This document shows, piece by piece, positions 1 to 64,000 of a DNA stretch of 64,000 nucleotides. The first letter of the stretch is position 1. Each line of letters starts with the position of its first letter. A program made the translations under genes and the position numbers. The notes under the pieces were generated by a model. It saw only the letters and a list, made by a program, of their open reading frames with translations. It was not told the origin of the DNA and did no database searches. The DNA comes from Altererythrobacter sp. TH136 (lineage in GTDB: Bacteria > Pseudomonadota > Alphaproteobacteria > Sphingomonadales > Sphingomonadaceae): assembly GCF_007065885.1 (NCBI RefSeq), contig NZ_CP041409.1:1535501-1599500 (forward strand). Direction: 5' to 3'.

Positions 1-753
1 GACGCCGGGCCAGCCGGGGCCGAGCAGCACGGTCATCTCGCCGGCGGGCGCCGGCACGCTTTCCAAGTTGGTCAGCGCCTGCGCCACCGCTTCGTCGATC
101 GCACGGGACCAGTTCGCCTCGTCGAACAACGCATCGTAGAGATAGCGCCCGCCCATGCCGAAGCTGCCGGTTTCACGCCGGCCGTTGGCCTCGGCCACGA
201 CTGACACGTTGAGCCGCACCAGCGGGCGGATGTCGCGCGCGACGAAGCCGTCGGGCCGAACGATCTCGATCACGCTCCACGACGCAGCGAGGTTGGCGGT
301 CGCCTGCACCACGCGCGGATCCCGCGCGCGGGCAGCGGCGTCGATCTTCTCCAGCAGCGCCACCTTGTCGGCGAACGGCACCGCGTCGAGCGGGCTGGCG
401 TCGGTATAGAGATGCCGGTTGCTGCGCGCCGGCGGCGCGGGACGCGCAGCGTTCGCCGGATCGAGCAGCCGCAGCGTCTCGCCCGCGCGCCGGATCGCGG
501 CGGCGGAAATCTCGTTGGCATGGGCAAAGCCGGTCATCTCGCCCGACACGCCGCGCAGGCCGAACCCGGCATCGCGCGAATAGTTGGCGGTCTTCAACCT
601 GCCGTCATCGAACACAAACGCTTCGGTCGCGGCGAACTGAAGGTACAGTTCCCCGTCGTCGCAGATTCGCAAGGTCTCGGCGGCCAGCGCCTTCGCCTCA
701 TCAGGGGTGAGCTTGCCATCGGCGTAGAGCAGCGCGTGCGGATCGGGTGTCAT
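1..753 (-). CDS. tldD: Metalloprotease TldD, N-terminal part (cut by window edge)
   Basis: Only the first 251 residues lie in the window; the gene runs off the left edge. The translation from the ATG at 753 has the TldD N-domain features: a region reading FGLRGVSGEMTGFAHA, then LNVSVVAEANGRRETGSFG, and at the edge LLGPGWPGV, the segment just before the HExxxH metal site of the family. TldD pairs with PmbA/TldE as a zinc protease that degrades unfolded peptides and matures microcins and modified peptides. The zinc site itself is outside the window. Family assignment is firm; the substrate in this organism is unknown. Confidence 0.9.
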   Translation of the reverse strand, partial: MTPDPHALLYADGKLTPDEAKALAAETLRICDDGELYLQFAATEAFVFDDGRLKTANYSRDAGFGLRGVSGEMTGFAHANEISAAAIRRAGETLRLLDPANAARPAPPARSNRHLYTDASPLDAVPFADKVALLEKIDAAARARDPRVVQATANLAASWSVIEIVRPDGFVARDIRPLVRLNVSVVAEANGRRETGSFGMGGRYLYDALFDEANWSRAIDEAVAQALTNLESVPAPAGEMTVLLGPGWPGV

Positions 754-785
754 GGCCCCGATATGGGCGCGTCGAACGGTTGGCG

Positions 786-1037
786 CTAGGGGGCAGCGCC
801 CTCCGAGATGTCGTTGAGGGTCGCCTGATCCGCGCCATCCGCCGGACCGCCGCGCAGGACGAAACGGCGGTCGCAATACCCGCAATCGACATAGCCATGC
901 TCGTCGATTTCCAGCCACACGCGCGGATGCCCCAGGGCAGTGGGCGTAAAGCCGGGCCCGCCGCGGATCGCATCGGCCCCGTCGCAGGCCACACGGCGGT
1001 CATCGACCAGGGTCAGTTCGGGCGGGGGAATGCTCAT
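786..1037 (-). CDS. Zinc-finger domain protein (NDUFS6/zf-CHCC type)
   Basis: An 83-residue protein from the ATG at 1037, which has a GAGGAC ribosome site just upstream. The middle reads [22 protein letters not shown], typical of the zf-CHCC family related to the NDUFS6/13 kDa accessory subunit of respiratory complex I; C-x2-C plus an upstream Cys/His pair bind zinc. In Alphaproteobacteria these short proteins are often annotated as zinc-finger proteins of unknown role. It lies just upstream of tldD on the same strand with a 32-nt gap, so the two are probably co-transcribed. A longer start at 1088 is possible but adds a basic, non-conserved leader. Confidence 0.85.
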
Positions 1038-1108
1038 GCCAAGTCCTCTTCGGGACGCGCCGATACCGCCATTGCGAGGGGCGGGCAACGGGCCTAGTGC
1101 CGCGCGTC

Positions 1109-2059
1109 ATGGCCACCGAACCTGCGATCCGCATCCGCGACCTCGTCAAGCGCTATGCCGGCGTTAACGGCGACGAAGGCAAACTCGCGCTGAAGGGCGT
1201 CAGCTTCGATGTGCCCGAAGGGCAGATTTTCGGCCTTCTCGGCCCCAACGGGGCGGGCAAATCGACGCTGATCAACATCCTCGCCGGATTGGTCATGAAG
1301 ACGTCGGGCACCGCAGACATCTGGGGTTTCGACATCGACCGGCACCCGCGCAACGCCAAGCGCTCCATCGGGATCGTCCCGCAGGAGATTGTGTTCGATC
1401 CGTTCTTCACTCCGTTCGAGGTGCTGGAGAACCAGGCGGGGTTCTATGGCGTGCCGCGCGCGCAGCGGCAGTCCGAAGCGCTGCTGGATGCGGTGCGTCT
1501 GGCGGACAAGCGCGATGCCTATGCCCGCACGCTGTCAGGCGGAATGAAGCGCCGCCTGCTGGTGGCCAAGGCGATGGTCCACGCGCCGCCGATCCTGGTG
1601 CTGGACGAACCGACCGCCGGCGTCGACGTGGAACTGCGCCGGCAGCTGTGGGAACTGGTCACCCGCCTGAACCGCGAAGGCGTGACGGTGGTGCTGACCA
1701 CCCACTATCTCGAGGAAGCCGAGCAGTTGTGCGACCGGATCGCGATCATCAACCATGGTGAACTGATCACCGACAAGCCGACCCGCGAACTGGTCGGCAT
1801 GATGGCGGAAAAAGTGGTCGAGATCACGGTCGATCGCGACATGGCCGCGCCGCCTGTCCACCCGGCCTTCAAGAAGTCCGAGAAGAAGGGCGACCGGACG
1901 GTCGAGATCACCTATGACAAGGACACCATCACCGCCGGGCAGGTGCTCGGCCTGGTGCAGACCCAGGGCTTCGTAATCGAAGACGTGACCACCCGCGAAG
2001 CTGACCTCGAAGATGTGTTCGTCAGCCTGACTTCTGCACCAGACCAGAGCGCGCCTTAA
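1109..2059 (+). CDS. ABC transporter ATP-binding protein
   Basis: A 316-residue ATPase. Walker A (GPNGAGKS, about residues 45-52), signature LSGGMKRR, Walker B with LVLDEPTAGVD and the H-loop TTHYLEEA are all present, so it should be active. The ABC domain is followed by a roughly 80-residue C-terminal extension seen in ABC-2 type export ATPases (DrrA/CcmA-like, possibly YadG-like). No permease gene adjoins it here, so the membrane partner must be elsewhere. The ATG at 1109 is preferred because the conserved strand (IRIRDLVKRY) starts right after it; an in-frame GTG at 1097 would add four residues. Confidence 0.9.
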   Translation: MATEPAIRIRDLVKRYAGVNGDEGKLALKGVSFDVPEGQIFGLLGPNGAGKSTLINILAGLVMKTSGTADIWGFDIDRHPRNAKRSIGIVPQEIVFDPFFTPFEVLENQAGFYGVPRAQRQSEALLDAVRLADKRDAYARTLSGGMKRRLLVAKAMVHAPPILVLDEPTAGVDVELRRQLWELVTRLNREGVTVVLTTHYLEEAEQLCDRIAIINHGELITDKPTRELVGMMAEKVVEITVDRDMAAPPVHPAFKKSEKKGDRTVEITYDKDTITAGQVLGLVQTQGFVIEDVTTREADLEDVFVSLTSAPDQSAP

Positions 2060-2244
2060 CCCAGAAACCGTCCGCCCAGCCCCGCGTCGCGGATGTGCAG
2101 CTTGGTCCACCGGAACGGCGAACTTTCTTCCAGCGGCGTGGCGCAGGACCTGCATTTGCCCACATGACCGCCATGCACGCGGCGAATCGCGCTCTGATCG
2201 ACGCTATGCCGACCGAACGCGCACGAAATATGCGCCAGCTTCAT
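2056..2244 (-). CDS. Small conserved hypothetical protein with one CxxC
   Basis: A 62-residue basic protein beginning MKLAHISCAFGRHSV and carrying HVGKCRSCATPLEE, a single C-x2-C knuckle plus several histidines. It could bind a metal ion, but no family could be named with certainty. Its stop codon overlaps the stop of the convergent ABC ATPase gene by three bases. The coherent composition and the GxHVGxC pattern suggest a real gene, but there is no strong ribosome site. No function is proposed. Confidence 0.5.
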   Translation of the reverse strand: MKLAHISCAFGRHSVDQSAIRRVHGGHVGKCRSCATPLEESSPFRWTKLHIRDAGLGGRFLG

Positions 2245-2402
2245 TCTCGCTAACCCTTCCCGTCCCTCATCCCCTGCCCGATCCGGATTAGCCTCACCCG
2301 CGCGCCGCGATACGGGCTAGCGCCGAACCGTTCATTTTGCGCCGCCATCGGATGAAGCCCCGTGCACTTGCGGCCCCTCCCCCGCGCGGGCATGACGCAG
2401 CC

Positions 2403-3983
2403 ATGACCGCTTCGCACGACGTCATCGTCATCGGCTCAGGCGCCGCCGGGCTGACCGCCGCGCTTGCGCTGGCCGAAAGCCGCCGCGTGCTGGTGCTCGC
2501 CAAGGGGTCGCTGACCGGCGGCAGCACCGCGTGGGCACAAGGCGGGATCGCCGCGGTGCTGGACGCAGGCGATACGTTTGAAGAGCATATCCGCGACACC
2601 ATGATCGCCGGCGCAGGGCTCAACCGGCGCGAAACGGTCGAATTCGTCATCGAGCACGCGCCGCAGTCGATCGACCGGCTGGTCGAGCTCGGCGTGCCGT
2701 TCAACCAGGAAGCCGGCGCACTGCACCTGACCCGCGAGGGCGGGCATTCGCAGCGGCGGATCGTGCACGTGAACGACGCCACCGGCTGGGCGGTGCAGGA
2801 AGCGCTGCTCAGGGCGGCGGAGGCCAATCCCAACATCACCCTGCTGCCGGGCCGTGCGTGCATCGACCTCATCACCGGGCGCAACGCAGAACAGTTCTCC
2901 GGATCGGGCCGGGTGTGGGGGGTCTACGCGCTCGACGAGGCGAGCGGGCGGGTGGAGGCGCACGTCGCCCGCGCCACAATTCTGGCGACCGGCGGCGCGG
3001 GGCGGGTGTACCAGTTCAGCACCGCGCCAAGGGGCGCAACCGGCGACGGGATCGCGATGGCGTGGCGGGCGGGCGCCCGCGTCTCCAACATGGAGATGAT
3101 GCAGTTCCACCCGACCTGCCTCTATAATCTCGAGGTCAAGAACTTCCTCATCACCGAGGCTGTCCGCGGCGAAGGCGGGGTGCTGCTCAATCCCCGGACC
3201 GGGCACCGCTACATGCCCGATTACGACGATCGTGCGGAGCTGGCGCCGCGTGACATCGTCGCCCGCGCCAACGACAGCGAGATCAAGCGCGACGGGCTCG
3301 ACTGTGTCCACCTCGACATCAGCCATCAGAGCCCGGAGTTCGTGAAGCACCACTTCCCGAACATCTACGAAAAGCTGCTGACGCTGGGCATCGACATGAC
3401 GCGCGAGCCGATCCCGGTGGTGCCGGCACAGCACTATACCTGCGGCGGGGTGCTGATCGATCTTGCCGCGCGCACCGACCTGCCGGGGCTATGGGCCGCG
3501 GGCGAGTGCACCGAAAGCGGGCTGCACGGCGCCAACCGCCTCGCGTCCAATTCGCTGCTCGAATGCTTCGTGTTCGGCGAGGCAGCGGCGAGCGATATCC
3601 TGGCGCGGTGGGATACCCTCGATCACCCGCCAGCGATCCGCGAATGGGACGAAAGCCGGGTGACCGATTCCGATGAGGAAGTGGTCATCAAGCAGAACTG
3701 GACCGAAATCCGCCGGATGATGTGGAATTATGTCGGCATCGTGCGCACCACCAAGCGGCTGGAGCGGGCGCAGAACCGGATCGACCTGCTAGGCCGGGAG
3801 ATCGAGGATTACTATGGCAGTTTTCGCGTCACCACCGACCTGATCGAACTGAGGAACCTCCACCAATGCGCCGACCTGATCGTGCGCAGCGCGCTGAAGC
3901 GCCACGAGAGCCGCGGATTGCACTACACGCTCGATTATCCGGCGACCCTGCCGGAGGCGCGCGATACCGTCCTGATACCTTGA
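2403..3983 (+). CDS. nadB: L-aspartate oxidase
   Basis: A 526-residue flavoprotein that oxidises L-aspartate to iminoaspartate, the first step of de novo NAD synthesis. Visible features: the FAD dinucleotide motif VIVIGSGAAG at the extreme N-terminus, the substrate-site stretch HLTREGGHSQRR, AAGECTESGLHGANRLASNS near residue 380, and the helical C-terminal domain of the succinate dehydrogenase/aspartate oxidase flavoprotein family. The ATG at 2403 is chosen because the Rossmann strand begins five residues later; an upstream in-frame ATG at 2337 would add a low-complexity leader. nadA and nadC are not next to it here. Confidence 0.95.
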   Translation: MTASHDVIVIGSGAAGLTAALALAESRRVLVLAKGSLTGGSTAWAQGGIAAVLDAGDTFEEHIRDTMIAGAGLNRRETVEFVIEHAPQSIDRLVELGVPFNQEAGALHLTREGGHSQRRIVHVNDATGWAVQEALLRAAEANPNITLLPGRACIDLITGRNAEQFSGSGRVWGVYALDEASGRVEAHVARATILATGGAGRVYQFSTAPRGATGDGIAMAWRAGARVSNMEMMQFHPTCLYNLEVKNFLITEAVRGEGGVLLNPRTGHRYMPDYDDRAELAPRDIVARANDSEIKRDGLDCVHLDISHQSPEFVKHHFPNIYEKLLTLGIDMTREPIPVVPAQHYTCGGVLIDLAARTDLPGLWAAGECTESGLHGANRLASNSLLECFVFGEAAASDILARWDTLDHPPAIREWDESRVTDSDEEVVIKQNWTEIRRMMWNYVGIVRTTKRLERAQNRIDLLGREIEDYYGSFRVTTDLIELRNLHQCADLIVRSALKRHESRGLHYTLDYPATLPEARDTVLIP

Positions 3984-3995
3984 GGGGAACGACGA

Positions 3996-4883
3996 ATGGC
4001 GCAAGTCCAGGCTAACGGGCTCACCATCGAATACGACGATCACGGCGACCCCACCGCGCCGCCGATCCTGCTGGTGATGGGTCTCGGCGCACAGATGACC
4101 CTGTGGCCGCAGGAACTGGTGGACGCGCTGGTGGAGCGCGGCTTTCGCGTGATCCGCTACGACAATCGCGACATCGGGCTGAGCCAGAAGATGGACGGGG
4201 CCAAGGCCCCCGGCATGGTTAGACTGATGCTGCTGAGCCGCCTCGGCTTCACGCCCCGCGTGCCGTACACCCTGGCCGACATGGCCCGGGACGGCGTCGG
4301 GCTGCTCGATGCCCTGGGCGTCGCCAAAGCCCACATCGTCGGCGCCAGCATGGGCGGGATGATCGCGCAGCACATCGCCTTCTCGCATCCTGAACGCGTG
4401 CTCACCCTCACCTCGATCATGTCGACCACCGGACATCGCAAGTTGCCCTCGGCTACCCGGGAGGCGATGTCCGCGCTCACCAAGCGTCCCGCATCGATGG
4501 ATGAGGACGTGCTGGTCGAGCACGGCGTGAAGGTGTCGCAGGCGATCGGCAGCCCTGGTTTTCGCGCGGATCCCGCTGCGGTGCGCGAACGCTCGCGCGC
4601 ACTGATCAAGCGCAGCTTCTATCCTGCCGGGATGCCCCGCCAGTTCGCCGCGATCGTCGCCGATGGCGACCGCCGCGAGCGCTTGCGAAGCGTGAAGGCC
4701 CCCACGCTGGTGATCCACGGCGAGGCCGACCCACTGGTCCCGCTGGCCGGCGGCGAGGACACCGCGGCGCATATCGCGGACTCCCGGCTCAAGACGATTC
4801 CTGGGATGGGCCATGACCTGCCGCTCGAGCTGGTCGACGAGATCGCCGACGCCATCGCCGGGCATGTTAAGGCGCAGGTGTGA
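3996..4883 (+). CDS. Alpha/beta hydrolase
   Basis: A 295-residue single-domain alpha/beta hydrolase. The nucleophile elbow GASMGG places the catalytic serine near residue 118; the acid is the aspartate in GEADPLVP and the histidine is in GMGHDLP. An oxyanion segment (LVMGLGAQ) is near residue 28. It starts 12 nt after nadB behind an AGGGG ribosome site, so it is probably in the same transcript. Substrate cannot be predicted; related proteins are annotated as esterases, lipases or aclacinomycin-methylesterase-like enzymes. Confidence 0.88.
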   Translation: MAQVQANGLTIEYDDHGDPTAPPILLVMGLGAQMTLWPQELVDALVERGFRVIRYDNRDIGLSQKMDGAKAPGMVRLMLLSRLGFTPRVPYTLADMARDGVGLLDALGVAKAHIVGASMGGMIAQHIAFSHPERVLTLTSIMSTTGHRKLPSATREAMSALTKRPASMDEDVLVEHGVKVSQAIGSPGFRADPAAVRERSRALIKRSFYPAGMPRQFAAIVADGDRRERLRSVKAPTLVIHGEADPLVPLAGGEDTAAHIADSRLKTIPGMGHDLPLELVDEIADAIAGHVKAQV

Positions 4884-5488
4884 GCCTTCGAATTGGGCTA
4901 TCGCCCGTCGTGGTCGCCGCCATGCTCGCCGGGTGCTCGCCGGAGGCCGCCGAACCGGCGGGGCGGGGCCTGGGAGCCTCCCCGCAAGTCTCGTCATCGG
5001 TCACAACCGCCGCGGACGATGCACCATCGCGCGTCATCCGGTACACGTCGCTCAAGGATTGTCCGGTCACGCGAGCGAGCCGCGAGGAGATGCCCTTCAC
5101 CGAAACGGTATGCGAAGGACCGGCGGGCTGGCGTTTGCGCATCAGCGACTCCGATGCGCGGCAGTCGCTCGAAGTGGTGGCGCCCGGCGGTCAGGCAACG
5201 CGGCTGGACACTGCGGCGATCGGCGGCGGCGGCTTCAGCTCGTTCGGCTCCGCAGCCGAGTGGCGCGCGCCGCCGGCTGGAGAATTCCGGCCTGACGCGT
5301 TGATCGTCCGCTACCAGGTCGCCGAACGTCCCTATCCGGCGCCGGAAACCGCGTACCTGCTGGCCGTCCGCCTGCTCCCGGTGCCGTGCGTCACCGCGCG
5401 TATTGCCCCGGGCGACCGTCAGAATGCGTTGGCCCGCGAAGCGGCTGATGAGCCGCGCGCGTGCCTGTCAAACTCGGCTGAAGGCTAG
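4880..5488 (+). CDS. Putative lipoprotein of unknown function
   Basis: A 202-residue protein starting at a GTG that overlaps the stop of the preceding hydrolase (GTGA), implying translational coupling. The N-terminus is a short lipoprotein signal peptide ending in the lipobox LAGC, so Cys19 should be lipidated and the protein anchored in the cell envelope. The rest is a globular periplasmic domain with four further cysteines, which may form disulfides. No family was recognised. Confidence 0.75.
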   Translation: MSLRIGLSPVVVAAMLAGCSPEAAEPAGRGLGASPQVSSSVTTAADDAPSRVIRYTSLKDCPVTRASREEMPFTETVCEGPAGWRLRISDSDARQSLEVVAPGGQATRLDTAAIGGGGFSSFGSAAEWRAPPAGEFRPDALIVRYQVAERPYPAPETAYLLAVRLLPVPCVTARIAPGDRQNALAREAADEPRACLSNSAEG

Positions 5489-5491
5489 CGG

Positions 5492-6094
5492 CTAGACGAT
5501 ACCCGCCACCAGCTTGCGCGCGGCGGCTTCCTCGGCGCCGACATACCAGTTGTAGAGCGCCTTCTCGAGCAGTTCGTCCATCTTCACATCGGTGTGGTCA
5601 ATCAGCCGCTGGAAGTTGTCCCTTTCCAGCTCGATGCCCGTGTCGAGCTGATGGATCATCGCTTCGAGCTTGGGCAGGAGCATCCGGATCGGTCCGTCGA
5701 GTTCGATCGTCTGCTGAAGTTGGCGGCAGTGGATCAGCAACGTCGTGTCGGATGTCAGGTAACGATCTTCCGGCGGGAACGCCGCCATGAAGGTACAGCC
5801 GGCCGAATAGACCACGGTTTTGCCGACGAACACCAACCGGCGGCCGTTCAAGCGTTTCCGCGCCGCGTCGACCTCGGCGATCATGCGCCGTGCCATCTCG
5901 GGGTCTCCCCCCAGCGTGGTCATGTCGATGATGAGCGGCTCGTCGCCGTCTTCCGTCTGATTGAGCATGTCGCGTAGCTTCTCCGCCATCACTTCGTCGA
6001 TGGACCCGACGAGGGAGATGTCGGCGGGGGCCGTGGCCTTCGGGGCGCCATTCGCGTGATCTGCGCCTGTTTGTCGGTGATCGTCTCGCGCCAT
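5492..6094 (-). CDS. ClpP-like serine protease (ClpP/crotonase fold)
   Basis: A 200-residue protein from the ATG at 6094. Its core follows the ClpP pattern: beta-strand LIIDMTTLGGDPEMA (equivalent of the ClpP INSPGG turn), YSAGCTFMAAFP (nucleophile serine position), LTSDTTLLIHCRQ (catalytic histidine) and a C-terminal AEEAAARKLVAGIV that mirrors the ClpP ending. The N-terminus is disordered and charged. It differs clearly from housekeeping ClpP (GMAAS replaced by YSAGC) and has no Clp ATPase nearby. A longer open frame reaches 6217, but the segment before 6094 looks non-coding. Confidence 0.8.
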   Translation of the reverse strand: MARDDHRQTGADHANGAPKATAPADISLVGSIDEVMAEKLRDMLNQTEDGDEPLIIDMTTLGGDPEMARRMIAEVDAARKRLNGRRLVFVGKTVVYSAGCTFMAAFPPEDRYLTSDTTLLIHCRQLQQTIELDGPIRMLLPKLEAMIHQLDTGIELERDNFQRLIDHTDVKMDELLEKALYNWYVGAEEAAARKLVAGIV

Positions 6095-6727
6095 TTGGTA
6101 GGCCCCTGATGAGTGCTGCTCCGGCGAAATGGACCGATCCCGGTTCCGTTCCCCGCAACTCCACGCCGGAATTTTGATAAGCTGATGATAAAGCGCGCGT
6201 TTTAGCGGCCTAGGCAACTGACTTGGCGAAGGCAGGGAAGCAGGACACTTTCAGAGTGGCAGACTGTGCGGAGGTCACCTCGGTCGCTGCCGCTCTAAGC
6301 TGGCTGGGGACAAAAATTTTTTCTGAGGATGCGGTTTGGCTCTTGCGCTCCGCGCCACCCTACGGAGTCCCGCGCGTCGCGGCGTTACGGTCGTATGACA
6401 CACCGGGGCTACTGAGGTCCGAAGAGAGTAAACCGGGCCTTCACCCTCTTGCACCCGCGACCCCGTTGATTCACTATCTAGTGGTTGGGGTCGAAGGGGT
6501 ACCCACAAGACCTAGTTTCTGGCGGCGGCGCTCCCCACATAGCGTCTGCACCGAACAACGCGTCTTGCAGCCTCTCGGCGGGACTGCCCGGGGACAAGTT
6601 GGGGAAAAGTTTCTCGCCCTTCGAACCCCCGGAAATGGTAGGCGGACGCTTCGTTCGTCGAATCGAACACAAACGGAACATCGGGCCGGTGCCTGAAGTT
6701 TCCAACATACGGCGAGCGGGGCAGGCG
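6095..6727. other. 633-nt intergenic region upstream of nrdA
   Basis: No convincing gene. The open frames here (6223-6696 plus and 6275-6508 minus) have random composition and no family motifs. The region must carry the divergent promoters of the ClpP-like gene and nrdA. Visible elements are an A/T block at 6311-6323, a 5-bp inverted repeat (CACTA-TC-TAGTG, 6472-6483) and a weak NrdR-box-like 16-mer at 6503-6518, 33 bp centre to centre from the repeat. Nothing else was recognised. Confidence 0.5.
6503..6518 (+). promoter_or_regulatory. Weak NrdR-box-like site
   Basis: CCACAAGACCTAGTTT matches 11 of 16 positions of the NrdR consensus ACACWATATATWGTGT, including the conserved outer CWA and TWG. 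It lies 210 nt upstream of the nrdA start. NrdR represses ribonucleotide reductase genes in most bacteria. No second consensus box is visible at the usual 31-32 bp distance, so this is only a candidate. Confidence 0.25.
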
Positions 6728-8764
6728 ATGGATTTCAGGACTGGGAATGAGGCAGCCATGGGGCTCGATGAAACGACTGCCGATTCGGTCGACGCGGCCG
6801 CCGGCGCCGACGCGGCTCCCACCAGCAAGGCGGCGATGACGATGGACAAGCACGACAAGGGCAGCGACGCACTGGTGGCCGGGATAGCCGCCGATGCTGC
6901 GGCCTCTGCGATGGTCGGTGCGCTGCAGGCTGCGGCCAAAGCGGACGACAACGACAGCAAGAAGATCGCCGATCGCCGGTTCACCATCGCGACCGACGCC
7001 AGCCGGGATGCGCTGCTGACCGATTTCGGCAAGGAAACGCTGGACGATCGCTACCTGCTGCCGGGCGAAACCTATCAGGATCTGTTCGCGCGCGTGGCCG
7101 ATGCCTATGCCGACGATCAGGATCACGCGCAGCGCCTGTACGATTACATTTCGAAGCTGTGGTTCATGCCGGCCACCCCGGTGCTGTCGAACGGCGGCAC
7201 CAATCGCGGGTTGCCGATCAGTTGCTACCTCAATTCGGTGAGCGACAGCCTCGACGGCATCGTGAACACCTGGAACGAGAACGTCTGGCTCGCCAGCAAG
7301 GGCGGCGGGATCGGCACCTACTGGGGCAACGTGCGCGGGATCGGCGAGCCGGTCGGCCTCAATGGCAAGACTAGCGGCATCATTCCTTTCGTCCGCGTGA
7401 TGGACTCGCTGACGCTGGCGATCAGCCAAGGTTCGTTGCGGCGCGGTTCGGCGGCCTGCTATCTCGACGTCTCGCACCCGGAGATCGAGGAGTTCCTCGA
7501 GATCCGCAAGCCGTCCGGCGACTTCAATCGCAAGGCTCTGAACCTGCATCATGGGGTGCTGGTCAGCGATGCGTTCATGGAAGCGGTGCGGGCCGGTGAC
7601 GAATGGAACCTGACCAGCCCCAAGACCGGGGAAGTGCGCGCGACCGTCGATGCGCGCTCGCTGTTCCAGAAGCTGGTCGAGACCCGCCTCGCCACCGGGG
7701 AGCCGTACATCGTGTTCTCGGACACGGTGAACCGCGCGATGCCGCGCCACCACCGCGAACTGGGGCTGAAGGTTTCGACGTCGAACCTGTGTTCGGAAAT
7801 CACCCTGCCGACCGGCGTCGATCACCTCGGCAACGACCGGACCGCAGTATGCTGCCTGTCATCGCTCAACCTTGAAACCTGGGAGCAGTGGGAAGGCGAC
7901 AAGGTGTTCATCGAGGATGTCATGCGCTTCCTCGACAACGTGCTGCAGGACTACATCGACCGCGCGCCGGAGGAGATGGCGCGGGCCAAGTACTCCGCGA
8001 TGCGCGAACGTAGTGTCGGCATGGGCGTGATGGGCTTCCACTCGTTCCTGCAGATGAAGAACATCGGCTTCGAAAGCCCGATGGCGAAGGTGTGGAACCT
8101 GAAAATGTTCAAGCACATCGCCGCCAAGGCCGAGGAAGCGAGCATGGTGCTGGCCGAAGAGCGCGGCCCTTGCCCCGATGCGGCCGACGCCGGCGCGATG
8201 GAGCGGTTCAGCTGCAAGATGGCGATCGCGCCGACCGCATCTATTTCGATCATCTGCGGCGGCACCAGCGCCTGCATCGAGCCGATCCCGGCCAACATCT
8301 ATACCCACAAGACGCTGTCGGGCAGCTTCGTGGTGAAGAATCCGTACCTTGAAAAGCTGCTCGACAAGAAGAGCAAGAACTCCACCAACGTGTGGAACTC
8401 GATCCTGGAGAAAGCCGGATCGGTCCAGCATCTCGACTTCCTGACGCCTGAGGAGAAGGCGGTCTACAAGACCAGCTTCGAAATCGATCAGCGCTGGCTG
8501 CTGGAATTCGCGGCCGACCGGACGCCGTTCATCGACCAAGCGCAGAGCTTGAACCTGTTCATCCCGGCCGACGTCGACAAATGGGACCTGGCGATGCTCC
8601 ATTTCCAGGCGTGGGAGCGCGGCATCAAGAGCCTGTATTACCTGCGGTCGAAGTCGGTCCAACGCGCCGGATTCGCCGGCGGGGTGGAAGCGGACAACAC
8701 TGCTGAGGCGCCGAAGTACGAACTGCCGACCACCGACTACGACGAGTGTCTCGCCTGCCAATAA
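6728..8764 (+). CDS. nrdA: Ribonucleoside-diphosphate reductase, alpha subunit
   Basis: A 678-residue class I ribonucleotide reductase large subunit that makes dNDPs with NrdB. Visible: the first active-site cysteine in LPISCYLNSVSDS, the catalytic SNLCSEI, APTASISIICGGT near the C-terminal half of the barrel, and the flexible tail ending in CLACQ (CxxC that re-reduces the active site). About 90 disordered residues precede the catalytic core; no recognisable ATP-cone is present. The ATG at 6728 follows a GGGGC element and starts MDFRTGNEAA; ATG 6758 is an alternative. nrdB is 1.1 kb downstream, separated by two minus-strand genes. Confidence 0.93.
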   Translation: MDFRTGNEAAMGLDETTADSVDAAAGADAAPTSKAAMTMDKHDKGSDALVAGIAADAAASAMVGALQAAAKADDNDSKKIADRRFTIATDASRDALLTDFGKETLDDRYLLPGETYQDLFARVADAYADDQDHAQRLYDYISKLWFMPATPVLSNGGTNRGLPISCYLNSVSDSLDGIVNTWNENVWLASKGGGIGTYWGNVRGIGEPVGLNGKTSGIIPFVRVMDSLTLAISQGSLRRGSAACYLDVSHPEIEEFLEIRKPSGDFNRKALNLHHGVLVSDAFMEAVRAGDEWNLTSPKTGEVRATVDARSLFQKLVETRLATGEPYIVFSDTVNRAMPRHHRELGLKVSTSNLCSEITLPTGVDHLGNDRTAVCCLSSLNLETWEQWEGDKVFIEDVMRFLDNVLQDYIDRAPEEMARAKYSAMRERSVGMGVMGFHSFLQMKNIGFESPMAKVWNLKMFKHIAAKAEEASMVLAEERGPCPDAADAGAMERFSCKMAIAPTASISIICGGTSACIEPIPANIYTHKTLSGSFVVKNPYLEKLLDKKSKNSTNVWNSILEKAGSVQHLDFLTPEEKAVYKTSFEIDQRWLLEFAADRTPFIDQAQSLNLFIPADVDKWDLAMLHFQAWERGIKSLYYLRSKSVQRAGFAGGVEADNTAEAPKYELPTTDYDECLACQ

Positions 8765-8782
8765 CGGTAGTGGGACTGCGGC

Positions 8783-8802
8783 GTCGCTTCAATGGAAGCG
8801 AC
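8783..8802 (+). terminator. Stem-loop after nrdA
   Basis: Perfect 8-bp stem GTCGCTTC/GAAGCGAC with an AATG loop, 19 nt after the nrdA stop, followed by TTAT. The T-tract is short, so termination may be partial. Confidence 0.55.
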
Positions 8803-8851
8803 TTATCGCCGGCGGCCCCGTAACGGGCGGGCCGGGTCGGTCAACTGAACG

Positions 8852-8878
8852 CCTGCGGGGGAGCCGGCACCCCGCAGG
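8852..8878 (-). terminator. Stem-loop after DUF2171 gene
   Basis: Perfect 9-bp stem CCTGCGGGG/CCCCGCAGG with a 9-nt loop, 18 nt past the stop of the minus-strand DUF2171 gene and before the convergent nrdA end. No clear T-run follows on either strand; it probably shields the 3' end or acts as a bidirectional barrier. Confidence 0.45.
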
Positions 8879-8896
8879 AGCGCCGGCCCGTGCGTG

Positions 8897-9166
8897 TTAC
8901 TCGCCGGCTTCCTCGACGAAGTTCGCGGCGTTGGCGGCGGTCGCGCTCAGGCGCACCTTATCGCCTTCGACCTCGGCGACGAGGCCCAGCGGGATCGTAT
9001 GGTGATGGCCGCTGTGCGTGCCACCTTGCGCACCTTCGATCTCGGCCGCTGAATCGCGCTTCGTCAGCTTGATGTGATCACCTTCAACTCGGTCGACGGT
9101 GCCGACGTGGACGCCATCGGCGCCGATGACTTCCATGTGTTCGCGAATGTTGCTGTGGTCGGTCAT
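8897..9166 (-). CDS. DUF2171 domain protein
   Basis: An 89-residue protein starting MTDHSNIREHMEVIGADG at the ATG at 9166, which follows AAGGAACATGCT. The pattern HMEVIGADGVHVGTVDRVEGDHIKLT is the DUF2171/PRC-barrel-like beta fold; a TIPLGLVAEVEGDKVRLS repeat completes the barrel. The family is common in Sphingomonads, often near stress genes. It is 10 nt downstream of a hydrophilic protein gene on the same strand, and the pair sits behind an EcfG-type promoter. Function unknown; a general stress role is inferred from context. Confidence 0.8.
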   Translation of the reverse strand: MTDHSNIREHMEVIGADGVHVGTVDRVEGDHIKLTKRDSAAEIEGAQGGTHSGHHHTIPLGLVAEVEGDKVRLSATAANAANFVEEAGE

Positions 9167-9176
9167 AGCATGTTCC

Positions 9177-9485
9177 TTACTGGTCGGTGGTCGAGGCGTT
9201 GTCGGCGGCTTTGTCCGCCCAGCGATCGCTTTCGGCAGGCTCGCGCGCCGCAGACTGGTCTGCGGCTGCCTGGCCGGCAAACGCGCCCATCCGGTCCGGG
9301 TGCCCTTCGGCGTCGCCTTCGATCGCGCGTTCGCCGCCTGCCTGGTCCTGGCGCTGCTCGCTGGTCTGCTGGCCGGCAGCAGCGCGGGCCTGGTCTTCGC
9401 GCGGGCCAGTGCGTGGTGGTTCACCGGGAGCGCGGTTCTGGGTGTTGGTGACGTCGCGCGAGTCGTCGGGTTCGAGTTCGGACAT
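9177..9485 (-). CDS. Hydrophilic, probably disordered stress protein
   Basis: A 102-residue protein dominated by Ala, Asp, Glu, Gln, Gly and Arg, with no hydrophobic core, hence probably intrinsically disordered. The ATG at 9485 has a strong AAGGAGAAC ribosome site eight bases upstream. It heads a two-gene unit with the DUF2171 gene. A consensus EcfG promoter (9720-9744) points into it through a leader of about 230 nt that contains a 12-bp hairpin. Its composition resembles hydrophilins and other desiccation proteins, but no family was recognised. Confidence 0.7.
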   Translation of the reverse strand: MSELEPDDSRDVTNTQNRAPGEPPRTGPREDQARAAAGQQTSEQRQDQAGGERAIEGDAEGHPDRMGAFAGQAAADQSAAREPAESDRWADKAADNASTTDQ

Positions 9486-9591
9486 GACTTCGTTCTCCTT
9501 CGCTTGCCCAACGCGCGCCGCGCCGCTCGGCTCCCGCGATGGCGGAATGACGCATAATGCTCTGCCTGAGAGAGCCGGGGCCAAACGCAAT

Positions 9592-9619
9592 GCGCTCCCC
9601 CGGATGGCCGGGGGAGCGC
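9592..9619 (-). other. 12-bp perfect hairpin in leader of stress unit
   Basis: The stem GCGCTCCCCCGG/CCGGGGGAGCGC with an ATGG loop is perfect over 12 bp. It lies between the EcfG promoter and the 9485 start codon, so it should be transcribed as part of the 5' leader. There is no T-run on either side, which argues against a simple terminator; it could stabilise the mRNA or control translation. Confidence 0.6.
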
Positions 9620-9719
9620 GAGGGGTGCGGTACTCAACCCGCGAAAGGGGAAAGCAGGCGAGCCGCGTTTCCCTCATGCGGTCAGGTGGGCTCGAAACCA
9701 CGCCGACCGTTAACCGCCT

Positions 9720-9744
9720 AACGTCGCCCTCACTGGTGCGTTCC
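9720..9744 (-). promoter_or_regulatory. EcfG (general stress sigma factor) promoter
   Basis: Read on the minus strand the site is GGAAC, a 16-nt spacer, then CGTT: an exact match to the EcfG consensus of alphaproteobacterial general stress response genes. It points toward the hydrophilic protein and DUF2171 genes. Transcription would begin near 9712, giving a leader of about 230 nt. Confidence 0.75.
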
Positions 9745-9855
9745 AGTGGATGGTTATCCCCGCATCAATCTTCAGATTACCTGTCGAATCGGCGGCCAAA
9801 ATGACTATGTTAACCGCTCACGCCTGATCACCGCAGAAGACCCCGGAGCCACAAC

Positions 9856-10923
9856 ATGTCGTTGCTCAAAGCCCGCAAGACCTACAAGCCCTTCGAATAT
9901 CCGTGGGCGTACGACTTCTGGAAGCGCCAGCAGCAGGTCCACTGGCTGCCGGAAGAAGTGCCGCTGGGCGAGGATTGCCGCGACTGGGCGCAGAAGCTGT
10001 CGGAGCACGAGCGCAACCTGCTCACCCAGATATTCCGCTTCTTCACCCAGGCCGATATCGAGGTGCAGGATTGCTACCACGACAAGTACGGCCGGGTGTT
10101 CAAGCCGACCGAGGTCAAGATGATGTTGACCGCGTTCTCCAACATGGAGACGGTCCACATCGCGGCGTACAGCCACCTGCTCGACACCATCGGCATGCCC
10201 GAAAGCGAATACGGCATGTTCCTGGAATACCAGGAAATGCGCGACAAGCACGACTACCTGGCGCAGTTCGGGGTCGACACGGACGAGGATATCGCCCGCA
10301 CGCTGGCGATGTTCGGCGGCTTTACCGAAGGGCTGCAGCTGTTCGCCAGCTTCGCCATGCTGATGAACTTCCCGCGCTTCAACAAGATGAAGGGCATGGG
10401 CCAGATCGTCAGCTGGAGCGTGCGCGACGAAAGCCTGCACTGCGAAGGCATCACCCGCCTGTTCCACGCCTTCACCCAGGAACGCCAGTGCCTGACCAAG
10501 GCGGTCAAGGAAGACATCATGGACATGTGCCAGAAGACGGTGCGGCTGGAAGACGCCTTCATCGACCTGGCGTTTGAGGCGGGTCCGGTTCCGGGCATGA
10601 GCGCCAAGGAGATCAAGCGCTACATCCGCTACATCGCCGATTGGCGGCTGGGGCAGCTCGGCTTCCAGCCGATCTACATGGTTGAGGATCACCCCCTGCC
10701 CTGGCTCGCCCCGCTGCTGAACGGGGTGGAGCACGCCAACTTCTTCGAAACCCGCGCGACCGAGTATTCCAAGGCCGCCACCCGCGGCAACTGGGGCGAC
10801 GTGTGGACGAGCTTCGACTCGCGCCGCAAGGCGAAGGCGGCCGACGGGGCGAACGACGTCGCCGAGCTGGCGAGCGAGCCGGGGTTGTTCGGGGATAACG
10901 ATGGGGCCGTGGCGGCGGAGTAA
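9856..10923 (+). CDS. nrdB: Ribonucleoside-diphosphate reductase, beta subunit
   Basis: A 355-residue class I RNR small subunit that holds the metal centre for NrdA. The ligand motif METVHIAAYSHLL (Glu-x2-His with a tyrosine four residues on, the usual radical Tyr position) is near residue 95, and the second cluster WSVRDESLHCEGI supplies Glu and His. The C-terminal tail is acidic, as needed for docking on NrdA. The ATG at 9856 gives MSLLKARKTYKPFEYPWA, the usual start in this group. Its promoter lies in the divergent region with the stress unit. Confidence 0.94.
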   Translation: MSLLKARKTYKPFEYPWAYDFWKRQQQVHWLPEEVPLGEDCRDWAQKLSEHERNLLTQIFRFFTQADIEVQDCYHDKYGRVFKPTEVKMMLTAFSNMETVHIAAYSHLLDTIGMPESEYGMFLEYQEMRDKHDYLAQFGVDTDEDIARTLAMFGGFTEGLQLFASFAMLMNFPRFNKMKGMGQIVSWSVRDESLHCEGITRLFHAFTQERQCLTKAVKEDIMDMCQKTVRLEDAFIDLAFEAGPVPGMSAKEIKRYIRYIADWRLGQLGFQPIYMVEDHPLPWLAPLLNGVEHANFFETRATEYSKAATRGNWGDVWTSFDSRRKAKAADGANDVAELASEPGLFGDNDGAVAAE

Positions 10924-11009
10924 CACCTGACACGCGTCGCCCTGATCTACGACTTTTGACGGTACCTCATCGCCGGGATTATGCAGCAGCACACGCTGAT
11001 TTCAGACCT

Positions 11010-11058
11010 CGGTCTCGATGGCGGAAGCGGGTTCAGCGATAAATCAACTTCGAGACCG
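11010..11058. repeat. Inverted repeat downstream of nrdB
   Basis: CGGTCTCGA (11010-11018) and TCGAGACCG (11050-11058) are exact inverted copies around a 31-nt spacer, between the convergent nrdB and lipoprotein genes. It could form a weak bidirectional terminator; there is no T-run immediately after either arm. Confidence 0.35.
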
Positions 11059-11085
11059 AACCGGCGAACCAGTCTTTATTCTACC

Positions 11086-11721
11086 TCACCAACCCCACGG
11101 CGCGGGCGGCGGGGCGATCGGGCGGGTGAGGTCGAATTCGACCCGGAAATGCCGCGCGTTGGGTGCCGCGCGGCCGAGCTGGTAGGCGAAGCGAGCGTTG
11201 GGGGTTCCCGCGGGGTCCACCTCCACCCGCCACACATTGGTCACCGATACCGCGCGGTCTTCGCGGCGAAACAGGGCGATGCTTTCGTCGTCGACGGGGA
11301 AATCCTGCGCACGGGCGGTACCCGGGGTGGCAGTGTCGCCGCCGTACATCGTTAGCACGTCACTACTGCCATCCTGGTGCCGGTGATCGTGCTTGAGGCG
11401 CAGGCCGCTATCGCTCCCGCTCCCGTTCCCGGCGCGAGTGAAGATCCAGGTGCGCGACCGATCCCAGCTGCCGTCAGCCTGGCGAACGTGGAACGGAACT
11501 TCGATCCGGTGGTCCTCACAGCGGCGCACGTGCATCGCCAGGTCCATCCCGCGCATCGCCGCGTCGGGCGCTTCATTGCTTACCAGACGACCGGCATACG
11601 CCTTGCCGCAATGGCTGGCGAGCGCACTCCAAAACGCAGTCTGGGGACCGGATGGCGCGGGCGTGGTGACGCACCCGGTGAGCAACGTGGCGGCGCACAG
11701 CGAAGCGAGGTAGCGGATCAT
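11086..11721 (-). CDS. Putative lipoprotein
   Basis: A 211-residue protein from the ATG at 11721. The N-terminus MIRYLASLCAATLLTGC is a lipoprotein signal with lipobox LTGC; Cys17 would be lipidated. The mature part contains FWSALASHCGKAYAGR and a beta-rich second half with many charged residues (LRLKHDHRHQDGS and VWRVEVDPAG). Similar proteins are found as uncharacterised lipoproteins in Sphingomonads. The frame stays open to 11817 without conserved content, so the start at the signal peptide is preferred. Confidence 0.8.
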   Translation of the reverse strand: MIRYLASLCAATLLTGCVTTPAPSGPQTAFWSALASHCGKAYAGRLVSNEAPDAAMRGMDLAMHVRRCEDHRIEVPFHVRQADGSWDRSRTWIFTRAGNGSGSDSGLRLKHDHRHQDGSSDVLTMYGGDTATPGTARAQDFPVDDESIALFRREDRAVSVTNVWRVEVDPAGTPNARFAYQLGRAAPNARHFRVEFDLTRPIAPPPAPWGW

Positions 11722-11847
11722 GGGGCCCAGTTCTGGCACCCCGGCGCACTCCCTGCAATCGGCGGCACACCCGCGCCTTGCCTTGGTCACGCGCGTTGGT
11801 CGGGGGCGCTCAACCATTTTGCAAGATCATCACACCATGACGCGCTC

Positions 11848-12150
11848 ATGGACGCGCCGATTGGGCCTCATCTCGTGCCGCTCGGCGCCCTTGCGCTGGG
11901 AGCGATCAATCTGGCCGCCTTTTCGTCCTTCGGGGTCGACAAGCGGCGAGCCGAAGCTGGCCTCCGGCGCATTCCCGAGCGCACCTTGCTGTCCCTGGCG
12001 TTTTGGGGCGGCACGCCGGGTGCCTACGCCGGACGCCATGTGTTCCGCCACAAGACCCGCAAGCAGCCCTTCTCCGACCATCTGTTCGCCATCGTAGTGT
12101 TGCAGGTGTCGGCTATCGGCGGCGGCGCGACCTGGTTCCTGACTGGTTGA
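11848..12150 (+). CDS. DUF1294 membrane protein
   Basis: A 100-residue inner-membrane protein with about three hydrophobic segments. The central pattern SFGVDKRRA...RIPERTLLSLAFWGGTPGAYAGRHVFRHKTRKQPF is the hallmark of DUF1294, usually found alone or behind a cold-shock domain. Here the cold-shock domain is absent. The ATG at 11848 gives the usual short N-terminus; the open frame extends upstream only as antisense of the divergent lipoprotein gene. Function unknown. Confidence 0.88.
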   Translation: MDAPIGPHLVPLGALALGAINLAAFSSFGVDKRRAEAGLRRIPERTLLSLAFWGGTPGAYAGRHVFRHKTRKQPFSDHLFAIVVLQVSAIGGGATWFLTG

Positions 12151-12256
12151 AGCCCCTGCCTTAGCCGTCGCCCCGCTTCCAGCGGCAGGGCGGATTGCTT
12201 GATCCCGCCGGGCTACCCCCCCATCTCGTAGGTGATAACAACGCGAGAGGAACGCT

Positions 12257-12592
12257 ATGCGCACCGAAGCCGAAGTCGCCGCCATGTCCTGCCCGGTTTG
12301 CCGGGTGCCGCTTTCGATGAGCGATCGGCAAGGAGTGGAGATCGATTATTGCCCGCAGTGCCGCGGCGTGTGGTTGGACCGGGGGGAACTCGACAAGATC
12401 ATCGAGCGCAGCGCCGCCGATGCCGCCCCCCCACCGCCTCAGCAGCCGCAGCGCGGCGCGCCGGGGTATTCCGCGCATGACCAGCATCACACCCAGCACA
12501 CTGGTCAGCATTACGCACAGCCTTATGGCCAGCAGCCGTACGGTAAGCCTTACAAGAAGCGCAAAAGCTGGCTCGAAGACATCTTCGACTGA
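12257..12592 (+). CDS. Zinc-ribbon protein (zf-TFIIB family)
   Basis: A 111-residue protein with an N-terminal zinc ribbon: CPVCRVPL near residue 12 and YCPQCRGVWLDRGEL near residue 31, the PF13453 zf-TFIIB pattern. The C-terminal half is a His/Gln/Pro/Tyr-rich low-complexity linker ending in a basic-aromatic tail (KKRKSWLEDIFD) that is common to this group. The ATG at 12257 follows GAGAGGAACG. Role unknown; proposed RNA or protein binding is only inference. Confidence 0.85.
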   Translation: MRTEAEVAAMSCPVCRVPLSMSDRQGVEIDYCPQCRGVWLDRGELDKIIERSAADAAPPPPQQPQRGAPGYSAHDQHHTQHTGQHYAQPYGQQPYGKPYKKRKSWLEDIFD

Positions 12593-12640
12593 CCGCTTAG
12601 GTAGCCGGCGAGCCGCCGTCCTGCACCACAGCGCAAGATT

Positions 12641-12666
12641 GGAACCGCCTTCAGCCCTGAAGCCTT
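12641..12666 (+). promoter_or_regulatory. Possible EcfG-type promoter
   Basis: GGAAC, a 17-nt spacer and CCTT: one mismatch in the -10 element relative to the EcfG consensus. It lies 49 nt upstream of the Gly/Gln-rich protein start at 12715. Weaker than the 9720 site; support comes from similar sites before neighbouring genes. Confidence 0.4.
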
Positions 12667-12714
12667 GTCCTCATGCGCCCGCAACCGCGGGCAAGACACG
12701 AGAGGACGCACATC

Positions 12715-13083
12715 ATGCCATATCAAGGCGAAAAGACTCCCGGCAACGGCCCCAACCAGTTCGCGCAAGTGGGCATGGGCGGCAGCCAGGGCGGCGGACA
12801 GTTCGAACAGGGCGATGGCCAGTCGGGCTCGCTTCAGGACCAGCAGGGCGGCACCACCACCGCCGCATCGGTCCCAGTTGCTGCGGAAGCGGGCAATGAG
12901 GGCGCCGGGACCAATGGCGACTTCGCGGACCAGGACCGCGCTAGCGGACAGCAGCAGCAGCAGCAGCAGAACCAGTCGCGCGAACAACGCGCGCCCGGCG
13001 CCAGCAACAATGACGCCGAACTCGGCACGGGTCGCGGCGATGGGACGAGCGTGGAGAACGAACAGGCTGGCTCACGAGCCTAA
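12715..13083 (+). CDS. Low-complexity Gly/Gln-rich protein, probable stress protein
   Basis: A 122-residue hydrophilic protein beginning MPYQGEKTPGNGPNQFAQVG behind an AGAGGA ribosome site. It has Gly-Gly-Gln segments and a run of seven glutamines near residue 80, no hydrophobic core, and is probably disordered. It is followed by a DUF2383 gene and another Gln/Gly/Ser-rich protein, and an EcfG-like promoter precedes it. No family was recognised; a role in general stress or desiccation tolerance is inferred from context. Confidence 0.7.
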   Translation: MPYQGEKTPGNGPNQFAQVGMGGSQGGGQFEQGDGQSGSLQDQQGGTTTAASVPVAAEAGNEGAGTNGDFADQDRASGQQQQQQQNQSREQRAPGASNNDAELGTGRGDGTSVENEQAGSRA

Positions 13084-13155
13084 GGCCGGGGGACGTACCC
13101 TTCGCACCGCGCGGCGCGCCTCCACACCGGCTCGCCGCGCGGTGACACGCCAGCC

Positions 13156-13180
13156 GGAACAACGCGGCTTGACGCGCGCT
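13156..13180 (+). promoter_or_regulatory. EcfG-like promoter of DUF2383 gene
   Basis: GGAAC (exact), a 16-nt spacer and CGCT (one mismatch to CGTT), 46 nt before the start codon at 13227. The position and spacing fit EcfG-dependent transcription. Confidence 0.5.
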
Positions 13181-13226
13181 TCATCAACCAAGCCCCCAAA
13201 CAATTGTTCAGAAGGATCGCACGACG

Positions 13227-13733
13227 ATGGAAAACGACAGCTATACGCGCACCGGCCAGAGCGGCAGCGGCAACTTTTACGACAACGGCCACGATGCCGG
13301 TGACACTACGGTGCTGAAGACGCTGACCGCGACGCTCATCGATTCGGTCGACGGCTACCAGAAGGCAGCCGCCGACACGACCAACGAGCGCTATACCCAG
13401 ATGTTCAACGCGCGGGCTCAGGAACGCCAGCAGGCCGTGACCAAGCTGCAGGCGGCGACCGCTCGCCTCGGCGGAAACCCGGAAGATGACGGCAGCACCA
13501 CCGCCGCGATCCACCGCGGGTGGATCAATCTCAAGGAAGCGGTTGTTGGCCGCGATGACGAGGCGATCGTCAAGGAAGTGGAGCGCGGCGAGGACTATCT
13601 GAAAGAGAAGTTCGAGACCGCGCTGCGCAACGCCGACTTGCCGGTTGAGGCCCGTTCCGCGGTCGAGGAAGCGTGGCAGTCGGTCAAAGCCGGTCATGAC
13701 GAGATGAGCCAGCTCAAGCACGCCATCACCTGA
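13227..13733 (+). CDS. DUF2383 (PA2169-type) four-helix bundle protein
   Basis: A 168-residue protein. From residue 30 it follows the DUF2383/PA2169 family: DTTVLKTLTATLIDSVDGYQKAA, then RYTQMFNARAQERQQAVTKLQ, and a final DLPVEARSAVEEAW segment. The fold is a ferritin-like four-helix bundle, and members are often stress induced. The first 25 residues are a Gly/Ser/Asn tail. It sits among low-complexity stress proteins, has an EcfG-like promoter and its own rho-independent terminator, so it is probably monocistronic. Confidence 0.88.
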   Translation: MENDSYTRTGQSGSGNFYDNGHDAGDTTVLKTLTATLIDSVDGYQKAAADTTNERYTQMFNARAQERQQAVTKLQAATARLGGNPEDDGSTTAAIHRGWINLKEAVVGRDDEAIVKEVERGEDYLKEKFETALRNADLPVEARSAVEEAWQSVKAGHDEMSQLKHAIT

Positions 13734-13755
13734 TCGAGCTGAACAGATTATTTGC

Positions 13756-13794
13756 AGGCGGCGTCTCCAGCGATAGAGGCGCCGCCTTCGTTTT
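13756..13794 (+). terminator. Rho-independent terminator after DUF2383 gene
   Basis: An 11-bp stem (GGCGGCG T CTC paired with GAG G CGCCGCC, with one T-G wobble) is followed by TTCGTTTT. Located 23 nt past the stop. Confidence 0.75.
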
Positions 13795-13846
13795 GCCAGG
13801 TCGTAAACGCTCCGGCGCAGAGCGTTAACCTTTTGGCGCAAGCAGC

Positions 13847-13871
13847 GGACCTTCCCGCTCCATCGCCCGTT
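13847..13871 (+). promoter_or_regulatory. EcfG-like promoter of Gln/Ser-rich protein
   Basis: GGACC (one mismatch to GGAAC), a 16-nt spacer, then an exact CGTT, 55 nt upstream of the start at 13926. Spacing matches the other EcfG-like sites of this cluster. Confidence 0.45.
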
Positions 13872-13925
13872 CGATTGGTATGTCCGGCACACGCGGACAC
13901 ATCAAAATAAGAGCAGGAGAGAGCC

Positions 13926-14315
13926 ATGAACAACGAGCGGGACGACAACAGTCAGCAAAACCAGCAATCAGGCCAGCAGGGCCAGCAATCCGGCGGCAGC
14001 GACGGTCGCGGGCAGCAGAGCGGACAGCAAAACCAGCAGTCCGGCAGCCAGCGGTCCGACCAGCAGGAGCAGCAGTCCGGCGGTGCCGGATACGGCGGCC
14101 AGCAGCCTCCCCAGCAGGGGCAGCAGAACCAGCAGTCTGGTCAGCAGCCCGGCGAAAGCGGTTCGAACCAGGCCGGTAGCGATTTTGGCGAAGAGAGCCA
14201 GCGGGCCGACCAGGCTTCGCAAGAAGAATGGGATGCCGGCTCCGACAGTGAGCGTTCTTCGTCAGGCGATCGGTCGCAGCGCAGCCAGTCTGACTTCGGC
14301 TCAAACGGCGAATAA
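13926..14315 (+). CDS. Gln/Ser/Gly-rich low-complexity protein
   Basis: A 129-residue protein made almost entirely of Gln, Gly, Ser, Asn, Asp and Glu, with repeats of the type QQSGQQ/QQNQQSG about every 6-10 residues in the first 75 residues, then an acidic tail. It is certainly disordered. The AGGAGAGAGCC ribosome site, preceding EcfG-like promoter and following terminator support a real gene. Similar repeat proteins occur in Sphingomonads beside DUF2383 genes. No enzymatic role expected; perhaps a protectant or condensate-forming protein (inference). Confidence 0.65.
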   Translation: MNNERDDNSQQNQQSGQQGQQSGGSDGRGQQSGQQNQQSGSQRSDQQEQQSGGAGYGGQQPPQQGQQNQQSGQQPGESGSNQAGSDFGEESQRADQASQEEWDAGSDSERSSSGDRSQRSQSDFGSNGE

Positions 14316-14336
14316 TCGCTAATTGCAAGCTTCGGC

Positions 14337-14372
14337 ACGGCCGCTCCCGTCGGGGGGCGGCCGTTGCTGTTT
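14337..14372. terminator. Bidirectional terminator between stress protein and PilZ genes
   Basis: Perfect stem ACGGCCGC/GCGGCCGT with a 12-nt loop, followed on the plus strand by TGCTGTTT. It lies between convergent genes and its right end touches the PilZ gene stop. Confidence 0.55.
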
Positions 14373-14752
14373 CAGCCTGCTGTCGGCAAGCGCCGCCGTA
14401 GCGGGATGACCTCGGCCACTGGAGTTGGCGCGGCCGTTTCCACGATCCGGGCGAGCGTCATCTCGTCCAGTGGTTCGTCGAACGCGATGCCAACGCTGCC
14501 GCGCTTGGCCCAACGCAGCCGGCCCGCGATCGGTCCGATTTCGCCCAGCCAGAGCCGCAGTGGATCGACTTTGGTCACGGCGGCAGTGATGCCCTTGGCC
14601 CGGCAGCCACCGCTATCGAGATCCAGCACCGCGATCCGGGTCGCCTCACCCTCGCCCACGCGGCAGCGCCCCTCCAGGCTGACGCAATCGCGCGGCCCGG
14701 CGCGGGGGCCGGAATAGTGGGTCGCGAGCTTGGGTCGGTTGAGCTTGGCCAT
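14372..14752 (-). CDS. PilZ-domain protein
   Basis: A 126-residue protein, close to the size of a lone PilZ domain. Visible motifs: AVLDLDSGGCRAKG (the DxSxxG c-di-GMP binding motif) and GRLRWAKRGSVGIAFDEPL, the closing strands of the PilZ barrel. The upstream Arg-rich motif is less clear (around SLEGRCRVG), so c-di-GMP binding is likely but not certain. ATG 14752 is chosen because it gives MAKLNRPKLATHYSG right before the domain. Confidence 0.8.
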   Translation of the reverse strand: MAKLNRPKLATHYSGPRAGPRDCVSLEGRCRVGEGEATRIAVLDLDSGGCRAKGITAAVTKVDPLRLWLGEIGPIAGRLRWAKRGSVGIAFDEPLDEMTLARIVETAAPTPVAEVIPLRRRLPTAG

Positions 14753-14805
14753 TCCCCCTCCCTCCCGCACGAGGGTTAAGGGATCGCCTCAAGGCGGCGA
14801 ATAAA

Positions 14806-17082
14806 TCACCCGACCACGCCCGCCGCCGCCAACACCGCCAGCGTCAGGATGTCGGGCGCGATTGCGGTCATCGGCGCGATCTGCACCGGCTTTTCCATGC
14901 CCACCATCATGGGTCCGATCGTCGTTGCTCCGGCGAGTTCCCGCAGCAGCTTGGCCGACAGGTTTGCCGATTGCAGACCGGGCATGATCAGCACGTTGGC
15001 CGGCGCCGATAGGCGGCTGAACGGATAAAGCGCCATGACCTTTGGATTGAGCGCGGCGTCGGGTGCCATCTCGCCTTCGTATTCGAAGCCCGGCTGCTCC
15101 GCATCGAGGATCGCCACCGCGTCGCGGATATTGTCCAGCCACTGCCCCGGTGGATTTCCGAACGTGGAATAGCTGAGGAAAGCGACCCTGGGTTCATGGC
15201 CCAGTCGCCGTGCGACGGCGGCGGTTTCGCGGGCGATGTGCGCCAGTTGCGGGGCGCTGGGGCGTTCGTTGATCGTCGTGTCGGCGAGGAACACGGTGTA
15301 GCTCTTGCCGATCATCAGATGCACGCCGAAGGGCACCGCGCCTTCCTTGGCATTCAGGACCATGCCGATCTCGCGCATGCTCTGGGCGAAGGTGCGGGTC
15401 AGCCCGGTGATCACCGCATCGCCATGACCCAGCGCAACCAACAGCGCGGCGAACACATTGCGTTCCTGGTTCACGAGACGCCGCACATCGCGCTCCGTGC
15501 GGCCCCGGCGCTGAAGCCGCTCGTAGAGGTAATCCACCATTGGCGGCACGAGGTGACTGTCGGCCGAATTCTGGATCTCGAAACCGCCGGGATCACTGGC
15601 ACCCAGCATATGCAGCTTGTCGACCACCGCCTTCGTCCGGCCGACCAGGATCGGGGTGCCGTAGCCGAAATCGCGGAACTGGATCGCGGCGCGCAGCACG
15701 ACATCCTCCTCGGCCTCGGCGAAGACCACCCGTTTGGGATTAGCCTTGGCGTTCTCGTACACCCGCGTGAGAACCGAGGTCGTCGGGTTGAGCCTCGCCT
15801 TCAGGCTCTGGCGATAGACCGCCATGTCAGTGATCGGGGCCCGGGCAACGCCGGTATCCATCGCCGCTTGTGCCACTGCGGATGAAACCACCTCCATCAA
15901 TCGCGGATCGAACGGGGCCGGGATGATGTAGTCGGTACCGAACTTGTGGTTCACCCCGTACGCGGCGGCAACCTCGTCCGGCACCCGCTCGCGCGCCAGG
16001 CTGGCGATCGCTTCGGCGGCGGCGATCTTCATCTCTTCATTGATCGCGGTCGCCTGCACATCGAGCGCGCCGCGGAAGATGAACGGGAAGCCGAGGACAT
16101 TGTTGACCTGATTGGGGTAGTCCGACCGCCCGGTCGCGATGATCGCGTCCGGACGCACGGCTTTGGCATCCTCGGGCAGAATCTCGGGATCCGGGTTGGC
16201 CATGGCGAAGATGATCGGCCGGTCGGCCATCTTCTCGACCCACTGGGGCTTGAGCGCGCCTGCGGCCGACAGGCCGAGAAACACGTCTGCCCCGACCAGC
16301 GCTTCGGCCAGGCTGCGAGCTTCGGTCGCCGTGGCGTGCGCGCTCTTCCATTGATCGACGCCGTCGCGACCCGGATAGATCGGGCCCGAACGGTCGCACA
16401 CGATCACCTGATCACTCGGGACTCCCAACGCCTTGATGAGCGCGGTGCAAGCAAGCGCGGAGGCGCCCGCGCCGTTCACCACCATGCGTACGTCCTTAAG
16501 ATCGCGCCCGGTCAGGTAGCAGGCGTTGATCAGGCCGGCGGCGGCAATGATCGCGGTGCCGTGCTGGTCGTCGTGCATGACCGGAATGTTCATCCGTTCG
16601 CGCAAGGCCTGCTCGATGATGAAGCATTCGGGCGCGGCGATGTCCTCCAGGTTGATGCCGCCGAAGGTCGGCTCCATCAGCGCGACCGCCTCGATAAACT
16701 TTTCGGGGTCTTCGGTGTCGAGTTCGATGTCGATGGAGTCGACATCGGCGAAGCGCTTGAACAGCACCGCCTTGCCTTCCATCACCGGCTTCGACGCCAG
16801 CGCGCCCAGGTTGCCCATGCCCAGGATGGCGGTGCCGTTGGAGATTACTGCGACCAGGTTCGATCGCGCGGTGTACCTGGCTGCATTCGCCGGATCGTCG
16901 GCGATCGCCTGTACGGGTGCTGCCACGCCAGGGGAGTATGCCAGACTGAGGTCGCGCTGGGTCGCCATCGGCTTCGATGCGACGATCTCGATCTTTCCCG
17001 GGCGGATCGTCTCGTGGTAGAACAGCGCCTCGCGCGCGGTGAAGGCGGTGGGCTTCTCGTCGGCCAAGGTGGCACCTTTCAT
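14806..17082 (-). CDS. maeB: NADP-dependent malic enzyme with phosphotransacetylase-like domain
   Basis: A 758-residue protein that decarboxylates malate to pyruvate with NADP. The N-terminal malic enzyme part shows [45 protein letters not shown] and [17 protein letters not shown]; the last 320 residues form a phosphotransacetylase-like domain ([16 protein letters not shown]), which in this class binds acetyl-CoA as a regulator without transacetylase activity. ATG 17082 gives [20 protein letters not shown], the expected start; the open frame extends to 17199 across the divergent promoter. Divergently arranged with mutS. Confidence 0.95.
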
Positions 17083-17183
17083 TGTCGCTCGTCCGCGCCG
17101 TAACGGAACTCGGGCACCCGCAACAGGGGGCAACCGGGGATAGCCCCGTTTCGAATCGCGCTGCCTCGGGCTAACGCCGCCCG

Positions 17184-19790
17184 GTGGCGGGCGGTTCAAC
17201 TCCGATGATGGCGCAGTACCAGGCGCTGAAGGCGCAGGCGGAGGGCTGCCTGCTGTTCTACCGCATGGGCGATTTCTTCGAGTTGTTCTTCGACGATGCC
17301 CGGACCGCCGCGGGCGTGCTCGACATCGCGCTGACGAGCCGCGGCGAACATGACGGCGCGCCGGTCCCGATGTGCGGGGTGCCGGTGCACGCGGCGGAAG
17401 GCTATCTGGCGCGGCTGATCAAGGCGGGTTGCCGGGTCGCCATCGCCGAGCAGACCGAGAGCCCGGAAGAAGCCCGCAAGGCGCGCGGATCGAAGGCGCT
17501 GGTCAACCGCGAGATCGTTCGCTTCGTGACCGCGGGGACGCTCACGGAAGAGGCGCTGCTGGAGCCGCGCCGCGCGAACCTGCTGGCGGCGGTGTGCGAA
17601 TTGCGCGGCACCTGCGGCATCGCGCACGTCGATATCTCCACCGGCATGATGGCGCTGGAAGAGTGCGCGGCGAGTGATCTGGGCGCGTCGCTCGCGCGGC
17701 TCTCTCCCAGCGAAACGGTCGCGCCCGAAGGATGGGACGGGGCGCCCGAAGGGGTCATCGCGTGTTCGCGGGAGGGCTTTTCAAGCGACCGGGGGGCCGC
17801 CTCGCTGTGCCGCGTGCACGGCGTCGGGACGCTGGATGGGTTCGGCCAGTTTTCCCGAGCGATGCTGGCCGCGGCGGGCGGATTGATCGCTTACTTGGAA
17901 CATGCCGGCCGCGGAAAGTTGCCGCTGCTGTTGCCGCCAGTGGCGCGCGAGAGCGGCACGACGCTGGCGATGGACGCGGCAACCCGGGCGAGCCTGGAGA
18001 TAACCGAGAGCACCCAAGGCGGCCGCGCGGGCTCGCTATTGGCAGCGGTCGACCGATGCGTCACCGGAGCCGGCGCCCGTCAGCTCGCAGATGATCTTTC
18101 GGCACCGCTCACCGCGCGGAATGCGATCGAGGAACGGTTGGCGTTCGCCGCATGGCTGCAGGCCGACCCGTTGCTGCGCGCCGACCTGCGTGCTGCCCTG
18201 CGGGCCTTGCCCGACATCGGCCGCGCACTCGGGCGGGTCGTCGCCGGCCGGGGCAGCCCTCGCGATCTGGGCCAGGTGCGCGACGGGCTGAACGAAGCGC
18301 GCAGGATCCGCGATCACCTCGCGCGCCAAGCCGACCGTCCATTTCTACTGGAGGCGCTGCTTCCCAAGCTTGGCGGGCACGGCGCGCTGACGGATCTGCT
18401 CGACCGCGCGCTGGTCCCCGCGCCACCTACCGAGCGTGGCCAAGGCGGCTATATCGCCGAAGGCTACGACGCTGCGCTCGATGATCTGCGCCGCACGTCC
18501 GGCAATGCTCGCCGGGCGATCGCCGCGCTGGAAGGCAAGTACCGCGCGGAGACGGGCATCGCCGCGCTCAAGATTCGGCATAACGGGGTCCTGGGCTATT
18601 TCATCGAGGTGCCCGCGCGCGCCGCCGATGCGTTGATGGCGTCCGAGAGCGGGTTCACCCATCGCCAGACAATGGCGGGCGCGGTGCGGTTCAACTCATT
18701 GAGCCTTCATGAGGAAGCGAGCCGCATCGCCGAGGCGGGCGGACATGCGCTGGCCGCGGAAGACGCGCACTTCGAGGAACTGGTGGCAGAGGTCACCGCC
18801 GCGCGCGAAACGATCGCCGGCACCGCCGCTGCGGTGGCGCGGATCGACGTGGCGGCGAGCCATGCCGAACGGGCCGCCGAAGGCGGCTGGGCCCGCCCGC
18901 AGCTGGATGATGAGCCGGTGCTCCGCGTCGAGGGCGGGCGCCACCCGGTTGTCGAGGCCGCACTGGCAGCGCGCGGGGAACGGTTCGTCGCGAACGATTG
19001 CCTGATGTCGCAGTCCGACCGGCTTTGGTTGATCGGCGGGCCCAACATGGGCGGCAAATCCACCTTCCTGCGCCAGAACGCGCTGATCGTGCTGCTCGCG
19101 CAGGCCGGCAGCTTCGTCCCGGCCACGAGTGCGACCGTGGGGCTGACCGACCGCCTGTTCAGCCGGGTGGGGGCGAGCGACAACCTCGCGCGCGGACGAT
19201 CGACCTTCATGGTCGAAATGGTCGAAACCGCCGCCATCCTTGCGCTAGCGACCGAGCGGTCATTCGTGATCCTCGACGAAGTCGGTCGCGGCACCTCGAC
19301 GTACGATGGGCTTGCCCTCGCCTGGGCGGTTGCCGAAGCGGTGCACGAGAGCAATCGCAGCCGCTGCCTGTTTGCTACGCACTATCACGAGCTTTCGCGC
19401 CTCGCCGACAGTTGCGATGCGCTCTCGCTGCATCACGTCCGCGCGCGCGAGTGGAAGGGCGACCTGGTGTTGTTGCATGAGCTGGCGACGGGTCCAGCCG
19501 ATCGCAGTTATGGCCTGGCGGTCGCGCGCCTTGCCGGGGTGCCGCCGGCGGTAGTGTCACGGGCCAAGGCGGTGCTCGACAAGCTGGAGAAAGGTCGCGC
19601 GCAAACTGGCGGCCTCGCCGCCGGGCTGGGAGACCTGCCCTTGTTCGCCGCGGCTGCGGAGGCCGCGGAAGAGCAATGCGACGCGCTGCGCGATCGACTC
19701 CAGGCGCTCGACCTCGATGCGCTGACGCCGCGCGAAGCGTTTGAATTGCTGTACGATCTCAAACGGGAAGCCGGCGCAAGCGAAGCTTAA
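17184..19790 (+). CDS. mutS: DNA mismatch repair protein MutS
   Basis: An 868-residue full-length MutS. The mismatch-reading FxE motif is in YRMGDFFELFFDDA near residue 32; the ATPase has Walker A GGPNMGGKST near residue 620, Walker B LDEVGRGTSTYDG, and the ATHYHEL helix. The GTG at 17184 yields MAGGSTPMMAQYQALK, matching the conserved start; the ATG at 17205 (MMAQYQ) is an alternative. It is read divergently from the malic enzyme gene; mutL is not in the window. Confidence 0.96.
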   Translation: MAGGSTPMMAQYQALKAQAEGCLLFYRMGDFFELFFDDARTAAGVLDIALTSRGEHDGAPVPMCGVPVHAAEGYLARLIKAGCRVAIAEQTESPEEARKARGSKALVNREIVRFVTAGTLTEEALLEPRRANLLAAVCELRGTCGIAHVDISTGMMALEECAASDLGASLARLSPSETVAPEGWDGAPEGVIACSREGFSSDRGAASLCRVHGVGTLDGFGQFSRAMLAAAGGLIAYLEHAGRGKLPLLLPPVARESGTTLAMDAATRASLEITESTQGGRAGSLLAAVDRCVTGAGARQLADDLSAPLTARNAIEERLAFAAWLQADPLLRADLRAALRALPDIGRALGRVVAGRGSPRDLGQVRDGLNEARRIRDHLARQADRPFLLEALLPKLGGHGALTDLLDRALVPAPPTERGQGGYIAEGYDAALDDLRRTSGNARRAIAALEGKYRAETGIAALKIRHNGVLGYFIEVPARAADALMASESGFTHRQTMAGAVRFNSLSLHEEASRIAEAGGHALAAEDAHFEELVAEVTAARETIAGTAAAVARIDVAASHAERAAEGGWARPQLDDEPVLRVEGGRHPVVEAALAARGERFVANDCLMSQSDRLWLIGGPNMGGKSTFLRQNALIVLLAQAGSFVPATSATVGLTDRLFSRVGASDNLARGRSTFMVEMVETAAILALATERSFVILDEVGRGTSTYDGLALAWAVAEAVHESNRSRCLFATHYHELSRLADSCDALSLHHVRAREWKGDLVLLHELATGPADRSYGLAVARLAGVPPAVVSRAKAVLDKLEKGRAQTGGLAAGLGDLPLFAAAAEAAEEQCDALRDRLQALDLDALTPREAFELLYDLKREAGASEA

Positions 19791-19814
19791 CCTGTTGCGC
19801 GTAACCGGCTGTTC

Positions 19815-20177
19815 ATGCGCGGGTACATGTTTCGCAACCGTTGGTTCGCTTTGCTGTTCGTCTGCCTGACCCTGGCGGGCGTGACCAAGCTCGTAGGCAC
19901 CGACCGCGAAAGCGGCGCCATCCAAGAAGCGGCCGGCCAACTGGCCGAAACGCGCGCTCAAGCGGAGCAGTTTTCCTCTGCCACACAGGAGCCAGCTGCC
20001 GAGATTATGGACGAGCCGGACGCGATGGAGCTTGCTTCCGACGAGGAGCTGATCGACCCCGCCGTGGGGGAGGACCCCACCCCGGCGGACGATTTCATCC
20101 CCGACGACATGAGTGCCGAGGAACCGTCTGACGAGGTGGTGATCGTTTCCAACGAAGTCCCTGCGGCTGAACCGTAG
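19815..20177 (+). CDS. Hypothetical single-pass membrane protein with acidic tail
   Basis: A 120-residue protein: a short N-terminal membrane helix (WFALLFVCLTLAGVTKLV) followed by about 90 residues that are strongly acidic and rich in Pro, Ala, Glu and Asp. It starts 24 nt after mutS, so it may be read through from it. ATG 19827 is a second possible start. No family recognised; the periplasmic tail is probably disordered. Confidence 0.6.
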   Translation: MRGYMFRNRWFALLFVCLTLAGVTKLVGTDRESGAIQEAAGQLAETRAQAEQFSSATQEPAAEIMDEPDAMELASDEELIDPAVGEDPTPADDFIPDDMSAEEPSDEVVIVSNEVPAAEP

Positions 20178-20189
20178 GGATTAAAGTTT

Positions 20190-20489
20190 TTAGTACGTGC
20201 CGTCTGACGGAAGGTCCGGGTCCGGCTTCTTGTCTTCGCCGTACTTGTCCTCGTTATCGTCCATGTTTTCTTCGCCTTCATAGGCGCCCATGTCGATTCG
20301 GCCCGAGCTTTCCATATCGCGCATGTGGTCGACCAGATCCTGGACGTCGCCGCCGCCTACCTTGATGCTGGACGTGGGATCGCCCTTGCGCAGCGCGTTC
20401 GCCTGGTCGGCAACGGTCTGAGCCTGTTCCTGTTCGTCATCCTGTTCGGAATTGTGGGTTTCGGGGGCGAGGTTGGGATCGGTGGCCAT
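20190..20489 (-). CDS. Acidic hydrophilic protein, possible stress protein
   Basis: A 99-residue protein with strong negative charge (many Asp/Glu) from the ATG at 20489, preceded by AAAGGAGT. A central segment VGGGDVQDLVDHMRDMESSGRIDMGAYEGEE may fold; the ends are disordered. An EcfG-like promoter lies 27 nt upstream, so it probably belongs to the general stress set like the 9-14 kb genes. No named family recognised. Confidence 0.7.
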   Translation of the reverse strand: MATDPNLAPETHNSEQDDEQEQAQTVADQANALRKGDPTSSIKVGGGDVQDLVDHMRDMESSGRIDMGAYEGEENMDDNEDKYGEDKKPDPDLPSDGTY

Positions 20490-20515
20490 CTGGGTGATAC
20501 TCCTTTGGCCGTTCA

Positions 20516-20540
20516 ACCGTCGATGAAGCCCCGCCGTTCC
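20516..20540 (-). promoter_or_regulatory. EcfG-like promoter of acidic protein gene
   Basis: On the minus strand: GGAAC (exact), a 16-nt spacer, then CGGT (one mismatch to CGTT). It lies between the 3-hydroxybutyryl-CoA dehydrogenase stop and the 20489 start. Confidence 0.5.
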
Positions 20541-20543
20541 CGC

Positions 20544-21413
20544 TCAGCGCGTCGGTACCGGCGCTTCACCCGAATAGTCGTAGAACCCCTTGCCCGTCTT
20601 GCGCCCGAGCCACCCCGCCTCGACGTATTTCATCAGCAACGGCGCGGGCCGATACTTGCTGTCGCCGGTGGTGGTGTACAGCACCCGCACGATGTCGAGG
20701 CAGGTGTCGAGGCCGATGAAATCCGCCAGTTCGAGTGGCCCCATCGGGTGGTTGAGGCCGATCCGGCAGCCTTTGTCGATGTCCTCGATGCTCGCGGTGC
20801 CCTGCCCCAGGACAAAGACCGCCTCGTTGAGCATCGGCACCAGGATCCGATTGACCACGAAGCCGGGCTCGTCCTGCACTTCGACCACTTCCTTGCCCAG
20901 CTCCTCTGCCAGGGCGCGGGTCCTGGCGATCGTATCGGAGGAGGTCGCGAGGCCGGGGATGACCTCGATCAGGCCCATCACCGGCACCGGGTTGAAGAAA
21001 TGCAGGCCGATGAAGCGAGCCGGGTCGGGCGTCCAGTTGGCCATGCGGGTGATCGGGATGGAACTGGTGTTGCTCGCCATGATCGCATCGGCGCCCAGAA
21101 TCTTGCCGGCGCGTTCGAAGATGGCCTGCTTGACGCTTTCGTTCTCGGTGGCCGCTTCGATCACAAAGCTCGCCGCCGCCATGGGAGCGAGATCGGCAAC
21201 GGGCTCGATCCGAGCCAAGATCGCTTCGGCCTCGTTCGCCTGAAGTTTTCCGCGTCCTACCAGCCGGGTCAGGGCCGTGTCGATCGCCCCTTTACCGCGC
21301 TCTGCGGCGGGCCGGTCAATGTCGGATAGCAGCACCTTCATGCCGTGCTGCGCGATCGTCTGGGCGATGCCGGAACCCATCTGCCCCGCGCCGATAATAC
21401 CGATCGTTTGCAC
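20544..21413 (-). CDS. hbd: 3-hydroxybutyryl-CoA dehydrogenase
   Basis: A 289-residue NAD(P)-dependent dehydrogenase interconverting 3-hydroxybutyryl-CoA and acetoacetyl-CoA. The Rossmann motif [15 protein letters not shown] is at the N-terminus; [10 protein letters not shown] and [14 protein letters not shown] mark the active-site region, with the catalytic His in the latter; the C-terminal dimer domain has [15 protein letters not shown]. Length matches the family. It may serve PHB or fatty acid metabolism; no other genes of that pathway adjoin it. Confidence 0.94.
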
Positions 21414-21475
21414 CGCCTGAAACTCCTTCGCACTTGCAGCAAAGGCGGGGGGTTAGCGGCGGCCCGAATGCTTGG

Positions 21476-22051
21476 CTAGCGGTTTGCGCCCGGAATCCAG
21501 GTGATGTCGGCGCGCCCATCATCGTTGAACAGCCGCGCCAACTGGAAGAGATAATCGGACAGCCGGTTGATGTACGCAAGCGCAGCGGGGTTCACCGGCT
21601 CATGATCGGCCAGCGCGGTCATCGCCCGCTCGGCCCGGCGCACGGCCGCCCGCGCGACGTGCGTCCGCGCCGCCGCCTCGCTACCGCCAGGCAGGACGAA
21701 ACTGGTCAGCGGAGCCAGCCGCTCAGTCGCGGCGTCGATGCGGGTCTCGAGCCATTCTGATTGGCCGGGCACGATCCGCAGTACCATATCGGACGGAGTG
21801 AAATCGTCGCCCGCCGTTGCGAGGTCCGCGCCGAGATCGAACAGGTCGTTCTGAATCCGGGACAATTCCCCGCGCTCCCCTGCCGCCACGGCAGCCGCGG
21901 CAGCCGCGGCAAGACCGATCGCGGAATTTGCCTCGTCCACGGCGCCGATCGCCTCGATCCGCGCGGAGTGCTTGGCCGTGCGCGAGCCATCGACGAGGCC
22001 GGTCGACCCATCGTCACCGGTGCGGGTGTAGATCTTGTTGAGCTTGACCAT
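21476..22051 (-). CDS. Cob(I)alamin adenosyltransferase, PduO type
   Basis: A 191-residue enzyme that adenosylates cob(I)alamin to make coenzyme B12. The N-terminus YTRTGDDGSTGLVDGSRTAK is the ATP-binding motif of PduO-type transferases; RIEAIGAVDEANSAIG and a C-terminal AALAYINRLSDYLFQLAR complete the five-helix bundle. It is 19 nt downstream of a HIG1-type membrane protein gene and just upstream of the hbd gene on the same strand, so these may form one transcript. Confidence 0.93.
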   Translation of the reverse strand: MVKLNKIYTRTGDDGSTGLVDGSRTAKHSARIEAIGAVDEANSAIGLAAAAAAAVAAGERGELSRIQNDLFDLGADLATAGDDFTPSDMVLRIVPGQSEWLETRIDAATERLAPLTSFVLPGGSEAAARTHVARAAVRRAERAMTALADHEPVNPAALAYINRLSDYLFQLARLFNDDGRADITWIPGANR

Positions 22052-22070
22052 GTGCGGCGGAGTTGGGTGG

Positions 22071-22298
22071 TCAGCGAGCGATCGAGATGATGATCGCCAC
22101 CACGACGATGGCCAGCGCCTGATACTTGATCCGGTTGAACATCATCTTGTTCTGCAACAGCTGCATGTCTTGCTGCCGCTGCCCGCCTGCGTCGATGTCC
22201 GCCTTGTGCGATTGCAGGAACGCCACGATCCCCCGCACCAGCGAAACCACCACCAGACCCATGAGGACGACGAGGATGATGATGAGGAGCGTGTTCAT
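22071..22298 (-). CDS. HIG1-domain twin transmembrane protein
   Basis: A 75-residue inner-membrane protein with two hydrophobic helices (TLLIIILVVLMGLVVVSL and YQALAIVVVAIIIS) around a loop containing QDMQLLQNKMMFNRIKYQ. The second part (R-x-x-x-Q-type, NKMMFNRIKYQALA) is the bacterial HIG1 signature. Bacterial relatives of Hig1/Rcf1 may affect respiratory supercomplexes (inference). Located between gluQ and the cobalamin adenosyltransferase on the same strand. Confidence 0.85.
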   Translation of the reverse strand: MNTLLIIILVVLMGLVVVSLVRGIVAFLQSHKADIDAGGQRQQDMQLLQNKMMFNRIKYQALAIVVVAIIISIAR

Positions 22299-22307
22299 GG
22301 GTCCAAT

Positions 22308-23135
22308 CTAGGCGCGATCGATCGAAATGCCAGCGGGGAAACGGTGATTGCGCAGGCTATTTGCGAGGACCATGCCATCTCTGCCGGCACGCCGTAGCTG
22401 ATCAAGTCCCGGTGAGCCGCGCCGCTTGGCGAGCTTGCGGCCATCGGGCTCCACCAGCAAGCCGTGATGATGCCACCGCGGCACCGGTAGACCGAGCAGT
22501 GCTTGCAGCAAACGGTGGACATGGGTCGCCGCGAACAGGTCCCGCCCCCGGGTGACGAGGGTCACGCCATCGGCCGCATCATCAACCGTCGCGGCCAGGT
22601 GATAGCTCGCCGGTGCATCCTTGCGCATCAGCACCACGTCTCCAAGCAATTCAAGCCGCGCCTGCTGCGGGCCGGCAAGTTCGTCCACCCACTCCAGCGG
22701 CCCGGTCCGCGCCATTGCCCGCGCCACGTCGAGCCGCCAGGCGGCGCCGGTCGGATCGGCCGAGCTTGCGCGGCAGGCGCCGGGATAGACCGGCCCCTCC
22801 GGCCCGGATTCGCGGGCCGCAGCCGCAACCTCGGCTCGTGTGCAGGTGCAGGGATACAACAAACCCATTTCCCGCAAGCGCTCCGCCGCCGCTTCATAGC
22901 GTGGCAGCCGCGCCGACTGCGCCGGCACATCCTCCCACTCCAGCCCCAGCCAGGCGAGGTCGGCGCGGAATTCAGCGGCCAGTTCGGGCCGGCTGCGGGC
23001 GCCGTCGATATCCTCGATCCGCAGCAGGAACCGCCCGCCGCGCGCCCGCGCGAGGTCGTGCGCGACGATTGCCGAATAGGCGTGACCCAGGTGCAGCGGG
23101 CCATTGGGACTGGGCGCAAACCGGGTGACCTCCAT
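22308..23135 (-). CDS. gluQ: Glutamyl-Q tRNA(Asp) synthetase
   Basis: A 275-residue paralog of the GluRS catalytic core that glutamylates queuosine at the wobble base of tRNA-Asp. The HIGH-type motif is PSPNGPLHLGHA; the zinc knuckle uses YPCTCTRAE with a later PGACR; the KMSKS equivalent is KLAKRRG. The anticodon-binding domain of true GluRS is missing, as expected. The protein starts MEVTRFAPSPNG. queC, for queuosine precursor synthesis, is in the same window at about 43 kb. Confidence 0.93.
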   Translation of the reverse strand: MEVTRFAPSPNGPLHLGHAYSAIVAHDLARARGGRFLLRIEDIDGARSRPELAAEFRADLAWLGLEWEDVPAQSARLPRYEAAAERLREMGLLYPCTCTRAEVAAAARESGPEGPVYPGACRASSADPTGAAWRLDVARAMARTGPLEWVDELAGPQQARLELLGDVVLMRKDAPASYHLAATVDDAADGVTLVTRGRDLFAATHVHRLLQALLGLPVPRWHHHGLLVEPDGRKLAKRRGSPGLDQLRRAGRDGMVLANSLRNHRFPAGISIDRA

Positions 23136-23234
23136 CGTAGGACGTCGTTAGCGCAGCGGCGCGCGATGCCCAACGACCGGCGGACGTGCTTGTGGATGGG
23201 CGAACCTTCACCGGGTTGACGCATTCGCGGGCAA

Positions 23235-23879
23235 ATGCTCCGATGGATCAATCGGAGGCGCAGCACCCACGTGTTCAATGCCCAACTGATCGAGCGAGCA
23301 GCCCGCTTCCGCAGCGTCGAGGAAGACCCTGCGCGCGCTCTGGATAGCTGTCCGGCGCTGGTGCTCAACGCGGACTACACCCCGCTGTCGTACTATCCGC
23401 TCAGCCTGTGGCCGTGGCAGACCGCGATCAAGGCAGTGTTCCTGGAACGGGTGGACATCGTCGCCGCCTATGAACGCTGCGTCCATTCGCCCAACCTGGA
23501 CATGCAGATCCCGAGTGTGATCGCGCTCCGGCAGTACGTGCGGCCGAGCGAGTTTCCCGCCTTCACCCGCTTCAATCTGTTCCTGCGGGACCGGTTCGCG
23601 TGCCAATACTGCGGCAGCGAGCGCGACCTGACCTTTGACCATGTAGTCCCGCGCCGGCTGGGCGGGCGCACCACGTGGGAGAACATCATCACCGCCTGCG
23701 CCCCGTGCAACATGCGCAAGGGCGGCCGCACCCCCGCCCAGGCGCAGATGCACCCCCGCGTTCCGCCAATCCGCCCGACCAGCTGGCAACTCCACCAGCA
23801 TGGCAAGGCGTTTCCGCCCGGATACCTGCACGAAACCTGGCGCGACTGGCTTTACTGGGACATCGAGCTGGAAGCCTGA
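23235..23879 (+). CDS. HNH endonuclease
   Basis: A 214-residue protein. ALVLNADYTPLSYYPLSLWPWQ near residue 38 and the zinc/HNH core FACQYCG...LTFDHVVPRRLGGRTTWENI...CNMRKG define the family widely present in Alphaproteobacteria and Cyanobacteria as a chromosomal, non-mobile HNH nuclease. The ATG at 23235 adds about 14 residues before the conserved FNAQLIERAA; a GTG at that point is an alternative. It stands alone, divergently from gluQ. Role unknown. Confidence 0.9.
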   Translation: MLRWINRRRSTHVFNAQLIERAARFRSVEEDPARALDSCPALVLNADYTPLSYYPLSLWPWQTAIKAVFLERVDIVAAYERCVHSPNLDMQIPSVIALRQYVRPSEFPAFTRFNLFLRDRFACQYCGSERDLTFDHVVPRRLGGRTTWENIITACAPCNMRKGGRTPAQAQMHPRVPPIRPTSWQLHQHGKAFPPGYLHETWRDWLYWDIELEA

Positions 23880-24035
23880 GCGACGTGCAGCACGGGCTGG
23901 TCCAAGTATTTGCCCAGCCTGTCGCCCGGCCCCGGTTCATTCACCCCCGATCAGCCGCCGCCATGGACGATTTGTCCACTGGCAGCCGCAGCACACCGTG
24001 CCCATGTGCAGCGGACAGGATGACGGAGCCGCATT

Positions 24036-24470
24036 TTGGATGAACATGACAAGGTCGACTGGGCCTGGGTTTTCAAGTCGGGCTGGAAGGGTCTGTGCCC
24101 GCGCTGCGGCACCGGCCACATGTTCAAGTCATGGCTCAAGATCAGCGACCGGTGCGAAGTTTGCGGCTTGGACTACCGCTTCGCGTCACCCGACGATGGA
24201 CCCGCGTTCTTCTCGCTGACCTTCGTCGCGTTCCCGCTGCTGTTCTTCATCGTCTGGCTGCAGGTCGCGCACGAGGTTCCCGTTCCGCTCCTGGTGGCTA
24301 TCGCGATCCCCCTGATGAGTCTGGGATGCTTGCTCCCCTTGCGCCCGATCAAGGGATGGCTGGTCGCATCCCAGTTCGTGAACCGTTCGTTGGAGGCCGG
24401 CACCGGCAAGCTGTGGGCCGACATGCACGCGCGAGAGGACGAAAAACAGGAAGGCAAACCCAAGCGCTGA
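24036..24470 (+). CDS. DUF983 membrane protein with zinc ribbon
   Basis: A 144-residue protein: an N-terminal CPRCGTGHMFKSWLKISDRCEVCG zinc ribbon, then a pair of membrane helices (ALTFVAFPLLFFIVWL-like and LVAIAIPLMSLGCLLPL) and a basic C-terminal tail, the DUF983 layout. The start is the TTG at 24036 behind a GGAG site; the next in-frame ATG would cut off the first zinc ligand pair. DUF983 proteins are often near cytochrome oxidase genes, though not here. Confidence 0.88.
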   Translation: MDEHDKVDWAWVFKSGWKGLCPRCGTGHMFKSWLKISDRCEVCGLDYRFASPDDGPAFFSLTFVAFPLLFFIVWLQVAHEVPVPLLVAIAIPLMSLGCLLPLRPIKGWLVASQFVNRSLEAGTGKLWADMHAREDEKQEGKPKR

Positions 24471-24507
24471 GCAGCGCTCCGCCCGGCCCTGCCACGCGGC
24501 CGCCCGG

Positions 24508-25299
24508 TCAGATCGCGGTTCTCACGCTCAGCAGTTCAGGAAAAAACACCTGCTTGAGCACGCCTCCGAGATAGGCCACCCCCGCCGTCCCGCCGGTGCC
24601 ACGCTTGAAGCCGATAATCCGTTCGACCGTCTTCAGGTGCCCGAAGCGCCAGCGCTGAAAGTGGTATTCCAGGTCGACCAGCTTTTCAGCCAGTTCATAG
24701 AGATCCCAGTACTGTTCCGGATCGCGGTAAATCGCCGCCCAGGCCGCCTCGACTTCGGGCGACGGCGTCCAGCCGCGCTGATGCTCACGCACAAGCACGG
24801 GCTCGGGGATAGCGAAGCTGCGCCTGGCGAGCAGGCGGACGGCCTCGTCATACAGGCTCGGACGGGCGAGTTCGGCTCGCAAGGCTGCCGCAACGCCCGG
24901 CGTCGCCTCGTGCATCGTCACCATGTCGGGGTTTCGCCCGCCGAGGAGGAACTCCATCAGCCGGTACTGCGCGCTCTGGAACCCGCTGGAGCTTGCGAGG
25001 TGGGGGCGTATCTGGGAGTAATCGGCCGGGGTCATCGTGCTCAGCACATCCCACGACGAGATCAGCTGGTTCTGCGCCCGCGCCACGCGCGACAGCATCT
25101 TGAACGCCGGCCGCAGGTCATCGGCGGCAATCTCCGCCCGGGCGGCGTTCAGTTCATGCAGGCACAGTTTGAGCCACAGCTCGCTGGCCTGGTGGACGAT
25201 GATGAACAGCAGCTCGTCATGCGCGCCCGAGCTGGGATGCTGCGCCGACAGGATGCGGTCGAGGTCGAGGTAGCTCGAATACGTGACTTCGCTGGCCAT
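24508..25299 (-). CDS. kynA: Tryptophan 2,3-dioxygenase
   Basis: A 263-residue haem dioxygenase opening the indole ring of L-tryptophan to N-formylkynurenine. The start SSYLDLDRIL, the HDELLFIIVHQASELWLK segment with the active-site His, SGFQSAQYRLMEFLLG and the C-terminal RRGT-like KRGTGGTAGVAYL match the family. kynU and kynB are not nearby, so the rest of the kynurenine route must be elsewhere. It appears monocistronic or read with the DUF4112 gene upstream. Confidence 0.94.
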   Translation of the reverse strand: MASEVTYSSYLDLDRILSAQHPSSGAHDELLFIIVHQASELWLKLCLHELNAARAEIAADDLRPAFKMLSRVARAQNQLISSWDVLSTMTPADYSQIRPHLASSSGFQSAQYRLMEFLLGGRNPDMVTMHEATPGVAAALRAELARPSLYDEAVRLLARRSFAIPEPVLVREHQRGWTPSPEVEAAWAAIYRDPEQYWDLYELAEKLVDLEYHFQRWRFGHLKTVERIIGFKRGTGGTAGVAYLGGVLKQVFFPELLSVRTAI

Positions 25300-25334
25300 C
25301 GACGCCGCCTACGCGAAAGCGACGCGCCGCGGAA

Positions 25335-25757
25335 CTACCCGTCGATCGTGCGCAGCGCCGGGTAATGCTTGTCCAGATGGCGGCGGACCATCTTGAGGTT
25401 GCGACTGTTGGACCGGAACAGGAAGTCGAACGCGTCCCCCAGCACCGGGATCGAACCCACTGCCGTATCGAACGCGACGTTGCCGGTCATCTGCATCAGC
25501 TTCCACTTGGGCAGCCCCAGGTTCTTCGCCTCCCACACGATCCACATGCCCATGGCGGCGGTCACAAAATCGCCCACCACCGGCACCAGTCCGACGAGCG
25601 AATCGAGCCCGATGCGGCGGTCGACCCCCGGGAGAGCGAAGCTGCTCTCCAGCAACTGCTCCATCGCCTCGATCCGCCGGCGCACCGATGCGGGATCGCT
25701 GCCGATCGGCAGGTCGATGCCCATCGGGCGAGCTTTCGTGCGGTTCGGTTGGTCCAT
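25335..25757 (-). CDS. DUF4112 domain membrane-associated protein
   Basis: A 140-residue protein with the DUF4112 core: ALPGVDRRIGLDSLVGLVPVVGD, then AVGSIPVLGDAFDFLFRSNSRN, two short hydrophobic hairpins joined by an amphipathic helix. ATG 25757 is preferred over 25781 because of the AAAGGAAC site before it. It overlaps the region of the preceding substrate-binding protein stop closely, so they are probably co-transcribed. Function unknown. Confidence 0.87.
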   Translation of the reverse strand: MDQPNRTKARPMGIDLPIGSDPASVRRRIEAMEQLLESSFALPGVDRRIGLDSLVGLVPVVGDFVTAAMGMWIVWEAKNLGLPKWKLMQMTGNVAFDTAVGSIPVLGDAFDFLFRSNSRNLKMVRRHLDKHYPALRTIDG

Positions 25758-25777
25758 CGGCGGTTCCTTTGCCTGGA

Positions 25778-27232
25778 TCATGTGGCCCCGAAGGCGAGCG
25801 GCGACAAGGGATGCAGGCCCCAGCGGTTGTCCACGAACCCGTCGATGTCACCGCGCACCAGCGACCAGCGCACCGGCGCGCCCAGCGGGATGAAAGCGTT
25901 GAGGGCGGTCAGCCGCTCCTCCGCCTCGGCCAGCATGGTCCCGCGCGCAACGGGGTCGGGCTCTGCCGCGGCGGCGGCGACCAACTGGTCTGCCTCGGCA
26001 GAGCAGAGCGCGCGCCGCACTCGGCAGGCGAACTGGTTGAGATACCAGGCGCGCCCGCCCATGCGCGCGACCGTGTCGACGAACTCGACGTCAGCCGCTT
26101 GTCCTTCCTGCGCCAGCATCGCCGTTACCCCGATCGCGGCCCAATCCTCGGCGATCTGGCCAAACAAGAGCCGCGATCCCGGTCCCGGCGGCAGGGCGAC
26201 GCGAACGGTCGCGGGGTCCGATCCGCGGACGGCGGCGATCCGCTGGCGGGCGATCGCCTGGCGCTGCTCAAGAGTCAGTCCCGCCCACCGCTCGGGGGCG
26301 TTGCCCGCCGTCGCCGCCGGCGCAATCCTAGTGCTGGACAGCCAGCCCGCCACGTTGAACGGCGCCAGCAGGGTTTCACGATCGAGCGCCATCGACAGCG
26401 CCTCGCGGCGGGCGGGGTCAGCGAGCAGCCCCGCGGGCCGCACGACCTGTAGCCCCATGACGCCCTGCGCCGCATCCAGCCGCACCGTCCCGCGAGACAG
26501 TGGCCCGACATCGGCCAGCGGCAGGGTTGCCAGGCGGCCGCCGAGCACCAGCTCGACCGTGCCGTCGCGAAATGCCGCGACCGCATCTTCGGCGGGCAGC
26601 GCGCGCACGGTCAGTTCGCGCGTACCGCGACGCCAGTTTTCCCGCATCGGCAGGCCCCGCGCCTCGGGCGGCAGCAATTCCAGTTGCGCGAATGCCCCCT
26701 TGCGCTCCAGCGTCATCGGGCCGGCGCCCGCTCCCTTGTGCAGCACGCCCAGCTCAGGCTGCGCCAGAAGCTGGAGGAAGTCAGGCACCGGACTGGACAG
26801 CCGGATCTCGATCACCCGCCCGGTCATAGCGCGCACTTCGGATACGGGCGCGAGATCGAGCCCGAGCGAGGTTCCGCGCAGGGCACGGATCGTCCGGTTC
26901 AGCGAGTCGCGCACATCCTCGGCAAGGATCGGGGTACCGTCGCGCCAATCGGAATTGCGCAACCGGAAGATGTAACTGAGCCCGTCCTCGGTCACGATCC
27001 AGCGCTCCGCGAGCGCGGGGATCACTTCGCCGGGGGCGTCGAGGGAAACCAGCCCTTCGGCCGTGGCGGCGCGGAGTTGCTGCGCGGGCGGAGACAGGCG
27101 CAAGCCCGTGTCGCGCAGATCGCCGGGCTCGCCGATGAACGCGATCTGCAGCGTCTCACCGTCGTCGGACGCCCCGCAAGCGCCGAGCAGCCCAAGCCCC
27201 GCAAGTATCGCCAATCGCACCCGAACACGCAT
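25778..27232 (-). CDS. ABC transporter substrate-binding protein, family 5 (peptide type)
   Basis: A 484-residue lipoprotein: signal peptide with lipobox LGAC, Cys20 lipidated. The mature part follows SBP family 5: ALAERWIVTEDGLSYIFRLR near residue 90, then NSDWRDGTPILAEDV. In Gram-negatives these bind oligopeptides, nickel or other solutes. No permease or ATPase gene is adjacent, so it is either an orphan or works with a distant transporter. Length is slightly short for the family. Confidence 0.88.
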   Translation of the reverse strand: MRVRVRLAILAGLGLLGACGASDDGETLQIAFIGEPGDLRDTGLRLSPPAQQLRAATAEGLVSLDAPGEVIPALAERWIVTEDGLSYIFRLRNSDWRDGTPILAEDVRDSLNRTIRALRGTSLGLDLAPVSEVRAMTGRVIEIRLSSPVPDFLQLLAQPELGVLHKGAGAGPMTLERKGAFAQLELLPPEARGLPMRENWRRGTRELTVRALPAEDAVAAFRDGTVELVLGGRLATLPLADVGPLSRGTVRLDAAQGVMGLQVVRPAGLLADPARREALSMALDRETLLAPFNVAGWLSSTRIAPAATAGNAPERWAGLTLEQRQAIARQRIAAVRGSDPATVRVALPPGPGSRLLFGQIAEDWAAIGVTAMLAQEGQAADVEFVDTVARMGGRAWYLNQFACRVRRALCSAEADQLVAAAAAEPDPVARGTMLAEAEERLTALNAFIPLGAPVRWSLVRGDIDGFVDNRWGLHPLSPLAFGAT

Positions 27233-27286
27233 CGGCGGGGGGGGTAGCAGGTCCGGGCGGCTGCGTCAGCGCCGTTGGCCAGCGGA

Positions 27287-27670
27287 TCAGATTTTACGCA
27301 AGGGGCCCGGGTCGGTGATCGGGATCCCGTTGGGGAAGATGGAAGCGGGCCGCACGTAGCGCGGCGTACTGAGGTCGCCGCTGGCGTTCACCGCGGTCCG
27401 CGGAGCCTTGGGATCGATCTCGTGCGCGAAAGCGATGCCGAACCGGTTGTCCTGCACCCACGCGATGCTGCCTTCGATCACCGGCAGGTTGCGCAGTTCG
27501 ATCGTCACGCGGGCGCCGCGCACCACCGCCAACTCGCCTTCGGCCATCATGCCGCCAGCGGACAGGTTGCGGACCTTGACCCGGTGACTCGCATGGTCCC
27601 CGTCAACCCGCACGTCGGCCATCAGGAACAAGCTGTCCCGGTTGATATGACGGGTGTCGACGCCGGACAT
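27287..27670 (-). CDS. PilZ-domain protein
   Basis: A 127-residue single-domain protein. Motifs: NRDSLFLMADVRVDG followed by VKVRNLSAGGMMAEG (the [DN]xSxxG part of PilZ), then VIEGSIAWVQDNRFGIAFAHEI, the closing strands. The Arg part of the RxxxR motif is incomplete, so c-di-GMP affinity may be low. The C-terminal 30 residues are Pro-rich. Second PilZ protein of the window, after the one at 14.4 kb. Confidence 0.83.
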   Translation of the reverse strand: MSGVDTRHINRDSLFLMADVRVDGDHASHRVKVRNLSAGGMMAEGELAVVRGARVTIELRNLPVIEGSIAWVQDNRFGIAFAHEIDPKAPRTAVNASGDLSTPRYVRPASIFPNGIPITDPGPLRKI

Positions 27671-27794
27671 CGGGAGGGCTGTTTCCTTCGCAAGTATTGG
27701 CCGCGCCGCCGCGACCGCGGCATTGTCCTGCCGGTGGGTTAACCGCGACCGGCTAAGGAAAGTTTAAGCGGCAGCCCGTATCGACTGGGTCAAG

Positions 27795-28250
27795 TCAGTC
27801 GTCGCGCGAGATTTTTTCGCGCCGCTCGTGCGCTTCCTGTGCTTCGACCGTCATGGTCGCGACCGGACGTGCGATCAGTCGCTTGAGACCGATGGGATCG
27901 CCTGTGACCTCGCAGTATCCGTATTCGCCCTCATCGATCCGGCGCAGCGCGGCGTCGATCTTGGCGATCAATTTCCGCTGGCGATCGCGGGTGCGCAACT
28001 CGATGCCCCAGTCGGTTTCGCTGGAGGCCCGGTCGTTAAGGTCGGCCTCGCGCAGAGGGCCATCCTGTAGCGACTGCAGCGTCGCAGTCGACGCGGACAG
28101 GATCGAGCGTTTCCATTCGAGCAGCAGCAGCCGGAAGTAATCCTGCTGCGCCGGCCCCATGTACGGTTCGTCGTCTGACGGCGCATAGTCGGGCGCGAGC
28201 GCGCGACGCGCTTTTTCCAGTACGTCGATGTCGTTTGCCGCAGTGGCCAT
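27795..28250 (-). CDS. dksA: DksA-type RNA polymerase-binding regulator
   Basis: A 151-residue DksA/TraR protein. The coiled-coil is around residues 40-100 with the tip acidic residues; DWGIELRTRDRQRKLIAKIDAAL leads into the zinc-finger region YGYCEVTGDPIGLKRLIARP. Only one of the four zinc cysteines is left, the usual state in Alphaproteobacteria, where a zinc-free DksA works with ppGpp at stringent promoters. ATG 28250 follows GAGAGGACATCG; the longer frame to 28289 lacks support. Confidence 0.93.
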   Translation of the reverse strand: MATAANDIDVLEKARRALAPDYAPSDDEPYMGPAQQDYFRLLLLEWKRSILSASTATLQSLQDGPLREADLNDRASSETDWGIELRTRDRQRKLIAKIDAALRRIDEGEYGYCEVTGDPIGLKRLIARPVATMTVEAQEAHERREKISRDD

Positions 28251-28452
28251 CGATGTCCTCTCCGTTCGCCGTCCCGCTCCGCAAGGCACCGGACGTGCCG
28301 GTCGCTAGGAGCCACCCCCGTGGCGTTGGCGCGCCTATAGGGATGCGTCCGAACGCGCACAAGCACGCTTTCGGATGGATGCCCCTAATGGCGGCAAGCT
28401 TAAGCCGCGCATAACGTCCCGGGCATCACCGGTCGCTTTTCCCGCCGCGCCG

Positions 28453-28467
28453 TTAACGATTTGTTGA
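28453..28467 (+). promoter_or_regulatory. Possible CtrA-binding site
   Basis: TTAACGATTTGTTGA matches seven of eight fixed bases of the CtrA motif TTAA-N7-TTAA. It lies between the divergent dksA and SEL1-like genes. One such site is expected by chance in this much sequence, so confidence is low. Confidence 0.2.
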
Positions 28468-28530
28468 CCATGCGCGGATGAAATTGCGGACACGGCGGCT
28501 GGGGAGCCTGCCGGTTTGGGGGACGAAATC

Positions 28531-28854
28531 ATGGAACTGATCAAGATCGAAGGTGCCGCCAGCATCGCCGCGCCGCCGGTGGACGCTCTGGTGGCACACT
28601 GCCTGGCTGCCGCGGCACAGGGCGACACGTCGGCGTACTACGACCTCGGCGTTGCGTTCTCGACCGGCAGCCACGGCGTCACCTGCGACCTGATCGAGGC
28701 GCACAAGTGGTTCAACCTCGCCGCATCGCGCGGTCACGAGGAAGCCGCCTGGTGCCGGGCCGACGTGTCCGACGAAATGACCGCCCGCGAAATCGCCGAA
28801 GCGCAACGCCGCGCCCGCCAGTGGCTCAGCGCGGGCCAGCGCCGGGCTGCCTAA
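28531..28854 (+). CDS. Short SEL1-like repeat protein
   Basis: A 107-residue cytosolic protein with one full Sel1/TPR-like repeat: SAYYDLGVAFSTGSHGVTCDLIEAHKWFNLAASRGHEEAAW. The rest is helical. The ATG at 28531 follows GGGGGACG; a GTG-type start at 28516 is possible. This form, with a single Sel1 repeat, is conserved in Sphingomonads and sits beside dksA. Probably a scaffold; partner unknown. A TTAA-N7-TTGA sequence 64 nt upstream could be a CtrA site. Confidence 0.8.
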   Translation: MELIKIEGAASIAAPPVDALVAHCLAAAAQGDTSAYYDLGVAFSTGSHGVTCDLIEAHKWFNLAASRGHEEAAWCRADVSDEMTAREIAEAQRRARQWLSAGQRRAA

Positions 28855-29993
28855 CGGTTGGGCACGGGACCCTTGCGGAACGGCGTTGTCCCGGCGAGCC
28901 ATTCGGCATCGACCGCGACGCCCTGCCGTTCCCGTTCGAGGAAATCGGCGACAGCCGACCGGAACCCCGGATCGGCGATCCAGTGCGCCGAGGTGGTTTC
29001 CTCAGGCTCATACCCGCGGGCGATCTTGTGCTGGCCTTGCGCGCCGGCCTCCACTCGAGCGAGGCCGAGTTCGATCGCGGCGTCGATCGCCTGGTAATAG
29101 CACAGCTCGAAATGGAGGAAGCGCCGGTCCTGGGTAGCCCCCCAGTAACGGCCATAAAGCGCCTCTGAACCGATGAAGTTGAGCGCACCCGCAATCGGCT
29201 GGTCGCCATCGAACGCCAGCACCAGCAGGATCCGGTCCGCCATCCGTTCGCCGATGAGGTCGAAGGCCACGCGCGTCAGGTACGGCTGCCCCCACTTGCG
29301 GGCGCCGGTGTCCTGATAGAACAGCCAGAACGCATCCCAGTGTTCGGCGCGCAGGTCGCTGCCGGTCAGGCGGCGGATCGTCACCCCGTCCTGCGCCGCT
29401 TCGCGTTCCTTGCGGATCGACTTGCGCTTGCGGCTGGCAAGCGCTCCGAGGAAATCGTCGAAGCTGGCATAGCCCCGATTGTGCCAGTGAAACTGTGTAT
29501 CGCGCCGCAGCAGCCAGCCGGCCTGTTCGAACAGCGCGGTCTGCGCCGGTTCGATGAAGGTAGCGTGCCCGGACGAGAGATGGTTCCCCTCGATGAACTT
29601 CGCAGCGAAGCCGAGCAGCGGCCCGGCAAGCGCGGGATCGCGCGTCAGCACGCGGGGGCCGGTGGCCGGCGTGAAGGGCGCGGCGATCTGCAGCTTGGGA
29701 TAATAGCGCCCGCCGGCGCGCTCCCACGCATCGGCCCACGAATGGTCGAACACGTATTCGCCCTGGCTGTGCCCCTTGAGATAGGCCGGCAGCGCCGCGA
29801 CCAATTGGACCCCGTCCTCGATCACCAGCGGGGCGGGGAGCCAGCCGGTCCCCTCGCCCACGCTGCCCGAATCCTCAAGCGCGGAGAGGAAGGCGTGGGA
29901 CATGAACGGATTGCCGCCATCCGTCAGCGCGTCCCACTGGGCGGCCGGCAATTCACCGACCGAGCCCGCCATCCGCGCGATCAATTCGCTCAT
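28851..29993 (-). CDS. FemAB-like GNAT N-acyltransferase
   Basis: A 380-residue protein of the PF04339 family (FemAB-like, double GNAT fold). Recognisable: NPFMSHAFLSALEDSGSVG near residue 25, FDHSWADAWERAGGRYYPKLQ, LASRKRKSIRKEREAA and GRYWGATQDRRFLHFELCYYQ near residue 310. Members are proposed to add amino acids to peptidoglycan precursors or lipids, but none is well characterised. Its ATG overlaps the upstream gene stop (ATGA), so it is the last gene of a tightly coupled minus-strand operon. Confidence 0.88.
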   Translation of the reverse strand: MSELIARMAGSVGELPAAQWDALTDGGNPFMSHAFLSALEDSGSVGEGTGWLPAPLVIEDGVQLVAALPAYLKGHSQGEYVFDHSWADAWERAGGRYYPKLQIAAPFTPATGPRVLTRDPALAGPLLGFAAKFIEGNHLSSGHATFIEPAQTALFEQAGWLLRRDTQFHWHNRGYASFDDFLGALASRKRKSIRKEREAAQDGVTIRRLTGSDLRAEHWDAFWLFYQDTGARKWGQPYLTRVAFDLIGERMADRILLVLAFDGDQPIAGALNFIGSEALYGRYWGATQDRRFLHFELCYYQAIDAAIELGLARVEAGAQGQHKIARGYEPEETTSAHWIADPGFRSAVADFLERERQGVAVDAEWLAGTTPFRKGPVPNR

Positions 29994-30760
29994 TCCAGCC
30001 CCGCGCCTTCGGCGATCGGCGCATCGGCATGAAGCGCGGCCCGCGTCCGCAATTCGGGCGAGCGGACCGTCCAGGCGAGCAGCGGCAGGCCGCGGGCGCG
30101 CTGGGCGGCGGCAAAGCGGCTGGGCAGATCGCGCACATCGTAGGCGAGGAAATCGGGTCGGCAGTGCCATAGGGCCAGGTGCCGGCCGAGGCGCCCCCGC
30201 ACCCCGCGGTTGTCCTCCTCCGTCACCACCAGCCCCCGCACGGTGAGCGGAGCATGATCCTTGAACCATTTTGGCACTCGCGGATCGAAGCTCATCACCG
30301 CTACGGGACCGCGATACCCCTCGAGCGCGCGCCGCACCGCCCGGCACAGCGGCACCGGATCGCGGCCGCGCTTCGACTTGATCTCGACCAGCAGCGGCAC
30401 CTGTCCGGCGACTTGCGCGAGCAGCCGGGCGAGCGTGGGGATGCTGTCGGGGCTCCCCCGCAGCGCGATGGTTTCCAGCTCGGCCGCGTCGCGCGCGGCG
30501 ACCGGCCCGCTTTCGCCGGTCAGCCGGTCCAGCTCCCAGTCGTGGTACACCAGCGCCTCGCCATCCCGGCTGACCTGGACGTCGCATTCGATGCCCAGGC
30601 CGCGGAAGATCGCCTCGGCGAACGCGGAGGGGGAATTCTCCACCGCCAGCGCGGCGTGGACCCCGCGGTGCGCGTATTCGTGTGCGCCCAGCCAGCGGAC
30701 CCGCGCCGGATCGGGCGCGGGCGCCAGCACGGCGTCAATCGCGGATAGCGACAATCGCAT
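29990..30760 (-). CDS. Glycerophosphodiester phosphodiesterase
   Basis: A 256-residue GDPD-fold enzyme hydrolysing glycerophosphodiesters to glycerol-3-phosphate and an alcohol. The metal and catalytic motifs are EYAHRGVHAALAVENSPSAF (HR and E-N), IECDVQVSRDGEALVYHD (ExD and His) and LLVEIKSKRG, all intact. ATG 30760 overlaps the end of the RidA gene by 26 bases. The open frame extends to 30832, but that part is not conserved. Confidence 0.93.
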   Translation of the reverse strand: MRLSLSAIDAVLAPAPDPARVRWLGAHEYAHRGVHAALAVENSPSAFAEAIFRGLGIECDVQVSRDGEALVYHDWELDRLTGESGPVAARDAAELETIALRGSPDSIPTLARLLAQVAGQVPLLVEIKSKRGRDPVPLCRAVRRALEGYRGPVAVMSFDPRVPKWFKDHAPLTVRGLVVTEEDNRGVRGRLGRHLALWHCRPDFLAYDVRDLPSRFAAAQRARGLPLLAWTVRSPELRTRAALHADAPIAEGAGLE

Positions 30761-31193
30761 CGACCTCGACCGCGGCACCCAGCGGCAGCACCGGCACCCC
30801 GACCGCGCTGCGCGCGTGTTTGCCGGCGTCACCGAACACGTCCGCCATCAGCTCGCTGGCGCCGTTGGCGATGCGCGGCTGATCCTGGAAATCGGCCGTG
30901 GAGCTGATGAACGCGCCCAGCTTGATCACCTGTTCCACCCGGTCAAGCGAGCCGAGCGCCGCCTTGAGCTGCGCCAGGATCATCAGCCCGCACGCGCGCG
31001 CCGCCGCGACCCCGTCATCCAACGGCACGCTTTCGCCCAGCCGGCCCTTGACCAGTTCGCCATTCACGAACGGGAGCTGGCCCGAAACGTACGCCACGTT
31101 GCCGGAGATCACGACGGGGACATAGGCCGCCACCGGCGCGGCGGCCTGCGGCAGGGTGATCTTCAGTTCGGCCAGACGGTCTACAATGCTCAT
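30735..31193 (-). CDS. RidA family protein
   Basis: A 152-residue member of the YjgF/YER057c/UK114 family. The pattern YVPVVISGNVAYVSGQLPFVNGEL, then ILAQLKAALGSLDRVEQVIKLGAFIS and a C-terminal AVGVPVLPLGAAVEVDAIVAI matches the longer RidA subgroup. The catalytic Arg of true RidA deaminases (usually before the final strand) appears replaced, so imine hydrolysis is uncertain. Its ATG overlaps the upstream HAD gene stop. Confidence 0.9.
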   Translation of the reverse strand: MSIVDRLAELKITLPQAAAPVAAYVPVVISGNVAYVSGQLPFVNGELVKGRLGESVPLDDGVAAARACGLMILAQLKAALGSLDRVEQVIKLGAFISSTADFQDQPRIANGASELMADVFGDAGKHARSAVGVPVLPLGAAVEVDAIVAIRD

Positions 31194-31837
31194 GCGGGTT
31201 CCGCTTCCTCGGTTGCTTGATCGGTCAGTTCGCCCAGCAGCCAGGGCAGGGCCTCGTCCCACGCGTCGATCCGGGCGTGGGCGTCGCCGGCCTGGTGCGC
31301 GCACGCGATGCGCCCCGCCAGCGTCGGCTCCCCGCACAGGTGCAGGCGGCGCAGGTGCGGCACGGTGTCGGCGGCGGATTTGTGGTGCTGCGCCAGGTCG
31401 TCGATGAACACCGCGCGGCTGGGCGCGTATTCGTCCATGATGGCTTTCAGCGCCGGGCCCTTCGGCCCCTGGTTGGTGAACACTCGCGCGTTGATCCCGA
31501 CGTTGGCGAGCTGCTCCGCCCGCATCTCGCGGTGGCGGTCGGTCAGGTTGGTCAGGATCACCACGTCAGCCTGCTGGCTGAGCGCGTTGATCCCCTCGAC
31601 CGCGCCGGGGATCGCTTTCTGGCGGTGCATCTCGGTGTCGAAGAACCCGCGCAGGAAACCCCACACCTCGGTCGGCTCGACCACCTCACCGGTTTTCTGC
31701 CAGCGCATCGCGCCGGCGAAATCGTTGCCGATCATGTCGAAGGTGACGCCCTGCCCTTCCTCCAGCCAGTCCTTGAAGTGCGTCACCATGTAGAGGAGCA
31801 CTTCGTCGCAGTCGGAGATCACCAGCGGGCGGCTCAT
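31190..31837 (-). CDS. HAD-like hydrolase
   Basis: A 215-residue haloacid dehalogenase-fold protein. Motif I is VISDCDEVLLYM with the DxD pair at residues 9-11, motif II LTNLTDRHR, and motif IV AVFIDDLAQHH. The group is a Sphingomonad-type HAD of unknown substrate, probably a phosphatase. It is the second gene in the run DUF3572 - HAD - RidA - GDPD - FemAB, with 4-bp overlaps between neighbours. Confidence 0.87.
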   Translation of the reverse strand: MSRPLVISDCDEVLLYMVTHFKDWLEEGQGVTFDMIGNDFAGAMRWQKTGEVVEPTEVWGFLRGFFDTEMHRQKAIPGAVEGINALSQQADVVILTNLTDRHREMRAEQLANVGINARVFTNQGPKGPALKAIMDEYAPSRAVFIDDLAQHHKSAADTVPHLRRLHLCGEPTLAGRIACAHQAGDAHARIDAWDEALPWLLGELTDQATEEAEPA

Positions 31838-32073
31838 CGGGCGAATCCATCATTGGACAGTCCATGGCCCGACAGTTCCTGGCTCGCGCGCACCAGCCGG
31901 TCGGGCGTGACGTTGAGCGCGTCGGCGGCCAGCACCAGGTCGGGTTCGTGCCCGGCGAGGTATTCGAGCACCGCGGCCAGCACCGCGCGATCGGTCAGCC
32001 GCTCGCGCAGCACCTCGGGCGTGAGGCCGGTCAGCGCCAGCAGGCGGTCGGCGCGGTCCTGGTCGGCGAGCAC
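31834..32073 (-). CDS. DUF3572 family protein (start uncertain)
   Basis: A DUF3572 protein of at least 79 residues. The conserved core is LADQDRADRLLALTGLTPEVLRERL followed by EYLAGHEPDLVLAADALNV. From the first canonical codon (GTG 32073) the conserved helix is cut: upstream codons keep the frame open and read TLALSALAW just before it, as in relatives. No ATG/GTG/TTG exists between 32073 and the in-frame stop near 32161; an ATC at 32139 has GAGG nine bases upstream. The true protein probably starts there. Divergent from divK. Confidence 0.8.
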   Translation of the reverse strand: MLADQDRADRLLALTGLTPEVLRERLTDRAVLAAVLEYLAGHEPDLVLAADALNVTPDRLVRASQELSGHGLSNDGFAR

Positions 32074-32210
32074 CCAGGCGAGCGCCGAGAGGGCCAGGGT
32101 GTCGGCGTCTCCTGCGTGATGCGAAGCTTCGGCGGTGATTGTCAGTATCCTCGATGCGACCTAAGCGCGGCACGTGCAACGCGCACCGGTAGATGGGGAG
32201 AGCGCCCGCA

Positions 32211-32579
32211 GTGGCAAAGAGAATTCTGGTTGTCGAGGACAACGACCTCAACCGGAAGCTGTTCTGCGACGTGCTGCGGGCGAGCGGGTTCGAGGTCGAG
32301 CCGGTGGCCGACGGCGAGCTGGTGCTGAACGCCGCGCGCGCGTTCGCGCCCGATCTCGTCATCATGGACATCCAGCTGCCGAATGTCTCGGGCGTCGACC
32401 TGATCACCGCGATGCGGCGGGATGCCGGGCTGCACACCACGCCGGTGCTGGCGGTAACCGCCTACGCCGGCAAGGGTGACGAGGACCGCATCCGTGACGC
32501 GGGCGCCAGCGGATATCTGTCGAAACCGGTGTCGATCGGGCCGTTCATGGCGGCGGTGCGGGGGCTGGTCGAAGGATAA
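32211..32579 (+). CDS. divK: Single-domain response regulator DivK
   Basis: A 122-residue receiver domain without output domain. Phospho-acceptor Asp is in LVIMDIQLPNVSG, the acidic pair in VVEDNDLN, the conserved Thr in LAVTAYAGKG and Lys in GYLSKPVS. DivK relays phosphate from DivJ/PleC and controls CtrA activity and cell division. The GTG at 32211 gives the usual start VAKRILVVEDN and has GGGGAG nine bases upstream; the ATG at 32193 would add six residues. Beside DUF3572 in divergent order. Confidence 0.88.
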   Translation: MAKRILVVEDNDLNRKLFCDVLRASGFEVEPVADGELVLNAARAFAPDLVIMDIQLPNVSGVDLITAMRRDAGLHTTPVLAVTAYAGKGDEDRIRDAGASGYLSKPVSIGPFMAAVRGLVEG

Positions 32580-32740
32580 AGCGCCAAGATCGGCGCGCGC
32601 TGGTCATCACGTCGGAAATGGCGCGCGGGGACGTCGGTACTTGTCAGCCGGGAGGTGTGGCTCATTTGCATCGCTAATGAGTTGGCTTTGCGAGGGAAAT
32701 CGACTATGCGCGGCCCCTCGAAAAACCGGAGAATTCAAAA

Positions 32741-32941
32741 ATGCGTCTTGTTAAAGTTGCGGCCGCGGCTGCAGCGCTTTCACTCTCGGCTGCGCCAGTG
32801 ATGGCCCAGTCGTCCGACTCTGCCGTCGAGGCCGAAGGCGCCAGCGAAGGCCGGACCGCACTGTTCGTCGTCCTTGCACTGGTCGCCGTGATCATCGGCA
32901 TCGTCGGCATCGGCGGCGACGACGATTCGGTCAGCGCCTGA
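32741..32941 (+). CDS. Small exported membrane protein
   Basis: A 66-residue protein with an N-terminal signal peptide (cleavage likely after VMAQ), a short acidic linker, and one membrane helix (LFVVLALVAVIIGIVGIGG) near the C-terminus, ending DDDSVSA. Similar tiny proteins recur in Sphingomonad genomes and are unnamed. A strong rho-independent terminator follows 27 nt after the stop, so it is a monocistronic transcript. Confidence 0.7.
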   Translation: MRLVKVAAAAAALSLSAAPVMAQSSDSAVEAEGASEGRTALFVVLALVAVIIGIVGIGGDDDSVSA

Positions 32942-32967
32942 GCGCTTTCGACCCTACTGATATGAAG

Positions 32968-32995
32968 CGGGGCCCTGCGGGGCCCCGTTTTTTTT
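32968..32995 (+). terminator. Rho-independent terminator
   Basis: Perfect 8-bp stem CGGGGCCC/GGGCCCCG with a TGCG loop, followed directly by eight T. It ends the 32741 gene transcript. Confidence 0.92.
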
Positions 32996-33150
32996 GTAAG
33001 GCCCGGGTTCTCGTCCGCCAGGCTGGCCGGCGGCGCGCCATCGAGCGCCAGGGGCCGCGAAGCTTGACAAGCGTGGCCCATATCGCAGTAGCGGGGAGCC
33101 TTTTTCCCGCCGCAGTGCAGTGGCACGCGCTGCGCGCCGTTATACAGGAT

Positions 33151-33405
33151 ATGACCCCACCCATGGACCGAGCCGAAGTCGACGCCCGCATCCGCGCCAT
33201 TGTCGAACCGTTCAACAAGAAGAACGTCGAGATCGACGAGGACACGACCTTTGCCGGCGACCTGGAATTCGACAGCCTGACGGTGATGGATTTCGTCGCC
33301 GCGATCGAGGACGAATTCGACATCATCATCTCGATGAACCAGCAGGCCGAGATCGAGAGCTGGGGCAACCTGGTCGATGCCGTCGCCGAGATGCAGGACC
33401 GATGA
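33151..33405 (+). CDS. Acyl carrier protein of the sphingolipid locus
   Basis: An 84-residue ACP. The phosphopantetheine serine is in LEFDSLTVMDFV near residue 43, and the four-helix ACP pattern is complete. Its stop overlaps the start of the serine palmitoyltransferase gene (ATGA), so the two are translationally coupled. In Sphingomonas and Caulobacter this dedicated ACP supplies the acyl thioester to serine palmitoyltransferase in place of acyl-CoA. ATG 33163 is a second possible start. Confidence 0.9.
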   Translation: MTPPMDRAEVDARIRAIVEPFNKKNVEIDEDTTFAGDLEFDSLTVMDFVAAIEDEFDIIISMNQQAEIESWGNLVDAVAEMQDR

Positions 33406-34667
33406 GCGAGGGCGTCTCGCAACCCGACCAGCCGGGCGTGCTTCAGGGCGGCGGGCTGGACGGGGGCGCGCGCGACCTGTTCTCCAAGTTCGACCCCCTG
33501 ATCGCGATGCGCGAAGGGCTGCTGGCGACGGGGCAGGAGGATCCGTTCAACCTGGTGATGGAGCAGGTGCTCTCCCCCACCCGCGCGATTTGCAACGGGC
33601 GCGATACGATCCTGCTCGGCACCTACAACTACATGGGCATGACCTTCGATGCCGACGTGATCGCCGCGGGCAAGCAGGCGCTCGACGAATTCGGTTCGGG
33701 CACCACGGGTAGCCGTGTGCTCAACGGGACCTATCGCGGCCACCGGGAGTGCGAGGACGCGCTCAAGGAATTCTACGGGATGGACCACGCGATGGTCTTT
33801 TCCACCGGGTACCAGGCGAACCTGGGCATCATCAGCACGATCGCGGGCAAGGGCGATTACATCGTCCTCGACATCGACAGCCACGCATCGATCTGGGACG
33901 GGTGCAAGCTGGGCGATGCCGAAGTGGTGCCGTTCAAGCACAACGACATCGAGGCGATGGACAAGCGGCTGGGCCGCATCCCCGCCGGCGCGGGCAAGCT
34001 GGTGATCCTGGAAGGCGTCTATTCGATGCTAGGCGACATCGCTCCGCTGCAGGAGATGGTCGCGGTGGCCAGGAAGCACGGCGCGATGGTGCTGGTGGAC
34101 GAGGCGCATTCGATGGGCTTCATCGGCGAGCACGGCCGAGGCGTGGCCGAAGCGCAAGGCGTGCTGGACGACGTCGATTTCGTCATCGGCACTTTTTCCA
34201 AGAGTGTCGGCACGGTCGGCGGGTTCTGCGTGTCCAATCACCCCAAGTTCGAGATCATGCGGCTGGTGTGCCGGCCCTACGTGTTCACCGCCTCGCTGCC
34301 GCCCAGCGTGGTGGCGACCGCCGCCACATCGATCCGCAAGCTGATGCACGGCGGCAACAAGCGCGCGCACCTGTGGGAGAACTCCAAGCGCCTCCACGGC
34401 GGGCTGACCGCGCTCGGCTTCCAGCTCGGCACCACAGAGCCGCAGAGCGCGATCGTCGCGGTGATCATGCCCGATCTGGAACGCGGCGCGATGATGTGGG
34501 AGGCGCTGTTGAAGGAGGGCCTCTACGTCAATCTCGCGCGCCCGCCGGCCACACCCGCCAACATGACGCTGCTGCGCTGTTCGCTGTGTGCCGAACACAC
34601 CGCCGAGGAGGTCGAGACGATCCTTGGCATGTTCGAACGCGCGGGCAATTCGGTCGGGATCATCTGA
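33402..34667 (+). CDS. spt: Serine palmitoyltransferase
   Basis: A 421-residue alpha-oxoamine synthase, nearly the same length as the Sphingomonas paucimobilis SPT (about 420). It condenses serine with an acyl thioester to 3-ketosphinganine, the first step of sphingolipid synthesis. The PLP lysine is in GTFSKSVGTVGG, the stacking histidine in VDEAHSMGF, and FSTGYQANLG and GSGTTGSRVLNGT are the family motifs. The dedicated ACP lies directly upstream with overlapping codons. Sphingolipids replace LPS lipid in this bacterial order. Confidence 0.96.
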   Translation: MSEGVSQPDQPGVLQGGGLDGGARDLFSKFDPLIAMREGLLATGQEDPFNLVMEQVLSPTRAICNGRDTILLGTYNYMGMTFDADVIAAGKQALDEFGSGTTGSRVLNGTYRGHRECEDALKEFYGMDHAMVFSTGYQANLGIISTIAGKGDYIVLDIDSHASIWDGCKLGDAEVVPFKHNDIEAMDKRLGRIPAGAGKLVILEGVYSMLGDIAPLQEMVAVARKHGAMVLVDEAHSMGFIGEHGRGVAEAQGVLDDVDFVIGTFSKSVGTVGGFCVSNHPKFEIMRLVCRPYVFTASLPPSVVATAATSIRKLMHGGNKRAHLWENSKRLHGGLTALGFQLGTTEPQSAIVAVIMPDLERGAMMWEALLKEGLYVNLARPPATPANMTLLRCSLCAEHTAEEVETILGMFERAGNSVGII

Positions 34668-34694
34668 GCCCGGATCGCCAGGGACAAGGGGGCG

Positions 34695-35609
34695 CTAGCC
34701 GGCCGCTGGTGCCTCACCCGTCGCCAGCGAGTCCGCGATTGCCCGGCTGACGGGTTTGACCGGGATGCGCAGGTAACTCACCCCGTTGTCTTCGGCAGGC
34801 GGCAGGCGTCCCGCGCGGATATTGACCTGCACCGACGGAAGCAGGAGGCGCGGCACGCTGAGCGTCGCATCGCGCGCCTCGCGCATGGCGACGAATTCGT
34901 CCTCGCTCACCGCCTCGCCAACATGCACCGAACGGGCGCGCTGATCGGCGACGGTGGTCTCCCAGGCGTATTGGTCGCGTCCGGGCGCCTTGTAGTCGTG
35001 ACACAGGAACAGGCGGGTGTCGCCCGGCAGGTCGAGCAGCCGGCGGATCGAGCGGTATAGCTGGCGCGCATCCCCGCCGGGGAAATCTGCTCGCGCGGTG
35101 CCGTAGTCTGGCATGAACAGGGTATCGCCGACGAACACCGCATCGCCCATCCGGTATGCGACATCGGCAGGCGTGTGGCCGGGCACGTGCAGCACCTCCA
35201 CCTCCACGCCGCCGATCGCGAACCGTTCGCCGTCGCGGAACAAGCGGTCGAAATCCGATCCATCGGTCTTGAGGTCATCCGCCTGGAACATCGGCCGGAA
35301 GATCTTCTTCACGTCCTTGATGTGTTCGCCGATCCCGATCGCGGCGCCCGTGCGGGCCTTGATATGCGGTGCGGCCGACAGGTGATCGGCATGGGCGTGG
35401 GTTTCCAGCACCCAGTCGATCGCCAGCCCGCCTTCGCTGGCGGCGGCGAGGATCGCGTCGGCCGAACGCACGTCGGCCTCTCCGCTCGCCAGGTCGAAAT
35501 CGAGCACGGGATCGATCACCGCGGCCCGCCCCGTCGCGGGGTCGGACACGAGATAGCTTACCGTGTTGGTGGGTTCATCGAAAAATGCGGCGATCCGGGG
35601 TTTGGTCAT
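34695..35609 (-). CDS. MBL-fold persulfide dioxygenase-type hydrolase
   Basis: A 304-residue metallo-beta-lactamase fold protein. Metal motif THAHADHL (HxHxDH), further ligands in VPGHTPADV, VGDTLFMPDYG and LCHDY. The start AAFFDEPTNTVSYLVSDP and length match the ETHE1/Blh family, which oxidises glutathione persulfide to sulfite. It lies divergently next to a BigR/SqrR-type repressor, with rhodanese and TauE/SafE genes beyond: the standard persulfide/sulfide detoxification neighbourhood. ATG 35609 is chosen; an open frame extends to 35633. Confidence 0.9.
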   Translation of the reverse strand: MTKPRIAAFFDEPTNTVSYLVSDPATGRAAVIDPVLDFDLASGEADVRSADAILAAASEGGLAIDWVLETHAHADHLSAAPHIKARTGAAIGIGEHIKDVKKIFRPMFQADDLKTDGSDFDRLFRDGERFAIGGVEVEVLHVPGHTPADVAYRMGDAVFVGDTLFMPDYGTARADFPGGDARQLYRSIRRLLDLPGDTRLFLCHDYKAPGRDQYAWETTVADQRARSVHVGEAVSEDEFVAMREARDATLSVPRLLLPSVQVNIRAGRLPPAEDNGVSYLRIPVKPVSRAIADSLATGEAPAAG

Positions 35610-35635
35610 GCAGGCCTCCATTGCCCTTGACATAT

Positions 35636-35651
35636 ATAAGCATTTGCTTAT
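35636..35651. promoter_or_regulatory. Likely operator of the BigR/SqrR-type repressor
   Basis: ATAAGC-ATTT-GCTTAT is a perfect 6-bp inverted repeat in an A/T-rich block in the 55-nt divergent region between the MBL gene and the repressor gene. A TTGACA at 35627-35632 overlaps its left end, so binding would block the repressor promoter and probably the divergent one. AT-rich palindromes of this kind are typical BigR operators. Confidence 0.6.
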
Positions 35652-35664
35652 TTAGTAAGTCCTA

Positions 35665-35994
35665 ATGGAAAAGCTCGTTCATCCCCCTCTCGATCTCGTC
35701 AGCTTCGAACGTCACGCGGCCGGAGTTGCCGATCTGTTGCGCGCGCTGGGAAACCGGCGGCGGCTGATGATCATGTGCAAGCTTGCCGAACACGGTGAGA
35801 TGACTGTCGGCGCGCTGGCCGGAGAGGTCGGCCTGTCGCAGTCGGCGCTGTCGCAGCACCTGGCCCGCCTTCGCGACGAGGGACTGGTGGCGTTCCGGCG
35901 CGAGGCGCAGGCGGCGTGGTACCGCATAGCCGATCCGCGCTGCGAGGACCTGATGGCGACGCTGTACCGCCTGTACTGCTCAGACAAGGATTGA
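35665..35994 (+). CDS. ArsR-family persulfide-sensing repressor (BigR/SqrR type)
   Basis: A 109-residue winged-helix repressor. The DNA helix is VGLSQSALSQHLARLRDEGLV. Two cysteines sit at the positions used by BigR/SqrR to sense persulfide: one in RRLMIMCKLAE (about residue 38) and one in LYRLYCSDKD near the C-terminus (about residue 105). The genes around it (MBL dioxygenase, rhodanese, TauE/SafE) are the usual BigR regulon. An operator-like palindrome lies 14 nt upstream of the start. Confidence 0.88.
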   Translation: MEKLVHPPLDLVSFERHAAGVADLLRALGNRRRLMIMCKLAEHGEMTVGALAGEVGLSQSALSQHLARLRDEGLVAFRREAQAAWYRIADPRCEDLMATLYRLYCSDKD

Positions 35995-35998
35995 TGCC

Positions 35999-36519
35999 AT
36001 GACCTGCCAGACTTTGACCCCGGCCCAGGCGCGCGATGCGGTGGCACGCGGCGCCCGGCTGATCGACATCCGCAGCGCCGACGAATTCGCCCGGGTTCGC
36101 CTGCCGGGCGCCGAGAACCGCCCGCTCGACCAGCTCACGACCGTCACTCACGATGGACCGGTGGTGTTCCATTGCCGGTCGGGCATGCGCACGACGGCCA
36201 ATAGCGACCGGCTGGCGGCCGCTGCACCGGGCGAGGCGTTTATAGTGGAAGGCGGTCTCGATGGCTGGCGCAAGGCCGGGCTTCCGGTCGAGGAGACCGC
36301 GGGCGCGCCGCTGGAGATCATGCGCCAGGTGCAGATCACCGCGGGCTTGCTGGTGCTGGCCGGCGTGATCCTCGGCCTCATCATCGCCCCGGCATGGTTG
36401 GCCCTGTAGGCCTTCGTCGGCGCGGGGCTGACCTTCGCGGGACTGACCGGCTGGTGCGGCATGGCAAACCTGCTCGCCATGATGCCGTGGAACCGGCGCT
36501 CTCCGGTCAAAGCCTGATC
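35999..36519 (+). pseudogene. Rhodanese-DUF2892 protein gene with internal TAG
   Basis: The reading frame codes for an N-terminal rhodanese domain (active-site Cys in VVFHCRSGMRTT) followed by a DUF2892 membrane unit starting MRQVQITAGLLVLAGVILG. It is stopped by TAG at 36407-36409, giving a 136-residue product. Directly after the TAG, in the same frame, the missing half continues: [18 protein letters not shown]...MPWNRR to a TGA at 36517-36519. Relatives have Ser (TCG) at the TAG position, so one base change explains it. The rhodanese domain and first helix can still be made; the second helix needs readthrough. Confidence 0.85.
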
Positions 36520-36521
36520 CG

Positions 36522-37301
36522 ATGGACCCGGCGACCATCGGGCTCGCGCTGCTCAGCGGCGCGCTGATCGGGCTGGTCCTGGCGCTGGTCGGCGGCGGCG
36601 GATCGATCCTCGCGGTGCCGTTGCTGATCCACGTGGTCGGGGTGGACAGCCCTCATGCGGCGATCGGCACCGCCGCGGTCGCGGTCGCCCTGAATGCCGC
36701 GGCGGGGCTTGCCGGTCACGCACGCGCGGCCAACGTCAAGTGGCCCTGCGCGGTCGTGTTCGCGGGTGCGGGCATGATCGGCGCGGCGCTCGGCGCGGAA
36801 CTCGGCAAGGCGATCGACGGCGATGCGCTGCTGGCGACGTTCGGCGCGCTGATGATCGTGGTCGGCGGGTTGATGCTGCGCGGCCGCAAGGGCGGCGCGA
36901 ACCCCGACGTGCGGCTGTCAGCTGCCAGCGCCCGCCACCTCATGCCCCGGCTGGCAGGTTACGGCCTGGCGGTGGGATTGCTGGCGGGCTTTTTCGGCAT
37001 CGGCGGCGGGTTCCTCATCGTCCCGGGCCTGATCGCGGCGACCGCGATGCCCATCGGGATCGCGGTCGGCACCTCGTTGGTGGTCGTCACCGCGCTCGAC
37101 GCGACGACCGCCACATCGTATGCCCTGTCGGGTTATGTCGACTGGATACTGGTCGCCTGGCTGGTCGCCGGGGGGATCGCGGGCACCATCGCCGGGCGTA
37201 TCGCGGGCAAGCGCCTGGCAGCCCGCAAGAACCTCCTTGATCGAGGCTTCGCCGCGGTGGTCATCGCAGTGGGCGCGTTCGTCACGGCCGGGGCGCTCTA
37301 G
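36522..37301 (+). CDS. Sulfite exporter TauE/SafE family protein
   Basis: A 259-residue TSUP-family membrane protein with about eight hydrophobic segments. The inner repeats LVGGGGSILAVPLLIHVVG and FGIGGGFLIVPGLIAATAM are the two family signatures. In this neighbourhood it most likely exports sulfite produced by the persulfide dioxygenase/rhodanese pair. It begins two bases after the rhodanese frame ends, so it is in the same operon, and its end overlaps the convergent YqaA-type gene by four bases. Confidence 0.92.
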   Translation: MDPATIGLALLSGALIGLVLALVGGGGSILAVPLLIHVVGVDSPHAAIGTAAVAVALNAAAGLAGHARAANVKWPCAVVFAGAGMIGAALGAELGKAIDGDALLATFGALMIVVGGLMLRGRKGGANPDVRLSAASARHLMPRLAGYGLAVGLLAGFFGIGGGFLIVPGLIAATAMPIGIAVGTSLVVVTALDATTATSYALSGYVDWILVAWLVAGGIAGTIAGRIAGKRLAARKNLLDRGFAAVVIAVGAFVTAGAL

Positions 37302-37936
37302 CGGTTCGGGACCGTGACTGCCCCCGAACACTTGTCGGCCTTCGCCTCGCCCTCGCCCCCCAGCATCGTCACCGCCAGGAACCCGGCGATGACCAGCGCC
37401 ACGAACGCGGCGGTCACCGCGCCCAGGTACTTGTCGATGAAGCGCTTGATCGGCGCACCGAAGAACCGGAACAGCACCCCCACGATCATGAAGCTGATCG
37501 CGCGGCTGACCAGGCTGGCGGCCAGGAAAAGCGCCAGGTGCATGCCCATGAACCCGGCGGTGATCGTCAGCAGCTTGAACGGGATCGGCGTGGCGCCCTT
37601 GGCGACGAACAGCCAGAACCCGTATTCGTTGAGGTAGCAGACCGCGACCGGGAAGCTTTCCGTGAGGCCCAGCCAGTCGAGGATCTGCGTGCCCAGCGTG
37701 TCGTAAAGTCCCCAGCCGATCGCATAACCGAGCAGGCCGCCCAGCACCGAGGCGATCGTCGCCACCCCGGCAAAGCGCAGCGCCTTTTTGGGCTCGGCGA
37801 GGCACATCAGCCCCAGCAGCGGGTGCGGCGGGATCGGAAAGAAGCTCGCCTCCACGAACGCGAACATCGCCAGCCACCATACCGCGTGGCGATGCGCGGC
37901 CTTTTCCATCGTCCAGTTATACAGGCTGCGCAGCAT
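37298..37936 (-). CDS. YqaA family (VTT/SNARE-associated) membrane protein
   Basis: A 212-residue membrane protein of the DedA/VTT superfamily, YqaA branch. Recognisable are FVEASFFPIPPHPLLGLM near residue 28 and NEYGFWLFVAKGATPIPFKLLTITAGFMGM in the middle. It has about five hydrophobic segments. DedA-type proteins scramble or flip undecaprenyl phosphate or other lipids; the YqaA branch is uncharacterised. Convergent with the TauE/SafE gene. Confidence 0.9.
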   Translation of the reverse strand: MLRSLYNWTMEKAAHRHAVWWLAMFAFVEASFFPIPPHPLLGLMCLAEPKKALRFAGVATIASVLGGLLGYAIGWGLYDTLGTQILDWLGLTESFPVAVCYLNEYGFWLFVAKGATPIPFKLLTITAGFMGMHLALFLAASLVSRAISFMIVGVLFRFFGAPIKRFIDKYLGAVTAAFVALVIAGFLAVTMLGGEGEAKADKCSGAVTVPNR

Positions 37937-38030
37937 GGGGGTCTCTCTTGCCCGAGTGTCGCGCGCCTCTAGGCGATGCGGCGAGATGGCACAATCGCGT
38001 CGACGTTAGAACCTATCTGGCACTTTATTG

Positions 38031-38059
38031 TTGACATCGTCACGCTCTTTGGTTAGTGA
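38031..38059 (+). promoter_or_regulatory. Possible promoter upstream of the GTA remnant
   Basis: TTGACA (exact -35) followed after 17 nt by TAGTGA, a weak -10. It lies about 125 nt before the small terminase-like gene. A GTCAC...GTGAC inverted repeat overlaps the spacer. Confidence 0.35.
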
Positions 38060-38086
38060 CAAGGAACATCGCGATAGTGTGATTCG

Positions 38087-38119
38087 AACGGGCGGCCCTT
38101 CCAAGGGGACCGCCCGTTT
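38087..38119 (+). other. Hairpin in leader of the GTA remnant
   Basis: AACGGGCGG/CCGCCCGTT, a 9-bp perfect stem extended by a CCC/GGG inner stem with one bulge, followed by TTTAG. It could terminate or attenuate transcription 38 nt before the start at 38157. Confidence 0.5.
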
Positions 38120-38156
38120 AGCGTTGGGCTGCCGCGCGGGACGGGAATTTACGCAC

Positions 38157-38663
38157 ATGGCAACCGACAGCACCGGCAGACGGCTCTACAATGCGCCCAA
38201 GAACTGGCCGGACATTTTCCTCAACCATCTGGCGGAAACGTCGAACATCAGGGCGTCGGCCGATGCCGCCAACGTCAGCCAGACGATGGTGTACCAGAAG
38301 CGCCGGGCCGATCCGGAGTTCGCCCAGCGGTGGTACGCCGCGCTCGCCGAAGGGTACGACACGCTGGAGATGGAACTGCTCGAGCGGCTGCGCACCGGCC
38401 GCCTTGAGGACGAGCTGCCCGACGGGAGCAAGCGCAGGTTCGACATCGGCACCGCGTTCAAGTGCATTTCCGCTCACCGCGACACCGTCCTGCGCGAAAA
38501 GGCGCGCCGTTCGCTGTCGGACGAGGTCACCACGATGGCCTCGATCAACGCCAAGATCGACAAGATGCGCGCGCGGCAGGAACACGCAATCGAACTCGCC
38601 GCCAAGCGCGCCGGGATTGTCGTTCCCCAGCCTGAAGACGTGCAGGCCGGCGATGGAGCGTAA
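38157..38663 (+). CDS. Small terminase-like protein, GTA remnant
   Basis: A 168-residue helix-turn-helix protein (LAETSNIRASADAANVSQTMVYQKRRADPEFAQRW), followed by LERLRTGRLED and coiled helices. Proteins of this sort sit directly before the large terminase in gene transfer agent clusters and act as the small packaging subunit. Here it is followed, with overlapping codons, by a terminase fragment fused to DUF2793. It has no internal stop and may still be expressed. The open frame extends to 38028, but the ATG at 38157 marks the conserved start. Confidence 0.75.
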   Translation: MATDSTGRRLYNAPKNWPDIFLNHLAETSNIRASADAANVSQTMVYQKRRADPEFAQRWYAALAEGYDTLEMELLERLRTGRLEDELPDGSKRRFDIGTAFKCISAHRDTVLREKARRSLSDEVTTMASINAKIDKMRARQEHAIELAAKRAGIVVPQPEDVQAGDGA

Positions 38664-39327
38664 CGCCCGCGGCAGCCGCGGCACCTGGTTCCGGCGGGCG
38701 GACGATGCCGGCCTGCAGGACCGGCTGGTGCTCGACAAGGAACTGAAGCCGCACGAGCTGGCCGCCCTGGGCAGCTGGCACTGGGAGATCTGGGCGCGCG
38801 ACGAACAACTGCCGCCGCAGGGGCCGTGGCGGGTGTGGCTGATCTGCGCCGGGCGCGGGTTCGGCAAGACCCGCGCGGGCGCCGAATGGGTCCGCAACCT
38901 GGCCCGCCACGATCCCGCCGCGCGGATCGCGCTGGTCGGGGCGTCGCTGGGCGAAGTGCGCAGCGTGATGGTGGAAGGCGAAAGCGGCATCCTCGCCGCC
39001 TTGGGGGAAGCCGCAGCCCCGCCGTCGGACCCCGTGGAGGAGGGGGATTGCTGGCTCGTCGGCGCGGCGCCACAGGGGGCGTTTGCAGGACGCGCGGGAA
39101 GCATCGCCTGTTTTGCCGGCGGCGCATGGGTGTTTGCAGCGCCGCGCGATGGCATGCGCGCCTTCGACCGATCCACCGGGCAGCTGTTGCTGTTCCGAGA
39201 CGCCTAGCGTCGCGAGCCCATCCCGGATCTGCCTTCGGGCGGAGCGACTGTCGATGTCGAGGCGCGCCTGGCGATCGGGGCGATTGTTGCCTTGTTGCAA
39301 CGGTCCGCAATCCTTCCGTCGAACTGA
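38653..39327 (+). pseudogene. Fused GTA remnant: terminase N-terminus joined to DUF2793 C-terminus
   Basis: The frame from ATG 38653 starts like a large terminase: LKPHELAALGSWHWEIWARDEQL and Walker A CAGRGFGKTRAGAEWVRN (residues 65-82). After about residue 114 it turns into the C-terminal half of DUF2793: EEGDCWLVGAAPQGAFAGRAG and DRSTGQLLLFRD. A TAG at 39205-39207 stops it at residue 184, but the DUF2793 end continues in frame (GGATVDVEARLAIGAIVALL) to TGA 39325-39327. An internal deletion of a GTA cluster explains this; the terminase nuclease part and all structural genes are gone. Confidence 0.85.
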
Positions 39328-39521
39328 CGGGAACAGATATCAAAAAGGGGCGTTCGGGCGGAACCAGGAGGGCTAGAACACCTGATTATTAGATGGTTGA
39401 GACTAAACCGATGCGCAACTGCAACAGTTTGGCCTCAATGCCCGCTTGCCTCATCGGTGGGGAAAAGTTAGAAATCGGGCCGCTCGATGGCTCAAAATTC
39501 GCTAAAAAGGGGAATTACATA

Positions 39522-40676
39522 ATGCGGAAACTCGTCATTGGCTTGGCTCTGGCATCTACTGCCATTGCGTCGCCTTCACTCGCGCGTGACGGTGCGTGGT
39601 ACGTCGAACTCGACGGCGGTCCCATGATCGTCGAAGACATCGATCTCGACATCGGTGCTGCGCCGAACGCCGTTCGCGTCGACCACCACAAGGGTTACGA
39701 CTTCGGCGGCATCGTCGGTTACGATTTCGGCTTCGTGCGGCTTGAGGCGGAAGGCAGCTACCGTGCGGCCGACATTTCGACTCTGACCGTCGGCAGCACT
39801 CCGATCGCAGCCGGACCGGGCCGCACGTTCACCAACACCTCCATCGGTTCGGACGGTGATTCGAGCGCGCTGAGCTTCATGGTCAATGCCTTGGCCGATT
39901 TCGGTCCGGACGATGGCCTTCAGGGCTTCGTCGGCGGCGGTGTCGGCGTTGCTCGCACCAAGTTCGACGGTGTCTCGGGCCAGCGCAGCGGCGCCGGCTT
40001 CCTCGACGATTCCGACAGCGGCTTCGCCTGGCAGCTTCTCGCTGGCGTTCGCGCTCCGCTGACCGAAACCATCGACGTTGGTCTGAAGTATCGCTTCTTC
40101 AACACCGCTGAACTCGACATGGTCGACAGCGCTGGCCGTGACGTAAGCGGCAAGTGGCGTTCGCACTCGCTGCTCGGCACCATCGGGTTCAACTTCGGCG
40201 GCGCTCCTGCCCCGATGCAGACCTGCTGGGATGGCACGCAGCTGCCGATGGATGCAACGTGCCCGGCTCGCCCGGCGCCCGTGACGCCTCCTCCGCCGCC
40301 GCCGCCGGCCGTGGTTACGCCGGTCTGCAACAAGGGCCCGTACATCGTGTTCTTCGAGTGGGACCGTTCGGACATCACTCCGGAAGCCGCGACCATCCTG
40401 AACAACGCTGCTTCGGCTTACGCCAACTGCGGTTCGGCTTCGGTCATGCTTGCCGGTCACGCGGACCGTTCGGGTTCGGCCCAGTACAACGTTGGCCTTT
40501 CGCAGCGTCGTGCCGCGACTGTCCGGTCGTATCTCTCGGGTCGTGGCGTTCCCGACACGCGGATCGCTACCGAAGCGTTCGGCGAGTCGCAGCCGCGCGT
40601 TCCCACCGCGGACGGCGTGCGCGAGCTTCAGAACCGTCGGGTGGAAGTCACCTACGGTCCGGGTTCGGGCATGTAA
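39522..40676 (+). CDS. OmpA-family outer membrane protein
   Basis: A 384-residue outer-membrane protein: signal peptide (cleavage after SLA), an eight-stranded beta-barrel of about 230 residues with alternating polar/apolar strands, a Pro-rich hinge (APVTPPPPPPPAVV), then the peptidoglycan-binding OmpA C domain (VMLAGHADRSGSAQYNVGLSQRRA, LQNRRVEV). The codon use (high GTT, GCT, TCG) suggests strong expression. ATG 39522 follows AAGGGGAATTACATA. A strong terminator follows. Confidence 0.93.
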   Translation: MRKLVIGLALASTAIASPSLARDGAWYVELDGGPMIVEDIDLDIGAAPNAVRVDHHKGYDFGGIVGYDFGFVRLEAEGSYRAADISTLTVGSTPIAAGPGRTFTNTSIGSDGDSSALSFMVNALADFGPDDGLQGFVGGGVGVARTKFDGVSGQRSGAGFLDDSDSGFAWQLLAGVRAPLTETIDVGLKYRFFNTAELDMVDSAGRDVSGKWRSHSLLGTIGFNFGGAPAPMQTCWDGTQLPMDATCPARPAPVTPPPPPPPAVVTPVCNKGPYIVFFEWDRSDITPEAATILNNAASAYANCGSASVMLAGHADRSGSAQYNVGLSQRRAATVRSYLSGRGVPDTRIATEAFGESQPRVPTADGVRELQNRRVEVTYGPGSGM

Positions 40677-40700
40677 GCTTCGGCATCAGCCGAAAAGATT

Positions 40701-40729
40701 GGGGGGCCGGAGCAATCCGGCCCCTTTTT
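40701..40729 (+). terminator. Rho-independent terminator after OmpA gene
   Basis: Perfect 9-bp stem GGGGCCGGA/TCCGGCCCC with a GCAA loop and five T. Confidence 0.92.
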
Positions 40730-40767
40730 CGTTGGTTCCCTAAGCACAAGCGCAGGAGAATGGACGA

Positions 40768-41298
40768 ATGGTCTCGCTCAAGGTTCTAGTCGCGAGAGCC
40801 GGTATGCTCGCTCTCGCAGGATGCAGCACAATAGCTGACCTCCCGCAGGAGGAACTCGCGCGCGCGTCCTTGACCACCGCCGATGGCCGCCCTGCCGGAA
40901 CCGTGCGCGTGGTAGCCACCGGGAGCCAGGTGTCACTGCTGGCAGGAGCGACCGGAATCTCCCCCGGAACCCATGGCATCCACTTGCACACCACCGGCGC
41001 GTGTCGACGGCCCGACTTCACGTCAGCGGGCGGCCATCTAAATCCCCTGAACCGCGCGCATGGCTCGCTCGCGCCTGGCGGGCAGCATGTTGGCGACTTG
41101 CCCAACATCGTCGTGCAGGCGGGCGGCAGCGGGACGCTTACCGCCGATCTTGCGGGCACCCCCGATCAGGTGCGCGCATGGCTATTCGACAGTGACGGGA
41201 CCGCCGTCGTGATCCACGCCGATCCCGACGACTATCGCACAGACCCGTCGGGCAACTCAGGCGGCCGCATCGCCTGCGGCGTCGTCACGCCGGGCTGA
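40768..41298 (+). CDS. sodC: Cu/Zn superoxide dismutase family lipoprotein
   Basis: A 176-residue periplasmic SodC-type protein. A lipobox (LALAGC) near residue 19 suggests a lipidated N-terminus. Copper and zinc ligands are seen in GIHLHTTGAC, SAGGHLNPLNRAHG and VVIHADPDDY; the disulfide Cys pair is in TGAC and IACGVV. The family converts superoxide to peroxide and oxygen. The stop lies inside the last codons of the convergent MFS gene. Confidence 0.9.
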   Translation: MVSLKVLVARAGMLALAGCSTIADLPQEELARASLTTADGRPAGTVRVVATGSQVSLLAGATGISPGTHGIHLHTTGACRRPDFTSAGGHLNPLNRAHGSLAPGGQHVGDLPNIVVQAGGSGTLTADLAGTPDQVRAWLFDSDGTAVVIHADPDDYRTDPSGNSGGRIACGVVTPG

Positions 41299-42901
41299 TC
41301 GTATTCTCCCCCGCCGCCCCGGCACGCGCCAGCATGCCGGAAGCTGCGGCGGGAACGAGGCGGATTGCGACGATCAGGCATGCCAGGCCAACCGGCACTG
41401 CCCATAAGGTCGAGCGCACACCAAGCGAGATGTTCCCGCCGTTCGACGCCGAAACCCACCCTGCAAGGAACGGTCCCAAGGCCAGCCCGACAAGCGTAGT
41501 CGCCAGGAAGAACGTGGCCGTTGCCACTCCCCGCATGCGTGGGAGGACCAGCGACTGGCTGGTCGCCGCCGCTGCGCCCAATGCGCTCGCGGCGAAGAAC
41601 TGAGACAACGCGGCGGTGACGTAAAATACGGTCTCGCTGGTCGTCGTGAACGTGATCCAGATCGCCGGGACCGGCGACAGCAGGCCGAACACGACCACGT
41701 ACAGACGCCCTGCCGGATTGCGCACAAAGAGCCAATCGGCGATGCGCCCGCCTAGAACGACCCCGAGCAGCCCGGCAACCGCCGCGGGTGCGCCAACCAG
41801 CCAGCCCAGCTGGGTCTTCGGAATCGAGAAAGCGACCTCCCCATACGGCGCGGCGAAGAACGACGCCGCGTACGACACGAACGATACGGTACCGTAGCCG
41901 AGGATCGTAGCGAGGAATGCAGGCGACCCCCAGGTGAGACGATAGGTCGGCAAATCGCGCGCACGCTGCCCGCTCGCCCAGCTGAACACTGCGTAATAAC
42001 CGACCCCTAGGAACAGCCACTGGTCGGAAACGGCGGGAATGATCTTGCCCGGTCCGGCGTAGACCCACCGCGTCAGCAGCACCGCCGCCACCGCAAAACC
42101 CGCAGCGGCGAGCAAGTTGAGGGCCAGCGCGGCCGGCCCGCGCCGCAACGCCCCGATCAAGGTGAATGGCGGGATGATCTGCACCAGTTCATCGAAGAAC
42201 TCGCGAAACGGCGCGGGGTGTGGCGGAGTGGGGATGCCGTCGATCGCGCCGCGCGCGGGCTCTCGCAGCGTCAGCACCCACGCGGCCAGCAGCAAGCCGG
42301 GAAGACCAACGGCAATGAACGCGGCTTGCCAGCCGGCGAGGCCAAAGGGTCGGCTGCCCACGGGAAAGGCATCGTTCCAGCCTTCGACGATCAGGCCGCC
42401 GATGAGCAGTGACACCCCGCCCCCGATGTACAGGCCCGAAGAGTAGATCGCGAGCGCGGTGGCGCGCAGGCGAGCGGGAAACCAGTCGGAGATCAGCGAA
42501 TAGGCCGATGGGCCGGCGGTCGCTTCACCGATGCCGACCCCGATCCGGGCCCCGGTCAGAACTCCCGCGTTTTTCGCAAACCCCGATACGGCGGTCATCA
42601 GCGACCAGAGGGCGAGGCCGATGCTCATCAACCGGACGCGGTGCCAGCTGTCGGCCAGCTTGCCGAGCGGGATACCGAACAGCGCGTAAAAGATCGCGAA
42701 CGCCGTGCCGTAGAGGAAGCCCAGAAACGCGTCGTCGACCTTGAGGTCGACCTTGATGTCGTTGGCCAGGATCGAGAGGATCTGACGGTCGACGAAATTG
42801 AGCACGTAGATCAGCACCAGCACGCCGAGCGCGTACCAGCTGTAGGCCGGGACCGTGCTGTCGTCGGCCCCAACAGCGGCGGTTGCGTTCGGCTCGCTCA
42901 A
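41285..42901 (-). CDS. MFS transporter
   Basis: A 538-residue major facilitator with twelve predicted membrane helices; a large loop follows helix six. Motif FVDRQILSILANDIKVDLKVDDAF in helix one and GIPLGKLADSWHRVRL (the MFS motif A) in loop 2-3 are clear. The spinster/hexuronate branch often carries the FVDRQ motif. The TTG at 42901 is chosen: a GGGGGAGAG ribosome site is five bases upstream, and the GTG at 42919 would place the site inside the gene. Substrate unknown. Confidence 0.88.
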   Translation of the reverse strand: MSEPNATAAVGADDSTVPAYSWYALGVLVLIYVLNFVDRQILSILANDIKVDLKVDDAFLGFLYGTAFAIFYALFGIPLGKLADSWHRVRLMSIGLALWSLMTAVSGFAKNAGVLTGARIGVGIGEATAGPSAYSLISDWFPARLRATALAIYSSGLYIGGGVSLLIGGLIVEGWNDAFPVGSRPFGLAGWQAAFIAVGLPGLLLAAWVLTLREPARGAIDGIPTPPHPAPFREFFDELVQIIPPFTLIGALRRGPAALALNLLAAAGFAVAAVLLTRWVYAGPGKIIPAVSDQWLFLGVGYYAVFSWASGQRARDLPTYRLTWGSPAFLATILGYGTVSFVSYAASFFAAPYGEVAFSIPKTQLGWLVGAPAAVAGLLGVVLGGRIADWLFVRNPAGRLYVVVFGLLSPVPAIWITFTTTSETVFYVTAALSQFFAASALGAAAATSQSLVLPRMRGVATATFFLATTLVGLALGPFLAGWVSASNGGNISLGVRSTLWAVPVGLACLIVAIRLVPAAASGMLARAGAAGENTISPA

Positions 42902-42925
42902 GATGTCTCTCCCCCACACGGCCGG

Positions 42926-43612
42926 TTATTCGCCGGCATAATCGACCCTATCCATCAAACTCGCGTCCGCGAAGCCCTTTCGCCGCAGCCTGCAGCTGTC
43001 GCATGAGCCGCAGGCGTCTCCGGAGGGAGTGGGGTCATAACACGACCACGACAGCCCCCAATCGAGGCCAAGCCGATCGGCCTCACGCGCGATATCGGCC
43101 TTGCTCATGTGCTGGAGCGGAGCGTGGATGGTGAACGGACGCCCTTCGACGCCCTCCTTGGTGCCCAGTCGAGCGGTCTCGGCGAAGCTCGCGATGAATT
43201 CGGGGCGACAGTCCGGGTATCCCGAGTAATCGATCGCGTTGACGCCGATGAACACATCGTGCGCGCCGCTCGCTTCGGCGAAGGCGATGGTCAGCGCCAG
43301 GAACACTAGGTTGCGGGCAGGCACATAGGTTATCGGAATGTCGTCACCCACGCCCTGCTTGGGCACGGCAATATCGGCAGTCAGCGCCGAACCGCCGAAC
43401 CGGCGCAGATCGAGCGGCAGGACCACATGGGCGTCCACGCCGAGCGCGGTAGCGATCGCCTCTGCTGACGACAGTTCGCGCCGGTGGCGCTGCCCGTAGT
43501 CGATCGTCAGAGCGTGGATGGCAAAGCCTTGCTCACGCGCAAGGCCGGCTGCCACCATCGAATCGAGCCCGCCCGACAGCAGGACCACCGCGTTCTTGTT
43601 GTGCAGGTTCAT
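42926..43612 (-). CDS. queC: 7-cyano-7-deazaguanine synthase
   Basis: A 228-residue enzyme that makes preQ0, precursor of queuosine and of deazaguanine DNA modifications. The PP-loop LSGGLDSMVAAGLA is at the N-terminus and the zinc knuckle CGSCDSCRLRRKG at the C-terminus. queD and queE are not adjacent. gluQ, which modifies queuosine further, is in the same window. Confidence 0.95.
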   Translation of the reverse strand: MNLHNKNAVVLLSGGLDSMVAAGLAREQGFAIHALTIDYGQRHRRELSSAEAIATALGVDAHVVLPLDLRRFGGSALTADIAVPKQGVGDDIPITYVPARNLVFLALTIAFAEASGAHDVFIGVNAIDYSGYPDCRPEFIASFAETARLGTKEGVEGRPFTIHAPLQHMSKADIAREADRLGLDWGLSWSCYDPTPSGDACGSCDSCRLRRKGFADASLMDRVDYAGE

Positions 43613-43651
43613 TCCGGGCCGCTAGTCGCAGCCGCACGGCTCTGCAACCGC

Positions 43652-44071
43652 TCAACGGCAGGCGCCGACCCTGCGCGCCTCGGCAGAAAACTGGAACGGC
43701 AGCCCATCGGCGATGCCCTGACTGTCGATCTGCACCAGGCTGGTTGTTTCCTGCCGCACGCTGGTGCGCCCGTAGCCATTCCCGCGGCAGGTGTATTGCA
43801 CCGTCACCACTTTCGCGCCGTCTTCCACTACGAACCGGCTGCACCCGCTTTGCCCGTGCTGAAGCTGGATCAGTTCAAGCCCGGTGCGCACGCATACGCG
43901 GCGCGCCGGCGCGCCGTCCCGGAAACGAACTTCCCACTGCCCATCGTTAAGCGCGCTCAACATCGCCAGGGAAGGCGCTTGTGCAATCGCGGGCGTGATC
44001 AAGCCGCTGGCATAGACGATCCCCGCGGCGATCGCGGCGGATCGCAGACCGGTCACGGTCTTCAGTCGCAT
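43652..44071 (-). CDS. Secreted protein of unknown function
   Basis: A 139-residue protein with a Sec signal peptide (cleavage after AIAQ) and four cysteines in the mature part (VCVRTG, GCSRF, YTCRGNG and a C-terminal GACR), which probably form two disulfides in the periplasm. The pattern of a short beta-rich domain with paired Cys, including NDGQWEVRFRDG, resembles DUF3617-type proteins, but the match is loose. ATG 44071 is preferred to 44125 because it starts the signal peptide. Confidence 0.72.
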   Translation of the reverse strand: MRLKTVTGLRSAAIAAGIVYASGLITPAIAQAPSLAMLSALNDGQWEVRFRDGAPARRVCVRTGLELIQLQHGQSGCSRFVVEDGAKVVTVQYTCRGNGYGRTSVRQETTSLVQIDSQGIADGLPFQFSAEARRVGACR

Positions 44072-44121
44072 CGAAAAAACTCCATCATGCGCCCGAGAGT
44101 TTGCCGACTCGCGCAGTTCTA

Positions 44122-45102
44122 TCACAGAACCGCATCTGCGTTAAGACGTTCCGCCGCATCGACGAACCGTTGGCCCTGCGCAGGCGCGAGATCGATCGGA
44201 AACGCGCGCGAGCAGAACGCGCAGTCCACCACGATGACCCCGTTCTCGTCTCGCATAGCTAGCTGCTCGTCCTCGGGAAAGCGCGAAAGGACGGCGCGAT
44301 AGTGTTCAGTCGAACAGCGGCATCCGCGGGACACGCGTGCGCCCACCTCGACGCGCACCTGTTGCTCTTCATGGAACAACCGCCAGACAAGCGCCTCGAG
44401 CGACAGATTGCGGTCGATCAGTTCGTCGTGCCGGGTGCTGCCGGCGAGTACGGCGACGTGTTCCCACTCAGGATGGTCCAGCCGGACGTGCAGCCGCTCG
44501 CGCCCTTCCTCGCCCTCTGCCAGATGCTGCACCAGCAGGCCGCCAGCGACCGTGCCCGCAGTCCCCGCACGCACCGCGGTGCGAATCAGCGTCGGCAGTT
44601 GTTCGGACTGACTGAAGTAGCTTTCGACCGCTTCGCCCAGCGTCGCTCCTTCAAGCGGAACGATCCCCTGATACCGACCGCCGGCCTTAGGCAAATCGAA
44701 GGTAACCGCGAGATAGCCCTTCCCGAACAGGGCGGTGAGCGACGGGTTGGCGCCCAGTGCGTCCAGGCGTTCGGCATCGAAATCGACATAGCCGCGCAGG
44801 CTTCCACCCTGCCAGTCGCAGACGAGCAATCGCACAACGCCGCCGTCGGTCTGGGCCTGCATCGTCAGCTGGCCGCCGTCGCCGTCCTCGCCACCGTCCT
44901 TGAGCAGGCCTCCGACAAGCGTGGTGATCACCAGCGCTTCGGCCAGCAAGTGCGTGATCGCGGGTGGATAGGCGTGCGCGGACAGGATTTCCTGCAGCGC
45001 GCCATCGAGACGAACCGCCCGTCCGCGCGCGTGGCGCGACGGGATCGAGAAGCCGAGCAGCTGATCGGCGAACGTTTCCGGGGCTTCAGTCATCGCCGCC
45101 AT
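44122..45102 (-). CDS. hslO: Hsp33 redox-regulated chaperone
   Basis: A 326-residue Hsp33 protein that holds unfolded proteins during oxidative heat stress. The N-domain has QAQTDGGVVRLLVCDW and GLLKDGG; the C-terminal redox switch has the zinc cysteines CRCS and CAFC (C-x-C and C-x2-C), both intact. ATG 45102 is chosen; an in-frame ATG nine bases later is the alternative. The next gene upstream on the strand is argF. Confidence 0.93.
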   Translation of the reverse strand: MAAMTEAPETFADQLLGFSIPSRHARGRAVRLDGALQEILSAHAYPPAITHLLAEALVITTLVGGLLKDGGEDGDGGQLTMQAQTDGGVVRLLVCDWQGGSLRGYVDFDAERLDALGANPSLTALFGKGYLAVTFDLPKAGGRYQGIVPLEGATLGEAVESYFSQSEQLPTLIRTAVRAGTAGTVAGGLLVQHLAEGEEGRERLHVRLDHPEWEHVAVLAGSTRHDELIDRNLSLEALVWRLFHEEQQVRVEVGARVSRGCRCSTEHYRAVLSRFPEDEQLAMRDENGVIVVDCAFCSRAFPIDLAPAQGQRFVDAAERLNADAVL

Positions 45103-45136
45103 ATGGGGGCGGTCAGCCGCGGCGCAATCCGTAGCC

Positions 45137-46066
45137 CTACAGCTTGCCCGCACACCATAGCAGGACGGACTTCTGCGCGTGGATGCGGTTCTCGGCCTCG
45201 TCGAACACCACCGAAGCGGGTCCTTCGAACACGTCGGCCGACACTTCCTCGCCGACATGCGCGGGCAGGCAGTGGAGGAATCTCGCATCGGCCTTGGCGC
45301 TGGCCATCAGCGCGGAGTTGACCTGATACGGCGTCATCGCGGCAAGCTTGTCCGCCGCTGAAGCCTGCCCCATCGACACCCAAGTGTCGGTCACCACGAC
45401 GTCAGCCCCGCGCGCGGCCTCGGCGGGATCGCGCGTGAGGGTGATCACCGCGCCTGCCGCGCGGGCCTGTTCGATGAACGCATTGTCCGGGTCGTAGCCT
45501 TCCGGCGTACCCACCCTGACGTTGAACCCGACCAGTCCCGCCGCCTCCAGTATCGAGTGCAGCACGTTGTTGCCGTCGCCCAGCCAGGCGAGCTCCAGAC
45601 CGCCGAGTGGCTTGCCCTGCTCCTCGATGGTGAGAAGATCGGCCATGATCTGGCATGGGTGCGACCGGTCGGTGAGCCCGTTGATCACCGGCACGGAGGC
45701 GTGGCGGGCCAGCTCCTCGATCTTGGCATGGTCATCGGTGCGGATCATGATCGCATCGACCATCCGGCTCAACACCCGCGCAGTGTCCGCCAGCGACTCG
45801 CCGCGGCCGAGTTGGGTCGTGCCGGAATCGAGGATCAGCGCGCTGCCGCCCAGCTGGCGCATCGCCATGTCAAAACTGACGCGCGTGCGGGTGGAGTTCT
45901 TCTCGAAGATCATCGCCAGCACGTGACCGGCGAGCGGGGCATCGGCGTCAGCCCTGCCCTTCGCCCACCCTGCCCGGGCAGCCTTGCGCGCGTGCGCATC
46001 GGCCAGCATCGTTCCGATCGCATCCGCCCCGGCATCGCTTAGGTCGAGCAAGTGCCGCACGGTCAT
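45137..46066 (-). CDS. argF: Ornithine carbamoyltransferase
   Basis: A 309-residue enzyme forming citrulline from ornithine and carbamoyl phosphate. The carbamoyl-phosphate motif STRTRVSFD is near residue 54, ornithine-binding [10 protein letters not shown] near residue 270, and DTWVSMGQ is also intact. Its ATG overlaps the stop of argD, so argD-argF is one operon. Length is typical. Confidence 0.96.
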
Positions 46067-47259
46067 CAGGCGGCGGCTTGCGGCGGCTGATAGCTCGCCG
46101 CGCCAGCAGAGAGCTTCTCGAAGAATTCGTCGAACTCCTCTTCCCCTGCCACCAGCGGCGGGAGAATGCGCAGCGTGTTGTCGCCGGCCGCCACGGTCAG
46201 CAATTGGTGGCGATCGCGCAGGTGCATGTAGAACGGGCGGCTTTCGACCTTCATCCGCAGGCCGAGCATCAGCCCCCTGCCTCGCACGCAGTCGAACAGT
46301 TCGGGATAGTTGCCGATGAATTGTTCGAGCCGGCCGCGCAGCCGCTCCCCTTTCTCCCGTACCTCGGCGAGGAAAGCCTCGTCACCCACGACATCCAGCA
46401 CCGCGTTGCCTGCCGCCATGGCCAGCGGATTGCCGCCATAGGTGGACCCGTGGCTGCCGATGACCATTCCGCGCGCGGCCTTCTCGGTCGCCAGGCACGC
46501 GCCCAGCGGGAAACCGCCGCCTATGCCCTTCGCGGTGGCAAGGATATCGGGTTCGATGCCATACTGCTCGTAGGCGTAGAGCGTGCCTGCACGGGCCACG
46601 CCGCACTGCACCTCGTCGAGGACCAGCATCAGATCGTTGTCGTCCGCCAGCTTGCGCAAGCCCTGCAGAAACGCGTTGGACGCTGGGCGGATGCCGCCCT
46701 CGCCCTGGATCGGTTCGACCAGGAACCCGGCGGTGTGCGGGCCCATCAAAGCCTTGGCGCTCTCCAGGTCGTCGAACTCGGCGTATTTGAACCCGGCGAG
46801 CAGCGGCAGGAAGCCCTTGTGCATCTTGTCCTGATTGGACGCGCTGATCGTCGCCATCGTGCGGCCATGGAACGCGTTCTTGAAGGTGATGAGTTCGTAC
46901 TTGTCATCGTTGCCGACGTGCTGGTGATACGCGCGCGCGGTCTTGATCGCGCACTCGACCGCCTCGGCGCCTGAGTTGGTGAAGAACACCGTGTCGGCAA
47001 AGGTAAGGTCGACCAGCCGCTGCGCCAGCGCCTCGCCCTGCGGGCTGCCATAGAGGTTCGACACGTGCATCAGCGTTGCCGCCTGGCGCTGGATCGCGCC
47101 GATCAGACCTTCGTGGCTGTGGCCTAGCAGGTTGACCGCGATGCCGCTGGCGAAGTCGAGATAGCGGGTGCCGTCCTCGTCGATCAGGTGGCAGTGCTCG
47201 CCGCGCACGGGGCGCACACCGCTCCGGGGGTAAACGGGCATCAGCGGGGTGATCGACAT
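46066..47259 (-). CDS. argD: Acetylornithine/aspartate-type aminotransferase
   Basis: A 397-residue class III PLP aminotransferase of arginine synthesis, converting N-acetylglutamate semialdehyde to acetylornithine. The PLP lysine is in [28 protein letters not shown] is the phosphate-binding loop, [12 protein letters not shown] holds the PLP aspartate. ATG 47259 gives [20 protein letters not shown]. It is transcriptionally coupled to argF. Confidence 0.95.
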
Positions 47260-47295
47260 CGCGTGGGCGTTCCTTCGATTGAGCAAGCGAAACGA

Positions 47296-47335
47296 CAAAT
47301 GGCGGCCCCGCCGCTGTGGTGGGGGCCGCCATTTG
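47296..47335 (-). terminator. 14-bp hairpin after the cold-shock gene
   Basis: Perfect 14-bp stem CAAATGGCGGCCCC/GGGGCCGCCATTTG, followed on the minus strand by TCGTTTCGCTT. It lies 53 nt after the cold-shock protein stop and before the argD start, so it probably terminates the former and separates the operons. Confidence 0.75.
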
Positions 47336-47388
47336 CACCGTTAGAGGTGGGCGCGATCCTGGTCAAACGACCAGGGGTCCGCCGACGA

Positions 47389-48264
47389 TCAGCCCTGTAC
47401 GGGCACCAGGTTGACCGCCGAGTGCTTGCCTCGTCGATCGACCTCGAGATCGAATTCGTACTTCTCGCCTTCGTTGAGGCCCGAGAGGCCCGAACGTTCG
47501 ACCGCGCTGATGTGCACGAAGGCGTCCGGCTGGCCGTCGTCGCGCACCAGGAAGCCGAAGCCCTTCATCGAATTGAAGAACTTGACCGTGCCGGTCGCCT
47601 TTTCGCCGGTCAACTCGCGCCGCGGGGCACCTGCGCCCGCGCCGCCACCGAAACCGCCGCGATCGCCGCCCCGGTCGCCGCCACGGTCACCGCGGTCTTC
47701 GCGCGGCGGACCACGGTCCGTCACCGGAACGACATCGCCGACGATCTGGAGGTCCTGCGCGGAGATCTTGCCGCCGCGATCGACCAGGTTGAACGCCAAT
47801 TCCTGGCCCTCGCCAAGACCGGCAAGCCCGGCCCGCTCGACTGCGCTGATGTGCACGAACACATCCTCGCCGCCGCCTTCCTGGGCCACGAAGCCGAAGC
47901 CTTTCTGGCTGTTGAAGAACTTTACGGTGCCCTTACCGGTGCCGACGACCTGCGGAGGCATCCGGTTGCCGCCGCCAAAGCCGCCACCACCGCCACCGCC
48001 GCCGCCGCCGCCGCCGAAGCTGCGACCACCGCCGCCACCGCCGCCGAAGCCGCCGCTGCGCTGGCCGCCGCCGAAGCCGCCGCGGTCTCCGCCGCCATAG
48101 CTGCTGCCACCGCCGCCGAAGCCGCCCCGATCACCGCCGCCGAAACCGCCCCGGTCTCCGCCGCCGAAATCACCGCCGCCACCGCCGCCGAACGGATCGA
48201 AGCTGTCTTCGCCAAACCCGTCGCGCTTGTCCTTGCCGCGGCGCCGCCCTTTATCATAACCCAT
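47389..48264 (-). CDS. Cold-shock protein with two CSD domains and Gly-rich N-terminus
   Basis: A 291-residue RNA-binding protein. The first 100 residues are a low-complexity RGG-like region with repeats of [11 protein letters not shown]. Two cold-shock domains follow: [21 protein letters not shown]...VFVHISAV and [21 protein letters not shown]...AFVHISAV, each with RNP1 and RNP2, separated by an Arg/Gly linker. This double-CSD layout is conserved in Sphingomonads. ATG 48264 gives [18 protein letters not shown]. Possible RNA chaperone or condensate former. Confidence 0.92.
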
Positions 48265-48519
48265 GTCTTGAAACGTACCTTCGCCTGCCTCGCCGCCCGT
48301 TTCGCCTATACCCGGCAGGCGCGGACGGAGCGCGCCGGGCCGGATCGGGCGGCTACCAAGGCGGCCGACCTCCCCGTCGATCAAGCGGTCTGCATAGCGC
48401 AAGAGTCTCTCTCACGCGAACATTTTAACCGCGCGCCGCCCCGATGCCGCATAATTGTGTCAATTCGGCCAAACCGCGACGCTTGCGCAGAGCCCGGCCT
48501 GCCGCCATGAACCCAATCC

Positions 48520-49317
48520 ATGGACCTGATGGCACTACTCTCCGACCCGGCCGCTTGGCTGGCCCTGCTGACCCTGATCGCGCTCGAAGTCGTGCTCGGG
48601 ATCGACAACCTCATCTTCATCGCGATCCTGTCGAACAAGTTGCCGGAGCATCTGCAGTCCAAGGCGCGCCGGATCGGCCTGGCGCTGGCGCTGATCATGC
48701 GCATCGGGTTGCTGATGCTGATCGGCTGGCTGGTGACGCTCACCCAGCCACTGTTCGATCTGGGCCTGGTCGGCGCCGCGAACGAATACGGCGAGGCGAC
48801 CTTCGAAACCGCGTTCTCCGGGCGCGACCTGATCCTCCTGGCGGGCGGACTGTTCCTGCTGTGGAAGGCGACCAAGGAAATCCACCACTCGATGGAGCCG
48901 GAAGACAACTCGGGCGACCTCCTCGACAAGACGCCGGGGATCGCCACGGCCGCCAAGGCGACGTTCGGTGCCGTAATCATCCAGATCATCGCCATCGACC
49001 TCGTGTTCTCGGTCGATTCGATCCTGACCGCCGTGGGCATGACGGACGAAGTGCCGATCATGGTGACCGCGGTGGTGATCACCGTCGCCATCATGATGGT
49101 CGCCGCCGACCCGCTCGCCCGGTTCATCGAACACAATCCGACCCTGGTCATGCTGGCGCTCGCGTTCCTGGTGATGATCGGTCTGGTGCTGATCGCCGAC
49201 GGGTTCGGCTTCCACGTTCCCAAGGGGTACATCTACGCTGCCATGGGCTTCTCGGTCGGTGTCGAGATGCTCAATATATTTCAGCGGCGCCGGCGTGAGC
49301 GGAAGGCACGGGCATGA
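48520..49317 (+). CDS. TerC family membrane protein
   Basis: A 265-residue polytopic protein with seven predicted helices. The family motif [24 protein letters not shown] is near residue 22 and [15 protein letters not shown] near residue 165; both carry the acidic residues (ID-N and VDS) proposed to bind metal. TerC/YceF proteins supply manganese to exported enzymes or resist tellurite. No yybP-ykoY riboswitch was found upstream. The stop overlaps the next gene (ATGA). Confidence 0.92.
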
Positions 49318-49748
49318 GCCAGTTCCGCCGCCTGTCCGACAAGATGCTCGCCAGCCCCCAGATCACCGTCGCCGATGTGGCCGCGGCCAAGGAACAGGGC
49401 GTGAAGCTGATCGTCAACAACCGCCCCGAAGGCGAAGGTGACGACCAGACGCCTGGTGCCGAGATCAAGGCTGCCGCGCTGACAGCCGGCATCGATTACC
49501 TGGAAATCCCGATCACTCACGCTGGCTTCAGCCATCCGCAGGTCGCGCAACTGGCCGAAGCCCTCGAGCGGGCAGACGGCACCGTACTGGGCTACTGCCG
49601 TTCAGGCACCCGCTCCACCTTGCTGTGGGCTCTGGCACGCGCGAGCCTTGGCGACGATCCCGGAACGCTGGCCGCGGCAGCCGCCGAAGCCGGCTATGAC
49701 GTCTCCCCGGTGCGCCCCGCAATGGACGCTCTTGCCGCCCGGCGATGA
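49314..49748 (+). CDS. TIGR01244 (DUF442) phosphatase-like protein
   Basis: A 144-residue dual-specificity phosphatase-like fold. The P-loop is [14 protein letters not shown] with the catalytic Cys, matching CxxGxRS of the DUF442/Blh N-domain type. In many bacteria this domain is fused to, or lies near, the persulfide dioxygenase; here it is apart, 14 kb from that locus. It is coupled to terC and the next gene by 4-base overlaps. Activity is unknown. Confidence 0.88.
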
Positions 49749-50140
49749 GCGGCCAACTGCTGCAGTTCGGCGGCTCGCTGCTGGCGATCCTCGCACTCGC
49801 CTGGCTGGCGCACCGACTGGGCCTCGGCGGTGACACCCGCATCCGCGACGAGGCGCACTTGCGCGAACTCGCCGAGGAGGCGCTGTGCGGTTTCGATCCC
49901 GTCGAGATCGCGCTGGACCGGGCGGGAGTGGGCGGGCTCGCCCGCAACGCGCAAGGGCGCGTCATGCTGCTGCGGCGACACGGAGCACACTTTGCTTCGC
50001 GGTTGCTCGACAACCACCTCCACGTCCGGCTTGACCGCCATCTGCTTGAAGTCGGTACCGGCGAACGGCGCTTTGATCGCGTGATACTGGATCTCGGAGA
50101 TCAGGCTCCGGCTTGGGCTGCGAGCCTGAGGCGGCTATAA
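49745..50140 (+). CDS. Conserved hypothetical membrane-anchored protein
   Basis: A 131-residue protein with an N-terminal membrane helix (GGSLLAILALAWLAHRLGLGG) and a soluble domain containing EALCGFDPVEIALDRAGVGGLARNAQGRVMLLRRHG, which is compact and conserved among Sphingomonad genomes in this place. It overlaps the DUF442 gene by four bases and precedes a sterol desaturase-type gene by ten. No function known. Confidence 0.75.
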   Translation: MSGQLLQFGGSLLAILALAWLAHRLGLGGDTRIRDEAHLRELAEEALCGFDPVEIALDRAGVGGLARNAQGRVMLLRRHGAHFASRLLDNHLHVRLDRHLLEVGTGERRFDRVILDLGDQAPAWAASLRRL

Positions 50141-50150
50141 GGGCGTTCTC

Positions 50151-51077
50151 ATGCCCGACTTCTCACCCACCGAATATGCAGTGCCGGGCTTTGTCCTGCT
50201 GGTCGTGATCGAGATGATCTGGGCGCGGCGGCTGCGGCGAGAGGCGTACGAACCGCGCGATACCCTGACCAGCCTGGCGTTCGGACTGGGCAGCACGGTG
50301 GCAGGATTGCTGACCGGCGGCGCGTTTCTGGCGCTGTTCCTGTGGGCCTGGCAGTTCCGCCTGTTCGACATCGGCTGGCAGTGGTGGGCATGGCCGGTGT
50401 GCTTCGTGCTCGATGACCTGGCCTATTACTGGATCCACCGCGCGGGTCACCGCGTGCGGTGGTTCTGGGCGAGCCATGTGAACCATCATTCCAGCCAGCA
50501 CTACAACCTGTCGACCGCGCTCCGGCAGACCTGGACCGGGTTCCTGACGCTTGGCTTCGCCTTCAAGCTGCCGCTGGTGCTGCTGGGCTTTCACCCCGGG
50601 ATGATCGCGATCGTCGGGGGGTTCAACCTGATCTACCAGTTCTGGATCCATACCGAGGCGATCGGCCGGATGCCTCGCTGGTTCGAGGCGGTGATGAACA
50701 CGCCGTCGCACCACCGGGTGCACCATGCGACCAACCCGCGTTATCTCGACCGCAACTATGCCGGCGTGTTCATCGTCTGGGACAAGCTGTTCGGCACTTT
50801 CGAGCCCGAAACCGATGACGAGCGCATCCGGTACGGCATCGTCCGGCAGCTCGGCAGCTTCAATCTGCTGAACGCCGTGTTTCACGAATGGATTGGCATC
50901 GTCCGCGATGTTCGCCGCGCGCCATGGCGGCACAAGCTCTCCTATCTGATCCGTGAACCAGGCTGGAGCCACGATGGGAGCCGCGAGACCAGCGGCATGA
51001 TCCGCGCTCGGTGGGAATCCCGCCGCCGATCGGTTGCGCCCGAAAACCCGATTGCGGAACACCACGAGGCTGCTTAA
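50151..51077 (+). CDS. Sterol desaturase/fatty acid hydroxylase family protein
   Basis: A 308-residue membrane di-iron enzyme. The eight-His motif is intact: HRAGHRVRWFWASHVNHHSSQHYN, then HTEAI and the HRVHHATNPRYLDRNY block. Enzymes of this family hydroxylate or desaturate fatty acids, sterols or sphingoid bases. In a sphingolipid-making organism a sphinganine hydroxylase role is tempting, but position alone does not show it. It belongs to the terC-DUF442-hypothetical cluster. Confidence 0.92.
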   Translation: MPDFSPTEYAVPGFVLLVVIEMIWARRLRREAYEPRDTLTSLAFGLGSTVAGLLTGGAFLALFLWAWQFRLFDIGWQWWAWPVCFVLDDLAYYWIHRAGHRVRWFWASHVNHHSSQHYNLSTALRQTWTGFLTLGFAFKLPLVLLGFHPGMIAIVGGFNLIYQFWIHTEAIGRMPRWFEAVMNTPSHHRVHHATNPRYLDRNYAGVFIVWDKLFGTFEPETDDERIRYGIVRQLGSFNLLNAVFHEWIGIVRDVRRAPWRHKLSYLIREPGWSHDGSRETSGMIRARWESRRRSVAPENPIAEHHEAA

Positions 51078-51102
51078 CCCTGGCGCTTGAGGGAGAGGGT
51101 GA

Positions 51103-52689
51103 ATGCAGGAATTTGACGTCATCGTGATCGGCGGGGGCAGCGGCGGCAGCGCGGTTGCCGGACGGCTGGCCGAAAGCGGCAAGACCGTGTGCTTGCTGGA
51201 GGCTGGCGGTCGCAACAATTCGGTGCGCGTGAAGACGCCGGGGTTCATGCCGTTCATCCCGCAAGGATCGAACTACCGCTACGATACCGTGCCGCAAAAG
51301 GGGCTCAACGGGCGGACGGGCTACCAGCCGCGCGGGCGCGGGCTCGGCGGGTCGAGCGCGATCAACGCGATGCTCTATGTTCGCGGCAACGCGTGGGACT
51401 ATGACAACTGGGCCGCGCAGGGATGCACCGGCTGGGCATACGATGACGTCCTGCCGTATTTCCGGCGTGCCGAAAAAAACGAACGCGGGGCCGATGCTTT
51501 CCACGGCGGGGACGGACCGCTTAGCGTGAGCGACCAGCACCATGTCAATGCGGGCAGCGTGGCCTTCGTCGAGGCTGCCACGCAACTGCAGCTGCCGCGC
51601 AATGACGATTTCAACGGGTCGAAGCAGGAAGGGTTCGGCCTTTACCAGGTGACGCAAAAGGACGGCGAACGCTGGTCGGCCGCCCGCGCCTATGTCGAGC
51701 CGCTGCGCAAGAACCGCAATCTGGATGTGCGCATCGGGGTGACGGTCAAGCGGCTCGAAATCGCCGACGGCCGGGTGACCGGCGCGACCTATCTGGTCGG
51801 AGACAAGGAGCGCACGATCCACGCACGGGGCGGAGTCGTGCTCTCTGCCGGCGCGTTCAACAGTCCGCAGATCCTGATGCTTTCCGGCATCGGCCCGGCT
51901 GCTCACCTGGCCGAACACGGCATCGAGGTACAGGCAGACCGCCCCGCGGTGGGCGGCAACCTGCAGGATCACATCGACTACGTGTCGAGCTGGGAAAGCC
52001 ACGACCGCGGGTTCTTCGGCGACAGCCTCGAAGGCACCATCCGCATGGCCAAGGCGGTGTTCGAGCATCGGCGCAAGCGCACCGGGATCCTGACCACGCC
52101 GTTCGCGGAAGCCGGCGGGTTCTGGAAGGTCATGCCCGACGCGCCCGCGCCCGACGTGCAGTGGCACTTCGTCCCGGCGATGCTGGAAGATCACGGCCGC
52201 ACCAAGGTCAAGGGACACGGCTTTTCGCTGCATGCCTGTGTGCTGCGTCCGGAAAGCCGCGGGACCGTGCGCCTTGGCAGCGGCGATCCGCGCGCGGCGC
52301 CGGCCATCGATCCGAATTTCCTGGACAGCGAACGCGACATGGAGGTGCTGCGGGCAGGCGTGCGGCTGTCGCACCGCATCGTGGAGGCGCCGGCGATGCA
52401 GGCATTCAAGCCGCGCGATCGCTACCCAATCGACCTGAACGATGATGCCGCGCTCGACACGCTGATCCGCAATCGCGCCGATACCGTCTATCACCCAGTC
52501 GGCACCTGCCGCATGGGCGCCGACGACGAGGCGGTGGTCGACCCGACGCTGAAAGCGCGCGGGATCGACGGGCTGTGGATTGCGGACGCTTCGATCATGC
52601 CGCAGCTGGTATCGGGCAACACCAATGCGCCCAGCATCATGATCGGCGAACGCTGTGCCGACTTCGTGAAGACCGCGCTCGCAGCCTGA
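51103..52689 (+). CDS. GMC family oxidoreductase (choline dehydrogenase-like)
   Basis: A 528-residue flavoprotein. FAD motif VIGGGSGGSAVAGRLAES at the N-terminus, GMC signature RGRGLGGSSAINAM near residue 80, and the C-terminal HPVGTCRMG and the final NTNAPSIMIGERCADF with the catalytic His/Asn. Substrates are usually alcohols, choline or polyethylene glycol; this branch is often annotated as choline dehydrogenase. It lies 25 nt after the sterol desaturase-type gene. Confidence 0.92.
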   Translation: MQEFDVIVIGGGSGGSAVAGRLAESGKTVCLLEAGGRNNSVRVKTPGFMPFIPQGSNYRYDTVPQKGLNGRTGYQPRGRGLGGSSAINAMLYVRGNAWDYDNWAAQGCTGWAYDDVLPYFRRAEKNERGADAFHGGDGPLSVSDQHHVNAGSVAFVEAATQLQLPRNDDFNGSKQEGFGLYQVTQKDGERWSAARAYVEPLRKNRNLDVRIGVTVKRLEIADGRVTGATYLVGDKERTIHARGGVVLSAGAFNSPQILMLSGIGPAAHLAEHGIEVQADRPAVGGNLQDHIDYVSSWESHDRGFFGDSLEGTIRMAKAVFEHRRKRTGILTTPFAEAGGFWKVMPDAPAPDVQWHFVPAMLEDHGRTKVKGHGFSLHACVLRPESRGTVRLGSGDPRAAPAIDPNFLDSERDMEVLRAGVRLSHRIVEAPAMQAFKPRDRYPIDLNDDAALDTLIRNRADTVYHPVGTCRMGADDEAVVDPTLKARGIDGLWIADASIMPQLVSGNTNAPSIMIGERCADFVKTALAA

Positions 52690-52720
52690 AGCCAGCCCGA
52701 CGCCCCCTGGCATCGCGGAC

Positions 52721-52751
52721 AAAAAATGGGCCGGAGGATAAGCTCCGGCCC
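52721..52751 (-). terminator. Rho-independent terminator of glnK-amtB
   Basis: On the minus strand: 9-bp stem GGGCCGGAG/CTCCGGCCC with a six-base loop, followed by ATTTTTTG. A second hairpin (GCGAAGCCGG/CCGGCTTCGC, 52788-52825) lies between it and the amtB stop. Confidence 0.85.
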
Positions 52752-52837
52752 GTGTGAAGGCGGTGTTCGCAGGAGGAACATCGGATGGCGAAGCCGGAGT
52801 AAAGGAGAGGAAGCCCCGGCTTCGCCAAACTGGTGGA

Positions 52838-54172
52838 TTAGTTGTAGGCGCGCTCTCCATGCTCGCCGATGTCGAGGCCGTCATATTCGACTTCGGGCGA
52901 TACCCTGAGGCCGGTGACCAGCTTGGCGATGGTCAGCGCGATCACGGTACCAATCGCCGCCCAGACGATGGTCATGCCGACCGCCTGCACCTGCACCAGC
53001 GTCTGCGCGCCGATGCCGACCGAACCGTCGCCCGGTCCGCCGAACAGCGGATCGTGGAGGATGCCGGTGCCGATCGCGCCGATGATCCCGCCCACCCCAT
53101 GGATGCCGAATGCGTCCAGCGCGTCGTCATAGCCGAACATCGGCTTGAGCTTGGACACCGCGAAGAAGCAGATCACCGAGGCGACTGCGCCGAGCACGAT
53201 CGCTCCGAACACCCCGACATTGCCGGCGGCAGGCGTGACTGCGACCAGCCCGGCGATGACGCCCGAGCAGAAGCCCAGGGTCGATCCCTTGTGGAGCACT
53301 GCCCGCTCGGTCAGCATCCAGAACAGCGCGGCCGAAGCGGTGGCGACGAAGGTGTTGATCATCGCCAGGCCGGCGGTGCCGTCCGCTTCCAGTTCCGAGC
53401 CGGCATTGAAGCCGAACCAGCCCACCCACAGCAGCCCGGTGCCGACCATCGTAAGGGTCAGCGAGTGCGGCGGCATAGGCTCGGCCGGATAGCCCTTGCG
53501 CTTCCCCAGCATCATCGCGGCCACCAGCGCCGAGACGCCGGCGTTGATGTGCACCACGGTGCCGCCAGCGAAATCGAGCGCGCCCATCTCGAAGAACAGG
53601 CCGCCGCCCGCCCACACCATGTGCGCGATCGGGAAATAGACGATGGTGAGCCAGATCGCGGTGAAGACCATCACCGCCGAAAACTTGATCCGCTCGACGG
53701 TCGCGCCCAGCACCAGCGCAGCGGTGATCGCGGCAAAGGTCATCTGGAAACTGATGAAGACGTACTCGCTGATCACCTCGTCCGAAAACGTCGCGGCGGT
53801 GCTGTCCGAGGTGACACCGGCGAGGAAGAACTTGCCCCACGAGATGAACGCGTTGCCTTCCGGCCCAAAGGCCATGCCATAGCCCCACATCACCCAGATC
53901 AGCATCGCCAGACAGGCTGCCGCGCCGATCTGGGTCATCGTCGAAAGCATGTTCTTCGACCGCGTCAGGCCGCCGTAAAACAGCGCGAGGCCCGGCAGGA
54001 TCATCATCAGCACCAGCACGGTGGAAATCATCATCCAAGCATTGTTGCCCGGATTGGGCACTGCGGCGGCCGCTTCCGCAGCGGCGGGCGCCGCGTCTTG
54101 CGCGAAGGCGGCGGTAGCGGCGACCAGCGAACCGCCCGTCACGAGCGCGCCGGTCAGAAATCTACGGATCAT
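52838..54172 (-). CDS. amtB: Ammonium transporter
   Basis: A 444-residue ammonium channel with an N-terminal signal-like helix and eleven membrane spans. Typical segments: NNAWMMISTVLVLMM, LPGLALFYGGLTRSKNMLS, DFAGGTVVHINAGVSALVAA, and the twin-His region. It is the second gene of a glnK-amtB operon; GlnK blocks the pore when nitrogen is plentiful. ATG 54172 begins MIRRFLTGALVTGG. Confidence 0.96.
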   Translation of the reverse strand: MIRRFLTGALVTGGSLVAATAAFAQDAAPAAAEAAAAVPNPGNNAWMMISTVLVLMMILPGLALFYGGLTRSKNMLSTMTQIGAAACLAMLIWVMWGYGMAFGPEGNAFISWGKFFLAGVTSDSTAATFSDEVISEYVFISFQMTFAAITAALVLGATVERIKFSAVMVFTAIWLTIVYFPIAHMVWAGGGLFFEMGALDFAGGTVVHINAGVSALVAAMMLGKRKGYPAEPMPPHSLTLTMVGTGLLWVGWFGFNAGSELEADGTAGLAMINTFVATASAALFWMLTERAVLHKGSTLGFCSGVIAGLVAVTPAAGNVGVFGAIVLGAVASVICFFAVSKLKPMFGYDDALDAFGIHGVGGIIGAIGTGILHDPLFGGPGDGSVGIGAQTLVQVQAVGMTIVWAAIGTVIALTIAKLVTGLRVSPEVEYDGLDIGEHGERAYN

Positions 54173-54219
54173 CTGGGTTCCCCTCATGGTCCAGGTCGAA
54201 AGATCGGGTGAGGCGCGGG

Positions 54220-54606
<387 letters not shown>

Positions 54607-54608
54607 TC

Positions 54609-54624
54609 AGCAAAAGCCGTGCCA
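54609..54624 (-). promoter_or_regulatory. Sigma54 (RpoN) promoter of glnK-amtB
   Basis: On the minus strand TGGCAC, five bases, TTGCT: an exact -24/-12 match. The predicted start of transcription is near 54599, about 40 nt before the glnK start codon. An NtrC site was not seen in the short sequence upstream. Confidence 0.88.
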
Positions 54625-54688
54625 GATCGCGACGCGACGACGAGGCCCTATCCGCAGGATGGGAAATGCCTAGAAAACGGGCAGGCGC

Positions 54689-55390
54689 TTAATTCGTCGG
54701 CAGCTCAAGCGTGGCCCACACCGGCAAGTGATCCGATGCCTTCGCCGCCAAAGCGCTGTGATGCACGCCTTGCGCGATCACGCGCCACCGGGTGCAGGCG
54801 ACGATCCGGTCGAGCTGCGCGACCGGGTTATGCGCGGGAAAGCTGCGGCCGGGCACCAGCGAGTGCCAGCCATGCGCCAACTCCCGCATGGCGCCAGTGC
54901 CCGCACCCCACTGATTGAAGTCGCCCATCAACACTGTCGGGCACGCCTCCGCGCAGCCATCCACGTGCTTCAGCACGGCGCGAATCTGGTCGCGTCGGCG
55001 CAGGCCCGACAGGTCGAGGTGCACGCCCACCGCCCGGAGGCGCACGCCTTCGACCATGAAATCGCCGCGCACGGCACCGCGCGGCTCGAGCTTCGGCAGT
55101 TCGACCGCGTGGGCTTCCAGCGCCTGGAACTTGCGCCGCACCAGCAAGGCGTTGCCGTGCCAGCCAAGGCTTTGCGGGCGCTGCGCCACCGGCAGCACCT
55201 GCCACGGGGTGTCGTCAAGCGCGGTGCGTTCGATCACGCTGGTGCGCGCGCCGAAGCGGCGATCGCATTCCTGCAGGGCGATCACGTCGGCATCGAGTTC
55301 GCGCAGCACAGCCAGGATGCGGTCGGCATCACGCCGCCCGTCCTTCCCCACGCCCTTGTGGATATTGTAACTGGCGAATGTCAGCTGCAC
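54689..55390 (-). CDS. Endonuclease/exonuclease/phosphatase family protein
   Basis: A 233-residue EEP-fold hydrolase. Metal and active-site motifs: SYNIHKGVG (Asn), IALQECDR (Glu), VLMGDFNQWG (Asp/Asn) and a final KASDHLPVWATLEL (Asp-His). Related proteins act on lipids, DNA or as metal-dependent phosphatases. Exact substrate cannot be told. It lies 38 nt downstream of the HerA-like gene on the same strand. Confidence 0.88.
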   Translation of the reverse strand: MQLTFASYNIHKGVGKDGRRDADRILAVLRELDADVIALQECDRRFGARTSVIERTALDDTPWQVLPVAQRPQSLGWHGNALLVRRKFQALEAHAVELPKLEPRGAVRGDFMVEGVRLRAVGVHLDLSGLRRRDQIRAVLKHVDGCAEACPTVLMGDFNQWGAGTGAMRELAHGWHSLVPGRSFPAHNPVAQLDRIVACTRWRVIAQGVHHSALAAKASDHLPVWATLELPTN

Positions 55391-55428
55391 GTGTCGGATG
55401 GAACGCCGCGATGCCGGGATCGGTCCCG

Positions 55429-57003
55429 TCAGCGCATCAGCCCGCCGATGAGATTGCGCACGAACCGTCCGACGTACGGCCCGGCAAGGTCGGTCGCGAT
55501 CGACCCAGCGGCCGAGCTGGCCGCGGTTTTCATGGGGCTGGCGCGCGATTTTTTCCCGAGGATCGCGCCGGCAGCGATCGACGCGCCCGATCCCATCGCC
55601 GCGCCCGCCGCGCGCTTGGCCGCCTTGCCCCAGATGCCTGTGTGAAGCCGTTCGCGCTGGCCGACTTTTTCGCGGCCGACCCGATCGACCTCGTGCGCGG
55701 TTTCGGCGGCATCCTGCGCTTTCTGCGCGAGCACTTCGGCCGCGCTTTCGCGGTCCACCCGCTCGTCGTACTTGCCTGCAAAGGGACTGACCGCTTGGAT
55801 GATCGCCCGCTCTTTCGGCTCCAGGGACCCCAGCCGGCTGTGTGGCGGCTTGATCAGCGTGCGCTGCACGACGGACGGCGCGCCGTCCTCCAGCAGCGTG
55901 GAAACTAGCGCCTCGCCCGTTTTCAGTTCGGTGATCGCCTGCGCCACATCGAGCGCCGGATTGATGCGAAAGGTCTCAGCGGCCGCGCGGATCGCCTTCT
56001 GGTCGCGCGGGGTATAGGCGCGCAGGGCATGTTGCACCCGGTTGCCCAGCTGCCCGGCAACTTTCTCTGGAATATCGACCGGGTTCTGAGTGACGAAATA
56101 GACGCCGACACCCTTTGACCGGACCAGGCGCACCACCTGTTCGACCTTGTCCTGCAACGCTGCGGGCGCCTCGTCGAACAGCAGGTGCGCCTCGTCAAAG
56201 AAGAACACCAGCCGCGGCTTTTCGAGGTCGCCCACCTCGGGCAGTGTCTCGAACAGTTCGGCCAGCAGCCACAGCAGGAACGTGGCGTAGAGCTTGGGGC
56301 TCTGCATCAGTTGGTCAGCGGCGAGCACATTGATGACCCCCCGACCGCGGTCGTCAGTGCGGATGAAGTCGACGATCTCCAGCGCCGGTTCGCCGAAAAA
56401 CTCTGCTCCGCCCTGGCTATCGAGGCTCAGAACCTGGCGCTGGATCGTGCCGACGCTCGGCTTGGTGATGTTGCCGTATCGCGCGGACAACTCGCTGGCA
56501 TTTTCGCTGGTGTGTGCCAGCATCGCCTGCAGGTCGGGCAGGTCGAGCAGCAGCAGGCCCTGCTCGTCGGCGTACCGAAAGACGATGTCGAGCACGCCCT
56601 GCTGGGTGTCGTTGAGGCCGAGCAGCCGGCCGAGCAGCAGCGGCCCCATTTCCGAGATCGTCGTGCGGATCGGATGGCCCTGCCGGCCGAAGAGATCCCA
56701 GAACACCACCGGATTATCGGCATAGGCATAATCGCTCATGCCCAGGTCGCGCGCGCGGCCCTCCAGCACGGCGGCGTTCTTGAAGCTCGGCGACCCGGGC
56801 AGGGCGATGCCCGCCAGATCGCCCTTCACATCCGCCAGGAACACCGGGACGCCCTCGGCCGAGAAGCTTTCCGCCAATCCCTGTAGCGTCACCGTCTTGC
56901 CAGTGCCGGTGGCGCCGGCGATCAGCCCGTGCCGATTGGCGCGCGACAGCTCCAGCACCTGCCGTTCACCGTTGTCGGCAAGCCCGAGGAAAATCTGGCC
57001 CAT
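55429..57003 (-). CDS. HerA-like ATPase (DUF853)
   Basis: A 524-residue RecA-fold ATPase. Walker [11 protein letters not shown] near residue 31, Walker [17 protein letters not shown] near residue 256, arginine-finger type [16 protein letters not shown]. The C-terminal 130 residues include a basic region and a glycine-rich hydrophobic segment ([17 protein letters not shown]). DUF853/HerA-type proteins are thought to pump DNA or act in membranes; no partner nuclease gene (NurA) adjoins it. Confidence 0.9.
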
Positions 57004-57108
57004 ACTCCGGTTGCACTCCCGCTATGCCTGCATGCGCTGTCTGCGCAGCGCGCCCCGGCGCGGTCAAGCTCCCTCGACAGCCGGGCACGACGCGCTAAGG
57101 CATATGGC

Positions 57109-58899
57109 ATGGCGGGGCACGCTCCTTTCGTTTTGCTCGATGACGCACGGACCGGCGGCGCGGCCGACGCGCAACTGTTCGAGAACCCGCGCGCGGTGTT
57201 CGTCGCGCATCGACCGGAAGACGTTGCGGCAGTACTGGAAGCCGCCGACCAGGCGCGGCGGCAGGGCGGAACGCTGGCCGGGACCATTGCCTACGAAGCC
57301 GGTCTGGCGCTGGAGCCGAAGCTTGCCCCGCTCGCACCCCCGCGCACCGGGGCCGCCGGGCCGCTCGTGTGGCTGGGGCTGTTCGACGATTCCCAGAGCA
57401 TAGCGCCCGGAGAGGTACCGGTGTGGCTGGTCGAGCGCGCGCACGGCACCCCTTCGCTTGGCCCCCTTGTGCCGCAGCTGTCGGCCGGCGGCTATGGGGC
57501 AGCATTTGCCGTGTTGCAGGAGGCGATCCGCGCGGGTGACATCTATCAGGCGAACCTCACCTTTCCGCTCGCGGGCAGTTTTCGCGGCGATCCGCTGGCG
57601 ATCTACGCCGCACTGCGGAGCCAGGCCCGGGCTGGATACGGCGGTGTGGTGTTCGACGGCCAGCATTGGCTGCTGAGCCTTACGCCCGAACTGTTTGTCA
57701 GCCTGCAAGCTGGCGAGGCCAAGGCGAAGCCGATGAAGGGTACGCGGCCGCGCTCGCCCGATCCGCAAGCCGACCAGGCGCTGGCGGCGGAACTCGCCAC
57801 CTCGGCCAAGGACAAGGCCGAAAACCTGATGATCGTCGATCTGATGCGCAACGATCTGTCGCGGGTGGCCGAGCCGGGCAGTGTGCACGTCGACGCGCCG
57901 TTCGCGGTCGAAAGCTATCCAACGGTCCATCAGATGGTCACCACCGTCCGCGCGCGGCTAGCGGAGGGGCAGGGCGCGATGGATCTGGTGCGCGCGCTGT
58001 TTCCCTGCGGATCGATCACCGGCGCGCCCAAGGTTCGCGCGATGGAACTCATCGGCCAAGTCGAGCGGGACGCCCGCGGCCCCTATTGCGGGGCGATGGG
58101 GCGCATCGACGCGCGCGGGGATGCGGCGTTCAACGTGGCGATTCGAACCCTGCGGCTGACCGAGATCGAGAACGGTCAGGGCACGGCGGTTCTCGGCGTG
58201 GGATCGGCCATCGTCGCCGACAGCGAAGCCTTGCCGGAATGGCGCGAGAGCCTGCTCAAGGCCGACTTCGCCCGCCGGGCCGCCCCTGGGTGCGACCTGA
58301 TCGAAACGATGCGCTTTCATCCGGACGAAGGCGTGCGGCTCCTCGAACTGCACCTTGAACGGATCAAGGCGAGCGCGGCCGAGCTCGGTTTCGCCTTCGA
58401 CCGGCACGCTGCTCGCAACCGGATCCAGGCGCTGTGCTTTGATCTCGACGGTCCCGCCCGGTTGCGGCTGCTGGCGTCGCGCGGTGGCGAACTGGCGCTT
58501 GAGGCGGCACCCCTACCTGCAGACCTGGCGGAGCCGCTGGCGTGCATCGCCTTGCCGCTGCCGGTGGAACCCGGCGACTGGCGCTTGCGGCACAAGACCA
58601 CCGACCGCGATTTCTACGACGCCGCGCGCGACGCAGCGCACGAGGCCGAGGCGGCAGAGGCGCTGCTGGTGCGCGACGACGGGCTGGTGACCGAGGGCAG
58701 TTTCACCAGCGTGTTCGTCGAGCGCGACGGGGTCCTGCTCACGCCGTCGCTCGCCTCAGGCCTGCTGCCCGGTGTCTTGCGCCGCTCGCTGATCGACGGG
58801 GGCCGCGCACGGGAGGCTGACCTCACTTTGAGCGATCTCGAAGGCGGGTTCCTGCTTGGCAACGCGCTGCGCGGCCTGATGGAGGCCAGACTGCTATGA
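57109..58899 (+). CDS. pabB: Fused aminodeoxychorismate synthase/lyase (PabB-PabC)
   Basis: A 596-residue fusion. The first 390 residues form the chorismate-binding PabB domain, with the motif FPCGSITGAPKVRAMELI and GIGS-like VLGVGSAIV; the last 200 form a class IV aminotransferase (PabC lyase): CDLIETMRFHPDEG, TEGSFTSVFVERDG and LLPGVLRRSLI. Together they take chorismate to 4-aminobenzoate for folate. The glutaminase PabA is elsewhere. ATG 57109 gives MAGHAPFVLLDDART. The next gene starts within its stop codon. Confidence 0.93.
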   Translation: MAGHAPFVLLDDARTGGAADAQLFENPRAVFVAHRPEDVAAVLEAADQARRQGGTLAGTIAYEAGLALEPKLAPLAPPRTGAAGPLVWLGLFDDSQSIAPGEVPVWLVERAHGTPSLGPLVPQLSAGGYGAAFAVLQEAIRAGDIYQANLTFPLAGSFRGDPLAIYAALRSQARAGYGGVVFDGQHWLLSLTPELFVSLQAGEAKAKPMKGTRPRSPDPQADQALAAELATSAKDKAENLMIVDLMRNDLSRVAEPGSVHVDAPFAVESYPTVHQMVTTVRARLAEGQGAMDLVRALFPCGSITGAPKVRAMELIGQVERDARGPYCGAMGRIDARGDAAFNVAIRTLRLTEIENGQGTAVLGVGSAIVADSEALPEWRESLLKADFARRAAPGCDLIETMRFHPDEGVRLLELHLERIKASAAELGFAFDRHAARNRIQALCFDLDGPARLRLLASRGGELALEAAPLPADLAEPLACIALPLPVEPGDWRLRHKTTDRDFYDAARDAAHEAEAAEALLVRDDGLVTEGSFTSVFVERDGVLLTPSLASGLLPGVLRRSLIDGGRAREADLTLSDLEGGFLLGNALRGLMEARLL

Positions 58900-59546
58900 T
58901 TCCGCTTCTGTTCGAAGACGGCGAAGCCCTGGTGATCGACAAGCCCGCGGGCCTGCCGGTCGATCGGCCGCGCGCTGGCGGGCAGTCGCTTGCCGACCAC
59001 CTGGAAGATTTGCGTCTCGGCTTCCAGCGCGATCCGGCGGCGGTCCACCGGCTCGATACCGACACCTCGGGCTGCCTTCTCCTGGCGCGCAATCCAAAGG
59101 CACTGGTGCGCTTCTCGCGTGCGTTCGAGGAACGCAGCGTCGAGAAGCGCTATCTCGGCATTCTGGCCGGCGAAGTGACTGAGGATGAAGGCACGGTCGC
59201 GCTGTCGCTGTCCAAAATCAGCTCGGCGGAGAAGGGCTGGCGGATGATCGCGGCGAAGAAGGGCAAGCCGGCGGTCACCCATTGGCGGCGCCTGGCGGTG
59301 GCAGGGGGCCGAACGCTGGTCGAATTCCGGCCGGAAACGGGCCGCACGCACCAGATCCGCATCCATGCCCTCGCGGGTCTGGGCGTACCGCTCGCCGGCG
59401 ATCCGGTGTACGGCGACCGGCGCAGTGGTCCGCGCACGATGCTTCACGCCGCCGGCCTGATCGTCCCGCGTGCCGCCAAGACGCCGATCGAGGCGCGCTC
59501 GCCGCTGCCGCCCGACTTCGCGCAACTCGGGTTCAGCGATGGCTGA
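58896..59546 (+). CDS. RluA family pseudouridine synthase
   Basis: A 216-residue short RluA-type enzyme with no S4 domain. The catalytic motif HRLDTDTSGCLLLAR carries the aspartate, GRTHQIRIHALAG the second conserved block, and GDPVYGDRR the third. It modifies U to pseudouridine in rRNA or tRNA; the exact target (like TruC, RluA or YqcB) is open. Its ATG overlaps the pabB stop and its own stop codon overlaps the start of arfB. Confidence 0.92.
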   Translation: MIPLLFEDGEALVIDKPAGLPVDRPRAGGQSLADHLEDLRLGFQRDPAAVHRLDTDTSGCLLLARNPKALVRFSRAFEERSVEKRYLGILAGEVTEDEGTVALSLSKISSAEKGWRMIAAKKGKPAVTHWRRLAVAGGRTLVEFRPETGRTHQIRIHALAGLGVPLAGDPVYGDRRSGPRTMLHAAGLIVPRAAKTPIEARSPLPPDFAQLGFSDG

Positions 59547-59952
59547 AGTTGACGCCGTGGTGGCGCGGACACTGGAGCTGGTCAGCGAAAGCTTCATCGC
59601 CGCGAGCGGGCCGGGCGGGCAAAACGTCAATAAGGTGGCGACAGCGGTGCAGCTGCGGCTCGACGTGTTCGCATTGCGCCTGACGCCAACAGTGTTCACG
59701 CGGTTGAAGACCCTGGCCGGCAGCCGCATGACGGCGGCGGGGGAGATCGTCCTGACGGCGCGCCGTTTTCGCACCCAGGAAGCCAACCGCGCCGATGCGC
59801 GCGAGCGCCTGGCCGAACTGTTGCGCGAAGCTCACGATGCACCGCGCCCGCGAGCCAAGAGCCGGCTCAACCGGGTGGGCAAGGAAGCACGCATCAAGGA
59901 GAAGAAATCGCGCGGGACGGTCAAGGCGAACCGCGGCAAGATCGACTGGTAA
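59539..59952 (+). CDS. arfB: Peptidyl-tRNA hydrolase ArfB
   Basis: A 137-residue class I release-factor-like protein. The GGQ motif is in [20 protein letters not shown] near residue 24, followed by the RF domain; the C-terminal tail is strongly basic ([20 protein letters not shown]), needed to enter the empty A-site of stalled ribosomes. It rescues non-stop ribosomes without tmRNA. It overlaps the RluA-type gene by eight bases. Confidence 0.93.
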
Positions 59953-60065
59953 GGATTGACTTTGCACGCCGCTTGCACCAATGGCCGCGCCCGACGGGCG
60001 GCGCACGTGTGCCGCCTTTGGTATTTCTGGGCCCAGCGCCCGAGCAAGCGAATCAGGAAACCGCG

Positions 60066-60233
60066 ATGGCGAAGTCCGCAACCGTCAAGATCCGGCTGGT
60101 GTCGACCGCCGACACCGGCTTCTTCTACGTGACCAAGAAGAATCCGCGCAACCATTCGGAAAAGTTCACCTTCCGTAAGTACGATCCCGTCGCGCGCAAG
60201 CACGTCGAGTTCAAGGAAGCCAAGATCAAGTGA
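60066..60233 (+). CDS. rpmG: 50S ribosomal protein L33
   Basis: A 55-residue L33: [20 protein letters not shown] then [21 protein letters not shown]. It lacks all cysteines, so it is the zinc-free form typical of Alphaproteobacteria. The gene stands alone between arfB and lolA, with 113 nt before it. The ORF can be extended to 59973 but nothing conserved lies there. Confidence 0.96.
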
Positions 60234-60298
60234 TCCTGAACGCCCGGAACCGCGCAGGTTCACGGGCAGTTCAACGCTCCGTGCCTAACGACCGGAGC

Positions 60299-60961
60299 AT
60301 GATTACCTTGAACAGATTTCCCAAGATCACCCTGCGCGCTGCGATTGTCGGCGCGCTGTCCCTGTCTGTCCCTGCCGCGATGCTGGCGATGCCGGCCGCC
60401 CCCGTGGCGGCCCAGGCGGGCCAACTCGACCAGGCCGTCGCCGCGCTGCGCGGCATCTCGACGATGACGGCGAATTTCACGCAGACCGACCGCAAGGGCC
60501 AGTCCCTGTCCGGTGTGCTGACGCTGAAGCGCCCGGGCAAGATCCGCTTCGATTACCAGAAGAGCGCCAAGATGCTGGTGGTCGCGAACGGCAAGTCGCT
60601 CTACCTGATCGATTACGAGGTCAACCAGGTGCAGCGCTGGCCGATCGGCAATTCGCCGCTTGGCGCATTGCTCGACCCCAATCGTGACGTGAAGAAGTAC
60701 GGCAAGCTGGTTCCGTCGGGCAGCGACAACGTCCTTTCGGTCGAGGTGCGCGACAGCAAGCATCCCGAATATGGCGTGATCACCCTGATCTTCACTCGCA
60801 ACGCCAACGCGCCCGGCGGCTGGCAGCTCACCAACTGGGTCGCGCTCGATGCGCAGAACGGTCGGACCACCGTACGCCTGACCAACCAGCGTTACGGAGT
60901 GGCGGTTGCTGACAGCGCATTCACCTTCAAGGATCCGCGCCGCTCGACTGGTCGTCGCTAG
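60299..60961 (+). CDS. lolA: Outer-membrane lipoprotein carrier protein
   Basis: A 220-residue periplasmic chaperone with a Sec signal peptide (cleavage after VAAQA). The conserved pieces are TMTANFTQTDRKGQSLSGVL, LKRPGKIRFDY and YQKSAKMLVVANGKSLYLID, which form the open half-barrel that carries lipoproteins from LolCDE to LolB. ATG 60299 starts the signal peptide; the open frame to 60230 overlaps the rpmG stop. A structured non-coding stretch follows. Confidence 0.92.
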   Translation: MITLNRFPKITLRAAIVGALSLSVPAAMLAMPAAPVAAQAGQLDQAVAALRGISTMTANFTQTDRKGQSLSGVLTLKRPGKIRFDYQKSAKMLVVANGKSLYLIDYEVNQVQRWPIGNSPLGALLDPNRDVKKYGKLVPSGSDNVLSVEVRDSKHPEYGVITLIFTRNANAPGGWQLTNWVALDAQNGRTTVRLTNQRYGVAVADSAFTFKDPRRSTGRR

Positions 60962-60964
60962 GCA

Positions 60965-61180
60965 ACGGCTCGGCTTTTCTGCGTGGGCGCTCTGCGACGA
61001 GTCGCGAGGCGGCGTTCATCGAGCGGAAAGCCGGTATCGACTAGACCAGTGCTTGCAGAACGGTTGGAGGCGGGTTTCCCCCCTGTTGCCCCAGCCTCGT
61101 AAGCGACCCGACTGCACAGCGTGACGAACGCTCAAGAGGAACCCTCGCGCCAATGCCCCCGGCGCGGGGGTTTTTCTTTG
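60965..61180 (+). ncRNA. Candidate structured small RNA between lolA and xth
   Basis: No gene fits this stretch. It shows several complementary segments: CGGCTTT (60971-60977) with AAAGCCG (61027-61033); GTCGCGAGGC (61001-61010) with GCCTC and GCGAC (61094-61107); GCGTTC (61012-61017) with GAACGC (61126-61131); GAGG-AAC-CCTC (61136-61146). It ends in a strong terminator. No promoter was identified and it did not match 6S, SRP, tmRNA or RNase P by eye. The 5' end is a guess; it could also be a structured lolA 3' UTR. Confidence 0.4.
61155..61179 (+). terminator. Rho-independent terminator upstream of xth
   Basis: CCCCCG-GCG-CGGGGG stem followed by TTTTTCTTT, ending about 50 nt before the xth start. 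It ends either a small RNA or the lolA transcript. Confidence 0.88.
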
Positions 61181-61228
61181 CCTGCACCGTGGTTGCAGCG
61201 AGCGGGCACGCTCCCTATCCCGCATCGC

Positions 61229-62020
61229 ATGATCTCCGTTGCCACCTGGAACATCAATTCGGTCCGCCTGCGCATCGATCAGGTCGTTCGCATGCTGAGC
61301 GAGCAGACCGTGGACGTACTGTGCCTGCAGGAGATCAAATGCCAGGAGCACCAGTTTCCTGCGCAAGCGCTCGCCGACCTCGGTTATGTCCACCAGGCGG
61401 TACACGGGCAAAAAGGATACCACGGCGTCGCCACAGTCAGCAGGCTGCCGCTCCGGGAACTGGGCCGCCATGACTGGCAGGACAATGGCGAGGCGCGTCA
61501 CGTAGGGGTCGAACTGACCGGCGCGGGCAAGGGCCTGATCATCGAGAACGTCTATATTCCGGCCGGGGGCGATGTGCCGGACCGGGATGCGAACGCGAAG
61601 TTTGGCCAGAAGCTCGATTTCCTCGAGCGGATGACCTGCTGGGCGGATGGTCTTGATCGACCGACGCTGATCGTGGGCGATTTCAACGTCGCCCCGCTCG
61701 ACTGCGACGTTTACGATCACAAGGCGTTGATCAAAGTGGTCAGCCACACGCCGATCGAGGTGGAAGCCCTGACCCGCTTCGGCGACGCCCATGGGTGGGT
61801 CGATATCGGACGCCAGTTCATTCCGGCGCCCGAGCGCAACTACTCCTGGTGGTCCTACCGCTCATGGTGGCGGCAGCGCGACCAGGGACGGCGGCTCGAT
61901 CACATGTGGGCCAGCCCCGACCTGGCGCGTCAGGCGCGCAGCCACCGCCTGGTCGAGGAGACCCGCCATTGGGACGCGCCCAGCGATCACGTGCCGCTGG
62001 TCACGGAGTTCGACCTCTGA
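61229..62020 (+). CDS. xth: Exodeoxyribonuclease III
   Basis: A 263-residue AP endonuclease/3'-exonuclease for base excision repair. Motifs ATWNINSVRLR, LCLQEIKCQEHQFP, YIPAGGD, VGDFNVAPL, and DHVPLVTEF are intact. ATG 61229 gives MISVATWNINSVR; an open frame reaches 61121 across the terminator and is rejected. The TGA stop is overlapped by a possible CTG start of ribA. Confidence 0.95.
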   Translation: MISVATWNINSVRLRIDQVVRMLSEQTVDVLCLQEIKCQEHQFPAQALADLGYVHQAVHGQKGYHGVATVSRLPLRELGRHDWQDNGEARHVGVELTGAGKGLIIENVYIPAGGDVPDRDANAKFGQKLDFLERMTCWADGLDRPTLIVGDFNVAPLDCDVYDHKALIKVVSHTPIEVEALTRFGDAHGWVDIGRQFIPAPERNYSWWSYRSWWRQRDQGRRLDHMWASPDLARQARSHRLVEETRHWDAPSDHVPLVTEFDL

Positions 62021-62055
62021 GCCAGCCGAGCGCGTCACGCCGGGCGGCACAGGCG

Positions 62056-63081
62056 GTGGACGCGCTGCGCCACGGCTGGCCGATCGCGCTGGCCGGTGGT
62101 CCGGTGCTGCTGCCGGCGGAGACCGCGGTCGCCGCAGACGCCGCAGCGGTGCAGATGCTGATCTCCGCCGCGCGCGCCGAGACCCTCAAACTGGTCAACC
62201 AGCGCGAGGCGGCCGAACCCCATGCGCCGGTGCTGGTGCGCGGCGCCGAACCGTTCGACCTGAGCGCCGCGCGCGCGTTGGCTGATCCCGCGCTCGACCT
62301 CGCCACTCCGCTGAAAGGGCCGTTCAAGGCGGAGCCGCTCGACTGGATACGTGGCGCAAGTGCCGCCCTGGAACTTGCGCGTATCGCGGGCATCCTTCCA
62401 GCTTTCCTGGTCGACCCGCGCCATGCCGGGGAAGCGCAGCCGTTCGCCCCTGACGATCTGGGCGCCCTTGCCGATCCGGCCCGGCTGACCGTCGCTGCCC
62501 GCGCGCGTCTTCCCGTGAGTGCCAGCGAGGAGTGTGAGATCGTCGCGTTCCGCAGTGCCGATGATCTGCGCGAGCACGTGGCGCTGGTGTTCGGCCAGGC
62601 CCGGTCAGACCGCGCGCCGCTGGTGCGCCTGCATTCCGAATGCCTGACCGGCGATGTCCTGGGGAGCCTCAAGTGCGATTGCGGCCCGCAGCTCGACGCC
62701 GCGCTGCACGCCGCCGCCGGCGAGGCGCGGAGCGGCGGCTGGGGGGTGGTGCTGTATTTGCGCCAGGAAGGGCGCGGCATCGGCCTCATCAACAAGCTGC
62801 GCGCCTATCGCCTGCAGGACCAGGGGTTCGATACGGTGGACGCGAATCAGCGGCTCGGCCTGCCGGATGACGCGCGCGACTTTCCCGTCGCGGCCCGGAT
62901 GCTCGACCTGCTCGGCGCGCGCTCGATCCGGCTGATGACGAACAATCCGGCCAAGGTCGCTGCGCTGGAGGCCGCCGGCGTTTCGGTGACCGAGCGGGTG
63001 CCGCACCAGCTGCCCGACAATCCGCACAATGCCCGTTACCTTGCAACGAAGCGCGATCGTTCGGGTCATCTGTTAGGGTGA
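62056..63081 (+). CDS. ribA: GTP cyclohydrolase II (start uncertain)
   Basis: A protein of about 340-355 residues that opens GTP for riboflavin synthesis. The zinc motif ECLTGDVLGSLKCDCG (C-x10-C-x-C) and YLRQEGRGIGLINK are intact. The first 180 residues are an extra domain found in the Sphingomonad form. GTG 62056 (VDALRHGWPI) is the first ordinary codon, but relatives start about 13 residues earlier; a CTG at 62017 that overlaps the xth TGA has GGAG eight bases upstream and is the likely true start. Confidence 0.88.
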   Translation: MDALRHGWPIALAGGPVLLPAETAVAADAAAVQMLISAARAETLKLVNQREAAEPHAPVLVRGAEPFDLSAARALADPALDLATPLKGPFKAEPLDWIRGASAALELARIAGILPAFLVDPRHAGEAQPFAPDDLGALADPARLTVAARARLPVSASEECEIVAFRSADDLREHVALVFGQARSDRAPLVRLHSECLTGDVLGSLKCDCGPQLDAALHAAAGEARSGGWGVVLYLRQEGRGIGLINKLRAYRLQDQGFDTVDANQRLGLPDDARDFPVAARMLDLLGARSIRLMTNNPAKVAALEAAGVSVTERVPHQLPDNPHNARYLATKRDRSGHLLG

Positions 63082-63798
63082 GAAATCAAAGCCTGCGGGC
63101 GAAAGCCTGCGGGCGAGCGCCTGCCCCATGCGGACGGTGTTGCCCGGCTTCAGGTCCGGGAGCCACTCCACCCGCCCGGGTTCGAACAAGAGGATCACGG
63201 TCGAACCAAGATAGAACCGGCCCATCTCGTCCCCGGCCGATAGCCGCAAGTTTTGAGGAATCGCCTCCTCGATGAGTGATCTGCCGTGGGGAGCGACCCG
63301 ACCGCTCCAGACGGTTTCCACCCCGGCCACGATCATCGCCCCGACCATGACGCTCGCCATGGTGCCCAGCGGGGTATCGAACAGACAGGCGAGCCGTTCG
63401 TTGCGCGCGAACAGCCCGTCGACCCCGCCGGCAGTCACTGCGTTGACCGAGAACAGGTCACCGGGAACGTAGCGGGCGCTGCGCAAGGTGCCGTCCGCCG
63501 GCATGTGGACGCGGTGATAATCCTTGGGCGAGAGGTAGATGGTCACAAACCGCCCGCCTTCGAAACGGTCGGCGGCCTCGGCATTGCCGGCCAGCAACGC
63601 GGCCACGGTGTAGTCGCGCCCCTTGGCCTGCACCATCCGCCCGTTGGCGATCGCCCCGATCTCGCTGATGGCGCCATCGGCGGGGCACAGAACTTGGTCA
63701 TTGGCATCGGCGAGCGGGCGCGCGCCAGGTTTCAGGGGCCGGGTGAAAAAGGCATTGAAGCTGGGATAGGCCTCGGCGGGCTCGGCCGCTTCGCTCAT
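63073..63798 (-). CDS. psd: Phosphatidylserine decarboxylase, type I (start uncertain)
   Basis: The proenzyme that makes phosphatidylethanolamine. The self-cleaving LGST is in GRFYLGSTVILLFEPG, and HRVHMPADG and CLFDTPLGTMASVMVGA are family motifs. From ATG 63798 (MSEAAEP) the N-terminal 46 residues are missing. The frame stays open upstream and reads PWLKNALIRRFIAAYDVD, as in relatives, but has no ATG/GTG/TTG before the stop at 63985-63987. An ATC at 63936 has GGAG eight bases upstream. Convergent with ribA, overlapping by nine bases. Confidence 0.9.
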   Translation of the reverse strand: MSEAAEPAEAYPSFNAFFTRPLKPGARPLADANDQVLCPADGAISEIGAIANGRMVQAKGRDYTVAALLAGNAEAADRFEGGRFVTIYLSPKDYHRVHMPADGTLRSARYVPGDLFSVNAVTAGGVDGLFARNERLACLFDTPLGTMASVMVGAMIVAGVETVWSGRVAPHGRSLIEEAIPQNLRLSAGDEMGRFYLGSTVILLFEPGRVEWLPDLKPGNTVRMGQALARRLSPAGFDFSP

Positions 63799-64000
63799 GT
63801 CGACATCGTACGCGGCGATGAACCGGCGGATCAGCGCGTTCTTGAGCCAGGGAACGGTGCTGTCGGCCAGCCGTCCGGCCAGGCGCGACAGGCCATGCTG
63901 GGGCGCCAGATGCTGCGCGCGGACGAAGAAGGAGATGGGGCGAACTCCGTTGCCTGAGGCCAGCCGGTTATGCCGCGCGCGCGGTCAGCGCAACTGGCTG

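Follow-up and report, generated by a model that had tools for sequence, protein, structure and literature searches.

Why gene transfer agents (GTAs) persist when the cells that produce them die is a standing puzzle, and one expects to meet cheaters that produce none. The locus described here raises a related question: how is a whole GTA gene cluster lost from a chromosome, and does the loss happen once or many times? The locus lies in the window, i.e., the entire stretch of 64,000 nucleotides that was analyzed, from the complete 2.6 Mb genome of Altererythrobacter sp. TH136. This organism falls in the genus Tsuneonella, which also includes T. rigui, T. flava and T. suprasediminis.

Positions 38653-39207 of the window (forward strand) form one reading frame of 184 codons (184 aa), which begins as the start of a large terminase (TerL) and passes into the middle of DUF2793. 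A Pfam search of both halves, as a sequence-only reading of this DNA had proposed, found DUF2793 on residues 119-183 (E 8.7e-18, 64.4 bits, cut-off 27) and Terminase_6N on residues 64-125 (E 4.7e-4, 20.3 bits, slightly below the cut-off of 22). Residues 5-139 are 69% identical to the 457-codon TerL frame of a congener (G002). NCBIfam gave no match for the fused protein or for the small terminase (TerS). The sequence is TerL-like up to GILAA and DUF2793-like thereafter. Comparison with relatives therefore puts the boundary at about 39000/39001, within the interval 38992-39009 where the switch had been suspected. The frame departs from TerL at about residue 116, before the WCDE motif that we take to be Walker B, and contains no complete TerL (Walker A, Walker B and nuclease). 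The TerS gene, whose end overlaps the start of the fused frame, is intact as had been supposed and matches PHROG 4044, terminase small subunit (E 5.4e-13). With both halves homologous to GTA genes and with YqaA and OmpA borders as in intact relatives, the locus is a GTA remnant (Table 1). The names of the two border genes are ones that we presume from their sequences.

Table 1. Features of the GTA remnant and its borders in the window
Feature	Position	Strand	Basis
YqaA-like membrane protein gene (presumed name), left border of GTA locus	37298..37936	-	neighbour in relatives
TerS, GTA small terminase-like, 168 aa, open	38157..38663	+	PHROG 4044; relatives match upstream of TerL
TerL start, residues 1-116, with Walker A, cut before WCDE motif	38653..39000	+	frame and relatives
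DUF2793 part in frame with TerL, internal stop 39205-39207	39001..39207	+	Pfam DUF2793
Rest of DUF2793 frame past the internal stop, with final stop	39208..39327	+	similar to relatives' C terminus
OmpA-like protein gene (presumed name), right border of GTA locus	39522..40676	+	similar distance after DUF2793 in relatives

Past the internal stop, the same frame stays open to about 39324 and resembles the C terminus of relatives. Because this stop lies inside the DUF2793 part, the fused frame looks like a remnant in decay and not like a preserved fusion. Among the matches listed, no frame outside the window holds both halves, and those that reach the DUF2793 half along one frame (in G172, G145 and G132) are ordinary TerL frames. 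The occurrence of the whole fusion in many GTA-less genomes, which would speak against a deletion remnant, was accordingly not seen. Beside the locus, window positions 34695-37301 hold a set of genes that looks like sulfide detoxification, presumably encoding a metallo-beta-lactamase-fold protein, an ArsR-type regulator, a rhodanese and a TauE-like permease (names from translations alone).

Intact relatives show what is missing. Their clusters have the order TerS, TerL, portal, capsid, tail genes, gp15-like and DUF2793, flanked by YqaA and OmpA; most of these names are assigned by analogy with RcGTA. Among the 11 Tsuneonella genomes examined, TerL and DUF2793 are 12.8-13.9 kb apart in four (G001-G004) and 5.6 kb apart in G006, a partial cluster. 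Nearly everything between the two genes is gone in six, the window's among them. YqaA is a neighbour in nine of the ten other Tsuneonella genomes (it is on a separate contig in G010, and in G003 it falls outside the stretch examined). Congeners G001-G004 have the cluster at the same place before OmpA, which confirms that the window holds a GTA deletion remnant. The loss of the GTA from this lineage was likewise upheld, since a GTA capsid query had no match in the window's complete genome. The same query matched all seven intact genomes (one being the query's own), but not the partial cluster of G006.

We also considered whether the GTA body had moved elsewhere in deleted genomes, and rejected this; the rejection reaches as far as the single capsid query. 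The query was negative in 17 of 17 genomes carrying the common junction described below, as well as in G177, G180 and G272. It found nothing in a further 11 of 11 deleted genomes, a set without a positive control. When cluster DNA of G232 was used as a query against G180, only the two cluster ends were found. Alphaproteobacterial GTA-like clusters do occur as viral contigs in IMG/VR (at least 592 portal matches). These contigs were examined as a possible source of excised GTA bodies: in 80 loci (L327-L406) of the at least 592 matches, none had the DUF2793 motif and no contig started at the TerL cut, which says little either way.

Searches of other genomes revealed a deletion of the same kind with almost invariant ends. 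In 27 genomes besides the window's, the same locus (YqaA, GTA, OmpA) lacks about 13 kb: the break in TerL lies directly ahead of its WCDE motif, and that in DUF2793 directly ahead of its GQxQKE motif. Between the TerL motif LRGP[QE]H and GQxQKE there are 31 nt in 24 distinct loci and 32 nt in three (G269, G113 and L317). No other spacing below 1,000 nt occurred among the loci examined, on both strands. The exact 31 nt were found in Tsuneonella (G005, G007, G008, G009 and G010) and in a genome of another genus (G011). Named carriers include Novosphingobium arvoryzae, N. aquimarinum, Croceibacterium salegens and Aurantiacibacter rhizosphaerae, and the junction is present in two single-contig genomes (G175 and G326), in named isolates and in MAGs. 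The crossover falls within about 3 nt, as some products retain only GC of a TerL alanine codon and others GC[C/G]TG. The linker CTCGCN is common in several genera, and G204 has kept the same 13-nt linker though its TerL start is gone.

The loci came from 52 genomes of the family, chosen because their TerL frames were short or because they gave one match only, from individual genomic regions and from 80 named loci. The 52 were drawn from a survey of 298 family genomes. Open TerL frame length proved unreliable as a sign of truncation, as G177 (369 codons) and the L272 genome (638 codons) carry the junction, so that the survey gives only a lower bound for carriers, among the matches listed. Two further rearrangements were noted. 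In G237 (L125, about 9076-9123), a capsid gene is fused in frame to DUF2793 with a cut within about 2 nt of the usual DUF2793 cut, and in G142 (L211, about 9742-9748 of the locus), TerL runs 3-4 nt beyond the common cut before it meets a tail gene. They hint that both junction ends may be prone to breakage; two cases prove little, and we rejected them as proof of hot spots.

The window itself is joined elsewhere. It lacks both motifs and hence the 31/32-nt junction, as does one other genome, G117, in which TerL residue 148 or so is joined to DUF2793 residue 39 or so. In a MutS tree, the window genome lies beside T. rigui G010, a carrier of the exact junction. In the TerL-start tree, it does not lie beside G010, with modest support and 180 nt of the window compared, and a deletion shared by the two is thus not supported. 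The junction in the window could have formed in two steps, with the common deletion first and another after it, or in one separate step, and an ordinary random deletion is its simplest reading. Of the single in-frame deletion that had been proposed, the deletion stands, and the single step is not shown. In the T. rigui G010 assembly, a break falls between TerS and TerL (contigs C26 and C15; L082 and L081), not at the junction, and the contig ends there seem to adjoin.

It had been suggested that the retained TerS may serve another use. This found no support. Pairs of the window's TerS with those of G010 and G002 gave dN/dS of 0.54 and 0.37, the highest among 12 pairs, the rest being 0.03-0.27. 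These values may reflect relaxation and count as evidence against a new role, though weak evidence, since no clear sister relationship holds between the GTA loci that were compared.

Was the common junction formed once or repeatedly? A MutS tree with 50 genomes, of which 20 are deleted, 22 intact and 8 other, requires 15 changes between deleted and intact states. When the rows are restricted to deleted and intact genomes, MutS (42 rows) requires 16 changes, the TerL start (39 rows) 13 and DUF2793 (39 rows) 14, and a single clade of deleted rows was rejected on each of the three trees. Genomes with a junction split over contigs (G180 and G272), G113 and G269 (32 nt) were counted as deleted. The TerL tree was built without G009, G012, G025, G031, G259, G295, G105, G199, G204, G160 and G232, in which a motif was not found. 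The DUF2793 tree was built without G187, G175, G000 and G307 for the same reason, and G113 was dropped from it. Close pairs of a deleted and an intact genome include G005/G001, G231/G109, G011/G317 and G120/G187. The TerL start of G269 (L146, Croceibacterium salegens) groups with those of Tsuneonella G006, G007 and G010 and of G104, not with its own genus, which suggests that the GTA locus may have been transferred between genera.

The DNA next to the junction bears on the same question. The closest pair is the deleted G005 with the intact G001. Its five parts are 89-97% identical, and beside the junction 68 of 70 bases are equal on the TerL side and 70 of 70 on the DUF2793 side. In the stretch 0-24 nt from the junction, divergence between a deleted genome and an intact congener is 0.144 on the TerL side and 0.205 on the DUF2793 side, compared with 0.120 and 0.213 between intact congeners and 0.174 and 0.246 between deleted genomes of different genera. 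By this measure, the flanking DNA follows each deleted genome's own intact congener. The two bases of the linker that derive from DUF2793 equal those of the intact relative in 5 of 14 deleted genomes (AC in G005; TC in G231, G177 and G119; TT in G180). One of the two agrees in six (G011, G174, G010, G008, G009 and G326) and neither in three (G196, G259 and G007), the intact relatives compared for these nine being more distant than those for the five full matches.

Remnants with the common junction are mostly well preserved. The TerL start is free of stops in 18 of 18 deleted genomes of a set that excludes G009 and G259, and 14 pairs that include a deleted genome give it a dN/dS of 0.02-0.41, against 0.05-0.40 for nine other pairs. 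Of 19 deleted genomes (G175 being outside this set), 18 have a full-length DUF2793. In 9 of 27 loci, however, its frame has no ATG, GTG or TTG start, so that DUF2793 may not be translated there. This state of the remnants would be best explained by young deletions; the low dN/dS could alternatively mean that the remnants still work. Older stages are seen in G009, which has lost TerS together with most of its TerL start, in G204, in G113 (stops), in the one-base shifts of G269, G113 and L317, and in the window.

Some assemblies suggest that deleted and intact forms occur together. In G180, a MAG with SPAdes-style contig names, and in G272, the junction is split over two contigs. The first contigs end 8 and 11 nt past the first motif, and the second begin 5 and 3 nt before the DUF2793 motif. 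If both forms were present, an assembler would halt on either side where they cease to agree, and both genomes fit this pattern. No GTA body was found in either assembly, and for this reason coexistence there is something that we infer. Contig ends lie within 3 kb upstream of the DUF2793 match in 7 of 80 named loci. In L258 and L303, the contig end comes within 6 nt of the junction. L303 and G180 are one record, and L258 shows an assembly break at the junction on one side, with no TerL start found in its genome.

Chance deletion should not repeatedly remove DNA with the same two ends, nearly always identical to the base. We give somewhat better than even chances to the explanation that the GTA body of about 13 kb has been lost repeatedly, in situ, by a site-directed event, and that the window is a decayed stage of such a remnant; our confidence is set no higher because linker agreement is full in only 5 of the 14 deleted genomes. 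On this explanation, the exact deletion would arise again and again through a site-directed, homology-independent cut-and-join. Deleted forms would be young and would coexist with producers, and they would later decay through further deletions and stops. The window would have reached its decayed stage by its own separate deletion or by a second one on top of the common junction. We propose more tentatively, as a possibility that we ourselves hold to be doubtful, that sphingomonad GTAs carry, or are the target of, a site-directed, homology-free deletion switch that takes the same segment of about 13 kb out of the chromosome and so repeatedly turns producers into non-producers in natural populations.

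The main rival is an ancient origin: the exact deletion would have occurred on one or a few occasions and would since have been maintained across species as a producer/non-producer polymorphism, with recombination within species making the flanks local. A junction that is base-exact in many genera, a linker common to several of them and contig ends suggesting both forms in one sample would all follow, and producer/cheater dynamics have been proposed for GTAs in the accessible part of PMC10883770. This history would nevertheless require every lineage to have exchanged its flanks on either side, up to about 24 nt from the junction, and in the five closest comparisons the linker matches the local DUF2793 codon. 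We consider this history unlikely, though to be taken seriously. If a fragment carrying the deletion instead moved between species, by recombination at conserved bases beside the junction, the good conservation of these TerL and DUF2793 bases across intact genomes would have assisted it, and deletions are easier to import than 13 kb. Against this, near-junction divergence from the intact congener is no greater than that between intact congeners, and G005 shares all 70 DUF2793-side bases with its intact sister; this explanation seems quite improbable.

Slightly less so, but still improbable, is selection to retain a small module, made up of TerS, the TerL start and DUF2793, once the GTA body had gone. 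The open TerL starts, the full-length DUF2793 and dN/dS values like those of intact genomes agree with a functional remnant. The DUF2793 frames that lack a start codon and the decay in G009, G204, G113 and the window do not, and such selection leaves the base-identical cut unexplained. Finally, the breakpoints of other losses at this locus vary, and the junction genomes include several MAGs, as one would expect of ordinary independent deletions or of assembly artefacts. With 24 of 27 spacings equal and three off by one base, and with the junction present in single-contig genomes and named isolates besides MAGs, we regard this as very improbable for the common junction.

As for how a site-directed loss might work, the breakpoints give few clues. 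Hairpins were rejected: 44-nt folds at the breakpoints in 20 intact genomes were no stabler than windows from the same locus (mean rank 0.56 and 0.61). Microhomology at the crossover was absent in the closest pair, G005/G001, and no clear case was seen elsewhere. An identical core at both ends, as expected of a site-specific recombination element, was not found when 24 TerL and 24 DUF2793 sites were aligned (the DUF2793 site of G237 being itself rearranged); the two ends have only TGnnTG in register, in many genomes. No recombination site was found, and no cutting enzyme came to light.

The lasting interest of this locus lies in the nearly base-exact recurrence of GTA loss. An exact deletion that has seemingly recurred a dozen times or more offers a simple marker for non-producers, one that can be counted in strain collections and metagenomes. 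De novo formation of the junction would point to a process that cleaves GTA loci at fixed bases, and a single old allele would mark an extremely old producer/non-producer polymorphism.

Comparison with known systems places these observations. DUF2793 is a GTA tail fibre family, and pseudogenisation and complete loss of GTAs have occurred in multiple alphaproteobacterial lineages, according to the accessible part of PMC10883770. The window is one such loss, of the kind seen in pseudogenised or lost clusters of possible cheater lineages. The common junction differs from these in recurring at the same base, which was not seen in the portions of the literature covered by our search (including PMC10883770, PMC9836097, PMC9765227, PMC13236601 and PMC6821227, with subscription papers mostly outside it), and no description of the junction was found there. 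The Conserved prophage of Sphingomonadales (Viswanathan et al. 2017) is predicted to be an RcGTA-like element, as given in the accessible part of PMC6821227, and resembles the clusters of this locus in that respect. Relatives of the window have at this locus the gene order expected of the RcGTA-like head-tail clusters of Alphaproteobacteria, including DUF2793, whereas the window retains only TerS, the TerL start and part of DUF2793. Programmed deletions by site-specific recombinases excise elements in sporulating or heterocyst-forming bacteria. The two ends of the GTA junction differ from those of such elements in having no shared core sequence, but the loss of the GTA is likewise an exact and repeatable removal of a chromosomal segment.
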